Positions 1-64,000 of a DNA stretch of 64,000 nucleotides are shown piece after piece. This stretch comes from Hypomesus transpacificus (taxonomy: Eukaryota > Chordata > Actinopteri > Osmeriformes > Osmeridae). Under the pieces are notes generated by a model that saw only the letters and a list, made by a program, of their open reading frames with translations, had not been told where the DNA came from and did no database searches. A program made the position numbers and the translations under genes. Within the stretch, counting starts at the first letter, position 1, and the number at the start of each line of letters is the position of its first letter. The stretch covers positions 15,907,334 through 15,971,333 of the forward strand of contig NC_061082.1 of assembly GCF_021917145.1 (NCBI RefSeq), read 5' to 3'.

Positions 1-1329
1 GAATATCTCACCAACTCGCACTGCAGATCCATCATACTGACACGGCGTCAGAACCAACGGCATATTAATGCATATTATGATAATAATGGCAAACATATAG
101 GAGTGAAATATAGTCCATTTCAACAGGGGGATATTTATGTTTCTGCTGAAGATACTATTTTCAGAGATTTCTGCCTAATCCATGACTGAAACAACGTGGA
201 GGCGTGAGTGGAGGTCACCTGTAAATTGTAAAGTATGATCACTGCCCTCGTACTGTCATCCAGAACATTTGACATGCTCTTTCATGCCAAAAGCCAGCCT
301 CATTTCAAATGTCTATAAGAGGGTGGTCTAATAGGTGAAAACGTGTCATTAGTTATATGGTACACCTCCTTGCTTTATGGTACATGATGAAGCCAATGTT
401 CACAATTGTTCCTTGGCTTCATCTTAGTGGCTTAAACAACAGGATTCAGGTGTCCTGATGTTGGGAGATCATGGCCTGTCTCAATACATTATGAAATTTT
501 TATTTTCTTACATTCCTATGAAACATTCAAATACACAACCTGCCCCTCCCTTGTGTTTCTCGGTGTTGCCGTGCCCATTATTACGGCTGTCAAAACTTGA
601 GCGCTGAACGTGAACTCCGAGTGAAGAGGCTGCGGCAGGCGCAGCCCGGGGGAGACGGGACTGAAGGTGTGAGCGTGCGCTGCTGGCTCCATGGCCGTGG
701 CGGGGTTATGACACCTCTCCAACCGGGAGGCCCCCACGGGAACCCTCATTACGACGGCTCCTGTAGAAGGACGCTGCGCGCTGCAGAGCGGAGATGAGGC
801 CGTGACTCCTCAGCTGAGAATGGGGGAATCCTGCTCACATCCCAGAAACTGTCGGCCTGTCACGGTGCAAGGGGAGAACATCTCATGATATAGATGATAA
901 TAAGGATAACCATTCTATGTTTACGGAAATGCCTTATTTATTAGTGCTAGATGACAGTGAGGCTCACAGTGATGGTCAGAAAGGGAGGCAAATGTCAAGT
1001 TTACTGCTACTCCCCAGAGAGAAATATCGCACTCCCTGATGCAACCTTGACAATTTGCAGCACCACATATGATCAGCATATATTTCCAATAAATAAGGGT
1101 TTCTGACGTGCTTGCATGATTAAAAGTCAATCATTAAAATGTTATTTTAATTTCCTAGTCTGAATTCAATGTGAGAAGTTCAGTTCAAAATATTTTACAA
1201 GCCATTAGACACAATTTGAATAAAACTATTATATTTTAAAACGTTTTCTGGTAATAAAGAAGGCAAAATAAGGTTTGTCTTAGTCGAAAGGGAAAACTAA
1301 TTCTGGTAAAAGAAAAATGATCTGAAACC

Positions 1330-1660
1330 TTATCACCTGTAAATATCCCTGGAATGCTCGTTCCATGCGGTTTTACGTGCTTCCAACTTTTTTATGACGC
1401 GTGCTACTAAAATGAAGGGATAAAGTTCGTTCAAACTTCGCCACTACATACTGTGACCGAGATTCAAAGGGCAAGTGGTGCTTCATTAACCGTATCCCCG
1501 TTTACTTTAGTTCCCCCCTGAGTCTCAGAGAGAGCGGATTAATGTCAATTACCTGTCATTGCTGAATGCCAACAATATGGATGTTGCGTGGCATAATATT
1601 AATTGCTTTGCAGTTTGTACAGCCAAAGTTTAAATCCGTCCTCAAACTCTGTCCGCTATC
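1330..1660. promoter_or_regulatory. Candidate conserved non-coding element
   Basis: This is a complex stretch without repeats and with no sustained open frame. It is dense in TAAT-type homeodomain cores (for example ATTAATGTCAATTA near 1539-1552 and ATATTAATTGC near 1596) among mixed-composition sequence. That texture is typical of vertebrate developmental enhancers. No alignment was possible, so this is a weak candidate based on texture and on likely proximity to zic genes. Confidence 0.2.
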
Positions 1661-4600
1661 GGATGGGTTTATATGATCATACCATAGTAGGCTAGGCCTA
1701 CGATTATTTAAGAAATAAAAAAATAATTTCCAATGATACGTGCTCTACTGTTCATTAAGAACAATAAATATTAAATATTGCTATGAACAACATGACACTT
1801 TGAATGGTCTTTAAAAAACAAATTCGCTCTGTAGACAGAGGAAGCTGGAAAACAGTTCATCAGAACTCCAATTTCGTTGAAGACGATTTCTGAGGTAAAA
1901 TAATTGTAACCTATATTGTGTAAAAGATCCTCCTGTAAATGTTCAATTATCTTAGAGAGCCTATAGGCTACACAATGATGAGAATGTTAAAATAATTCGT
2001 TCGATAATCAATATAGCCTATTATTTAAATAAAAGCCACACAATGATAAATAATTTGGCAATTTAACATGAGCTATTTGCCTTGTTTCTAAGAATGCTTT
2101 GTTTGCTTGATCCATTAAGGGCCTACTTAATTTCCGTTTTGAACAATTATGCCGTCTTATCTTAGAACATGTTTATTTTGTATGTAACAAGCATTTTCGG
2201 CTAGACTTGACGACTGTGTTACAAAAACAACACACACAAAAGACATCACACAAGTCCTAACTTCGGGACACAGACAACAAGAGAATTCTTTCAACGTCTT
2301 GAATCGGGTCTATAGACCTTCAGTGCTCTCAGGGATGAAAGACAGCTCTTGACTCTTTCTTTCAAGGGGACCAATACGCTTGTCAGAATCTTGAAAGAGA
2401 AAGGGGACAAAATAATACGTGCCTTGCGCGCGAGCTCTGGGTTTTCAGGTTTAATTGGATTACTGAAGATGATGTTCGGTCCATGTTGGACCGAGTGGCA
2501 AGAAGGATATATTTAAGACTCCATAACATGTTTTTTTTGTGTCTCTTGAAAAAGACACTACACGCTTGTAGAATCACACATTATTTGTAATTGATACACT
2601 TTGAGACCTGGGAGACACATGTAGGCATGTAACCCATTATATCCAAACTTTCATAAAGTTGATTCACTTCGATGTAGTTGATGTAAGAAACACTCTCAAC
2701 AATGTACGACTGCTATGCATATAATTATAAACTGTAGGTTCTGTGCGAGGGAATATGAGCAATCCCCCTTCCCCTAAAGCTATGCTGTTTGAACTAGGCT
2801 TGGAGAAACTGTAGCAAAGCACCAGAACTCATGGTCAACACACAGGGGATCGAGATGACAGCGATCAAGAACGCACATTATTTGACATTCTCTCTGCTCC
2901 TCAGGGCACACTCAAAAACACATCCCCGGTCTGCCGGTCAAACAAACGGTAAAATGAGATGAGTTGTAACGCGAACACGACAGCTAGACTGAGTAACGGG
3001 GAAAGAGTCGGAATGTGGTCTCTGGCGGAGAGTCGCTGTCTGTGCTCACGCGGCGGCAGCAATAACAAGGTGCGCGCAGCTGAGCGTGCAGGTGCCCATG
3101 CCGCGTGCCCGGTCTCCACCTGCTCCCGTAGGGCGCACTGATGAGGAGACTCCAGTGTCAGAAACGTGTGTGTGTGTCTGTGTGTTTTCATAAATGAAAG
3201 TCGGAGCAACAAACATAAAAGCCTACCCTATCATTTTCCTTGCTGATATGTTAAGCAACTTCTTATTTTCGTGTACTTTTCTCATATGGGACCAAAAATT
3301 TAAAAAAGCTCAATAGCCAGTCAGTGTAGCCTGTTTACACATTCTAAGAAAAAAGTTAAAAAATAGATTATAAGATTCCGTTTCTAAATTAAAAGACAAG
3401 ACGATCACATTGATGCCACCTTTTCGGTGACCGGGGCGCAACCAGACAGATAGACTCAGAGACAGACAGACTCATCTGCTGCCCCAAACGGCCTGTCTGG
3501 CTAAGTTATTTGGATGCACTACAACCCCCAAGGAAGTGCTTGTACAAATCGAGCTTTGGCTTTTAACCTTGCATTTTAAGAGATGTAATGCGCATGATCA
3601 ATCAACATGCCTCGCATATGTGAAGGACACGGGCGTGATTAGGTTCGCCTCTCCGCTTGCGCCGTCCCCCAACCATCAACTGGGAGAGCGTATATCTGAT
3701 GCATTCATAAATTATATGAAAGACATATTTGAATAAGATTTGAAGCAGTGACAGTAAAAAATAATTTACGTTTTCCCCCCATTCCCCACAGACATCATCG
3801 TGGCTAGAACACGCTCCAAAGTCTTTTAAAGCAGCCTGTCTTATGCCCCTGCCTGAAATCAAATCTCTAACGTAGAAACATGTAATGACAGTCTATCCAA
3901 TGACTCATCATCTGGTCTAGGCTAATTAACATGAACTATTATTATGAATCATTAAATTAGTATGCTATCTTATAGGCCTAAATTAATACAAATATAGCCT
4001 ACAAAGGCCATTGGCCTAATTGTTCTGTTAGACAGGCTACATGATTTCACTGCATTTTGATATAGGATAACAAGACAGCAAATAGATGTGCGGGAAAAGC
4101 GTCACTAGACAAGTAACGCGCTCTGCTTTCTAAGTTATTGAGCTTTCTTTAAGGGATACAAACATTTGACAACCAACAGTCTAAGTTGCTTAAAACTGCT
4201 ACAACACCAAACCTGGATGTATTAAAACGTCGGAGGGACTGTCACACTGTAACGACTCTCATTACCACGACCCCAACACCCTTCCTCAGTTTACTAGCCT
4301 CCTAGCAACAGTAGACAAAGCAACCGGGTTTTAGTGGGCTCCGGCGGGGCCGGGCTAGTCTTTGATCTGTCCCCTTTAAGAAGTGGGGATCGGGGGGAGT
4401 CAGGCCTAGAGCACTCGGGGGCCAGGGAGCAGACGGTTCTAGACCCTGCGAACTTCATCGACTGGGAATTGGGCTATAACAGACTGGCAGACAGACTTCC
4501 ATGACAAGAAAACATTATGCATTTGAATAGGGATGAAAGCACAGTGGGCTATCATTACAAATATTGTAGCTTAAATTTGATCAGACCACAGCAAAACACA

Positions 4601-5839
4601 TATATGGCTATAACAATCTAAATGGGAATACTATAGATTAATAAAACTTACAGACCTATTTCAATTGAAGCCTGTTTTATTGAGTTTTAATGACCATGCT
4701 TTCAATTAAAATGTTTGCCTTGGTTAAAAAATTGAGGTTTGTAGACAAACAGGTCCCCTTTTGAACATTTTGTCCAGTGATTCCGGGTGATTGAGCCGCC
4801 GCTCTCTCTCCTCGCTGACTGACGCGTTTTCTCTTCGACAATAGGCTCTCCCAAATGAAGTTAGTGATGGTCCACATGTGCCAAATCACTCAACCAGCCG
4901 TCTAGCAGATAGATTTTGAAGTCTGTGGCGAATTACATATTATGTAAATTTGAAGAATGACAGACAAGTAACGGGCGGGTAAGTCTATACCCAATGTTCA
5001 TATTAAATGCCCATTGTCCTTATCTTGGTTTTACCAATAGTGTGCGACATAAACCTTCTATATAATGATTGGCACATCAATAAGAAACGGCAAAAGTATT
5101 TATTTTTTGATTATTTGTATTTTTCATCTAAAAAAATATTTTTGTTGTTGTTTCATTTGTCACATATTTAAGCAAATAATTAAATATATTCGTTTTACAA
5201 AAGTTCTAACATTTGAGAAACGACGATCTTCCTCGTAAAAAAGTTAATTAATTCATAAATCATTTTCAAGAGTGCTTATGCGCGCCCTCACGTCCAAAGG
5301 CCGCTGGATTCAGTTGCCGAGTTTTTTCTTTCTTTCCATAGGCTACTTATAATCAACCACCCTCAAATCTCCACATGGACAGAAAAGTAATCTCCTGTAT
5401 AATACATGTAGTACTAGGCTTAAGCATTTCATTTGGGGGGGGGGGGTTAGGTAGGCTATATCTGTAACATAAAATAAAGGTAGGCCCTAGGGTTAAACTT
5501 TTTTTTTGCAACAGTCAAATGTTTTGCAAGTTAAAAACTGTTAACTTGAAACTTATTAAACTACAATTTTATGTAGGAATGTGTTTGATAACAAATAAAA
5601 TATAAAGCCTAGTTATTTCTAGACTATCAAATATAGTATCACAATTAAGATGGGTGGAGTCAACTAAAACTCTGTTCATAATCATCACCACGGCTACAGC
5701 AGCTGCTTTAAAAACATTTCTTCAAACGTCTTAACTCCAACAAAATCATTCTCCTAAGATCTTAACGAGTTATTTTATTACTGGGACATAATCCTTTGTT
5801 GAAATTAGTTTGTCATATATTGTCATTAGCACACTATTA

Positions 5840-6180
5840 AAACAATGAAGTCATTATCCGGGCATCCCCGGGCGAGAAAATTAAGCGACTAACCCCATTT
5901 TTGCCACCCGGGTCCCATTTAGATTAATGGAAAAATATGTAAAACATTTCGTTTTAATTTTCCTCTGACAGTGTTTTGCATACATGCATTTTCTCCGCCT
6001 GTGTTGTACCTCGTAATTTATGAAAGCAATTTCGGCCGTCACATAACTGGGCTATGAAAATAGTGCTCGAAGCCTAATTGATTCCCGTCACCATTTTGTG
6101 AGGTTATAATCGTGTTAATTGTAACGTAATCTCCAAGGGAATACCAGCGAAATGTATTTAAATAAATCTGGCGAACAAGC
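5840..6180. promoter_or_regulatory. Candidate conserved non-coding element
   Basis: A non-repetitive stretch of mixed composition with several TAAT/ATTA cores, a CCCGGG pair at about 5865 and 5908, and blocks such as GCCTAATTGATTCCC near 6072 and CGTGTTAATTG near 6111. There is no coding potential. The texture resembles ancient vertebrate enhancers, and the position would be on the zic-facing side of CLYBL. The call is inference only. Confidence 0.2.
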
Positions 6181-6191
6181 TGAGAAGATTA

Positions 6192-6252
6192 TGTCAGTTC
6201 CACACATGATATAAATGTCATGTGGAATTACACAGTAAAGGTGGAACTGACA
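6192..6252. repeat. Compact interleaved inverted repeat
   Basis: TGTCAGTTCCAC (6192-6203) is perfectly complementary to GTGGAACTGACA (6241-6252). Inside it CACATGA (6203-6209) pairs with TCATGTG (6218-6224), and TTCCA can alternatively pair with TGGAA just beyond the inner stem. The structure could form a cruciform or an RNA hairpin. No function can be assigned. Confidence 0.6.
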
Positions 6253-7333
6253 CATAGACATTCCACCAATCCAAAAAAACTAAAAAAAAAAAAAAAGACA
6301 AGCAAATACAATGTTATCACCCCATTACAGGCTAGACTGCCTAATTTCTCTCAGTTTGCTAGATTTTAAGTAAAACCACAGTCAGAAAAATAAGTTATAT
6401 CTATTCTCCACGTAAAACAGGAATCTCTCAGCGTAATCATAAATACGAAATCAATCAATCAATATAAAGAACAAAATTCCAAGAAGTACAAGTATCCACT
6501 GAGACTAGCAGGTAGTTTAAGGTGTGCAATAAAACATCAAAAACTTCATTGTCATGGTTGAGTACCTTGCTGTTGGTCTTGCATTGCCCCCCCCCACCTA
6601 GACACCTGTTGTTGTTACCTCCAGGACTAAGGGGCAGAGTGAGAGGGAAGCCCCTTTAAAAGGGACCTTTCCTAGGCAGGGGACAGGGTAGTAGCAAGCC
6701 TAGTTCTAGTTCAAAATTTCTGTCTGGCTGACATCATTACAGTCTTACAATGGGTTATTAAGTATGGATGCATTCTGCATCTCAAGGTTTCAAGAAAGAA
6801 GATCTGCTGCTCATTTTCTCTCCTCTGTGACAATCTGACAAATCAACCCGGCCATACCCGAAAAATCATAACTGAACAAAACAGTAAAACCATAAAACAT
6901 TCCTAACGCGTTGGATCAAGTGAGTACCTATGCAGTGACTAGCTACACGAAGGTCCTCTGAGTGGAAGAGGGACACAATCCTCCACTGGCCACACCTAAA
7001 GGCCGTCCTGACAGTTATAGAGGAGGCTCAGAGCACTCCACACAGGCCAACCCCAGAGGGTCTGCCCTTCCACCACAACACTCGACACCAAACTAAGCTG
7101 GGAGAGCAGGGCCAACACCAACGCAGAGGAGAACTTCACATGAACGCCACACCGGCGCAGAGCTGAGGTTGACGAGGGCCGAGAGAGGTGGGAGTCGAGT
7201 TTGGGCCAAATGCCAAGGAGAGAGTTTACTTTTGGGAGCTTTGCCCGGCCACAGGGGTGGAGTCCTTCGCTCTGTCTGGGCTTGGCCTGGCACCGACGTG
7301 ATCCAGACACAATAGATCATACTGTAGTGGACT

Positions 7334-7357
7334 AACACACACACACACACACACACC
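7334..7357. repeat. (AC)n microsatellite
   Basis: A short pure CA/AC run. Other short CA/TG runs nearby (about 8131-8150 and 9537-9587) break up the intergenic sequence and generate spurious Cys/Val and His/Thr frames. Confidence 0.9.
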
Positions 7358-8577
7358 CCTTTCATTGCCATGGTCACCAACAGCACTATCTGGCATTTGA
7401 TACCTCCCCCATGACCCACTCCGAGACAAAGCCCTGGCCATCATGTCTCTGCTAGACAGACTTACACGGCACAATCGTCAAGTTACATTATACTGCTAAG
7501 GAACAAGGAAGAAAAAAAACCGATGTGCACATTTGGTATGTCATCTATTTTCCAAGCTTGGTGTTTCTGTTGTTGTTTTTGTTGTTGTTTTTGTTTACCT
7601 TTGACCATGGTGGATTGTACTGACTGTGCATTTGACAGCAGAGGAATCAGTCCAGCATGGATCTTTCTTCATGTTTTTCTACATCTTGCAGCAATAAATA
7701 CAGGGCAGCCAAGAACCTGCACAGGTTTTCAAGTAAAAGAAAAACAATGGCAGTATCCACGTGTGTGTGCGTGCCTGCTGTCCAATGGGGGCCCTCTCTG
7801 ATGGCACAGTCCCAGTCCACTCACAAAGACCCATGCTTCTAGGCTGAGGGGCACAGAGACAAAAACACTCAAATTGTTGGTTTAAGTCAACTCATAGAGG
7901 CTCCTTAGCCAACGAGACTTTGATGTTGCAAGGCCCGGGCCCCTGATTCTGTGGGGTTGGAGGTGGGCTCTGGGGCCCAGAGCGGTGCCCTGGCTGGGGC
8001 TGTGCGCCTGCTGTGCCAGGCCTGAATAAAGGAACAACGGTGGCTTGTTGTGTTTGTTTACCCTCTCACCCAACTGCCTGAACCCTGGAGATGCCGGGGC
8101 ATCCGTCACCGCACAGAGGCAGGGGAGGAAGCAAACACACACACACACACCCAGTCAAGTGGCCCTTGTCCCATAGTAACCATACACTGGCACAGTGACA
8201 ACCCCAAACTGTTGTTGTGGTATCCATATTACTGAGCAACAATCATGGGTACAGAAAATGAGCGTCAAATATCACAAGCTTTATTAGTGGGCAAATAACA
8301 GCACTCCAATCCATTCCATCAACATTCACTCAACAAAAGAAATGAACAAAATGAACACTGATGACGACCTTGTTGCGGCGTCTGAGGGGCATTGTGGGTA
8401 AAGTTCAATGATCTCGTGGGATCCGTTGGTGAGCAGTGTCTATCAGATGGCCGGGTGTCGGGAGATGGCTTGGGTCTCACCACTGAGTCTCAGCTCTCAT
8501 CTCTCCCTTCTCTTTCCTCCTCTTTGTGGATCCTCGCCCGCCCCTTCTCCTCCCGTCACCGTTGCGCCCGATGGTCA

Positions 8578-10101
8578 TTACTTGGGGAAAGCATCCGCCA
8601 AAGTGACAATGTTCTGTGCCTGCTTCAGTGATGGCATGTCTATCATACTGCCTCGGAAAGTGAACGCCCCCTGGCGAATAAAAGACGAGACAGGAGGGTA
8701 GAGGAGAGGAGGGGGAGACGAAAGAAGAGGAGGGAGAGGAAGGGAAGAGAGAAGGGGGGAGAGGAGAGATGAAGACAACACTACAGTACATCAACCGCCT
8801 CACTAAGGAACGTTTCTGGTAATGTTGGGCAAGACATACACTAAAAAGGCCCCGTCCAATAACGTTGATAAACCTCACGATTCCAGCGTGGGGGGGGGGG
8901 GGGGGGGGGGGGAGTAACTCGAAAATGATTATATTAGTTGTAGAAAATAACTTGTTACACAGAAAAACGCAAATCAATAAACGCTCTCTCCCTGCTGCGG
9001 ATCATTTCATCCTTTGATGCGCATTTCAGATTTGGGCTCGCATCAAATGCTTTTACGGTGGGTCGGGAAAAACGTTTGAATCGTTGTGGAGCTGGGACAG
9101 GTGCTCTCGTTCATGTTGATATTTACCATGTTCTGCTTCCCCACACCCCAGCAGAGTATTTACCCAGTGTTATGAGATGATATGTTGTCAGGCAGGGTAC
9201 AAGTCAAGCTCCAGACGGACCAATGGCAAACAGTAATCGGAGGTGGGAATTATGGGGGAAAACAAAACGCTGTACTGGGAGACAAAGGGACTGGTCCCGC
9301 AACATCCCCCCCCAAAAAGAATGGAACATAAACACACATGCGGGCGTTACAGTGTGGCGTGCTAGACAGACGCACGCCGACATTCAGGTTGTCCGAGGGA
9401 TGGGTGAGGAGGTGTTCCCAGGGCGATGCTGGCGAGCCTGGCTCGGCCTGGCAGGGCCTGGCAGAGAGAACAGGGGGTGTGGGCAGATTGGGTATCAGTG
9501 CTACGGAGCCTCCTCAGCAAACACCCCACAGACACAAACACACACACACGAGCGTACGTGCACGCACACACACACACGCACACAGAGAGAACCCAGCCAT
9601 GCACTAAATTACCAACAAGGAGATTCTGTACTTAATTGGCCCCGACCCCTCCACCCCCCCAACCCCCCAGCTCCTGAGCAGACTGACAGACACACACAGA
9701 GTGTATGTGTGTGTGTGTGTGTTAATGGTAATGGCGAGGAGGCCGATAGCTTACAATTGCAAGGAAGATAGACTTATGTTTGCGGACAACATGCCGTTGT
9801 GGATAAAACTGTTCAAAATAGCTGCTTTTCGGAATTTGAAATAGTTGAGAGTTGCAAGTAAAAACAGAAAAAAAGAAAAGAAGACCCTTTTACGCATTTG
9901 AATTCATGTGAGATTTGAAAAATATGATGTATTTAATTAAGAGCGATCATGTGCAACTATGTAATTTTGAGGATACCTTTCCCTGCTGCTGATGTTCCTG
10001 GAAGGCAGCGATGAGTTCTGAGGCCCACTGCACCCTCTCCTTGCTGGGGGAGAACTCTTCCTGGACCACCCCCACCTGGCCTGGGTGGATCACCTGCTTC
10101 C
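8578..10101 (-). CDS. clybl: CLYBL (citramalyl-CoA lyase, mitochondrial), last two coding exons
   Basis: Two minus-strand exons are visible: 9977-10101 (125 nt) and 8578-8670 (93 nt, ending in TAA). The first follows an AG acceptor and ends with AAG|gtatcc; the second follows a CCAG acceptor. Joined, they read ...KQVIHPGQVGVVQEEFSP... through EHQQQGK-GAFTFRGSMIDMP to the stop, and match the C-terminus of vertebrate CLYBL. CLYBL is a HpcH/HpaI-type aldolase of mitochondria that splits citramalyl-CoA into acetyl-CoA and pyruvate, in the C5-dicarboxylate (itaconate) disposal pathway that protects vitamin B12. The piece covers the last ~71 of about 340 residues. The catalytic core, metal-binding acidic residues and transit peptide are on upstream exons that I could not find; they may lie beyond or within the N gap. 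The gene symbol is firm, the gene is partial in this window. Confidence 0.88.
8890..8912. repeat. Poly-G tract
   Basis: An uninterrupted run of about 23 G in the intron/3' flank of CLYBL. A similar G run lies at about 14230-14254. Such runs are often collapsed or mis-sized in assemblies. Confidence 0.9.
9537..9722. repeat. (CA)n and (TG)n microsatellites in the last CLYBL intron
   Basis: CA-rich runs at 9537-9587 and a TG run at 9699-9721 lie within the 1.3-kb last intron of CLYBL. They produce several overlapping low-complexity frames that are not genes. Confidence 0.85.
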
Positions 10102-10129
10102 CTGCAACCACCAGGGGAGAAATAGTCAC

Positions 10130-10151
10130 ACACACACGCATGTCTGCGGAT

Positions 10152-10189
<38 letters not shown>

Positions 10190-11607
10190 ACAGGACAGGA
10201 TATTTTTCTTTGTTGGCCCTGTTCTTTTCACGAAGACCCCAAAAAATGCATGAAATAAATACAGCTTCCTTTATGGTTATTTTTTTTTTAAGATCTATTG
10301 TCACATAGACACGCAAGCTTGTGCAAACAAGTACACCTCAGCACAGACACACAGACTTGCTACTTAATAACGTGCAAGTGCGCAGCAGAGTGGCAGATGG
10401 TAATTGTGGAAAGATTATGCAGCGACAATCAGCTCAATCTGTCATACTTAGGCCAAAACATTTAACACAAATTATCAAGATGTCAATATTGAATTTCCAT
10501 TTCATTGGGCCATTTCACAATATCTTACAGGTAAACGCTGTTTTGTAGTGACAAGAGGAAGGAGAGGATTTTGCGTTTGAGACCGTTAAGAGTGTTTATT
10601 CTGGCAAGCTGGCTCTGTGTGTTCTGCTTCTCTCATGGAGGTTTCTTTAGGGGGAGCGCTCTGACGCGTCTGTGCATGTGCATGTGCGTTGGTCGAGGCC
10701 GACAGGGAAAGTCTTGTGCTACAGGCAGGGTTACAGGATGCTATGCATCATGGGACTTGTCATGTGACGCAGAGCTGGGTCCTTTGGAAGCTGTGCTAAA
10801 GCCCTGGAACCAGCTACACGCTTAGTTGCACTTCAATCTGACACACACACACATACCCAAACACACACACACACACACACCACTTATACCGTAAACACAT
10901 ACACACACACGTGCTTTCACATTAACACAAACAAAAACAATAACAGACTTCGAACACACATACTGTAAACAATAATACAAATAAAAATGAAAACATTTAC
11001 ACTCAGCCCTGTACGTCCCCCTTATCCCAGACCAGCGCTGCCAATCTCCAGCCTAGACCAGGAGCTGCGGCGCCACAGAGACCCTCGCTCCTCCGAGGGA
11101 CACTGGCCTCGCAACGCCGCCGACCTAATCCCGTGTGCGTTTGCAAGGGATCCGATTTGCGGCGATAAAGTTGGAGGTTTTTCAAAAAACGCGAAGCCGG
11201 CGAGAACGACGCTGGCGGTGGCGTCAGGCCAGCTGGTGTCGTCACCTCAGGGATTAGCCTACGTCTCCGGCAACAAACGCCTGGAGGTGGAGCGGAGCGG
11301 CAGCGCCGAGAGAGAAGCCTCTTTACGTTTCCCTCTCCCCACCCCAGTTAACCTCCCCGAAACTCTGGAGGAGGGCACTCGTGTTAACCACTTGGACTCG
11401 AGACTTAATGAAATATGGAAATTCTGTCCTGCAAAACAAAATGAATGAGCAAATATTGCGAGGGCTGTTTTTTTGTAACACACAGAGTAACAGCGATGCA
11501 GAAAATATCCTCGAATTGTTTTACTCGCAACACGATCGTGTCAGTTCTTCTCAAAGGTGTGAGTGTTGGGACTATTGTACTGTTCTGTCGGCAGGCTCAG
11601 GGCAAGC

Positions 11608-11640
<33 letters not shown>

Positions 11641-12248
11641 TAAGTTAAGCGAGAGAGGAGTGCTCTAGGTGTAGATTCCCTTAGGGCCGCCATGTTGGCT
11701 AAACACCTTAAAGAGGAGTCCCTGCCCCTTTTCTGAGGGGTGTGTGTGTGTGTGTGCTTGAAGGGTAACAACAACACCAGCGTGCCCCTTCCTCTCCTCT
11801 GCCACCTGCTCCTGTGCTGCCGGTGCTGAAGGCTGGGGTGTTTGTGTTTGTCACTGCCACACATTCAGACAGGGCAGGGTTAAATCCCAGAGAGGTGTGT
11901 GTGTGTGTGTCTGTGTGTGTGTGTGTATGTGGGATGACAGGAGAGTGACAGAGCACACAGACTGATGAGGTGACTCAGGTCCCCTCACTCACAACCCATT
12001 GGTTCTCCCAAAATGCATCATCCATGCCCTCCAGCCAATCCCAGGCTGCCATGTGGTGCCAGCTGCTCATTGGAGGATTGCTATTTAGCAAAGTGTTTGC
12101 AGGCGAATGATGGACCGGGGCCCAGGAACGATCGGGATGCAGGGCCTACGGAAGGAGAGAATTCTATCCTCTTTATAATTCTCTCCGTTTCTCGGCAAAG
12201 TCCAGTTGAACCGAGATTTGGCCAACAGAGACACCAAAACAGACAAAT
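10130..12248. repeat. Intronic/intergenic DNA with dinucleotide repeats up to the assembly gap
   Basis: CA/TG arrays occur at 10130-10192, 10840-10910, 11609-11639, 11739-11757 and 11896-11930. A CpG-richer patch spans about 11030-11400 (with long open frames on both strands that resemble nothing known). I see no further CLYBL exon before the gap at 12249. Confidence 0.7.
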
Positions 12249-12348
12249 NNNNNNNNNNNNNNNNNNNNNNNNNNNNNNNNNNNNNNNNNNNNNNNNNNNN
12301 NNNNNNNNNNNNNNNNNNNNNNNNNNNNNNNNNNNNNNNNNNNNNNNN
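12249..12348. other. Scaffold gap of exactly 100 N
   Basis: One hundred N is the usual placeholder for a gap of unknown length. Sequence on the two sides need not be close in the genome, and upstream CLYBL exons may be missing here. Confidence 0.97.
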
Positions 12349-13462
12349 TGGCTATAACCACCATAGAATCCAATTCATCTCTCTCAGAGACAGTTCTGCG
12401 AGGGGGCCCCCCAAAACATGGTGAGACTGACTTCACAGGCTTGGTGAGATGGACATCAATGCAATGTGTTGGTGCTGGCCACATTAACCCATGGCTAAAT
12501 CCCATCACACAAATGTCAGTGGATCTGTTATGAAACCCTGACATTTAGATCCAAGGTCTCCATTGTGGTTTTAGAGGATGGCACATGTTTGTCCATTCTT
12601 AGCACCCGTCCTACCTATGCACGCACGCACACCAACCCAGCTTACTGTAACTACACATTGGAGCCCTAAAGGTTGCAAGGGCTCCTTTCACGTGTCAAGG
12701 TTTTAGTGACATAATTCATCTTTTTTTTGTTTTCAAGTTAATTATTTTGCTACATGCTTGGTCCAACCCTGTTTGCCATAGATATGTCACCCTTTCAGGG
12801 CCAAAAAAATATTTCATACTGTATTGTTTTTGGCCAAATATTAATCTTAACCCTAATCAGACATATAATTAAATATAATTTAATATTCATATTCTGTAAG
12901 TGAAATATAAAACACAATTGAAACCGAAAGATACTTATGTCACACAAATAAAAAAGCAAAATAAAATAAATAATTTCAGTAAGATTTTTATGCTGTAATA
13001 AACACATAATTTTACATTCTTTATCCTTGCTGTTGACATCAAAATAAGTATGCAATGTGATAATAATAATCCTATCAGACAGTACTATCTAACCAGTGTG
13101 AACAATTCCTCTTCTTTACAGTGGCCTATAGTAGTGTATTGGTGCAGTTGGGCCTATCACATCTGAGGCCTAGTTAGAGATGCAGACACCAGGTCCGGAC
13201 GAGCCCAACATCAGACATCTCCCAGACAGCCCCCAACTCACCGCACCTCCTTTGCCCACTCTCACCAAAGCACTCCAGGACAGGCCACATCTGAGAGCTC
13301 GGCATTGTTTAGGAGTCGGTAAAAATGAGGTTGACCAGGGGTTCAACAACAGGAGGACCGAAGTGTCATCCGGGCCTCATGTCGTGACCACAACACCTAT
13401 AACCCACGCAACCTGACACATGGGAGTTGCTGCATCATTGCCTGTTCGCATTAGCCATCAGG

Positions 13463-13485
13463 ATAGAGAGAAAGAGAGAGAGAGC

Positions 13486-13521
<36 letters not shown>

Positions 13522-13567
13522 AAGAAAGAGAGAAAGAAAGAGAGAAAGAAAGAGAGAAAGAGAGAAT
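13463..13567. repeat. (GA)n / (GAAA)n microsatellite
   Basis: A purine-strand array of GAGA interrupted by AAAGA units, followed by a C/T-rich stretch (about 13620-13690). The Arg/Glu and Ser/Leu frames across it are artefacts of the repeat. Confidence 0.9.
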
Positions 13568-14022
13568 GCAGAGAAAGAGAGAAGCAATGTCTGTCTCAAG
13601 CAATGAAGGATTGTCTTTCCTTCATGTCTCTCTCTACCCTCCACTCCTCCCTCCCTCCCTTCCCTTCCCCCCTCCCCTACCCCTTTATCTCTCGCTTGCC
13701 ACCACCGGCAGTCCAGATCAGGAATTACAAATGATATCATGACAAAAATGTTCACGCTTTTCAAACCAGTGATGTTTTACCGTCTCATTTACGATGATAC
13801 CTTGTTACGGTTCCAGCTGTGAATCAGAGATGCGTCGTGGGACTGGGGGCCCGCCCCCCACTGGGCTTGGCCAATGACCCGGAAGGCAATAGGGGATGCC
13901 AGAGCCTGCAGCATGTGCTGCTCTGACAGAGCAGCAGGGCACTGTCAAAAACCCTCCCATAACAAACTTTCCAGATCACTCCGTTTTTAACAGATGAGTA
14001 AGCACTGGCGCTGGCTTTTTTC

Positions 14023-14024
<2 letters not shown>

Positions 14025-14067
<43 letters not shown>

Positions 14068-14168
14068 GTTTTTCTCTCTGTCTCTCTCTCTCTCCCTCCC
14101 ACTCTCTCTGCCTCTTCCCCTCTCGATCTCTAAATCTAAGTCTGTCTCTCTCTCTCTTTCTCTCTCTA
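14025..14168. repeat. (CT)n microsatellite
   Basis: An imperfect CTCT array about 140 bp long on the plus strand, followed by a poly-G tract near 14230-14254. It yields artefactual Ser/Leu and Glu/Arg frames. Confidence 0.9.
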
Positions 14169-14474
14169 GCTTCAACGAGGAGTTGGTGGATTTTCCCTCC
14201 TGCTTTGACACACATCGAGATCCATGCCTCGGGGGTGGGGGGGGGGGGGGGGGATTGGGGTGGGCCATGTAGGGGTGTAGGGTTGTATCTAGGGAGGGGG
14301 AAGGAGATAGTGTGTGGCAGGGTCAGTGCATGGGTTAAGCAACAATTCGGATGGGTGCTCGTAACACAGGAGGGGCAGGGGGCAGAGAGGGGCACTAGTA
14401 CACCAGCTCGAGAGGGCAAGGGGGTCAACGTGGAGTCACACAAGGCCATCGTCTCCTATTAGGATCCATTAGAG

Positions 14475-14685
14475 CAGTAGTCTTCAACCGTGGTCCTCAG
14501 GGCCCGCTGTCCTGTATGTTTTCGATGTTTCCCTGCCTCAACACACCTGATTCAAATGAATGGGTTGTTATCGAGCTCTGCAGAAGCCTGACGATAACCA
14601 TTGATTTGAGTCAGGTGTGTTGGAGCAGGGAAACATCTAAAACATAGAGGACATGGGCCCCGAAAACCAGGGCTGAAGACCATTG
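14475..14685. mobile_element. hAT-type MITE with 8-bp target duplication
   Basis: A 211-bp non-autonomous element. It begins CAGTAGTCTTCAACC and ends with the complement of CAATGGTCTTCAGCC. It is flanked on both sides by CATTAGAG (14467-14474 and 14686-14693), a perfect 8-bp target-site duplication as expected for hAT transposases. Most of its length is one imperfect palindrome: the motif around GTTTCCCTGC and CACACCTGA recurs inverted. It has no coding capacity and needs a hAT transposase in trans. Confidence 0.9.
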
Positions 14686-15150
14686 CATTAGAGCAGCAGG
14701 GAATACTACCGCTTGCTTTACAGTTCTCTACCTCATCGGTGCATTCTGTACACCTGTTTTGATTACCACACAACACTGTTTAACATCTGGACAATTGATT
14801 TCAAACAACGGCCGTACTTTTTTAACGACAGAGCAATACGTAGATTCACCAAACAAGGCAAACAAGGTTGGATGCGTCCTCTCAGTGTACCAGCAAAGGG
14901 ATTTGAAAAAAACGTGAACTGCTAGAAGAACCAACAGCTCATCAAGCACCTAAATCTAATCATCTTTACTGTCTAACAGAACATTGGGCTTGTTTGGGTT
15001 TTCCAGACTAATTCCCTCACGCGATCCCAGACCCTGCGCTGGCACTGCATTACTGGGATGATGTGACGCAGCCTGATGGAGCTCCAGGTGTCAGGAGGCA
15101 TTAGGGCCCCGGACCCAACCCACAGGCTCGCTGACCCAGACAGAGAGGAC

Positions 15151-15151
<1 letters not shown>

Positions 15152-15191
<40 letters not shown>

Positions 15192-15193
15192 GA

Positions 15194-15247
<54 letters not shown>

Positions 15248-15347
15248 GAGAGGAGAGAGAGAGAGGAGAGAGAGAGGAGAGAGAGACAGAGAGAGAGAGA
15301 GAGAGGAGAGAGAGACAGAGAGAGAAAGAGAGAGAGAGAGACAGAGA

Positions 15348-15413
<66 letters not shown>

Positions 15414-15445
15414 AAAAGGGAGAAAAAGAGAGAAAGAGAAGGAGA
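15152..15445. repeat. Long (AG)n microsatellite
   Basis: Nearly 300 bp of AGAG with interspersed AGACAG and GGAG variants, trailing into AAAAG-rich sequence and a second AG patch to about 15600. The 124- and 181-residue Glu/Arg and Ser/Leu frames across it are spurious. Confidence 0.95.
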
Positions 15446-16597
15446 GATAGATGGGTGTGAAAAAAGAAGACAGCGACAGATGGTGTTAAGAGAACCGAAG
15501 TGTGAGAAGTAAAATGAAGAAATTAAATTACGAAAGAGAACAGAGAGGAAAATTGAGAGCGTGAGAGTGAGAGAGGGAGTGAGACAGAGAGAGAGAAGGG
15601 GGGGGGGGGTAGAGATGTGAGCTGGTCCGCACATTACCCAAATCACAGGAAATGGTTTTAAGGGCTTTTTTTCCTGTTCGGTTCACTCTGATTCCCACTT
15701 TCTCACTTCATTGAACTGATTTAATGAGCAGGTCTAGCCTCAGACCTCAGACTACCACCATATTGGGCACCAGTCACTCAGCTGAGGGGTGTGTTTGTGT
15801 TGCATGAGAGGTTATGAGAACAACACAGGGATGAAGACACACTCGCACTAGGCAGAGTGAATGGATCCACTGAAGTGTTGGCCACAGATGCGAGATGTGT
15901 CTGACCCATGAGCGTTTGAAAGTTCAGCTGCGGGTGAACAGACCAATAGACACACTGTTGTGTCTCAACAAAGGTAGCATTTCTCCCTCTCTCCCTGGCC
16001 TTGTATTCAACACCACGTGTTAGAATGTCTGCATTTGTGTGTGTCCATTCACACTATATATGTCTGTACATGTGTAGGCGTGTACAGTAAGCGTGTGTGT
16101 TTGTGTGTGTGTGTTTGTTTATGAATGAGTGTTCTCAGTAGTAGTAACCTCTCCCGTGGGCCTGTAGTACTCTACTCACTGCACTGATGTGGAACAAGCC
16201 CAGCTGGACTTTGGCCTTGCAACACGACACACACACACACACACAAAACACCACGCAACACGACACGGCCAGTCTGAAAGACATCCAGAACATCAGAAAG
16301 GACCTAAAGCTGTGAGAGCCCGGTTCATGTCAGGACAGAGTTCCACGTAACACACAGTCATGTCAACCTCGGTCTGTTTGAGGTTTGCCCCCCGCGTGCC
16401 TTGTAAAAATACACCACTCCTCGACACACTGGACAGTTTGTACAACAGTATCTATCACACTAACGCGCCTTCCTTTTCAATAGACAGAGAGACTTTAACG
16501 CGCTTCTTACTGTTTAGGCATTTTACCTCCACTTATATTTGCATGTAGATATGTATATGAACTGATTCATTATTCATGTGTGTGGTGCTGTCTTTAC

Positions 16598-16729
16598 CTC
16601 TGCCTCCATCAGGCTTGTCACTGACACGATAAACATTCTGGAATCCCAGTTTGCCCAAAGCACCGCCAGTGTTGCCCCTGTGCAAAGTGGTCACAACTGA
16701 CTGGTTACAGTCGCAAGGACACGCGTTGG
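16598..16729 (-). CDS. Unassigned exon-like block
   Basis: On the minus strand a 132-nt open block is bounded by a TCTACAG acceptor and an AGAG|gtaaag donor. It reads as a non-repetitive peptide that includes ACPCDCNQSVVTT, RGNTGGALGKLGF and YRVSDKPDGG. The length is a multiple of three, so it could be a symmetric internal exon. I do not recognise the family and found no convincing partner exon; a plain intergenic open frame is the main alternative. A single-membrane-segment frame at about 19510-19700 on the same strand has a good acceptor but no donor. Confidence 0.2.
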
Positions 16730-19700
16730 CTGTAGACAAGCACGGAATGTCACACAAGTGACCCGTGAATTTTTAATACAAGCAAACGATGACAGTAAGA
16801 CAAGTGACCAGGCAGAGAGGTGACCGGAGCGGGGAATCTTACTGAACCATAGCCAGGATTAAAGGCTGAATAAGTTCCAGTGATGTGTGCCAGCCCTAGT
16901 AGTCCCAGTCCCAACGACCTCAACCCTAACCTAGCACCAGCGCGGTTTGATGAAATCAAATCTTCTCTCTGTTGTAAAGACACGACCCAATAGCTGTGTT
17001 GTTTTTACAGTGAACGACTTCACACCTTGAAGTTGTTCACTGTATCCGATCACTCATTGTTTACAGTTCCAATTGTGTATACCATGAACCATTCAGAAAT
17101 GGTCAAAGAACGCCACAGAATGCCTCTCTCCACCCCCTCCCTCCCTCCCACCCCCCCACCCCTCCCCTCGCTTCTCGTCTCTCCCCCAGCGATGGTCAGC
17201 CTGTTTAACCAGGATGTGTTGGCACCTTGATGATATAAATACCCACACACCCTGGGCATAAGAAAGCTGTCAGTACAACATTTGTTATCCATTTTTCACC
17301 ACCCAAGGCAGTCAAGACCGAAGGAAAAAAACTAGACAAGGCGTTATAAATGCATACTAACACTTACTTCTTTGCCCTTTGGTGAATTTTGCCAGCTTAA
17401 CAGATGGGGTTTATATTGGCACCCTTTAATTTTATGTAGGAGAGCTGTCCAACACTTCAGTCAATGAGCCCTCACCTCTACACATGCTTGCTTACTGTAT
17501 TTAAATTCTCGCGTGCTTACATAGACAGTCTCTCGGTCTCACATATACACTCACCAGCCAGTAATAACACACGTTCTGTCGGTCTCATCTGTTTACCATT
17601 TGCATGTGTGCATACGGTAGGAAACGACTGTGAGCTGATGGGAAGCATTACTTCAACAACAACAAAACGGAAACTAATCGCCAATGACCCGATGGTTCCA
17701 AGTTCAAAGTCTAATCCTAACCCTGACCTTGACCCTGAGCCTAACCACACAATTAGAGTATGCTTCAGAATGGGAGCTGTGGGCTTCATATTCAACTTGT
17801 ATTATTTAGTCATTTGGAACAGACATTTGGTTTGTTTTGAGAAAAACCTAAATGTACTCAGACACACACACTAATGAAGTGACACATTCAAGGTGCAAAT
17901 GTATTGACCGGAACATGGTTCGGGCTGGGAAGCTCAGTGATTGGCAGGAAGAAGAGTAAGTGGCGCATGATCTGACCCAGTCGGAGACAGAGGCTGTGAT
18001 GACCACACCACACCACACCACCACCACCCCCATGCCCCCCCTCCCCCACCCCCTCTCTCCTTCCACCCCACCGTAAATAGATGAAAGCACATCTGTTTCT
18101 GCGACCAGTAGCCACACATCTCTAATTGCGGCCTGGCCTTGATGCCTGTGAGCGAGCCACTGGACGCTAAGCAGTTTGGACACGGGAGACGCTACAGCAC
18201 ATTATGAGAGGAGCCCTACCATTAGAAGGCACCAGATAGGGAATTCTCTGGAGCCACGGTGTTAGTGCAAGCTGTTTTGTCTTAGGGCTGACTGAAATAG
18301 ATATCGCAGCCACAGCCTGGGGACTGGAAGCTGGAAGGGCTGGGGCCCACCATACAGCTGAGGCTGGGGCAGCAGGTCTGGGCCTGGGGTTAGGGGATAG
18401 GGCTGAGGCTGGTTGCACAGCTGGCGCTGGGCTGGGGCAGGGGCAAAAGGTTTGGGCCTTGGGCTGAAGGACGCCAATGGGTATAGGACATTGTTTTGAG
18501 GTGATACGAGACAGATATTTGGACAGGCATTGGCCTGGTGGAAGGACTGGACTAGGCTAGGCTGAGCTAAGACCGGACTGGAGACATCCAATGCATCCAG
18601 GGATGAGGGAATAAGTATGAAGGTGGGGCTCAATTCTGGTTGGGGCTAAAGAGAAACGGTGCTGTTCTGTGTTGACCTTATCATGGTTGGTTTGGGTCTA
18701 GATTGAGCTAAATGAGGTAAGTACCGACCTGGATGAGATGAAGAATATCCGTATAGGTATGAATTGGTCTGATAACGGTCCGCATTGGTCTGGCTTGGCC
18801 CGAGCTGGAAGGCCAGTGACCAGAGACGCCTCAAGTTGTCTAGTTGTCACACTGTGACGCTGATTCGGACTAATGAGCAGCATTCTGTCAGCACACATCT
18901 GCCCCCTGTACACTGGTGAGACCTGGAAGTCCCAGAACCTGCTGGAATCCCTGGACCAGTCTAGCCGGGCCCGGACGACTTCAGGTCGACCCAGTAGTCA
19001 CTGAGACGTGCAGCACGCACCAAGCAGTTCACCTGAGAGGTTGACATCGTTTACCGTACGTTATCTGAGCCCATGGAGAGGTCACGACCTCCCTGACAAA
19101 CAAAGTAAATAAACAGGGAGATGAGTCCACTAAAAGGGAATCCACACGCAGCACACTGCCTTGTCATCCAGCCTGCCTGGGAAGACGGTCATGTCTTATC
19201 AAAGCAGAAGGAAGTCTCGGTAAGAGGGGGTTTAAAGACACCAGTTGGATCTCATAGAAATCTAGAGAACAGGATTGTCTTGTATCTTGTATGTTTCATG
19301 TAAACCTGTATGTTCCCTAATGAGTGACATTGGTTATAACTGTGCTTTCATTTCTCACGTTTTTTTTCTCTCATTTTCACACCAAACTATCTTATCAAAT
19401 ATTAGTTTGCTTTTATTAGCAATGTAGCCAATGTAGCTGTGATCTTAATCCAGTACATTCGTTGTGAACAGTCAGTTATGTTCTTGATAGAAAAGAAAGA
19501 GCAGCTACTTATGTAAAAAATAACATTCAGTTCGGAAATAGGTCTCTTAAAGACAGAACTCCAGTTGGCAGAGAAAAAAAGGATAATGATGCTGATGATA
19601 ATGAAGACGATCCCAAGAGTGACAGACAGCAGTCTCTCCCGGCTCCTGAACAGCCTCCGCAGATGGACCGGCCTCTGGAACATTCCTCGTGGCCATCCTG

Positions 19701-21668
19701 CTGGAAAAAATGGCACAAAGGTTTACTAAACATCATTGTGGCTGCGGCACCAATTACAGTTAATATACATCAAACAACCCAGGCCGAGACTGAGAAACAG
19801 ACTGATCACTCCAATGACGGCAACCGTCAGTCTTGCATGCGACGACGAGAGCTGTTGAAATGATTAGTCTACGCCCTTGTGAATGAAACAGCAACACAAC
19901 CGCCGAGACGACATCTAGAGTATGGCCCGAATGACCTGCGAAAGCTGCTCGGCTACCACCAAGCCAATCCAGCCATGTCTTGAAGCTCAGCCGGACCGTG
20001 TCTGTCAGAAGAATGCCGGCTTTGTTTTGAGGGATCCTATGTACATGTTGAGGGAGAAAATCATGACATAGGAACAGCTACCCAAAATAGAGTGATTGTT
20101 TAGCTGGCTTTTGTTAGGTCTTGTGTGTGCGGGCGGAGCAGGACAGGTTTGATCTCTTCCACTGGAGAGCCTCTGCCGTTATGAAGCTGTCTTTGTCCCC
20201 CTGTCCTCTATTGTGATGCTAATCTTGCGCTTTTTGTCGAGGGGTCCATGGCTCCGTGCGTACCCTCAACCACCGGTCTGGGGCTGCGAGGGGCGGAAGG
20301 TTCTAGTGTAAACGTCGACATTGCTCTCAAGTAGGAACGGGCCTGCGAAAGATGAAGGAAGGAAGCAAATGAGACGAGGGGAGTAAATACTAGCGTGTAT
20401 TTTTCAAATTCAAAGTCCTCTTTAGTTCAAATGTCTACTGCACGTCACGTCTCCTTTTGCCACTGTCTCGTGTCTCCTCTCATCATCTTCTCGGGTGTGA
20501 TGTTTCAACAATAAGCAGCAAAGAACAATGAGGTGAAATGAAGAGTTGGTTTTCTTGATTTTGTAATGGCAGCTCTGCCAGTGGCTGTAACCACGTCTCA
20601 TGCTAACGTGAAACACAACAATAACATTTGCCACAAGCAGGTCAGGCAAGTGATCCGTGAAGCGGGCCCACGTGTATGCGCCCCCTGCCCAGCTAAGAGG
20701 CCAAAAGGTTGGGCGAATGGGGGATAGAGGTTCGAGCCTCGGGGCTCGAGGTAGGAGGATGGGGGTTGGAGGACGGAGGCTGGGTGCCGAGGGACGGAGG
20801 CTGGGGGAGCGACGGTGTGAGAAGGGTTCCACCACGCGCCTGGGTGTGAAGTCACGAGCAGTTCACAGGGATGTGGAGCCACAGTGTGCGTTTCACAACC
20901 AGCTGAAGCAGTATCAACACACTGACACGTCCCATTAGAGTCGACTGACGCCGAGGCGCAGGAGACAGCAGGAACTGAATGTAGGCTATATCCTGTAGAC
21001 GCCTACAGAGGCACACTCAAACACCCCCTCACACACACACACCTGCACCAGCGGACAGACCACCGACATTCTCAAAGAGAGACTGTGCCTCCGTGTTCCG
21101 GTCTTCCATGCAACAACTCTCCCGCAGCAACTCTCCCACGCACACGTGCTTCCTTTGCAGCCCCTTTACACCTGATGTGCGTGGCTTTGCGTGGGAGGTG
21201 CGTGGGTGCATGCAAGTGTAGTTTTTGCCTGTGTATCAGTTTTGAAAATACATGTTACGTATGTGCGTTTGTATGTCTGTATCGATTTGTGGGACTGTGC
21301 ACACGTTTGTGTGTGTTCATTTGGGTAAGTGTGCGTGTGTGTGTGTGTAAGTGTGACAACGGGACCTCCGGTCAGCCGTTCAGCACACGGCTCGATTTCT
21401 AAAGGGTGTTCCTCAAAAGCAGAGTGCTCACCGTTTGACTAAATTGCCGTGCTGAAGCAGACAAGCGTCCGGCTAAGTGTGAACGGTGAGTGTTCACGCG
21501 AGGCCAGTGGATCGGGGGACAGGCAGACGGGGACTAGGGCGGGACTGGCTGGGCTGGGCTGGTCAGGCGACTTTTCGTCCACGGGGAGAGGTGGTGATGA
21601 TGAGAACAGACACAAGCCACATGAGGCCCCCTGACAAAGGAGGAGTGCCCTGCGGTATCTCCAGTTGC

Positions 21669-21678
21669 ATGCACACAC

Positions 21679-21714
<36 letters not shown>
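21669..21714. repeat. (CA)n microsatellite
   Basis: A near-pure CACA run with one GC interruption. A mixed GT patch lies just upstream at about 21310-21350. Confidence 0.9.
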
Positions 21715-21715
<1 letters not shown>

Positions 21716-22501
21716 GATGAATGTGAGCATGCACATGCCCACACAAACACTCGCACACAAGTGTGCTGTCAGTGTTTCAGTGTTTATCAGAATAAATCTA
21801 ACTTTGCACTGGACGTAAGTATTTGGACCAACACTTCACACAGTAGGAGGGATACAGCATAGAATATCAATAGCAATGTGCTTCTCTGTTAACAGTACAG
21901 GATGAGAGGAAATGCAATTTTAGACGAGGAAGAGTAGTTTTACGGTTTTACACCAAAGCATGAAAGCAGTCTTTCCTTCTTTTAGATTTTAGATTATGGT
22001 TGTACACCCTCTAGTGGCACATAAATTAACAACACGTAAAAATGTATTCAAGAGAACAACATTTTATTGAACTAGCAACTGCATACTATGGCAATGTTTA
22101 AATGTTAATAGATCAACGCTGAAGTGAATGAAAGACTCATTGCCACATTTGAAACTTGGCTGTACTTGGAGTTTGTCCACTCCAATCTAAAGACGCTGTT
22201 GAGTAACATTTGATATGAAATTAAATCTGGCAGCTAAAAACATCCCAAATTTGGTCAGGCACCTTTTGTGGAGCCATGCTGGTGAGTTGGTGGAGGATGT
22301 GTACATGAGAAGTCATCCCCAGTTTGGCTCACCAGTAGACCCCTGGTCTCTCCCCTGCTCAACGAGGCCACCTTTAAAATGATATGCCTTCTGGGGTTGC
22401 TCTCTCGTGGGCTGTCGTTGCACCATTGACTACATCTATTTTCCCTCCAAATCAGTCTCACGCCTCCCTTCCACTACCCCTCATACAACTGCCACTCCAC
22501 C

Positions 22502-22503
<2 letters not shown>

Positions 22504-22540
<37 letters not shown>

Positions 22541-22563
22541 CACACACACACACACACACACTC
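22504..22563. repeat. (CT)n(CA)n compound microsatellite
   Basis: A CT array switches directly into a CA array, a common compound microsatellite form in fish. Confidence 0.9.
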
Positions 22564-25500
22564 TCTCCTGTTTTACCCACCACTATAAAGGTCACATTTC
22601 TGAGAAGTGACTTCCATGCATGTTCCATGCTGAGGTCGTCACTTTCAATTTCCTAAAACCTTTCATGTCACACACCCATCACGGCACTGGGCCGTGCGCG
22701 CCGCTCCCGGTACTGCGGCCCGATTCAGGCTCAAGACTTCAGATTTGTCTGTCTAATTGTGCTCTCATATCATACCATTTTATAATTAGCATGATTTATC
22801 AAGTTCGTTTCACTTACCGATTCACCAATAAAACCACCTAATACCTTGCCAAACAAGTAAGCCAACGTGGGACCCAGTAAATTAGGCCAGAAAAAAATAG
22901 TACAGGAAAGAAAAGAATGTAGAAAGAAATGTACGTGAAACTCGGTGACATAGCATTTACGAATAATCAACGAAAAATGATGTGTCCCCGTCTTATTTCA
23001 GAGATAAGAGTTTTGAGAATGGGGCAGAAGGATGAAACCCCTGCGTCCACACTGTGTCCATGAATGCAGGTTCCAAGGACTCCCCTCTGAGCGCGTACAA
23101 TAACAATTGTCATCTCCCTATCCGACCCAGCGTACGCGCGGTCAAATCTTAAACTCCAGATTAATGGAGCGTGAACCCTTCCCGCTCTCAGGTGACGGTG
23201 GATGCATGGGACTCGTTTCGTGATCTAAATGAGCTGTATCATAACCGCGTGTGACTGGTGACGATTGGTGACCTTTCGTTAGTCCAGAGCCATCGGCTTC
23301 AATTACTCGGCGCACGCTAGCTTGCCAGGCTGAGAACCAGCTGAGCCTGACCGCTAAGAAGCTACGAGAAGGCCTCTACTGTACTCTGTTGTAGCCTACT
23401 TGTGCCACATTGTAACTGAGGTGGTAGGAAACGTTCCTGTAACTGGAACCCTAAATTAATGTGTAACTGTGTTTGAAATGTGAGGATTGCTGAAACTGTG
23501 ACAATGAACCTGTTATTATTGAATCTGTCACTGTAACGTCAACTGTCACTGTAAGTAGAGAGGATTGGCTAAAATTTCTCGGGAAATTGTGAGGTGTGCT
23601 TGGCTGCTTGCGTCGGTTACCGATGGGTCCGTTTTGTTACGGATATTTTACAACTGATATTTCTGTATATTTTAAACAACAATTCATAATTATTATTTAC
23701 GAAGATGGCATAGATTAAAAGCATACATTTCTTGCTGCTCATTTAGGCCTACACTTCAAAATACAAAGATTGAACTGTAGAATGAAACCGTGTTCTCTTG
23801 TAATTTCCCTTAGTGCAAGAGGGAATTGTGATAGGCTATGTTGCAGCCTCAGTTAGTTGGAAAAAGTTGCATCAAAAGAAGAAATTGGGCAAAATTGTGT
23901 AAAAATGGTCGTAACCCTAATCTAACAACGTTGTCACAAGCAGTAGGCCTAGGTCTCGGCCTATTATAACTCGAATCGCGATTAAAACACTATGCAAACT
24001 GAAAATATTCCCCCCAAAACGTAAATAAGCTTGAAATGTATTTCTGGAAAACTGGCTAATATAACAAGTTTACTATAAGTGATCATTAGTAGCCAGTAAC
24101 GTCAGTAACGTCCCTGTAGCTGTCTAAAGATTAAGGGGTTTTGTGATGTCACCGGCTATCGGTGCTGTAAGTAGGGTGAAGAACATTCAACTTTGTCAGC
24201 TTTAATGCTCCCTCTATATCAACCTCTCTCGATCTTGGTCATTGATCCTGGTCCTTGGGCCTACTGTATCCCTGCACGTTTTTAGATGTGTATCTGCTCC
24301 AAATGACTGGGTTGTCAAAATAAAAGTTGGAAGCAAGATACCATCTATTGTGCCTTGCCAAAGGCAAACACACCCAATTAACATTTGAGCTCAAACTGAA
24401 ACTACTGCCGCTGGGGCACAACTTGCACACCGTCCCCAATGATAACTTCATCTTATTCATAAGCGTTACCTGGGTGTCAGTTGAACAATAAGACACTTCA
24501 TAAGAAATTCCGTTTTGCAAAAGGTCATGTGAATTCCCGCTCAAACTGAAGACACATTCAGTTAAGTTGGACTATGTAGTTTCAAATGGCCAGGTGTTCA
24601 CACTGAAGAATGTCTATCTAAGGCTCCTTTATCTGAGAGATCTTATTTTCACACAGCTTGCTGGGTTTTGGCTCAAACACAGTAAGTACACAGATACAAG
24701 TCACCAACAGGTGTATATATTTTTCTTAGAGAGTTTCTCTTTTGCTCAGAAGAATGAGTTTGCAATAGCAACACACTCAGCTGATGTCACCGTGTAAATA
24801 TGTTTCTAACCACCCGATGCAAAAACTGCCATTGTTTTAAGCATCCCACACGATATACTCTAACAAGACATCTGTACAGTTAAAAGCTGCAGATTAAAAC
24901 TTGCATGTGTGTGAAAATAGACATAGTATGCATTACTCTGGGACAGAAGTTTTACTAGCAACATTATAAATATGTGTATATTCACAGCCTCCTAGTTTTC
25001 ACACAACCCGCCATACAACAGTTATTTCATGTATTTCTGCAGTGTGCACAATTTCAGTCTCGCTGTTCGACACTCGCTGTTTAGACGCCGTGTGGGTACA
25101 ATCATACAAAAAAGATTCATCCACATCACAGGACTCCGATGCCACAAACCCACCCCGCACACACACACCGCCACTGCAAATTCGGCGTTCTCTTAATCTT
25201 CCGACATCTCCACCTCAAACTTCTCCTCACCTCAGGTACAGACTCAGCAGCATCACAGCCACTCAAACAGGATATACGTCCTCAAACGCTCCTCCAACCT
25301 TTCTTATCTGTCACCGTTCAAATCGTACAGGACATACTGGAGCACACGCTCTTCTTCAAAGAAAGTAAACGTGTGCATAGTGATGCCGTCTGCTTCAGAC
25401 GGCTCACTGCTATGGCACCCAGTTTGATTATGGGGTTTATCAGTGAACTGTCAGACCTGTATCATGTCTACATGCATCTGTGACGATGCCCTCGTTTGTG

Positions 25501-26199
25501 TGTGTGCACCCAAGCGAGCATGGGTGAGAGTATGCGCGAGCGTGCTGGTTTGTGTGCGCACGATTACTGTGTACGGTATGCGCGTGTGTATGACAACCAC
25601 ACGCTTAGATGTTGACAGTCACAGAGCACAGAAAGGTGACAAAAGGGACACTAAAGCTTGACCTAGTATCATCATATCCAAGAAAACATTTGACCTGACT
25701 GACCTTTTACATGTATAATAAAGCTAACTATTAAATAATGTTGTTGGTTTAGGTACAGTAACTTTCCATGAACTATTCCATGCTGGCCAACCGTTACTGT
25801 CCAGACTGTCAAATTTAAAACTGTTGAAAAACACGCGTTGTAAATGTACGCACAGTGTTCACGTTCTGCAACATAAATGACAGTTACAGTCACAGTGACA
25901 AGTCTGATGACAATAGAGACAGTCGAGGATGGAAGGTGGGAGGGTTAGTTTTTTTTTTTTTGACATACTCAGTCACCAGAGTTGACAAGCAGTCTCACTG
26001 CTACACACAACTCTCAGACACCAGAGACAGAAGTCAGAGGAGAACACTCCACATGAAGGCACACTGCAGTTCTTGTGAGTATCTCGTCAGTGCTCAGTCA
26101 CTGACATACGATTTACATCGTCTCCTATGGTGGCTTTCCTCCCCATAGGATGCCGGCTCTGGTTATTCTTCAACACACAGCTTTGTTTCTCCCACAGCG

Positions 26200-27847
26200 A
26201 TGGCTGACGAGAGCACGCCGGGCAACTTCTCCACCTCCGCCAATGGGAGCTCCTGCGATGTACTCGTCCACGGGACTCCGGCCCTGGTCATTTTCCCCGT
26301 CTTCTACTCGCTGGTCTTCCTCGTCAGCGCCTGTGGCAACAGCCTGGTCCTTTACGTCAGCTGTGGGAAGAATGGGCCAAAGTTCAACTCCACGTCGGTG
26401 TACCTGGTGAACCTGGCGCTGTCCGACGCCCTCTTCACCCTGGCCCTTCCGGGCAGGGTGGTCTACTACATCCGGCAGTTTGACTGGCCATTCGGAGACC
26501 TGCTCTGCCGGCTGACGGCTGTTCTGTTCTTCACCAACATCTACACAGGTATGTGTGTGTTGACAGAATGACCCGATGCAATGTGAGTCTCCAGATGTTT
26601 GTCTGCTTGCCTGCTCTGGAGTGTCTGGAGTAGTGTTTACATTTACATTTAGTCATTTAGCAGACGCTCTTATCCAGAGCGACTTACAGTAAGTACAGGG
26701 ACATTCCCCCGAGCCAAATAGGGTGCCTTGCCCAAGGACACAACTTCACCCAGCCCCGTGCCTAGCGTAACAAGTCCATCTCGTCCTTCTCCTAGGTATC
26801 GCCTTCATGACCTGTATTAGCCTGGACCGCTTCCTGGACATGGTTCACCCTCACCGTCTGCAGCATCTGCGTGGAGCGAGGGTGGTCCGGGGGGTCTGCT
26901 GCCTCGTCTGGCTCCTGGCTTCAGTTCAGACGTCCCCGCTTCTATTCCGGCCCATGCTCCAGGAGCAGCAGGGCAGGCGCACCTGCATGGAGTACTTCAA
27001 CTTCGACGGCTCTCCCTCCACCCCTTACCTGCTCCTCCTGGCCTGCCTGCTCTCCTTCTGCTTCCCCCTGCTGGCCATCCTGGGTTGCTACACCCAGATC
27101 CAGCTCAAGCTGCGGGCCAGCGCCAAGCAGAACCCGCTGACCGGCCGTTCTGGCCGGAGCCGAAGGGCCAACACCATCATCCTCCTCATCCTTCTCACCT
27201 TCGTCCTGTGCTTCAGCCCGTACCACCTCAACATCATGAGGTTCATGGTTAGGAAGATGGTTGGCCAGCCCACTTGCCCCGAACTGAGAGCCTTCAAGGT
27301 GTCTCTTCAGGTAAGAACGGATAGCTGAGATACTAGCTGCACCATTCTCTCTGTTTTCTCTGTTCTATTTTCTCTGCGAGTCATTCCATGTGGGGAAGCG
27401 AGGGGAACATACTTTTGTACAATGGTTTTCATGGAATATGTTCACTCATTACCAGACAGGCTGCTGTCTTGACAGTGCTGTTTTGAAAAGTACTTTTGGG
27501 GGTTCCTTTTTGAAAACAGTAGCTATGCGGAGCCCTGTCATAAAAGTAACCATCAACAAAACGGCCAAAACGACGATACAACAACATCAAAGCTCATTTA
27601 TATTTTGGTTATATCCGAGTGTTCTATGTTATGCCACTAAGAAAACCATTTACCTTCATATTCATCCAATGATCTGTTTCAGGTGACTGTGTCTATGATG
27701 AATCTCAACTGCTGCCTAGATCCAGTCATCTACTTCTTTGCTATAAAGACCTACAAGAAGAGGGTGTTAAGTCTGTTTAAGGGTTACCTGTCCGCCTCTG
27801 GACCCTCCTCCAAGACCACGACGGACAACAGCAGCAGCAACACTTGA
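26200..27847 (+). CDS. gpr183: GPR183-like (EBI2) oxysterol-receptor-type GPCR, three coding exons
   Basis: Coding exons 26200-26548, 26796-27310 and 27683-27847 join in frame (phases 1 and 0) to 342 residues. GPR183 is a class A receptor for 7alpha,25-dihydroxycholesterol that positions B cells, T cells and dendritic cells through Gi. Visible features are an N-glycosylation-rich N-terminus (NFS, NGS), TM1 GNSLVLY, TM2 NLALSDALF, and a TM3 Cys (LLCRL) paired with ECL2 Cys (RTCMEYFNF). There is also a DRF variant of DRY (SLDRFLDMVHP), the GPR183-typical AKQNPLTGRSG in ICL3, TM6 FVLCFSPYH, and a DPVIYF variant of NPxxY. ECL2 and ICL3 motifs point to GPR183 over GPR18 or P2Y. Human GPR183 coding sequence is intronless, so introns in TM3 and before TM7 are unusual. 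A (C)CACAG acceptor sits just before the ATG, suggesting a 5' UTR intron. The paralogue (a or b) is not resolved. Confidence 0.87.
26636..26760 (-). mobile_element. SINE 3' part (V-SINE-like) in GPR183-like intron 1
   Basis: It carries the fish SINE tail in reverse (CATTTAGCAGACGCTCTTAT, then a GAGCGACTTACAG block) followed by TGCCTTGCCCAAGGACACAA. It matches the copies at 46161-46345 and 52755-52942. The tRNA-like head is missing here. It fills about half of the 247-bp intron. Confidence 0.75.
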
Positions 27848-27917
27848 CCCTAAACCCCTGGGCAGAGATCAGAGACCACTGAAGTCTGAGGAGAGAGGCT
27901 GCTCTGGAAGACGTGGG

Positions 27918-27923
27918 AATAAA
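27918..27923 (+). terminator. Polyadenylation signal AATAAA of the GPR183-like gene
   Basis: A canonical AATAAA lies 71 bp after the TGA codon. It is a plausible 3' end, though longer 3' UTR isoforms cannot be excluded. Confidence 0.45.
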
Positions 27924-30294
27924 CCTTATCTGGTTACTTTACCAGTTGCTTGGGTGTGTAGATGTTCTTGTGTCTGATAGCACTTGTTTGATAAAGCAGT
28001 TGACATGTGCTTGGCTTTAGCTCATTGTTGACATGGACAACCCCTGAAAAAATTTCTGGGGGAATTGTCATCTGTCAGTGACATTTGATCTGTGGTTAAG
28101 TGGTGTGACAATGACGACTATGACAGCAAAAGTCATGTGAATCAGCCAAGCCTGTTAACTTAATGTAAAAGACTGAAATGCATACAATTTAGAACTGCTA
28201 TCCGTTAGATTATGTTGAATATTTTAACTTTTGGCTGACTAACTTGAACTATAATTTTGTACATGTCAAACATTACCGCTGTCTGTTAGATAAAGTTTGT
28301 GCTGTACTCAAGCTGACTGGTTACATAAGGCCAGTGCCTTTTCTATGAAGTCAACAGTACCGTTGCTTTTTTTCCTTGTGTGGTTCCTTTTTTGTAGATA
28401 GAATTTGTTTAGCTTTTGTTGTATCTTTGTGGTTTGGTATGTCTGTCCTAAGGAACAAAAAGGCATTTAATTTCCTCTTTATATTGATAACAAAAACACA
28501 TAAACAAATGTCAGAGTAGTTTTCTTTCATTGGTTTATTAACACCTGTTTATTGGTTGATCTTTGTCAAATTAAAAAGTACTTTGACGATTTACTGGTTG
28601 AATGTTAATTCTTCTGATTTTATTTTAAACATGTTGTTACATTTCCCATCTGCAAGCATCATGGCTCATAGCCTACATATCATCACAACTCAATCATAAA
28701 ATAGCAAAAAAAAGTATTGCTTTCAGCATGACATAATTCTGTAAATTAGACTGGAGACCACTTCAAAGTTGTTGTTGAAACTTGTCAACAGACATGAAAT
28801 CTTAGCAATCATTAACCAAGGTACTATAATGAGTTGTTCTCATTTTCAGCTGGCAGAGAGATTAATATGTGGACACAGTCCAGTAGAAACAATCAGAATG
28901 TAGCAAACCGTGTAATTGAATGTCATTTGATTCTGTAAACCCCCCACTCCTCAGTCCCATTACACCAAATACAAAGAACAAAAGCAAGTTTATAAAAGTT
29001 AATAATACTAACACATGGAATGGAAATGGTACGATGCTTAATAAACGATACAGAATGTTTAATGCTCAGGGGACTGGCTGTGATTCCCACTGAAATGGTT
29101 GCCAAGCTAATGAAACCTCAAATGCAGGACATTCAGCATGGATCTGAATCACATATGAATATCAACCTGAAACTGTTTAAGTAAAAAAAAAAAAAAAAGG
29201 AGATGAACTTAACCTTTATTCACCAACTTCATTTACATTTCTCTCTTCTGTGTGTTTGCAGGGAGGGGGGTGGAAGGGGGTGGAAGGGGGTGCGTGGGTA
29301 CACGTTTCCTCACTTCCTGCTCTACCTTTTGTGTGCAAGTGTGTTTTGGTTGTGTGTGTGCGTTGTTCTGTGTAACCAGGTGCCAGTGGCTTCTTTATAG
29401 AGCATCACTGTGGATTCAACCATTTCAAAACCTCAAAGTTTCATTTCTATATTTAGACGTAAAACCTCACATGGTTTACGTAGAAACCGACCTTATCTAT
29501 TTCTCCAAGAAAACAATCGTCATTAACAGTGTATTGATTTATTTAAACCTGCTGGTAGTGAAGCTGACAGTGAAGCTGAACTTTTACTGAGCTTCAAGTC
29601 CATTTCCCAGATCAACAAAGTGTCTGAAAACATTGAACAGTACCAGCTTGTTTGTCCCAAAATGTCCTTAAGTAAAGCCCATTACCACCTTTGAAAATCC
29701 AGAAAAGTGATTCAAGAATTTTACTTGACCGATTAAAATGCCAGTTTGATTCTGTTCACAATTTCATGTTGACTAATGAGTTGACTAGTCTTTTAATATT
29801 TGGATGCCAAAATAACCCAACTCTTAAATAAATACAAAAAATGCAAGCCACCCAAGTAATAGGTCAGCAAAAGACGCTACTGCCCTCCTGTGGCCAAGAC
29901 GCTGAAGTGTCACATAGCAGCTCCTCATGCTTCCTTCCAATACTCAATTCCAGCTTTTCTCCTTTGTTTACACACAGATACTGGTACTTGAGACACAATA
30001 ACCACAACATGTAGCTCATACACCAACCCCCTGAACCAATTCTTCTCAACTACAAGCACAATTCCTGCTTTACACTCAAATTGCAGTTCTAAAACACACT
30101 TAAAACGACACACAATTCTCTGCATTTGGCACAATTTTCATGAAGAAAATCTCTTGTTTTTACAAGGAACACACTGTCATTCAAATATGTACTTTGACTC
30201 ATCACTTGGGCAAACACCTGTCACACAGTTTTACAATTAGCCATCAGAGCTTTAGCATAAAAGGGTAACAGGTGAGTTCTTCTGTTTTGGAGCA
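27924..30294. other. AT-rich 3' flank, no supported gene
   Basis: AT-rich sequence with an A16 tract near 29184 and short non-coding frames. The motif CTGCCCTCCTGTGGCC near 29880 is a common transposon-derived word in fish. Nothing here has coding support. Confidence 0.6.
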
Positions 30295-31556
30295 ATGGAT
30301 GCTAACATTGAAAACAGAGGTAGAGCCAGAGGAGTGAGAGTAAGAGGGGGAGGACGGGGAGGACGAAGACCGTAATCTCTGATGAGATCCGAGTCACCTT
30401 GGTTGACCAAGTATGTTTCAAGTACTTTGTATTCCTACACAGTATTTACAGTATTTTACTATTTGTTTGGCAGAACTGAAAGATTACCCACACAATGTGG
30501 TCGGGAACGTCTTCTGTCTCCTGAACAGCTGGAAACTGAAATCATAAACATATTCCAATAAAATGACGCCATAACGTTACGGCAAATCCAAAGAAAAATT
30601 AAAGAAAACCATGATATATTTCAAAGTATTGATAGGATAAACTTATCAACACTGGACCGTGTTTTGCGCAGAAATAATCTGAGGATGAAGCAGGTCTACA
30701 GGGTGCCATTTGAACGCAATTCAGAAAGAGTCAAAGAATTGCGATATAACTATGTGCAAGTGAGTCCTATACAATCCCACAATTGATGCATACTCTCAAC
30801 ACTGTATAAATGATACATATTTCAGTATTGTACTCATAATGATTGTGCTTCACAATAGTGACCACACCATGTCTTTTTCTGATATTGTCATGTGCATTTC
30901 AGAGACTCCTTGAGCTAAAGGTGGCTGCAGTGGAGCACCAGTTGATTTTCATTGACGAGGTTGGATTCAACCTCACAAAAAGACGAAGGAGGGGAAGGAA
31001 TATCATCGGCCATCGTGCCATTGTTGAAGTCCCTGGCCAGCGCGGAGGGAACATCACAATGTGTGCAGCGATTGCCCACCACGGCGTCATCAATCACCAT
31101 GCGACCCTTGGCCCCTTCAACACTGCCCACCTGATCACATTCCTGGACACCCTACACGACACACTCATTCCACCAGATCAGATAGACAGCCCAGAGCAGC
31201 TCAGGTACGTTGTCATTTGGGACAACGTAAGTTTCCACCGGGCTGCTCTGGTTCCTAACTGGTTCACTGCCCACCCACGCTTTTGTTATCTCCCTCCATA
31301 TTCTCTATTCCTCAATCCTATTGAGGAAATATTTTCTGCCTGGAGATGGAAAGTGTATGACCGAGATCCACAAACACGTATACCACTTCTCCAAGCTATG
31401 GAAGACCTATGTGGAGATATAGCAGTTGATGCTTTTCACGGCTGGATTCGCCATGCTAGGCGATATTTCCCCCGCTGCTTGGCCAGAGAAAACCTAGCTT
31501 GTGACGTGGATGCGGTGCTGTGGCCAGACCGAAACAGAAGAGAGGATGCAGCATAG
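30295..31556 (+). pseudogene. Tc1/mariner-superfamily (DDE_3) transposase with introns, inactivated
   Basis: Three exon-like blocks are visible. The first (from 30295) starts MDANIENRGRARG, runs into a Gly/Arg tract and loses frame by one base before the block VISDEIRVTLVD. The second (about 30474-30760) reads TERLPTQCGRERLLSPEQ..., has an in-frame TAA after IFQ, and ends NYVQ|gtgagt. The third (about 30901-31556) is open and holds the catalytic domain: first Asp in FIDEVGF, second Asp in VVIWDNVSFHRA, and the Glu region LNPIEEIF about 34 residues later. Such intron-containing IS630/Tc1-like transposases are abundant in fish. The frameshift and stop mean it is dead unless unusual splicing avoids them. 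I could not identify its terminal repeats. Confidence 0.8.
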
Positions 31557-32280
31557 TGTTTTTTTTACTGTAACTGTATACGGTAAATTATTCTGTTGTT
31601 TTGTATGTAGACCATTGTATGTGCAACTTTGTGTTGGTTGGGATGTGCACTGTGTACATTGTTTTTGTGGGAAAAATGAGAAATATTTGTTACCGTGTAT
31701 TTTTGTGTTCTGAGTATCAAAACAATATTCTCAAATATTTTACAACACACGTTTGTATGTAGGCCTACTGTCTGTAGTAAGTGTAACACTGAACAAAAAA
31801 GGCCTAATTAATTCTGAAGAATGCAGAACAATTGGTTTCCATTCATCATAGTGTTTTACATTGAGCACAACAGTGTTCAACTGGTTCTTATAAATGTCTA
31901 TTCATATGATGGTTTGTGTGTGTCATTTGAAAACAAAATACAAATTTGAGAAGAAATTACATTGTTTTGAAAGTAAAGTTTCATTTTGCAGGATAATTGA
32001 GGTGTTTTGCTCATTGTGTGTGTTTTTGATTTGTGTGTACAGTTTTGAGTGTATGAGGCATGTTTTCAGCAAATGCGTGTAACCAATCATAAGGCATAGC
32101 CTTGTGAAATAAATTATATAAAGGGCTTTTGTGAGATTCTCTACATCTATGCATTAAAAGGATGGTCGGGTATTTACCATTTACATCACCATCCAATGTA
32201 AGTTAACTGCATCCTTCCCTACACAGGCTGTGGCTCCAACAAATCTAAGCAAGCATATTTTCCTGCTCACTCAACAGAAC

Positions 32281-33219
32281 TAGCCTGGCTGCCAGCCCAA
32301 CTTAGCCCCGCCACAAAAAAATGGGTTGGGAAGTTGGGTCTGGGGTAGCCTGGCTCTGCCCTCCTACGTACTTCCGCTCAATTTGGATTTTGCTTCTGTA
32401 CTAGGTTTGGGATGTCGGTTCTGAAGTCGGTTTCCAGAAACACATTTTTTGTAGGTCCAATCAGCGAACAGAGGGAGTGGCTGAGAACGATGACGTTAAT
32501 GTCGTGCACTTGTTTGAGTAGTTCAGTAATGGCGGCGGAGAAAGATGCGAGCGAAACTATTCTGCGGTTGTGGCAACGCTGCCGAATATAGGTTAAAGCC
32601 TGAGCAAGAACATTCCTTGCTGAGTTTTGTTGGTGGCCATGATGTTGTGGCCCTCCTCCCCACGGGGTTAGGGAAAAGTTTGATTTTCCAGGTACGGCAG
32701 CTAGCTCCGTTACAGTAGTGGTGAAAGAGTTGGCTAAGGCGAACGCTTGCGATTGGTTATGGCAAATCAGAGTGGCTCTGGGCAGATCCAATAGTTTTAA
32801 ACTTCAACAGAGGACCCGCCTTCAAGGACGTTAACGTTTGTTAATCGAGAGATCCCAGACCCTCTGTACAAATGAAATGTACGAGAGTCTGGTTAGGACC
32901 AGGCTAGGTCTGGGGTAGCTCGGTTGGGGAAAAAGTATGTCCGAACAGGAGCTGTTCGGACCAATCAAATTGTCTGGGCGGGCTTTATACGATGATGGAC
33001 AGATGATCAACAGTAAGGTAATCAACCACGTCACCAAAGAGCGCCTGGGGTGAATTCGTTTTCAACAAACAACATACTACGTTTCTCTGATTGGTTGTAG
33101 GTATATCCAATTGAGCGAAGAGGCATTTTTTTTTACAAATTCGGTTGAAACACGGCCCATACTCACAGCCCAACGGAGCGGTTTCAGACTAGAATTATGA
33201 GTATGACAACGTCAGGCTA
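32281..33219. mobile_element. Outer MITE with 9-bp target duplication
   Basis: The left end is TAGCCTGGCTGCCAGCCCAA. The right end is the complement of TAGCCTGACGTTGTCATACT, with AGCCCAAC again inside the right end in inverted orientation. CAACAGAAC flanks both sides (32272-32280 and 33220-33228). Without the inner insertion and its duplicated target (561 + 9 bp) it would be about 369 bp. An 8-9 bp duplication fits hAT, Merlin or Mutator-like families; the TAGCCTG terminus does not decide between them for me. Confidence 0.85.
32346..32906. mobile_element. Inner MITE nested in the outer one, carrying a helicase-like fragment
   Basis: A 561-bp element with ends TAGCCTGGCTCTGCC and the complement of TAGCCTGGTCCTAACC, flanked by GGTCTGGGG (32337-32345 and 32907-32915). 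It sits inside the outer MITE, which shares the TAGCCTG terminus. Its plus strand holds MAAEKDASETILRLW followed, after a one-base frame slip, by LKPEQEHSLLSFVGG...LLPTGLGKSLIFQ and then a gt donor-like sequence. That is the Walker A segment of a RecQ/DEAD-type helicase, out of frame with its start. Confidence 0.85.
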
Positions 33220-33228
33220 CAACAGAAC

Positions 33229-34598
33229 TGCCTTTATTGTGATTTAACTGTGATACTGCTTTGATACCAGCAGAGGGAGACAATCATCTTACCAGAGCTG
33301 TCCGGATAGGAGTTTATACATAGACAGCTGGCAAGGAAAATGGTGAACTAATTGGTCAAGCTTATTCTGCAGAAAGTATCCTACAATCAGCAGGACACAA
33401 TGTTATTGAAATGTAAAGACCAGTTTGTGTGAGGGAACAAAACTATAGTATTTCATCTCCTCCTTACATTCATTTTCATATGAATGGCTTGCTACAACAT
33501 ACAATGTAATCTACTCTCAATGTTAGGGTTCCCGAAAATAACATTATAACAGCTTATTTGCAAAAGCATTCTGTAACACAAACAATCAAACCACTCAGTA
33601 GGGTGAATCTGGCTCCACCCGTGCAGGGTTTGATCCCGGGGACCGCTGTAGCTGTTCCTCCCGATCCCGACGGCAGCAGACCCGTGCTGACTCTGCTCGG
33701 CTGGCTCAAGTCCGTCCCTCTCCGGTGGTGGTGGCGACGTGGAAAGAAACAGTAAAAACGTATTTTAGGCTACTTATTTGGTCACTGCACAGTAGCACAA
33801 ATAGGGGCACACAGATCTCTCCTACAGGCGGTATAGGTGCTCGCCTAGGGCGCCACTCAGAGGGGGGGTCGCAAAAAAATCTGCCGAGCAATTCTTCTTT
33901 TTTTTGATAGGCGGTTTTTAGATAGATACATTTTTAGTTAAACGCATCAATCTAGTGCATTTGGAGAGCAAAATTAAGAGGCTAGGTCAATGAATAAAAC
34001 CTCTTCCCCACTCTGTTCCTGATTGGATGTGAGGTTTAGGCATTAGGAGTGACGATTGGTTCCAGAGCCAGTTGTAAAGTAGCTAGTGAAGCACGGGTAA
34101 AATGCTGTGTTGGCCAAGGCCACGACCCCCAATGTTTACAGTAAACAGGGAAATGTTTATATTAATTTCAGAACATGCACTGCATGTGTAGCCGGTGTGA
34201 ACTGGTAAAACTCACTCCTCAGGTAAGTAAGGGCCACCCGCGTCAATGAATAGTTGGTTTTTCTTTGGCGTAGCTGGTAGTGGTCGCGCTTGGCAAGTCA
34301 GAGGTGTTGAGTTCGTCTACTGGTCAGTGCGGCCAGATACCACTGACGGAGTTTGCTTGCAAGTCCACGTCCGTTACATACCCGCCACACATGGGTGAGA
34401 AATGTAAAAAAAAAAATACACTGCAACATTTGTTTTTACAAGCAGCAATTATCCAAACGAAACGAGGCTTAGAGCTAGCCTACTCAACCAGAACAAGCGC
34501 AAGTGTCACTTGAAGTGCCTTAGCCTGATTTTCCATCGTTATTTTTCTCCCGGTGCTCCCGATGCGGACTGGCCATTTGTGAAATCCAACCCAGTCTC
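33229..34598. other. Transposon debris, no gene
   Basis: It contains a CGCCTAGGGCGCC-type hAT fragment (about 33810-33910) and a possible tRNA-derived SINE head around 34270-34325 (GTAGCTGGTAGTGGTCGCGC and a B-box-like GAGTTCGTCTAC). The rest is unrecognised. Confidence 0.45.
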
Positions 34599-35395
34599 CT
34601 ATGGAAGGCCTAGTGGGCAAGTATTAAGACGCCCCCGTGTGTTAGCACGCGTAATTAACGCCGACTTGGCATGCAAAGTCGGCGTCTTTTGCGTCTTGTT
34701 TGACACGGCCTCGTCTCAACCACGCGTAAAAAACGCCGACTTCCATACAAAGTCGGCGTCTTTTTCGCCTCGAATTGAAGCGTGTCACGTGACACGTTGC
34801 ATTTACACACGTAAATTACGTCTCAAACTTTGAGACGTGTCTAGCAAACCACACGAAATTAACGCCTGGTTTGGCACAATCAGCGTCTGGTTTTCCAAAA
34901 TTAAAGTCTGCTTGCTTGAATCTCCGATGGGAAATTATGACAACAATTGTAACAACTAATACGTAAGCCAAGTAGGTCAAAGGATGCTCATGCGAGCTAC
35001 TAACAAATGCAATGTTGGTTAGCTAGTTAGCTATTAGTATGAAGTTGGTGGTCACAATTGCAATCCTAAAAAGGGGTGCAGACTAGAGACAAATAAATGC
35101 AGTAATATCAAACTGGCTGGTTGTCTGGCTTGAAGCTTTGTGAACTTTCCTTGCACTGCGATTGCGTTGCCTCAGTATTGTGCGCGATTTGGTTTCACTG
35201 CCAACATTCCTTAATGTAAGAGGCAATGCGCAAACTCAGTTGGTGGCAAAATACAACTGTTGTTACTATTCATGTCAAGTGTATTTTATTGTCATTTTCA
35301 ATTACATATGGTCGTACAAACGAAACAGAGTTTCCCCAGGACCATGATGCCATGTTAAAAAACATGACAGTAAGGTGCCAGCGTATATGTAGCCT

Positions 35396-35755
35396 ACAGT
35401 GACAGGACAGTATGTACAGTGACAGGACAGTATGTACAGTGACAGGACAGTATATACAGTGACAAGACACTATGTACAGTGACAGGACAGTATGTACAGT
35501 GACAGGACAGTATGTACAGTGACAAGACACTATGTACAGTGACAGGACAGTATGTATAGTGACAGGACAGTATGCAGTGACAGGACAGTATGTACAGTGA
35601 CAGGACAGTATGCAGTGACAGGACAGTATGTTCAGTGACAGGACAGTATGTACAGTAACAGGACAGTATGTTTAGTGACAAGACAGTATGTACAGTGACA
35701 GGACAGTATGCAGTGACAGGACAGTATGACAGTGACAGGACAGTGTGTACAGTGA
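35396..35755. repeat. Minisatellite in the left foldback arm
   Basis: A tandem ~20-bp unit, TATGTACAGTGACAGGACAG, with 16- to 20-bp variants (some lack GTACA). Open frames across it that read CHCTYCPVTVHTVLSL are repeat artefacts. Confidence 0.95.
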
Positions 35756-36715
35756 TTGGAGGTAGCAGTTATGAAGTGACAGGTTCTCGTGCCAATATAT
35801 TGTGATGCCAATTTGTTGAGCGGTCATCTTCCTTGTATAGACCTACAAAAGTGAAATACAATAAATAAAGGTTCATCGGCTGTCCTCACATTCACACAAT
35901 GTTGTCCTTATACTATACAAATCATCTATGATGTCCTAAAGGCCCAACTCCTTCTCAGGTCACCTTCTGGCAGCAACCTTACAGGTGGGTTTCACTGTGC
36001 AACCAGGCCTACCCAAGCTGCTGCTGCTGGGCCAAGGGCTGATTGGAATGGCACACTGGGACTTGCAGATGACGTGAAATAACATTTTTATTTCTGCTGT
36101 GTAAGATGTAGGCCTACTTCTTTTAATTTGAGTTGAACGCTGTTAAACACTGCCATGGTCAGCAAACACAAGCCATGGCTCTACTTCAGAAAGGATACTG
36201 TTCACAGCTGTATGAATCAATAGGACATTACCATTACCTGAATGACTTGTAGTGGTCAGGAGGTTATGCCTGTTCTGATGTAGGAAATAAACCATGTTAG
36301 ATTGTTGGCTCTGTGTATTGTTTGGGTCTCCTCTCCCTGTTTTCTGTTTCTGTGTCTTTGGTTCTGTTGCAGGATGGCAGGCAGGTAGAGGAGCTGTGAT
36401 TGCTGCAGGGGCACACCTGTGACCTGTGCCTTGGTCCTTAATAAGCTGTGCCCTAACAAGCTGGGTCTCTCCATTACTAGCAGGAACATCATCACTGTTT
36501 GCCTTTTAGTTTGTAATGATTCTCTACACTTGCACTGATCCCACATCCACTCCCTACACTACTAATTTACATGACCGTCACATAAAACCGTTTTTTGTAA
36601 GCACTTTCTATTGAAGAAATACACTGTTATCCATATTCATGTGGCTTTCCACTTCATTTACTTCTGGAGCAATAAAGTATCAATCTAATCTTCCAATGAA
36701 CCCGGTTAACACAAA

Positions 36716-38184
36716 ATATTGTACACTGCTAATCGTCAGCTAACTAAATGGTAGGCGAATAGACAATCAAGCTTGATATGGTATAGTCATGAACTAGCAC
36801 TGTTCAAAGATGTCCAACCCAAGTTCTCAATGTCTGCAGAAAAACACAAAAGAGAAGAAACCTGCTCTCGCAATGCAGTGTTAGGCTACCAATAAAATAA
36901 TTGTGATAACTTTATCTTCACAGTGCCTGCTCACTAGGGATAATTTTCCATAACAAATAACGCAATGCGTCCTCTACTTTTATGAGGTGACCTGACGCTC
37001 AGGTCATTGACCCTTTAGTGACACCATCTATAAGGGTAACACCATTTTCATTATCTGGGAAATCATACCCTAACCTTTTGTTACATTTCCTTCTCATGTA
37101 ATACACTTTCCCCTACATTCAGCCTTAAAACATACTCCAAACTAACACAATGTACCATCATTAGGCTACAGTGTCTTGGTAAAGGGGTGAAAAATACTAG
37201 ATTTTAACTAAACTTCCATTCAGGATTACGACTGCAGATGCATTGATTAAAGAGAAGTTTAAAGAATTATAAGACATTTTTGTAAGTCCAACGGTAATAT
37301 CTGTAGGTTGCCACCTACACTCAGAAGCCAATGCTACTAAGAAACCCTTTTAAAATCAAACACTCTAAAAGTAAGGTTATACAATTTAATTTTATGTCTT
37401 TAATTAATTCAATTATGCCTTATGTTTTACGGTGTGTGGTGGTAGGATCCAAACGCAGGAGAGTAGCCAGACTTTGCCTCAAACAAAGGGTTTATTCTTT
37501 TAAACGGGAAACAGCCAGGGTCAGTAGCGGTCCTAGCACATTTGGCGCCCTAGACTGATTTTTCACCAGCAACCACTCTTATGCCGCCCTAGGCGGCTGC
37601 CTATGTCGCCTATAGGAAAGACCGGCACTGGACAGGGTATTACGTTAACAAGGGTAAGGACAAGACAAAGACTAGACACAAAACAGGAACCTAAAATACA
37701 CAGAACCAAACAAGACACAGGTGGACACGATAATACAAACAAGAACTGAAACCACTCAACGAGACGCAGGTGAAGACAATGGCAGACACAAGGACGCGGT
37801 AGGGCAGGGCAAAACCAAAAACGGGGGCACGGCTGTGGCCGTGACATTATGCCTGCCCAAAGGTGGGTGCCTGTATTATCCCAGACTTCATGTACTGTTT
37901 GAACTGGGTTGTGTGTATGGGCAGTCTCAGGGTTATGTCACAGGTGTTGGCCTCTGGGAACACCCTTGGTGCTGGGGGAGGACCAGGGGACAGAAAGATA
38001 GTCAAAATATAGTATTTTCCTTAGAGTAGAGGTGCTAGACATGTCGTAAATGGATACAGGTCACTACACAAACGTTGAATGTATTCATTCACACGAGGTA
38101 GTAGCCTACACTAAACCTTACAAAGTGCCAATACACACATCTGTATAAGCCTGGCATGAGGTGTGTAGCCAACCAGTGCTTGTT
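36716..38184. other. Loop of the foldback element with nested insertions
   Basis: The loop holds no gene. It contains an insertion-like block (about 37425-37846) bounded by TTATG on both sides, which has itself been hit by a short hAT MITE (37522-37630). The remainder is unrecognised AT-rich sequence. Confidence 0.55.
37522..37630. mobile_element. Short hAT-like MITE
   Basis: A 109-bp element with ends CAGTAGCGGTCCTAG and the complement of CAGTGCCGGTCTTTC. It is flanked by GCCAGGGT and GACAGGGT (7 of 8 identical), which fits a hAT target duplication with one later mutation. Inside is the GCCGCCCTAGGCGGC palindrome. Confidence 0.7.
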
Positions 38185-39117
38185 TAATGCTGTCATAACT
38201 GGATTCATAGGAAGATTAGATAAGAACTTCAGGAAGTGACAAGCCACGGTAATAAGAATAAACATGAATTTATTTAATAAAAAGTGCTTACAAAGAAACT
38301 GTTGGTAAATTAGTAGTGTAGGGAATGGGTGTGGGATCAGTGCAAGTGTTGAGTGTAGAGAATCATTACAAACTAAAAAGCAAACAGTAATGACATTCCT
38401 GATAGTAATGGAGAGACCCAGCTTGTTAGGGCACAACTTATTAAGGACCGAGGCACAGATCACAGGTGTGCTCTAGCAGCAATCACAGCTCCTCTACCTG
38501 CCTGCCATCCTGCAACAGAACCAAAGACACAGAAACAGAAGACAGAGAAAGGAGACCCAAACAATGCACATAGAGCCAACAATCTAACATGGTTTATGCT
38601 ATCATCAGAACAGGCATAACCTCCTGACCACTACAAGTCATTCAGGTAATGGTAATGTCCTATTGATTCATACAGCTGTGAACAGTATCCTTTCTGAAGT
38701 AGAGCCATGGCTTGTGTTTGCTGACCAACAGCGTTCAACTCAAATTAAAAGCAGTAGGCCTACATCTTACACAGCAGAAATAAAAATGTATTTCACGTCA
38801 TCTGCAAGTCCCAGTGTGCCATTCAAATCAGCCCTTGGCCCAGCGGCAGCTTGGGTAGGCCTGGTTGCACAGTGAAACCCACCTTCAAGGTTGCTGCCAG
38901 AAGGTGACCTGAGAAGGAGTTGGGCCTTTGGGACATCATAGATGATCTGTTAAGTATAAGGACAACAGTGTGTGAATGTGAGGACAGCAGATGAACCTTT
39001 ATTTATTGGCTGTGTATTTCACTTTTGTAGGTCTATACAAGGAAGATGACCGCTCAACAAATTGGCATCACAATATATTGGCACGAGAACCTATCACTTC
39101 ATAACTGCTACCTCCAA

Positions 39118-39552
39118 TCACTGTACATACTGTCCTGTCACTGTACATACTGCCCCGTCACTGTACATACTGTCCTGTCACTACATTCTGTCCTGTCACT
39201 GTACATACTGCCCCGTCACTGTACATACTGTCCTGTCACTGTACCTACTGTCTTGTCACTGAACATACTGTCCTGTCACTGTACATATTGTCCTGTCACT
39301 GCATACTGTCCTGTCACTGTACATACTGTCCTGTCACTACATACTGTCCTGTCACTACATTCTGTCCTGTCACTGTACATACTGCCCCGTCACTGTACAT
39401 ACTGCCCCGTCACTGTACATACTGTCCTGTCACTGTACCTACTGTCTTGTCACTGAACATACTGTCCTGTCACTGTACATATTGTCCTGTCACTGCATAC
39501 TGTCCTGTGATGCATACTGTCCGGTCACTGTACATACTGTCCGGTCACTGTA
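39118..39552. repeat. Minisatellite in the right foldback arm
   Basis: The inverted counterpart of the array at 35396-35755, unit CTGTACATACTGTCCTGTCA, but longer by roughly four units and with a distinct variant order (CCCCGTCA and CTACATACTG variants). Copy number has changed independently in the two arms. Confidence 0.95.
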
Positions 39553-40090
39553 GGTTACGTTGACCCTGGCACCTTACTGTCATGTTTTTTAATATGGCAT
39601 CATGGTCCTGGGGAAACTCTGTTTCGTTAGTACAACCATAAGTAATTGAACATGACAATAAAATACACTTGACATGAGTAGTAACAACAGTTGTATTTTG
39701 CCACCAACTGAGTTTGCGCATTGCCTCTTACATTAAGGAATGTTGGCAGTGAAACCAAATCGCGCACGCAATCGCAGTGCAAGGAAAGTTCACAAAGCTT
39801 CAAGCCAGACAACCAGCCCGCCTGATATTACTGCATTTATTTGTCTCTAGTCTGCACCCCTTTTAAGTATTGCAATTGTGAACACCAACTTCATACTAAT
39901 AGCTAACTAGCTAATCAACATTGTATTTGATAGTAGCTCGCACGAGCATCCTTTGACCTACTTTACTTACGTATTAGTTGTTACAATTGTTGTCATAATT
40001 TCCCATCGAAGATTCAAGCAAGCAGACTTTAATTTTGGAAAACCAGACGCTGATTGAGCCAAACCAGGCGTTAATTTCGTGTGGTTTGCT

Positions 40091-40260
40091 AGACACGTCT
40101 CAAAATTTGAGACGTAATTTACGTGTGTAAATGGCAACGTGTCACGTGACACGTTCAATGCACGCGTTTTTTTAGACGCGTGCATTTGACACGTCTCAAA
40201 GTTTGAGACGTAATTTACGCGTGTAAATGCAACGTGTCACGTGACACGCTTCAATTCGAG
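40091..40260. repeat. Tandem duplication with palindromes in the right arm
   Basis: Two copies of a ~65-bp block containing GACACGTCTCAAA and GTGTCACGTGACAC are joined by the palindrome-like AATGCACGCGTTTTTTTAGA and its partner GCGTGCATT. The left arm has one copy only (about 34785-34850). Confidence 0.8.
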
Positions 40261-40430
40261 GCGAAAAAGACGCCGACTTTGTATGGAAGTCGGCGTTTTT
40301 TACGCGTGGTTGAGACGGGGCCGTGTCAAACAAGGCGCAAAAGACGCCGACTTTGTATGCCAAGTCGGCGTTAATTACGCGTGCTAACACACGGGGGCGT
40401 CTTAATACTTGCCCACTAGGCCTTCCATAC

Positions 40431-40936
40431 TTTGGCGTCACTATACCGACGCCGGGGGACGCCTTTTTCGTCGTATTTTGACGCCCAGGGACGCCCATTG
40501 ACTTCCACGTTAATATGTTCGGCTTTTCCCGTAGAAAATTGTGAACTATGGTGAAATCATATCATTTTGAAATTTTAGTGCTGTCGGGGGGTGCTGCAGT
40601 ATTCAACCAATTCAATCCTGCGCTATCCAAGGTCATCCGTCCCACCAACCCGATGTACACAGCTTTGTATGTTATTATCAATTCATATTTTCTATTATTT
40701 AGTAGTTCTATAAACTTTTATTGTACTATTTTGCCTCAGCCTAAGCATCACCTTGCTTGCACTGCACATTGCATCGACGGCATCTAACCTCTCGCGGCAC
40801 TCCCAGGTAGAACGGTAATTTGCAGGCCTGTCTCTTAAAGGGCCAGCCACCAGCGTGACGTTGGATCGCTATATGTAGCCTTTGATAGGCGGTCTAACTA
40901 TGTGAATCTTGCCCCACTTTCTACCTGGTTACACTA
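40431..40936. other. Spacer between foldback element and hAT MITE
   Basis: It begins with more GACGCC-rich sequence (to about 40500), possibly the true right end of the foldback element. The rest is unrecognised and has no coding support. Confidence 0.5.
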
Positions 40937-40944
40937 GTTTAAAG

Positions 40945-41470
40945 CAGTGTTGCCAGGTCCGCGGCTTTCCCGCGGAATTGGGCTACTTTTGAAGTGTTGC
41001 CGCGGGTTGATTTTTTTGTCCGCTGGTTCGGGCAGACCTATATTGCATGCAAATTACATTAATATCTTTAAATACAAATTTATATTTTAAAATATGAAAT
41101 AATTTATTTATGCCAAAATCCTACCAAACTGACTCCAGATCAGCACATACACACATAGACATGGGGCATGGTGCACACGTGCCTAATGTTCTCAGTCTCC
41201 TGAGAAAATCTCCTGAAAACTGGTTTTAATGCTGGCACACTAAACATTTGGTGTTACTTTGTAGATATTACAATAGATTTGGCAATGAAAGCAATGCTGT
41301 TGGACTTTAAAAGCAGAATTTTATATTTAAATTTATGGTTTGGCAGGGGCACATTTTGAGTTCTGATAATGGGCTGGTTTTTGGGCAGGTTTTATTGGCC
41401 ATTGGGCTGGTTTTGGGCTGGTTTTGATTGGCCACTGGGCTGGTTTTGTCACACAGACCTGACAACCCTG
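40945..41470. mobile_element. hAT-type MITE with perfect 8-bp target duplication
   Basis: A 526-bp element starting CAGTGTTGCCAGGTC and ending with the complement of CAGGGTTGTCAGGTC. GTTTAAAG flanks it on both sides (40937-40944 and 41471-41478). The interior contains GGGCTGGTTTTGGGC-type repeats and no protein. It ends only 28 bp before the large transposon at 41499. Confidence 0.92.
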
Positions 41471-41492
41471 GTTTAAAGTATATCTAGTGTTG

Positions 41493-41498
41493 CTAACT
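41493..41498. repeat. Left 6-bp target-site duplication CTAACT
   Basis: Identical to 51330-51335 on the other side of the 9.83-kb transposon. The pair fixes both ends of the element to the base. Confidence 0.9.
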
Positions 41499-41519
41499 TA
41501 TGGAGTTAGATTAGTTTCA

Positions 41520-41690
41520 TAATTCAAACAAACAAACGCAACACGATTCAAACAAACTTAACACGATCCAAACAAACGTAACACGATTCATACAAACATA
41601 ACACGATTCAAACAAACAAACGTAACACGATTCAAACAAACGTAACACGATTTACAAATGTATTTCGTGATTCTTAAATGTAACGCGATT
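41520..41690. repeat. Subterminal repeat array, left TIR
   Basis: About eight degenerate units of AACACGATTCAAACAAAC lie directly inside the left terminus. Regularly spaced subterminal motifs are commonly transposase-binding sites; that role here is inference. Confidence 0.75.
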
Positions 41691-41902
41691 CACAAATAAA
41701 TGACCCTATTACATTCGTTTGCAACCTGACAAACACAAGTTACAAATCCCTGCATTCGTTGGTGTGAATCCCTGCATTCGTTCGTGTGAATCCCTGCATT
41801 CGTTCGTATGGATTTTTGGAACTTTCCTGACGCGCTTAGATTCACAAATGCATTTTTTCTAAAAGATATCCTCTGCAGCCTATCAGATGTCTCCAATTTT
41901 AG

Positions 41903-41907
41903 CCAAT
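41903..41907 (+). promoter_or_regulatory. CCAAT box of the TIR promoter
   Basis: AGCCAATCAC lies about 60 bp upstream of the ATG at 41965, which has a strong start context (ACAATGG). The same box precedes the transposase start in the right TIR. No TATA box is obvious. Confidence 0.4.
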
Positions 41908-41964
41908 CACAAATGGACTACAACGACCTTACCCGCCATAGTAACGGACTTGACATCACGAACA

Positions 41965-44900
41965 ATGGCGTCTGGTGGTAGCCGCCCACCAAATGTAAGT
42001 GAAATATAGCTTGTTAATCTTATTAAACCGATTATCATACGTGATTGAATATTCTTGAGAATGGCAGGATCCATGTTTAGTCATTTTAAGTGTTTCCTAG
42101 GCTAACGTTTAGCAAGCTAGCTAGTCAATGTCTAACTTAACCTGGTCTTGCTAGCTAACATGATGGATACAGTACAGTACTGTACGATTGATGCATTAGT
42201 TTGCGGTCAAGCCAGGTAACATCTTACATGGGACTTTAGAGAACAGATAATTAAAACGATGTTTTCCAAAGCAGGGACTGTCAAATCAAGTGGAGGCTGC
42301 AGCACGTGTTCTTGTGCAAGCCCTAGCTAGGAATATTTCCCCAATGGCAGAGAGCCGAGCAGCAGAGAGCACAGTTGGGGCTGTAACTATGGCCCCTACC
42401 ATACCTAATGCCACCAATACTGACAGTAGGGTGAGACAGGCTATGAGAAGGTAATACATACACTGTATGTGGGTAAGGATTAATGCTATACATTATATGG
42501 GAGACAGTACCCAACACTGCATCAGTATTCAAGGTTAGCTAGATGTATTCGATTTGGATAGCACTTAGTTTATCGAACCCCCACATGGCTTTCAGAAATT
42601 CCTTACACACGAATTGAGCGCCATCATGTTTTCGAAAAACAGTGCCTGAAGAGTCATCATTGTTGTTAAAGGGGAAAGTGTTGTTGTAAATGCATTTGCC
42701 AACTGCAATTGCCAAGTCATAGCTAATGTATTTTACAATCTGACTGTGCCTGTCTGTTTCTATCAGGGCATTATGATCCTCAAGCAACTAATTAACATAT
42801 TGAAATAGTTCAGCAATTATTGCAAATCAATGCTGTTTTCTTCATTCATCTTTTTGTCACTCCCTCATCAGGCAGTTCCCAAGTATGTTTAATACCGATC
42901 AGCCAAGAGGAAAAAGACGGTTCTCAACCCCTTCCACCTGCACTGTAAAAAGTACAGCCTTTCATTTTTTTGTCCTTTCTGAACCAACCCTGTATACACC
43001 AAAGGGCTCTGAAGAGATAGAATTTGCCCATGCTGGCCTTGGTAAAAGGATGCTCAGTCTAGCAGACCACTTGAAGCACAGTGAGGTAAACAAATAATAC
43101 AATAATGTTAAATAGTCAATCATTCTAATTGTTAAAAATGGGACTTACTGAATAGTGTAATTTATATTTAAAAAAAATTTAGTTATTATTTTAGATTGTG
43201 TCTCTTGTAGAGGATGAATACTCTAAACTGAAGACCCTAAAAGGAGGATGGATGTTTTCCAAGGGAACAGGTAGCATTTCTATCACTGTTGTTGCTAGAT
43301 CACCTCGTACAACCATCCTGATCTCGCAAGCTCACATTCTGTTTCACTCAACAGGTCAGTCTGAAAGTATTAGACTGTCTCCAGAACCCATCATCTGTGT
43401 AATTGTTTGGATTTGTGTAGTGTGATCCAGTAGACTGCATAATAACTTTTCTCAACGCCCATTGTCAATGCCACTACCAAACAAAACGTGTGCAAGTCCA
43501 GCCTGGTCTGTGACGTGAAACAGAATGTGACCTCACGAGAACAGGTGGTACAAATGGTTGTACAAGGCTACTTAGTAGCTCCAATAATGAAAATCTTTTT
43601 GTTCATGTTTTTTTTTTTTTTTACCAGGTGGTAGTGGGCGTCGCAAGCTCACAATTATTCCAATAGACTCTGAAGGCTACTCCACACGTGTGTTAAAAGC
43701 AGCTTCAAACAATGGAAAGAACACAATCTATGTGGTTCCAATACAAGAGCACCTATCTACAGAGCCATTGCCTTATGACTCACCTGAGTTTTCAAAGATG
43801 CCACAGTCAACCTGCATCACCTGTGGTAGTGAAATGCCCTTGCAGCTCTTGCCGTTGCATGTGGGACAATGCAGTGGCACAATAACTGTACGTTTGTACG
43901 GCAACACTTCTGTTATTACTCAATTAAACATGCATATTTTTTGTTTGTTTGAAAATCTACAAATCTTTTGTTTTTTAAGGGCAATACACCTGGGGCTAGT
44001 CTTGATGAAGATTGCCATGTCATTGATCAGCCAGTTGAACCTACCACAGGGACCAGAGAAGGGATGGGAGTATCTTTTGAGGTAATGCCTTCCACATAAG
44101 CACTTTGGTTTCTTCTTATTACAATTTATTAAAATATTCCATTGAATGTTGTTTTTTCCAGGTTTGCCCAATTTGTCTTACACCATACCCATTTGATATC
44201 CTGTTATCTCATGCAAGCACGTGTGGTGATAGGTAAGATATTTATGACTAATAGATTCAGAAAAAAAATTGCATGATTAAAAGTCACGTCGAACTTGACT
44301 TTAAATCCAAGCTTTAAATGCTCGTTTTTTTATATCTTACAATGTTACTGCTCTAGACTGCATCGGTGCATGCACGTGCTGCGTCTTTGTAATAAAGTAG
44401 TATTCATAATGGATATAAATATGAAGGTGATTTTGAAGGACTTTGTTAGATGAAAATGATATGCAGGACGTAATACGTTAAGATGCGTTTCAGTCATGAT
44501 TTGTCTTTTCATTCTTGCAAGTAACAAGTTTTTATGTCTGTCTTAAGAATGGGCATCACTCACAGCGAATCAGCCAGCCCTACAAGGAGAGAAGAATTGC
44601 CAGGACCCTCAGTTCAACGACTGTCTATACAACTGTCAGCAGGTGATTTATACCCTTATGATATAATCTGAGTATAATGCAATTTGGAAGTTTTTTTAAA
44701 ACAACTGATTTTACACTGTATTTTATTGCCAGCACATATGAACGAACAAGATCCTTGGAAAGCATGTCAGCTGTTCCGAGAAGAACTACTGGACAGAAAC
44801 TCCGAACATCGACGTCTCTCTCTCACTCTCGACATGTTTGATGAACCAGAAGAACAGGACAGTTCGCTGATTTCGTTCTATAAAATGAACAATGTTAACT

Positions 44901-47620
44901 GGGCTGCTCCATTCAAGTGCCATCTGAGAGGTATTACTAAAATGTGTGATATTTATTTTATTAATCATGTAAATTGCATTCTGTTTCTTAATAACTGTGT
45001 ATTGTATCTCGTAGTTACTTGTTTTTCATCTGAAGTCATAATTTATTTTCAAGGAGATGCAGCTGTTGGCGAAGGGGTGAACCGACATGTTTTGTCATTG
45101 GTCATGCAAAAACTGAAAACTGGTTTCAGTATAAATCTAGGTTTGTGAAGAGACCACAAGAGAAAATGCTTTAATTTAACATTCTTTTAGAATGTAATAC
45201 AAACATTTGGGGATAACACATATTTTTGCTCTTAAGGCTCTGCTGGTCTCACAACCCTTTTTGAAGGCGAAAAAGAACATCGGGTTCCCTCCGCAGCTGC
45301 TGTGCTTAGGGCAAGTAACCTGTTTGAGATGGCAGGCCGGATGATTGGCCACTCTGTCCTGCATGGTGGTCCTGGTTTCTCAGGACTCAGTTTTCCTGTG
45401 GTTAAACTTTTGACTGGTAGACACAGGGACACTGCAGCATCCGCTCTGACCCTGCAGGACTGTCCTGATCTAGATCACCGCGAAACAATTGCTCTTGTGA
45501 GTAGCAGCATTTCTAAATTCTTAAATGTCCCAATGTCATATGCTTATCACAATGCGACATGTTTTTCTCACATGAGCTTTTAAATCACGCATCATCAATT
45601 ATTATATTCTTTTCTTTTTTTATGCATGTGTTTTAGCTCACAAAAGCAAAAATGACTGCAGCAGAAACCACCAGTGTGACTGATCTTTGCCTGTCCTGGG
45701 ATCTCCCGGTTCCTTCACCTACCAATCATGACTGGCTGTTTCAAGAACTGCTCACACAAGCAGTAATCATTTTATTATTTAGATTACTGGATAAGTAAAA
45801 TGGAAATATGACCATCTAACCCATTCTGATTTGTATCGGAGGTTGACAGTGTAACACATGCCACATTTGTACCTGTGCCTTGTGTTCTGTCATTCATCAC
45901 TGCAGGTACTTGATCGTGTTGCGCAACCCATTAAACAGATCCGGAAAGGCCTGAAAGACACAGGAATCTGGCCGCTTCTGTCAGATAGACCAGATGTTCA
46001 CCCCATCATTTTCCCACGGGAGGCAGATGAGGAGCTTGATGCGCAAGTAAGCATTGCTTTGGTTAGTTTAGAAAGGATTTGTGTTTATATGACACAATGC
46101 AATCTGTCTGCAATTGAATTGTATGATTGTTCTGCAGCATAGCTCATGGTAATTTCAGTTACATTTAGTCATTTAGCAGATGCTCTTATCCAGAGCACTT
46201 ACAGTAAGTACAGGGACATTTCCCCGAGGCAAGTAGGGTGAAGTGCCTTGCCCAAGGACACAACGTTATTTGGCACGGCCGGGAATTGAACTGGCAACCT
46301 TCTGATTACTATCCTGATTCCTTAACTGCTCAGCCACCTGACTGCCATTTAAAAGCACAAATAGTGCTACATTATAGTGTAGCATTTTCATGTCATTGTT
46401 AGAAAGGTAAACTTTGTTGTTGAAGTCATAAGCAAGTTAAGACAGATCCGGAGCATTAAAGGTAGAATATAATAGTCAAACATCAGTATTACAGGGCTGT
46501 TCTTAACGCTGTAGAATGCCCCATTCACTTGAATGGGGCTTCCCAACGTTCTGCGGTCTGATATCTTCTGATAACAGACCGTTGCTATGAATAACAGACC
46601 GCTGTCAAGGAAAGTGGCCTTTTTGCTTCTGATTCACGTCTTTCGTAGCACTCCGCAAGTAGTCCGGTAACTTTTCAACCCCAGCGTACTCCGTTGATTA
46701 GCGACGTCAGCTGATTTGAAGCCTAAAGAATGTTTAATTTCTATGAAGTTCAATGTCTTTGGCGAACTATTTCTCTGCTGATCAACACAACGAATGGGAA
46801 CAAATACATTGTAAAAAGTAGTATTTTCTTTAGCAAGTAGCCGTGTAATAAGTCCTTCCGCTTCGCGTCGGGATGCTGTTCGCCCTGTCGGAGCTTATTT
46901 TCCCGATAATGACCGGCGTTCTATACATTATCCCTTATAATAAAGGTTGGTTGTTAGAAAGTCATGCTGATTAACTGCAACTGCCATGAATCATTTTACT
47001 AATAACATAAAACATGTTTTAACCCTGTAGACTGTGATCAAGAACATTTGCTGGCCAAAACCGACATCTGACAGCGACCAGGATGAGGATGAGGAAGACT
47101 GTGTCCCATTTGAGACAGTTACTCTTATAACTGAGTTTTTACGAAAATTCATTGTGGAAGGTAATATTAATTTCCTATATTGGATTTTGAAGCAGTTGCT
47201 CCCTGCTAATAAAGGGATAAAGTAGCAGATATCGTGCAGCCAGAGATAACATTGTACAGATAATAATATTATACAGAATTTAGAGTAACATTTTAAATCA
47301 ATGCAAAATATGTGACATTTTGGTTAATTTGCTATGCTCAAAATGTTCGTTTTGATTAAATGTATTGGAGATGTCACATACATTCAATATTCTCCTTCAT
47401 AGCATCACCAGAGGTGTTACGTGACCTTGTGAAGTTCTGGGTCGGGTGGGAACAGCTGACTACCAACCTCATCGTGGAGGTTGTGACCTCTACCTATCCA
47501 GTAGCACACACCTGTTTCTCCAAATTGAAGCTTCCCAGCCACTACCGGACCTACATCAAGTTCCACGATGACTTATCGATGTGTATCCGATGCACCAATA
47601 GTGGTTTTGGGCTAGTGTAG
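41965..47620 (+). CDS. Transposon-borne HECT E3 ubiquitin ligase with two UBZ4-like fingers
   Basis: Fifteen exons splice in frame to 727 residues: 41965-41994, 42275-42450, 42872-43085, 43195-43270, 43628-43887, 43980-44081, 44162-44232, 44548-44642, 44733-44930, 45054-45140, 45237-45496, 45637-45762, 45906-46046, 47031-47160, 47403-47620. All introns are gt-ag. Residues 228-247 and 288-307 each fit C-x2-C-x11-H-x3-C, the UBZ4 ubiquitin-binding pattern. The C-terminal ~330 residues are a HECT domain: LFEGEKEHRVPS, GRMIGHSVLHGGPGFSGL, and a C-lobe with VAHTCFSKLKLP, where Cys693 is the thioester cysteine, ending in GFGLV. HECT enzymes take ubiquitin from an E2 onto this Cys and pass it to a substrate. 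It resembles fish 'G2/M-phase-specific E3 ligase-like' proteins. Its role in transposition or host interaction is unknown. The first exon lies in the TIR and is shared with the transposase. Confidence 0.87.
46161..46345 (-). mobile_element. SINE (V-SINE-like) in HECT intron 13
   Basis: A nearly full-length tRNA-headed SINE in reverse. It has the tail CATTTAGCAGATGCTCTTAT, the middle GTGCCTTGCCCAAGGACACA, and a head with complements of the B box (GGGAATTGAACTGGC) and A box (CTGCTCAGCCACCTG). It inserted after the transposon arrived or while it was circulating. Confidence 0.85.
46493..46945. mobile_element. MITE-like insertion in HECT intron 13
   Basis: It carries the words GGGCTGTTCTTAACGCTGTA, AATGCCCCATTCACTTGAAT and paired AACAGACCG motifs, characteristic of a fish MITE. 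Ends are not precisely defined. A faint relative (GAATGGGCCATCCCAACATT) lies at about 50508 in transposase intron 1. Confidence 0.5.
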
Positions 47621-47978
47621 GTTTTCACATCTTTTATGGACATCTTTTATGGATGCCAAAATAAGGTCAGCATGAGTGAAATAAGTATGTTAAGAATGTT
47701 AGATGTTTACACAAAACTAATAATGCAGAAGTTATATCCTTATCGTTCACTGAGTAGCATAACTTCAGTCTTTCACATTGTGTTGTCAAATAATTGTCTT
47801 ATGCTAATAAAGAAAGAGTTCCCGGTGACAAAACATCCTGTTTTCTGATCGTCAAGCAGGTGTTTAATAGTTATCTATGTACAGCCACCTATGCAGTTTC
47901 ATTAAGATATGTTTATGATTATTATTTACATTTCAGTCATTTATCAGACACTCTTATAATTATTATTTCATTTTATAT

Positions 47979-50863
47979 TTATCTTGCCTCAAGTAAATTC
48001 TCAACAAACTGGACTGTGTTGACATAAATGTCCACTCCAAAACTTTCAGAGTATTGTAATGGTTCAATGGCGTCTTGAAGTTGCACCATTTCTTCATCTG
48101 AGAGTGGGCTGTCCAGCACAGGGACATTGACACCAGGGTGTGGCTCACTGATGTAGACGCTCTCCTCCCATTCGACTTCTGGTACAAGTATAGCCTGACA
48201 AAGATGGATATTAGATATAAGCACAACAAATGTTAAGTAAACCAGCTGAAACCATTACCACTACCATGTATAAAACTGATCAATGAATGGTTATGGTTTA
48301 AAGTTCTGGCTTTTAGGGTGTCTGTTTTTAATTTATAAATGACTAACAAGACATTATGGTAATTAGATGTTTTAACAAATCACCATTTACCTCAGGAAGA
48401 GGATCTGCAACGGGATTCAAGGCCTGGCCCACCTGCCACAACTGATTTGGTGTCAGGTTTTGCTCTGTCCTAATGGGATGGTTATCCCAGGCCTCATGGA
48501 AGACATTCAGGCTGGCCTGGATACGTGGCAGGAAAACGTAGTGGCAGCAGAACATGTGCAGGATGTTGCTGATATCGAGCAAGTATTGATCCTCTAGAGT
48601 GTGCAGGGCGTTGTAATATACACCTGTAACACTCATGAACACATCACGCCAGAGGCGCTCAATTCTGTATTGGAAAAAAGCATTTACATTACAATTACTT
48701 AATATCCATGTGTCTTGCAATGGATCATTGAGGTCAGTTAACAGAAATCTTTTTTGTCAATATAATTCTTCATAAAATTAGGTTTAACTCACCGTTGGTT
48801 ATGCACGCTTTTTCCAGCAATGAAGCTGTTGGTTTCAGTTCCACGAACTCTATACATCAGTTCAGCAACTCCCACGTTTTCTCCTCCATGATCTCCTCTC
48901 ACTCTGAAAATATAACATGTAAATTGCCTCATACAGTTTTGAAAGTTATGTAGTGCAAATATTACAAACACAAGAATAGCTCCATATTGGCGATGATGTT
49001 AAAAAGATATGTTACGTTTAAACTAATATCTGAACATCTAAATTCTATGATGACCTCTGCAATAATACTAAGGATGACAATTGAAATGTGAATACCTCAG
49101 AGGGAAACCATGCTCATTGACAGCTTCAGTGAAAAAGGCCAAGTGTGTGTCAGAGCGGTTATTGTCTGCTACCTTTAGATACATAACCTCACATACATTC
49201 ACAAATAGTACAGTAGGTTAGTACTTTGATTGGTCAGTTTTCTATCCAACATGAGGAACAGAGATTTCTGTACTACACTGCCCCGAGCAAAACAACATAT
49301 GCCCAAATGGAAGTTGCATCCGTCTGAAAAGTGTTGATCATTCCATTTATTTTGATTAAGACATAGTATAAGATGGTATTCAACAGTAAGCATTCTTACC
49401 TTCCTTGAGTAGCCATCTATTCCCCCAAAGATGACAAAGTTGTACCTTTATTAAAATAAATTGTATTAGCTTTAACAGTATATGAACAACTGTTAAGTGT
49501 CTTTTAAACACAATACACAACATTTTCAACAGCATAGGTCTCATGATACAATATCTGCATCTTAGCAGAGAAAAATGGGTTCATGGTTTCTAGAACAATG
49601 TTAAATTCATACTGTTCTGGTTACTATGGTCTATCGATGATATGACATACAGTGATGTTATACAAAATACAAACTACACAATTTTTTACATGTTAATAAA
49701 CTGACAAATTGATATACAGATATGAATCAGTTATACCTGATTAGCTTGTGATTGGTGTCAATGTGCACCAAATACTTTGGATAAGGAACATTGTATGTTC
49801 TTCTGACCACACATCCAAGACCAGTCAGCCTGGAGAACACACCAACACTATCTACGCGATGCATGGACGCATGCAACCTATCCCATTGTATTTTGTGTCC
49901 CTGTGCAAGGAGAGCACCTCGGACAACACGATAACCAGCATCTGGCATTGTGTTTTTAATTTCTGTGATCAAATTATCCAATTCATTGTCACTGCAACTA
50001 CTGTATAAGGCCCTTAAAGATAGATTGAGTTCTTTCATCCGCCTGTGTACTGTTGTTCTAGACACACCCAGAAGCTTGGCAATGATATTTAAAGGCAGAG
50101 CCATTTCAACTAGATGTGTGAGTGCATCTTCTGAAATTGTAAATCTTGGACGGCCACGTCCAGAACTTCTTTCAAATTCCAGAATCACAAATGTCTGCCG
50201 ACTTTCCATTTGTTGCTGGATAGCAATAATAAGATCTGAGAGTGCTGAGAGTATGTCCTCGTGTACAACTACTACTTCAGCTAGAGCGCTCAACAAAACA
50301 TGTTCCTGATGGCAAGCAAACTGTAGACCATCTAGGTCCAGAGGTTGCCTTTCCAAGATCCGCACAACTCGATCATGTAATCTTCTCAAAATAAAATACT
50401 TCAGCGAATCCTAGGGAAAGATAGACAGACAGACAAACAAATAAACATGAGTGCACAGACACACATAAGGTGCTTCAGAATTCGACAGAATATTATCCTA
50501 AATTCAACTGAATGGGCCATCCCAACATTCAGATGTCTGCTATACTGTACAAATTTCTAGCTACCAATGCTACTGCCACACAATTTTATTATTTTGACCT
50601 GCCACACTCCACCTAGCTTGACCGCAAACTAATGCATCAATCGTACAGTACTGTACTGTATCCATCATGTTAGCTAGCAAGACCAGGTTAAGTTAGACAT
50701 TGACTAGCTAGCTTGCTAAACGTTAGCCTAGGAAACACTTAAAATGACTAAACATGGATCCTGCCATTCTCAAGAATATTCAATCACGTATGATAATCGG
50801 TTTAATAAGATTAACAAGCTATATTTCACTTACATTTGGTGGGCGGCTACCACCAGACGCCAT
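47979..50863 (-). CDS. IS3EU-like integrase-fold (DDE) transposase, intact
   Basis: Seven minus-strand exons splice in frame to 480 residues: 50834-50863, 49737-50410, 49400-49445, 49096-49187, 48793-48903, 48391-48664, 47979-48194. The N-terminal part holds a helix-turn-helix-like segment at about residues 100-140 ([18 protein letters not shown]) after a GRGRPRF motif. The rve-type catalytic core has Asp228 (HIDTNHKL), Asp285 ([10 protein letters not shown]) and Glu320 ([11 protein letters not shown]), with 34 residues between the last two. That is close to the DD35E of retroviral and IS3 integrases. It should cut and join the TIR ends and leave a 6-bp duplication. The acidic C-terminus ([14 protein letters not shown]) is typical of related fish proteins. 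Exon 1 is the TIR exon [10 protein letters not shown], identical to that of the HECT gene. The frame shows no breaks. Confidence 0.88.
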
Positions 50864-51329
50864 TGTTCGTGATGTCAAGTCCGTTACTATGGCGGGTAAG
50901 GTCGTTGTAGTCCATTTGTGATTGGCTAAAATTGGAGACATCTGATAGGCTGCAGAGGATATCTTTTAGAAAAAATGCATTTGTGAATCTAAGCGCGTCA
51001 GGAAAGTTCCAAAAATCCATACGAACGAATGCAGGGATTCACACGAACGAATGCAGGGATTCACACCAACGAATGCAGGGATTTGTAACTTGTGTTTGTC
51101 AGGTTGCAAACGAATGTAATAGGGTCATTTATTTGTGAATCGCGTTACATTTAAGAATCACAAAATACATTTGTAAATCGTGTTACGTTTGTTTGAATCG
51201 TGTTACGTTTGTTTGTTTGAATCGTGTTATGTTTGTATGAATCGTGTTACGTTTGTTTGGATCGTGTTAAGTTTGTTTGAATCGTGTTGCGTTTGTTTGT
51301 TTGAATTATGAAACTAATCTAACTCCATA
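50611..51329 (-). repeat. Right terminal inverted repeat
   Basis: The inverted twin of 41499-42217 with the same length. Noted differences are C/T at the inner edge (left 42213) and one in the GTATTTCGTG/GTATTTTGTG word. It supplies the promoter and first exon (50834-50863) of the transposase. Confidence 0.95.
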
Positions 51330-52492
51330 CTAACTGTCCCATATTAGTCGGGACGTCCTTTAAATTGGGTCTAAATGATTTGTCCCATACGTGACCTCCC
51401 TTGTCCCGTTTATTGACTAACGCTGATCTAGCCACTGACTGACACAACAGCTACAGCAGCAGCAGTGCTGATCACGACATTTAAGAACTGATCACTGACA
51501 CAGCACACCTTCACGCGCAGTAGCTGTAAAAGTACTGTAAAAAAAGTACTGTAAGTACTTTTACTGTAAGTAAATGCATTACTTAAACCAGGTCAACAAC
51601 TTCTGGTAGCAAGCAGTTACGTTAGCTCTTGTTCTCTCACACAGTATGCCGTTTTTTACGAAGAGTTTGGGTGATTTTACCAAAATGACACTTATGATTA
51701 TGTACTGCCCTTCAAGCAGGAGGGAATACGTTAGCTACATCGACCAAGGTAGGGTTAATCTAACTCAGTCAGTTAAAGTATAACTAGCCCTAGTTTTAGC
51801 TAGCATCTAACCGATTTGAGCAGTAACATTATAGGCCCTACTAGAGCTAGCTAGGCTAGCTAATAATGTAGGCTACTCAATTATCTGATGGCTGGCTTGC
51901 TAGTCGTTAATGCTAACAGAAGAAGACTAATTGGTGTCATATTAGTTTCCTGTGCCTATGGATAATGTAGCCTCATGTAACATGTCTTTCTCAGTTTCTA
52001 AAATCTGGAAACGGGACGGGATATCTCCGTGGGGGCGACCTATTATCGTTCGATGGAAAGAGCAAGACTCCGCACAATCTGAGTGTAGGGTTAAGAAAAC
52101 AATGCTAAGGGTTAACATAATCTGTTTTGTTTTAAACTTCACCGGAACTGTAGACCTGACTGGTTTCCCGAAATGCGTAACACTATCGTGTGCAAATCTA
52201 TGGAGCATAAAGCCAAACAATGTATATAACACAGTATATTCACACAAAACCATACCCGCATTGCTGCGGCAGGCCACCCTTTGTCCCCTATTTCATAGAG
52301 ACAAAGTTGGCAACCCTACATAGGCTATGCCATTTAGCGAACGGTAGCCATTTAAACAACACAATAGCTTGGCATCTGAAGACGTTTCCAAGGTGATAAC
52401 AATTAAGGCCACGTCATAATGGAAATGGTGTACAAAGTAAGCCGGGGTTCCAGGATGCATTTCATTAGAAGTCTGTCAACGAAAGCCTCAAC
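51330..52492. other. Right 6-bp target duplication followed by a probable MITE remnant
   Basis: 51330-51335 is CTAACT, the right target-site duplication. Sequence to about 52318 reads like a fish MITE: its end, complemented, is TAGGGTTGCCAACTTTGTC. That resembles the TAGTGTTGCTAACTGTCCC obtained when the transposon is removed (41487-41498 joined to 51336). The transposon therefore probably landed in the first 12 bp of this MITE. Frames of 111-123 residues inside it are not recognised. 52319-52492 is the USP gene upstream flank. Confidence 0.55.
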
Positions 52493-55400
52493 ATGGGATG
52501 TATTAATTCTTCAGAAGAACAGATGCCTTACTGCCCTGACAGTGACACAAAGGTTTGATTTTGCTACAAAATAATATCATTATGATAAAATACATAAGTA
52601 AATGTATTAGAAAATGATTTTAGAATATTTATTGAGCTATTATACCCTTGTTAAGTTGACAATGTTATTTAACTGGATATGCTCACAGTCTCTCTCACCT
52701 TACTAGAAAACTCTTTACAGATTGTATTTTTGTAAGTACGCTTACTGGTTAAATGGGGAGTCAGGTGGCTGAGCGGTTAGGGAATCGGGCTGGTAATCTG
52801 AAGGTTACCGGTTTGATTCCCCGGTGTGCCAAATGACGTTGTGTCCTTGGGCAAGGCACTTCACCCCACTTGCCTTGGGGGAAATGTCCCTGGACTTACT
52901 GTAAGTCGCTCTGAATAAGAGCGTCTGCTAAATGCCTAAATGTGAATGTTAATTGTCTTTTGTATACAATAGGAAAACCAAGTGTCTCCTGTACAGCAAG
53001 TTGAGGTTGTGGAGGACATGCGTCAGTGGTAAGAGAATCAGAAAATCTCAGATAAAAGCTGAATTTATGGATACCAAAAGGCTTCAGAAGTTCACTTTGT
53101 CTATTATTGCAGAGAATCCTTTACCTTTTGAAATGTTGAGAAAGTGAAACCGTTTCGTCTTGCAGCAGGAGGCGTGGGTCTTCTACCTCCGGCCAGGTGA
53201 CAATGGCAGCTCCAGATGGTAGCACCGAGGCCACCAAAAGGATTAAGGCTGCTTCCCCTATCAAGGTTGCACAACCTTCCCCCACCAAGGTGGTCCAGTC
53301 CACCCCCACCAAGGTGGTCCAGTCCACCCCTACCAAGGTGGTCCAGTCCACCCCCACCAAGGTGGTCCAGTTCACCATCACCATGGTGAGGCCTGCCACC
53401 CCCACCAACGTGGTCCAGTCCACCCCCACCAAGGTGGTCCAGTCCACCCTCACCCCGGTGAAGCCTGTCACCCCCACCATGGTGAGGCCTGCCACCCCCA
53501 CCAAAGTGGTCCAGTCCACCCCCACCAAGGTGGTCCGGTCCACCCCCACCATGGTGAAGCCTGCCACCCCCACCAAGGTGGTCCGGTCCACCCCCACCAA
53601 CATGGTCTGGTCCACCCCCACCATGGTGAAACCAGCCACTCCCACCAAGGTGATGTACTGTACCACTGAAAAGGTGGTGAAGTCTGCCTCCACCCCAGTG
53701 GTGAATCCCACCCCTCATCACCCCAATCTGGTGGAGGGGAAGGATATCACTCCTGTCAAGGTGAAGCCAAACACCATCCCATCATCTGTGGCAGGTAAGC
53801 CCTTCCCACACTGTAGTGTGTAGAGTGCAGAGTGCAGTTCAAATTGGCAGGCACAGTATATAAAGTCCAGTTTGTTGCTGACCAATTACGTTACCTTTAC
53901 GTTGTGCGTGAGTTTAGGTGCAGGTCACCTGCTTGAAATCCAAATAAAAAGCAGGAATGATTATTTCTTCTTTCTCATTGTGTATGATGGCATGTGTGTT
54001 TGCTTTCATGTTTATGCAGCAAAGTTACAAACAAAATCCATTGACGTTAGTATTCATGGTGCTAGGGTGCTCGGTAGGATGTATGTCCCCGGGTACAGGA
54101 TTGTTCAAAGTTTGGGAACCACTGGTCTATGGTAATGTCTGAGGTTGCGATATGAGCCAGTGTATTCTGTTCTCTCCTCTTCTCCCCCAGCCTCTCACCT
54201 GCTGAAGGAGGACCGGGACTTCAGGTCCCTGTACAGGTCAGTAAGAAACTCCTCTCCATTGTCTCACTGGTGCTTAAACTGTAATTCACCACCCCTGAAT
54301 GCATACACAGAATGACAAGTGTGTTCTTTGGGACTGGAGCCGTTTGAATATAGTTTGCCATGCTCATATTATGAAGCATGAAGAGTCCTCGACATGATCC
54401 TGTCCCTCTGTGACCTGGTCCCAGACTGTCAGTGACTGTGTTGGCCTCCCCGCAGGGCGACCGGGACCCAGAACCGTTTGGCTTTGATGGTCCCCCAGCT
54501 GGACTGGGCCAGCATCCATGTTCCGGAGGTCCAGTCCGACATGCCCAGGCTCCCAGTTCAAACCATGCAGCTGCTCACCAGTGAACAACTGCAGTGCCTG
54601 GGGTAAGAGATTCCAGTCAAGACTGGACTGGTGTCACACACCTTCATTTTAGAGTCCTCTCATCCGTAGTCCTGTTTGGTTTTGCCTCTTCAAAGGTTGC
54701 CGAATCTGAGTAAAAGCTGCTACTTGAATGCTGCAATTCAGTGTATGCTGAGGATGGGGGGCTTTTGCCAGCAGCTCTTGCAACAGCAGCACATCTGGAG
54801 GAACAATCCAGCCGCCGGCCTGCTCAGGTACACACACTCCTCTTATCAAGATTGACTTAACTGTGACTCAGAAAACCCTATCATACACGTCATGAATCTT
54901 GTCGCCCTTTTGCTCCCTGACTTTTTTTCCTGTCTCCCCTCCCTCTTTATCTCTCCCTCCCCATCTCTCTCTTTATCTCTCCCTCCCCATCTCTCTCTTT
55001 ATCTCTCCCTCCCCGTGTCTCTCTTTATCTCTCCCTCCCCGTGTCTCTATTTATCTCTCTCTTTATCTCTCCCTCCCCATCTCTCTCCGTGCAGGTGCTT
55101 TGTTGACGTCAAGGTGGCCAGATTTGGCCACCAACCGGCGTACAAACGCATCGTCCTTAAGGCTCTGCTTGACTGCGTGGCTGAGGAGGCAGACGAGTTC
55201 CGGGATGGCGGCCAGAAGGTGAGAGCACCACCCCTAACTGTCCTCAACCAAAAGCCTCGTTTTCATAACGGGAGAGGGAATCCATCAACGCCAATGTTTA
55301 CGTGAACACATTTGATCTCTGTGTCTGTGTTGCCCGGGTGTGTGTTTAGGACGCCCACGAGTTCTTCTGCGTCACTGTGGCCCAGATGGCAGCTCTGGCC

Positions 55401-57521
55401 CCCCTCCTGGAGGGAGGGGCATGGGGCGGAGGGGCGTACACCTGCCCTGTCCGCACCAACCTGCTCTTCCAGATGCTCAGCACGAGGACTTGCAGGCAGT
55501 AAGACACGTGGACATGCTCCTGCTATGCTGCGCTGCACACGCGCCTCACTCACAGGGATGCACATGTTTGCTCATGGCAACTTTTACCAAAGGTTTTGTA
55601 AAACGAGACTTGAATTCTGTGTCGAGGTGTGGACTGCAGTCCTCCAGACAGGAGGAGTTCTCCAACTTGTCTCTGGCCCTGACGGCCGGGAGCTCCGTCG
55701 AGGCCTGCCTGCAGCAGTACCTCCAGGTCAGAAGCTCCCGCTACGCACTAGACTACTCCAATTAGCCTTGGAGTGCCATCTAAGGATGATGTGTATCACA
55801 TAATAACTGCCCCCCCCCCATCTCTTCTTTGCTGTAGGAGACTGAACTGGAGTTTCGCTGCAGCTGTGGAGGATGCCGCTCAGGACTGCGGTGGTCGTTC
55901 CTGACCCTGCCCCAGTGAGTCTGCCAGCTGTGTCATTCCTGGTCCCTCAGTAGGCTAACATTCTAACGGCAGAACTTTCCTTCACCTTCTCCCCCGTGCA
56001 GAGTGATCGTGTTCCAGTTGAACCGATTCTGTCACGGCGCACAGTGGCAGCTGGAGAAGTTGGAGGAGCCCATTCTTCTCAGCAGGGAGCTGCTGCTCTG
56101 CTCTGGACCGAGCGGCGACAAGGCACTACCCAGCAGGGCTGCCCAGGAGCAGGGCCAGACTCCTGGGGGGCAGGGACTCACCCAGGAGCAGGGCCAGACT
56201 CCTGGGGGCCAGGGAGATACTCAGGAGCAGGGCCAGGCTCCTGGGGGCCAGGGACTCACCCAGGAGCAGGGCCAGACTCCTGGGGGCCAGGGAGATACTC
56301 AGGAGCAGGGCCAGGCTCCTGGGGGCCAGGGACTCACCCAGGAGCAGGGCCAGGCTCCTGGGGGCCAGGGAGACACCCAGGAGCAGGGCCAGGCTCCTGG
56401 GGGCCAGGGACTCACCCAGGAGCAGGGCCAGACTCCTGGGGGCCAGGGACTCACTCAGGAGCAGGGCCAGGCTCCTGGGGGCCAGGGACACACCCAGGAG
56501 CAGGGCCAGACTCCTGGGGGCCAGGGAGACACCCAGGCCGGGACAGGGGTCACCCAGCTGACCAGCCCTCATGCCTCAGGTACAGTACAGGGGGGTTGTG
56601 GTTCAGCAACTCTGCTGACGGCACTGTGTGATGGGTTTGGAGACTTGGCACCACACATGCTCAGATTAGTCCTGATTAGAACACACAGCTCCACAGCTGG
56701 GAGATGACTAGGGAGTTCAGAGCTTGTCAGTTTACTGTGTTACCACCCTTGTCTGATCCAGTTCACGTGAGCACTGAGGAGGGGTCAGAGAGACAGGGAA
56801 GCCCCCCCATGGTGAGGACAGAGATAGGAGAGAGACACCAAATATCAGACATATACTCTATCTAATCAGAAAGAAAGGATTAGCTGTACAAAAAATATAT
56901 ATATCCTACTTCAGGATAAAGACGGATGCTCTTTTGAAAGTGTGTTCACTGTGCTGCACTGTGTGTGTGACTGCTGGGTGTCTGTTTCCAGAGCTCAAGG
57001 TACAGCCTGGTCAGTGTGTTGAGTCACATTGGTTCTTCTACCAACTCGGGTAAGGCTCACACCATGTTACACTCACACCAGGAACTGTTTGTAAGTATTA
57101 CAATGATACACCCTTACACGTATGTCCAACCTGAATGACCCTATTCAGCTGCAAATTGACTTATTTAGGTTGCTGGGGGTAAGTATAGACACAAATACAC
57201 CATTCACGGGTGAGTATAACACACCATTCACGGGTGAGTATCCACACTCACACACACACATTGACAGCACCACGGTGGGGTGAACAGGTGAGTATAACCC
57301 CGATTGACTACCTAACAGAGCACCCTCCTCTCCCTATAGGCCACTACATCTGTGACTGTCACTACGCAGACGGGGACCCCGACGACCCGACAGACCGCTG
57401 GCTCTCCTACAACGACCACATCGTCACGGAGACGACCGGCGAGTTAGTCTGCGGGCGCAGGCAGAGGAGCTCCTACATGCTGTTCTACGAGAGACGGGTA
57501 CGGAAAAGCCAAACACTTTGA
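52493..57521 (+). CDS. USP37-like ubiquitin-specific protease
   Basis: Fourteen exons splice in frame to 795 residues: 52493-52552, 52973-53028, 53166-53794, 54191-54236, 54456-54602, 54696-54827, 55095-55218, 55350-55498, 55627-55726, 55838-55914, 56002-56579, 56762-56811, 56992-57049, 57340-57521. USP enzymes are cysteine proteases that remove ubiquitin. The Cys box is GLPNLSKSCYLNAAIQ with Cys321. KDAHEFF follows, then a CRQCG/CGGC zinc-ribbon-like set, and the His box SHIGSSTNSGHYICD (His737) with WLSYND (Asn760/Asp761). It is closest to the USP37/26/29 group, but lacks the N-terminal PH-like region of USP37. Instead residues ~40-200 are a Thr/Pro/Val repeat, and residues 556-685 are a second repeat inside the catalytic domain. 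It starts MGCINSSEE, a myristoylation-like N-terminus. The last exon reads through a possible donor to TGA at 57521. Confidence 0.82.
52755..52942 (+). mobile_element. Full-length tRNA-derived SINE (V-SINE-like) in USP intron 1
   Basis: It has a pol III A box (TCAGGTGGCTGAGCGGTTAG) and B box (GGTTACCGGTTTGATTCCCC) as in a Leu/Ser-type tRNA. A body with GTGTCCTTGGGCAAGGCACT follows, and a tail with AATAAGAGCGTCTGCTAAAT. It is the best-preserved of the three copies and fills nearly half of the intron. Confidence 0.9.
53257..53650 (+). repeat. Coding minisatellite A in USP exon 3
   Basis: About fifteen 24-bp units (AAGGTGGTCCAGTCCACCCC-type) encode KVVQSTPT-like octads at residues ~70-200. Variants such as MVRPATPT, PVKPVTPT and NMVWSTPT occur. 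All changes keep the frame. The opposite strand is also open in two frames, a repeat artefact. Confidence 0.9.
54925..55090. repeat. Pyrimidine-rich minisatellite in USP intron 6
   Basis: Tandem ~28-bp units of TCTCTCCCTCCCCATCTCTC type run up to the branch/acceptor region of exon 7, so the repeat itself supplies the polypyrimidine tract. Confidence 0.85.
56147..56536 (+). repeat. Coding minisatellite B in USP exon 11
   Basis: Exactly ten 39-bp units encode EQGQ(T/A)PGGQG(L/D/H)TQ, residues 556-685. They lie between the VIVFQLNRF strand and the His box, that is, as an insert in the catalytic domain. Units are nearly identical and mostly differ at two codons, so the array is young or homogenised. 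It should be length-variable in the population. Confidence 0.95.
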
Positions 57522-58590
57522 CTTCCCCCACACGGCCTGACCTTCACCCATCTCTCTCCACTCCGCTGCTCGACTCCAAAATGTGGGGTGTGGACATCCT
57601 GCTCCACACTGATGTTGATGTTCTCTGCTCCCTCTTCAGTAGAGCAGACGCGCCTGACAGCCGTCCTGCGCCGGATCCGCCCAGCGAAGGATCCACCGCG
57701 CGACGGAGGCGTGGGGATGTGAAACCAGGGACTGTGCGAGCTGCTCCAGAGACACGGCTGGCCCCCTGTCTGCAGCATGCCAGTCTAGCCTCAGGAGGAT
57801 AGGCTGCCCCCCCAAGGGCCCGGATCCTCTCAAGGTTTCTCCCCCATGAGGGAGTTGTTCCTTGCCGCTGTCGCCACCATTTTTGGCTTGCCCTCGGGGG
57901 GGATTTTTGAAAATAAATGGTTTCACCTTCTCCGCTCTCATGTGGTTGGCATTGTGGTTGCGGCCATGCCTCCAGGAATTTGCGATGTTGCGAAATTCAA
58001 TGATTCCCTGCGAATTCAGCACAACGTTGCAATTTTAACCAATCACCGCAATTTTCCCGCAACTTTGACCAATCATCATCGTCTCCCACAACTCTCTCCA
58101 GTTGGCGTTAAATCCAGTGTTCCGTCTGAATGCATTCATCGAACGAAAGTTCATGAACTTTTTCATAATTTTGGTGAACGTGAACTGAACGCACTGTATT
58201 ACTGCCTGATGAACGATACTGTGAACGCGTTCATTCTGGTGTCTGCGAACTCTTTCACTCTTTAATTTCGTTCAATAAGGTCCCAGATTTCTAGAGACTT
58301 CCAGGAGAAAAACACTGTTAACAGTCATGTATCCAGGGTTGCCCAACCAGTCAATCGCTGCGTGTGCTTTCTTCTACTGTCTATGCCTGGCAAGCGTGAG
58401 AGCGCCTAAGTTGCGTAGAGGCCGAGAGCGGTATTGCATACAGATAAAGATTTCAATCTATTAAAAAAAGGGAGATTCCTCCCTTCATGCAAATGTAAAT
58501 CCTAGTTGGATAAGGATAACAATTTGGATATGATGAAAATTGGCATGTTGGTAAGGTTATTTAGGGGACCATTTCTCAATGGTTTTTAGG
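57522..58590. other. USP 3' flank with transposon-like fragments
   Basis: GGATCCTCTCAAGGTTTCTC and TTGTTCCTTGCCGCTGTCGC (about 57823-57876) are words of a widespread fish retroelement tail. 57980-58110 contains CCAATCACCGCAATTTTCCC-like pieces, and 58130-58265 a GAACGTGAACTGAACG-rich piece. No gene is supported. Confidence 0.5.
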
Positions 58591-58882
58591 GTGACCAGAT
58601 TTGAGTTTGTGAAAAAAAGGACACTGCCTCGCGTCGAAGTAGTCCGGGTAGTGCTGGTCGTGTATTGCATGACGCACTATCTCATTAAAATGACAGTTCT
58701 CTCAACAGTCAGTGCTCGCGCAAGAATGTGGAATGTAAGGGAGATACCCTTTCCAAAACTTGTAAGGGCGTAATAGTTTGTGAAAGACCCAGAGAAACAC
58801 AAATATCCCTGACAATTTTGGAATCCATGACGGATGCATTTTTTAGGTCTCTAAAAGAGGACATGTCCGGGTAAAAGAGGAC
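58591..58882. mobile_element. Probable MITE
   Basis: It starts GTGACCAGATTTGAG and ends with the complement of GTGAGCAGACGTCC. The interior has ACATGTCCGGGTAAAAGAGG, a word shared by a common fish repeat. The inverted ends are imperfect and I saw no target duplication. Confidence 0.4.
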
Positions 58883-58937
58883 GTCTGCTCACAACAAACA
58901 ACTAAAAAACTAAGACGGGTATGGCCGCAGCCTGCAG

Positions 58938-59592
58938 CCTCCCGTCTCATGCCATCCCGTCTCATGCACAAGCTGTCCAACGGTAAATTCAGAGGGTCAA
59001 ACAAAGTAAATCGCGAATTATTTTACGGATGGAGTTAAAGGTAAGTTCGTGAGCACGTTTGTTGCAATAAATTGAAAAACTTGAAATTGATATTTTTTTA
59101 TCAATATATTATTTGCTGATTTATGGATGTTATTGTTCTGTCCCTGATGTTAACGTATATTTGATGAAACCTGCGATGACCTTCATTTAAAACTGCATCA
59201 GTGTTTTATGTTGACATTTGTTAGCGAATATTAGCTAACGTTACATAGAGCAATTTATGGTTGCAACCTTTGATGGTTTCTTTTTGTGATTATCCTTAAG
59301 GTACACACCAGTGTCTTTAAAAAAAAGAACACACAGCAGGTGACAAAATGCACGGTGTGCTGTACTGACCATCATTGTCCCCCAACCGTCGTGGTTGTGC
59401 CTAACCTTAACCTCGACCTCTGCTACGACTCCTGGCCTTACACTAATCCTAACCTCAACCGTTGTTGTAGTCTAGCAAAAAAAAAAAGGGGGAAATAGTG
59501 GACGAGCTTTTATTTTGAAAAGTAGAGGCATGAGACGGGAGGGCATAAGACGGGAGGGCATGAGACGGGAAGGCATGAGACGGGAGGGCATG
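58938..59592. repeat. Inverted clusters of a GCATGAGACGGGAGG motif
   Basis: Two units of CCTCCCGTCTCATGC type at about 58938-58967 face five units of GCATGAGACGGGAGG type at 59527-59592. Sequence between them is ordinary AT-rich DNA. It may be the subterminal repeats of a non-autonomous element. Confidence 0.55.
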
Positions 59593-60680
59593 ACACTTGA
59601 AAAAACACAGCAACTTTCATTGCAACCTTTTGGAAATGCTCCTGCGAAATCAGGAATTTTAGCCCGCAACCATCACAAAAAAGGCCCGCAAAATCCTGGG
59701 GGCCGTGTAAAAGCTGTATGTTAATCGAGACAGGAGCACCTGTATATCAATAATGATCGATATTGTAAGTACATGAACCAAAGTCTGCACACTCGATTTT
59801 TCTTAATTGCAATAATTCATCGATTACATTTATTACAAATAATTTTTTTCATCTGTAATTTCATGTATATTGGGGGCCCTATGACAGCTACGGGGGCCCT
59901 AAGCAGCCGCTTAGTTCGCTTATGTCTTTTGCCCGGCCCTGCCTTAGAGAACTGCAACCAGAGAATGTCTAATAAAGGGAGAACTCCCACTCTCGGGAAA
60001 CTACCGGGTTCTGAACTGGTTGAAGTTCCATATGAGGGCGCTAACGGTCGAGTGCAGAATGAATTGAGGTCTATGGAGCTATACCCCTCAAAATCCACTT
60101 TTCTCAGGATATAATTTTTTGTCTAGTAATTTGAATTCGGAATTGAAAAGGGGAGGCAAAAAAAATACACACCGCTGGGTGTTAGATTTTTTTAAGTCGC
60201 CTCTCCGTTCTAAAAAGCCTTTGAAAATGTCATTGACGTCATACACATCGTACGACCAGAGCTACTGCTTGACGGCAAGCTCTGGTTACTTCCACTTCTC
60301 TCGAGGGATCGACAACACAGCTGACAGGTTAGGCTCTCCCTGTCAATACACATGCTAAAAAAGAGTTTTGGCTTGCTAATGTTGTTGCTAATGTTGCTAA
60401 TGCTCTGACATTCTGGTTCTGCTTCGGATGCCATCAAGCGGGATCTCTGGTCGTAGTCAGTCCTTCACTAACCAATCAGCATTCGTTAGCAGAATGCTAG
60501 CGTGTTATGGGCAACAACGACTTGCCCTGTAAGAAATCGAGAAGACATAAGTACTTGTTCATTCAACTTTTGACCTGTAATCCATGTTGAACATGCAAAA
60601 ACTACCATCAAATCTGAGATTTATCAACGACAATCAGGCGAAAGAGATACATTTAGCTGTTTAGCTGTTTGTATGTGTTA
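59593..60680. other. Non-coding stretch with hAT-like fragments
   Basis: GGGGGCCCT motifs and GCCCGGCCCTGCC at about 59870-59945 look like hAT ends. CCAGAGCT...AGCTCTGG (about 60256-60287) forms a small hairpin. No gene is seen. Confidence 0.4.
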
Positions 60681-61225
60681 AGGCCGATTTATACTTCTCC
60701 GACTCCGTTACGGACAGTCGCACACACGGAGTCGGACGTATTGGTTGAATTTATACTACTCCGCCGGCTCTGCGTGCTGAAAGCAATTCACCGCCAGAAC
60801 AGTAGATGGCGCTGCACTGCGATGCTAGCTAGGTTATTGAAAAGTCGGAGCAAATTTAAAAATGAGCCGTTTCATCAATAAAATAAGCACTTTTTCAGCA
60901 ACTACACCGCCCATTTCTCATTGCATTTTAATTCAGATGCTGATTTACATGTACTGTTTCGCTGAAATATGAATTGTAAAAACTTACAACAATGGCGGTC
61001 AAAGGATTCTGTTCTCTTGTTGGTCACAGCAACCCCACCCCTGACGCAAGCGGTTCTTAATACGGACCAATCACAGCCAAGGGGTATCCATAAAATGACG
61101 GACTGACGGACGGATAGTCAGGAAAATCAGGAGGTGCACGTAGAGCTCCGAGGGGTTCGGAGAGGACACGGAGAGGGCGTTCCCTGTGTGCGTGTCCGTA
61201 AAAACGCACAAGTATAAATTGGCCT
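60681..61225. mobile_element. MITE with AGGCCRATTTATACTT ends
   Basis: The left end AGGCCGATTTATACTTCTCC matches the complement of the right end (AGGCCAATTTATACTTGTGC). Inside, GACTCCGTTACGGAC- and CACGGAG-type words recur inverted. The element is 545 bp with no protein. A target duplication is not evident. Confidence 0.65.
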
Positions 61226-61255
61226 GTACACGCCAACTCTCAATGGCCAGGTTTC

Positions 61256-61340
61256 CCAGATTTGTTAAGAAGCTCTTTACGCTAAGAGCTTCTTAGGAGC
61301 GTTCTAAGAGCGTTCTAGAGCGTTCTTAGAACGCACAGAT
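61256..61340. repeat. Palindromic MITE fragment
   Basis: TAAGAAGCTCTT and AAGAGCTTCTTA flank a short centre, followed by four GCGTTCTAAGA/GCGTTCTAGA units. This is probably one end of a hAT-like MITE. Confidence 0.45.
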
Positions 61341-63179
61341 ATTTGAAAACTTCCATCACTGAACTTGATTCCTTTCGATAACAATAAAATGAAACATTTG
61401 GACAAGAAAACAAAACTTTGTGGTTTGTAGCAATGGATGAACAAGCATGAACTTCACAAAACCATGAATAGTTTAAGGGAATTTAATAGGCACTTTTCAA
61501 ATTGCTTTACTGAATAAAATAACTTAACCATGCAAAAGGAAACCACAACCCAGTCCTCCCTCAAATGGCTTTCAGTTGAACACAAACAGGTTGTTAGGAG
61601 GAAGTTTCGATGTTTATCCTTAGATTGACACTAAAGCCGTTACTCAAATGTGTTTTTGAAACAGTCGGTGAGAGAGCGCATCCACTGAAAGGTTTCCTGT
61701 CCAAGTGTTGCAATCTGCTCTCTTTCTGCAGTGACACCTTTAGCTTCATTAACTACACTGGCTGCACTAACTTACCCAACAGACTGTTTGGAAATGGCTC
61801 AGGCCCTTTTAAAATAGCCAACACATATCTGTTTTAGAATTCAAATCTGATTTGAGCAGATTTAGGGACGTTTTTCAAATCAATGTCAAACCATGGCCGC
61901 ACAGTTTCACACATCAACATCTACATCCAACCTAAACACTCAAAGACAAGGAAAGACTTCCAACAAAAAGCAATCTCCTCCTAGGAGATCAAATGAAAAT
62001 GTTTGATATGATGTTATTACTGACTGCACTGTGCACTGTGTCTTGTAACACAGGCCATCTTCAGGCACTTACTGGGTAGTTCTAGTCCTTGATTATCTTG
62101 TGCACTTACAGCCGATGTGTATTGTCTCAACTCACTCCTTGGTATGAGTACGGACCACCCACACCAGCAAGAAGCTAGTATTCTGCTGGCGTAAGTGATA
62201 GTGCAGGTCACGCTTGCGGAATCGGTGGTGCAGAGTTTGAGTCCAATGACGGGTGGTTGGGAAGTGTGTGCACTGCCTACACAAAAAGTATCTTACACAC
62301 TCACTACAGTATGTGCATTTTGTACGATAGTTTGAATAAAAGTGTCTGCTAACAGAATAAATATACAGTATATAAGATGAAGATTAAATGAAAAATGGTG
62401 CAAATATTAGAACGGTCGTGGAAGTGACTACTCTCACCCCCCACCTCCCACACTAAAGAAAGGGACTTACGGTGGAAGTAGGGATGGGTCTCCAAAGGTT
62501 ACGTTTAGATTTGAGTAACACTTCAGTCGCACAGTCAGAATGCCTGAAGAGATTTGAGTTTGTTTTCATTTAAACACTGAGTGGCAGTAAGTAAGTTGGC
62601 TCTCTGAATTAACCAGCCATCTTTGTTCCAGATGATCGGAGCCCTCTCAGCCCAGCCTTCAAAATACCTCACTTCACCTCAACTCTTTGGCGTCAACGGC
62701 TGCGATTCTTTGAATCAGATACCACTAAAAAGGATTTCCTGAGTGGAGGTTGTTTGCATGAATGATAAGTTAAAAGCGACTTTGGTTAAATAGCACGGCT
62801 GAGCTCTGCTCACCCAAATTAACACCAGTTACACCAGAAGCGTGGTATTCACAATTCAACAGGCACAAAATAACTCACAACTCAATTGTACTGTCTTCGC
62901 ACAAAACTACACCAGACAAGCTCGATTTTTTAACACAATTGTTCTGTGGATTCTTCATCTCCTGAGGGCCTTCTCCTCAGCTCTGGCTTGTCTCACTCCT
63001 TCTCCTTCCCTACCTCTTGCTTTCTCTTCCTGATTTACAATAATCAAGGTAGGGTAAGTAATATGTAAAACCTTCAATTTGTAACATTGTAATTGATTGC
63101 ATTCATTTGTTATGTTATTAAATATCCATTTCATTTAACCTTAGTTTTTACCATTCTTGCTCTGATTTAACCCATAGAG
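61341..63179. other. Non-coding stretch with a possible SINE
   Basis: At about 62100-62360 a B-box-like AGAGTTTGAGTCC and a tail TAAAAGTGTCTGCTAACAGA suggest a decayed tRNA-derived SINE. A 75-residue frame at 61610 is not recognised. Nothing else is supported. Confidence 0.4.
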
Positions 63180-63970
63180 CCAAATGGGTTGCATCCTTTC
63201 CCCTCTGCTCTTCTCCCTGTACACCAACAGCTGCACCTCCAGACATCAGTCCGTCAAACTCCTGAAGTTTGCGGACGACACCACCCTCATTGGGCTCATC
63301 TCTGACAGGGATGAGTCTGATTACAGGTGGGAAGCTGACAACCTGACCTGGTGCAGCCAGAACTTAGAGCTCAATGCTCTCAAGACAGTGGAGATGGTTG
63401 TGGACTTCAGGGAGAACACAGCCACACTCACCCCCATCTCCCTGTGCGACTCCCCAGTCAACACTGTGGAGTCCTTCCGCTTCCTGGGCACTATCCTCTC
63501 CCAGGACCTCAAGTGGGAACTGAACATCAGCTCAACTTCACTAAGAAAGCACAACAGAGAATGTACTTCCTACGACAGCTGAAGAAATTCAACCTGCCAA
63601 AGACAATGATGGTGCACTTCTACACAGCCATCACTGAGTCCATCCACACCTCCTCCATCACCATCTGGTAGGCTGCTGCCACTGCCAAGGACATGAGCGG
63701 ACTGCAACATATCACCCGCGTTGCTGAGAAGGTGATCGGCTGCAATCTGCTTACCCTCGAGGACCTGCACTTCTTTAGGACCCTGAGCCAAGCAAGGAAG
63801 ATTGTGGCTGACTCCTCCCACCCTGGACACACTCTGTTCCAGCCACTCCCCTTTAGCAGAAGGCTGCGGTCCATCAGGACCAAAACCTCACACCATAAGT
63901 AGAACAGTCAGAACAGTGTCTTTCCATCCGCCCCTGGCCTCTTCAACAAGGCCAAGGATTGAATTGATTG
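63180..63970 (+). pseudogene. 5'-truncated LINE reverse transcriptase (L2/CR1-like)
   Basis: It starts inside the RT domain at GCILSPLLFSLYTN. It includes the catalytic KLLKFADDTTLIGLI, the SFRFLGTILSQDLKWELN block, then after a frameshift (near 63545) FLRQLKKFNLPKTMMVHFY and, after an in-frame TAG near 63669, further C-terminal blocks (EKVIGCNL, DSSHPGHTLF, RRLRSIRTKTSHHK). Endonuclease and 5' RT parts are missing, as in typical 5'-truncated copies. It is not functional. The copy ends about 30 bp before the window end. Confidence 0.88.
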
Positions 63971-64000
63971 ACTTTCACACTTGATCTGCACAAGCCACCT

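Follow-up and report, generated by a model that had tools for sequence, protein, structure and literature searches.

Repbase has listed IS3EU transposons since 2013 and contained 45 families of them in 2022, and passages of a paper on these elements describe them by TA..TA termini and, usually, 6-bp target-site duplications (PMC10045372). Fungal TET+ IS3EU elements, in the excerpted part of a second paper, have TAYGG..CCRTA ends and carry TET dioxygenase and alpha-kinase genes (PMC12730594). For MuDR of maize, passages of a third state that mudrA and mudrB each adjoin one terminal inverted repeat (TIR; TIRA, TIRB) and that the 3' part of TIRA corresponds to the mudrA transcript (PMC8224964). 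In Ginger1, OTU or Ulp1 protease domains that hydrolyze ubiquitin or SUMO are found at the transposase C-terminus, and the excerpt contains its authors' proposal that the ubiquitin/SUMO pathway is involved in transposition (PMC2836005).

Here, we analyzed a 64,000-nucleotide stretch of the Hypomesus transpacificus assembly (C23:15907334-15971333; called the window, whose positions are used below unless a contig is named). We found a 9,831-bp transposon on the + strand at 41499..51329, delimited by its own sequence, its sister copies, and paralogous empty sites. Its termini are TATGG...CCATA (end sequences TATGGAGTTAG...CTAACTCCATA), and the flanking hexamer, CTAACT, is identical on the left (41493..41498) and on the right (51330..51335, read from the flank). 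The TAT...ATA ends and the perfect CTAACT duplication reported in an earlier note on this DNA are therefore both present in the sequence. When joined, the two flanks match two paralogous sites, each of which reads across the join with one CTAACT: a site at C23 17.21 Mb is identical to the joined flanks in 31/36 columns on the left and 156/162 on the right, and a site at C4 8.89 Mb in 26/28 and 148/160 columns, respectively. Since both sites are continuous across the join and have just one CTAACT, the ends of the element are base-exact, as the earlier note, which had also suggested looking for empty sites, had claimed.

The minus strand of the element contains a gene model for a DDE transposase of 480 amino acids (47979..50863, 7 exons), with D228, D285, and E320 as catalytic residues and a first exon of ten codons at 50834..50863. 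Manual splicing gave 6 introns, all GT-AG, and no internal stops. The predicted protein contains a Pfam integrase core domain (rva_4, E=6e-73), and in a 20-row alignment, D228 is invariant and D285 and E320 are at least 90% conserved. The spacing between the second D and the E is 34 residues, and the first D lies within 100-300 residues from the start, as in the DDE core of IS3EU. A domain search upstream of this core returned no match to a zinc finger; the matches there were of HTH type only, all under curated cut-offs. The protein is 71% identical to a Trematomus protein over 100% of its length, and its named relatives are mostly called "uncharacterized" or "integrase core." A sequence search for solved structures among the transposase relatives found none at E<=1, and an alignment-based search confirmed 0 of 32 pattern-matching stretches in viral contigs and 0 of 30 in bacterial/archaeal genomes. 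A HECT-like N-terminus on transposase P0082 was rejected as too weak (E=0.085). Elsewhere in the window, an open frame at 30843-31556 with a DDE_3 domain is a fragment of another transposase, and a match to RVT_1 reverse transcriptase at 63178-63582 is weak and below the curated cut-off. On its termini, 6-bp duplication, DDE residues, and absent zinc finger match, the element fits IS3EU, as the earlier note had proposed; the class is set by these features rather than by a tree against a named IS3EU protein.

The plus strand contains a 15-exon gene model for a HECT-type E3 ligase of 727 amino acids (41965..47620), and its exon 1 (41965..41994) encodes the same ten residues as exon 1 of the transposase. 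Its 14 introns are all GT-AG, and no internal stops were found after manual splicing. Our own splicing thus recovered the two multi-exon, in-frame genes of 480 and 727 residues that the earlier note had described, with 20/20 introns GT-AG, and shuffling the coding letters 200 times gave a mean of 64.7 stops, compared to 0 in the real reading frames. The gene models are supported by homologues, namely, the Trematomus protein for the transposase and an annotated Hypomesus transpacificus protein, P0121, for the HECT gene. P0121 is identical to our model at 648/652 aligned residues, with an additional 2-residue gap, and the C22 sister copy, under the same exon model, encodes all 652 P0121 residues exactly. 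The P0121 annotation starts at model residue 74, in exon 3, and leaves exon 1 unused. With ends, duplications, and two open spliced genes all found, the description of the element as complete stands.

The plus-strand product contains a PF00632 HECT domain (E=4e-12, residues 458-726). Its putative catalytic cysteine, C693 (codon at 47513..47515, + strand), lies in the motif AHTCF, which aligns with that of SMURF2, and would occupy the position in the C-lobe expected of a HECT domain; it is kept in all 14 rows that reach this position, and row 15, P0124, ends short. Two CxxC...H...C motifs, at residues 228-247 and 288-307, show full or at least 90% conservation in the alignment, and one relative carries the source name "UBZ4-type." A structure model of the Cololabis homologue P0122 (28 sequences, mean pLDDT 75.8) gave 95 matches in the PDB at E<=0.001, the best being the HECT structures of UBR5 and SMURF2. 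The gene is thus predicted, with the modelled Cololabis homologue as a guide to its fold, to encode a HECT E3 ligase. An AATAAA at 47806..47811 (+ strand), 3' of the stop codon, is a possible polyadenylation signal. Four cyprinid proteins (P0126, P0127, P0133, and P0137) combine RING-type segments, with a B-box in three of the proteins, with the beginning of the HECT protein of the transposon. A match to the end of a ubiquitin carboxyl-terminal hydrolase at 57189-57521 in the window is weak and just below the curated cut-off.

Intron 13 of the HECT gene contains a dispersed repeat (46153..46352, minus strand) that is SINE-like by eye and in which ARAGORN found no tRNA. Since its core is also present in the C18, C22, and C4 copies described below, the repeat has been carried along with the element. 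At 26149-27328 in the window, a rhodopsin-family receptor gene (7tm_1) is in two pieces, and the ~200 bp between them include a further match to this repeat.

In a TIR search of the 437-Mb assembly (376 contigs; 40 of 463 candidates scored, with at least 80 matches), the family comprised three complete copies and one end-truncated copy among the scored matches. Besides the window copy, the complete ones are on C18 (9,839 bp, TCGGAG duplication) and C22 (9,829 bp, AAAATC duplication), so all three have 6-bp duplications, while a copy on C4 lacks positions 1-175 (175 bp) of one TIR. With gaps left out, the C18 copy differs from the window copy at 14/9,822 sites (0.14%) and the C22 copy at 51/9,808 (0.52%); the corresponding value for the C4 copy, 108/9,747 (1.1%), is inflated by ~100 bp of included flank. 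If a substitution rate of ~1e-8 per site and year is assumed, the split between the window and C18 copies would date to some 70,000 years ago. All four near-complete copies have open frames and 20/20 splice dinucleotide pairs for the two genes, and the HECT product is 727, 727, 725, and 728 amino acids long across them. Between the window and C4 copies, 17/3,627 coding and 38/4,459 non-coding sites differ (p=0.04); the transposase alone has 2 synonymous and 6 non-synonymous differences, and for both genes together, p=0.09. These sequence comparisons lend weak support to selection between copies.

We also fetched 32 further loci, at which we found 17 perfect 6-bp duplications, each different, 2 with one mismatch, and 3 with more. 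At the remaining 10, our script missed one or both ends, and L038 is among them despite a perfect duplication that was read separately. The C18 and C22 copies and these 17 loci are other TIR-bounded copies with different 6-bp duplications, of the sort that the earlier note had proposed to look for. Among the further loci, those for which both ends were found measure 0.8-1.6 kb, apart from one of 3.2 kb. A derivative on C15 (L015, from C15:11507134 on; 3,210 bp), flanked by a CCTTCC duplication, includes exons 3-6 of the HECT gene and bears exactly the diagnostic residues of the annotated protein P0149, which runs on into a TRIM16-like protein. As judged from these residues, it is possible that the transposon has here lent exons to a host gene.

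The two TIRs of the window copy (left, 41499..42217, + strand; right, 50611..51329, minus strand) are 719 bp each and align without gaps at 717/719 identical positions, in agreement with the equal length and near identity given in the earlier note. Each contains subterminal repeats: an array of ~20-bp units (41529..41652 in the left TIR, + strand, mirrored at 51176-51299), which are candidate transposase binding sites, and an array of about three 22-bp units (41745..41807, + strand, mirrored at 51021-51083). Each TIR also contains a start codon and a first splice donor, those of the HECT gene on the left and those of the transposase gene on the right, so the two predicted proteins begin alike. 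The earlier note mentions neither this shared TIR exon nor any role for the second gene. Exon 1 of both genes corresponds to TIR positions 467-496 and is 30 nt long, in phase 0, and followed by the donor GTAAGT. If this exon is left out, no Met occurs in the transposase ahead of residue 78. Many of the further loci described above are fold-back derivatives of ~1 kb (L017-L046) with TIR arms of ~609 bp and ~412 bp, the longer of which covers the shared exon together with its splice donor.

We found the same layout in two other families of this genome. One, at C22 5.2 Mb, is 9,723 bp long, with a CTCTAC duplication and TIRs of ~803 bp that are 97.5% identical, and its exon 1 at both ends reads MLMIS[T/M]ASHL|GTAAGT. 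The other, on C6 and C14, has TIRs of ~820-850 bp, an ATACAT duplication at the C6 locus, and an exon 1 at both ends that reads MAGQGSTPDGVPST|GTAAGT; at two C14 loci (C14a and C14b), the hexamers at the ends taken are unmatched. In-frame acceptors precede the second exons of both genes in both families. The layout of a shared TIR exon is thus common to three families of the genome, while the exon sequences are unrelated among them. The TA..TA termini of IS3EU are present in the window, C18, and C22 copies and in the C6 and C22 5.2 Mb families, and the perfect hexamers at C6 and C22 5.2 Mb likewise conform to the 6-bp duplication. At C14:3.07-3.23 Mb, five near-alike copies of a second HECT-carrying family (L049-L058) lie within ~160 kb, some of them with repeated TIR blocks. 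No long TIRs were found at older transposase-HECT pairs on C29 and C21, and the C7 and C38 loci have short inverted repeats only.

For other fish, we compared N-termini from proteins alone, a set without TIRs in which many models lack the true N-terminus. Among 5,760 transposase-HECT pairs, only two agree in at least 8 of their first ten residues, and in each of these the two proteins come from one species. The medaka proteins P0002 and P0131 share 15/15 first residues, Leuciscus P0009 and P0129 share 8/9 N-terminal residues, and Arctogadus P0057 (from residue 36, inside the model) and P0168 share 9/11, as counted by eye. Same-species pairs with unlike N-termini were found in Brachyhypopomus (P0156 versus P0074, P0108, and P0114), Fundulus heteroclitus (P0148 versus P0077), and Arctogadus (P0168 versus P0116). 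Our trees place the transposases of these pairs, where included, far from that of the window, and by this placement, they may belong to other families.

To compare TIRs within and between copies, we aligned the six TIRs of the window, C18, and C22 copies. Four substitution columns (15, 132, 174, and 414) and two indel columns set both C22 TIRs apart from all four window and C18 TIRs. The TIRs of one copy differ at 2, 3, and 2 columns in the three copies, compared to 8 and 8 columns for same-side TIRs of the window and C22 copies. Because both TIRs of a copy hold the same states, the pair appears, from these alignments, to evolve in concert, with the ends exchanging sequence. For this reason, TIR identity gives no age, and we rejected it as an insertion clock; the near-identity of the TIRs, taken in the earlier note as a sign of youth, fails in that role. 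The evidence for a young insertion is, instead, that only 0.14% of sites differ between this copy and the one on C18, together with the clean duplications. The ends and the transposase gene are both intact, which is what autonomy would call for, and the view that this copy is young and possibly autonomous is supported as far as sequence can take it.

A transposase lies within 4 kb of 15 of the 21 HECT clusters found in this genome, always in convergent orientation, and the other 6 have none nearby; 66 transposase clusters were counted, fragments included, most with no HECT partner detected, and all of these counts come from searches that scored part of the candidates. Among about 8,000 candidates scored, we found 48 HECT relatives, 45 of which bear a species name. 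All 45 are, we assume, teleosts. The distances of transposases and HECT proteins are correlated over nine pairs that we chose (Mantel r=0.65, reached by 46/20,000 permutations; r 0.64 after a crude host correction). Carp proteins (Cyprinus P0014 and P0130) group with saury in both trees, and with perch in the HECT tree, rather than with other cyprinids. The likely reading of these trees is horizontal transfer of the gene pair; the other is contamination of the database entry. By these comparisons, the HECT gene seems to have accompanied the transposase gene in its spread among teleosts.

We consider it very probable that the locus is, as a whole, an intact cut-and-paste transposon of the IS3EU kind in which transposase and HECT genes start within TIRs that evolve in concert. 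Transcription from each long TIR would start one gene. The TIR provides a start codon, a short in-frame exon, and a splice donor, as seen in the gene models and their conservation, and this exon would be spliced to private exons for a DDE transposase at one end and a HECT ligase at the other. The transposase would bind the subterminal repeats, cut at the TATGG ends, and join them across a 6-bp stagger, which the duplications and empty sites indicate. Exchange between the TIRs, seen as a pattern, would keep the pair alike and thereby keep the shared exon the same. The ligase may target a host factor restricting the element, or it may serve transposase turnover or repair; action on such a host factor is a tentative proposal that we hold at somewhat less than even odds.

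Three other explanations were weighed against this account. DNA transposons do carry host genes, and the HECT gene could have been caught once by the window copy without any role in the element's own life cycle, in keeping with the 6/21 HECT clusters that have no transposase beside them. The same convergent pair, however, is found at 15/21 clusters and in several families, the TIR-exon layout is common to three families, and the carp proteins are incongruent with their host in the same way in both gene trees, which makes a single capture improbable. Only slightly less improbable is that the shared exon is an unused accident of very long TIRs and that the real starts lie elsewhere, as the annotation of the C22 copy, which starts downstream in exon 3, would suggest. 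Against this, the transposase would otherwise have no Met before residue 78; the exons of the three families are unrelated, yet all keep an ATG, a reading frame open in phase 0, and the GTAAGT donor at either end; both genes have in-frame acceptors in the families; and the medaka proteins of the two genes begin with the same 15 residues.

That the two open genes form a domesticated host locus lying between inverted repeats, with mobility lost, would also account for their intact frames, but it is hard to reconcile with several copies that have different 6-bp duplications, with two paralogous empty sites, and with a divergence of 0.14% from the C18 copy, and we regard it as extremely improbable. 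Beyond the intact IS3EU-kind transposon itself, we lean, with less assurance, toward a broader proposal in which an entire lineage of IS3EU transposons in teleosts has as its foundation a "starter cassette" that is present in both TIRs, comprises a promoter, a start codon, a coding exon, and a splice donor, and is kept identical by exchange. Transposase and ligase would then always share expression signals and an N-terminus, and the ligase would be a core anti-host or regulatory gene.

As far as the source passages go, the smelt element resembles IS3EU (IS3EU/GingerRoot) in its TA..TA ends, 6-bp duplications, and DDE core without an upstream HHCC motif, and it differs from the fungal TET+ elements they describe in carrying a HECT ligase gene rather than TET and alpha-kinase genes. 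A further difference is that TIRs of ~720-850 bp, in this and the related smelt families, contain coding exon 1 of two genes. It shares with MuDR, a member of another superfamily, the arrangement of two genes, each next to one TIR, but the passages on MuDR make no mention of a TIR coding exon common to both genes. Like Ginger1, as excerpted, it allies a transposon with the ubiquitin/SUMO system, but the domains in Ginger1 are proteases, whereas the smelt element has a distinct gene for a ligase, predicted to attach ubiquitin. In the open-access full text searched, no paper combined IS3EU with HECT, and none combined HECT, "DNA transposon," Repbase, and transposase. Some Repbase fish IS3EU entries may already include the HECT gene. 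The transposon belongs to a known kind, and in the arrangement of its genes it seems to represent a new variant.

IS3EU is a little-studied group, and a complete and recent IS3EU-like copy from a vertebrate, accompanied by three sisters, empty sites, and short derivatives, provides a test bed for cut-and-paste transposition. With a ligase travelling with the transposase, the idea of ubiquitin use, argued from proteases in the passages on Ginger1 (PMC2836005), would become testable from the ligase side. A shared TIR exon, together with TIRs that evolve in concert, would be a simple route to joint regulation of two genes.
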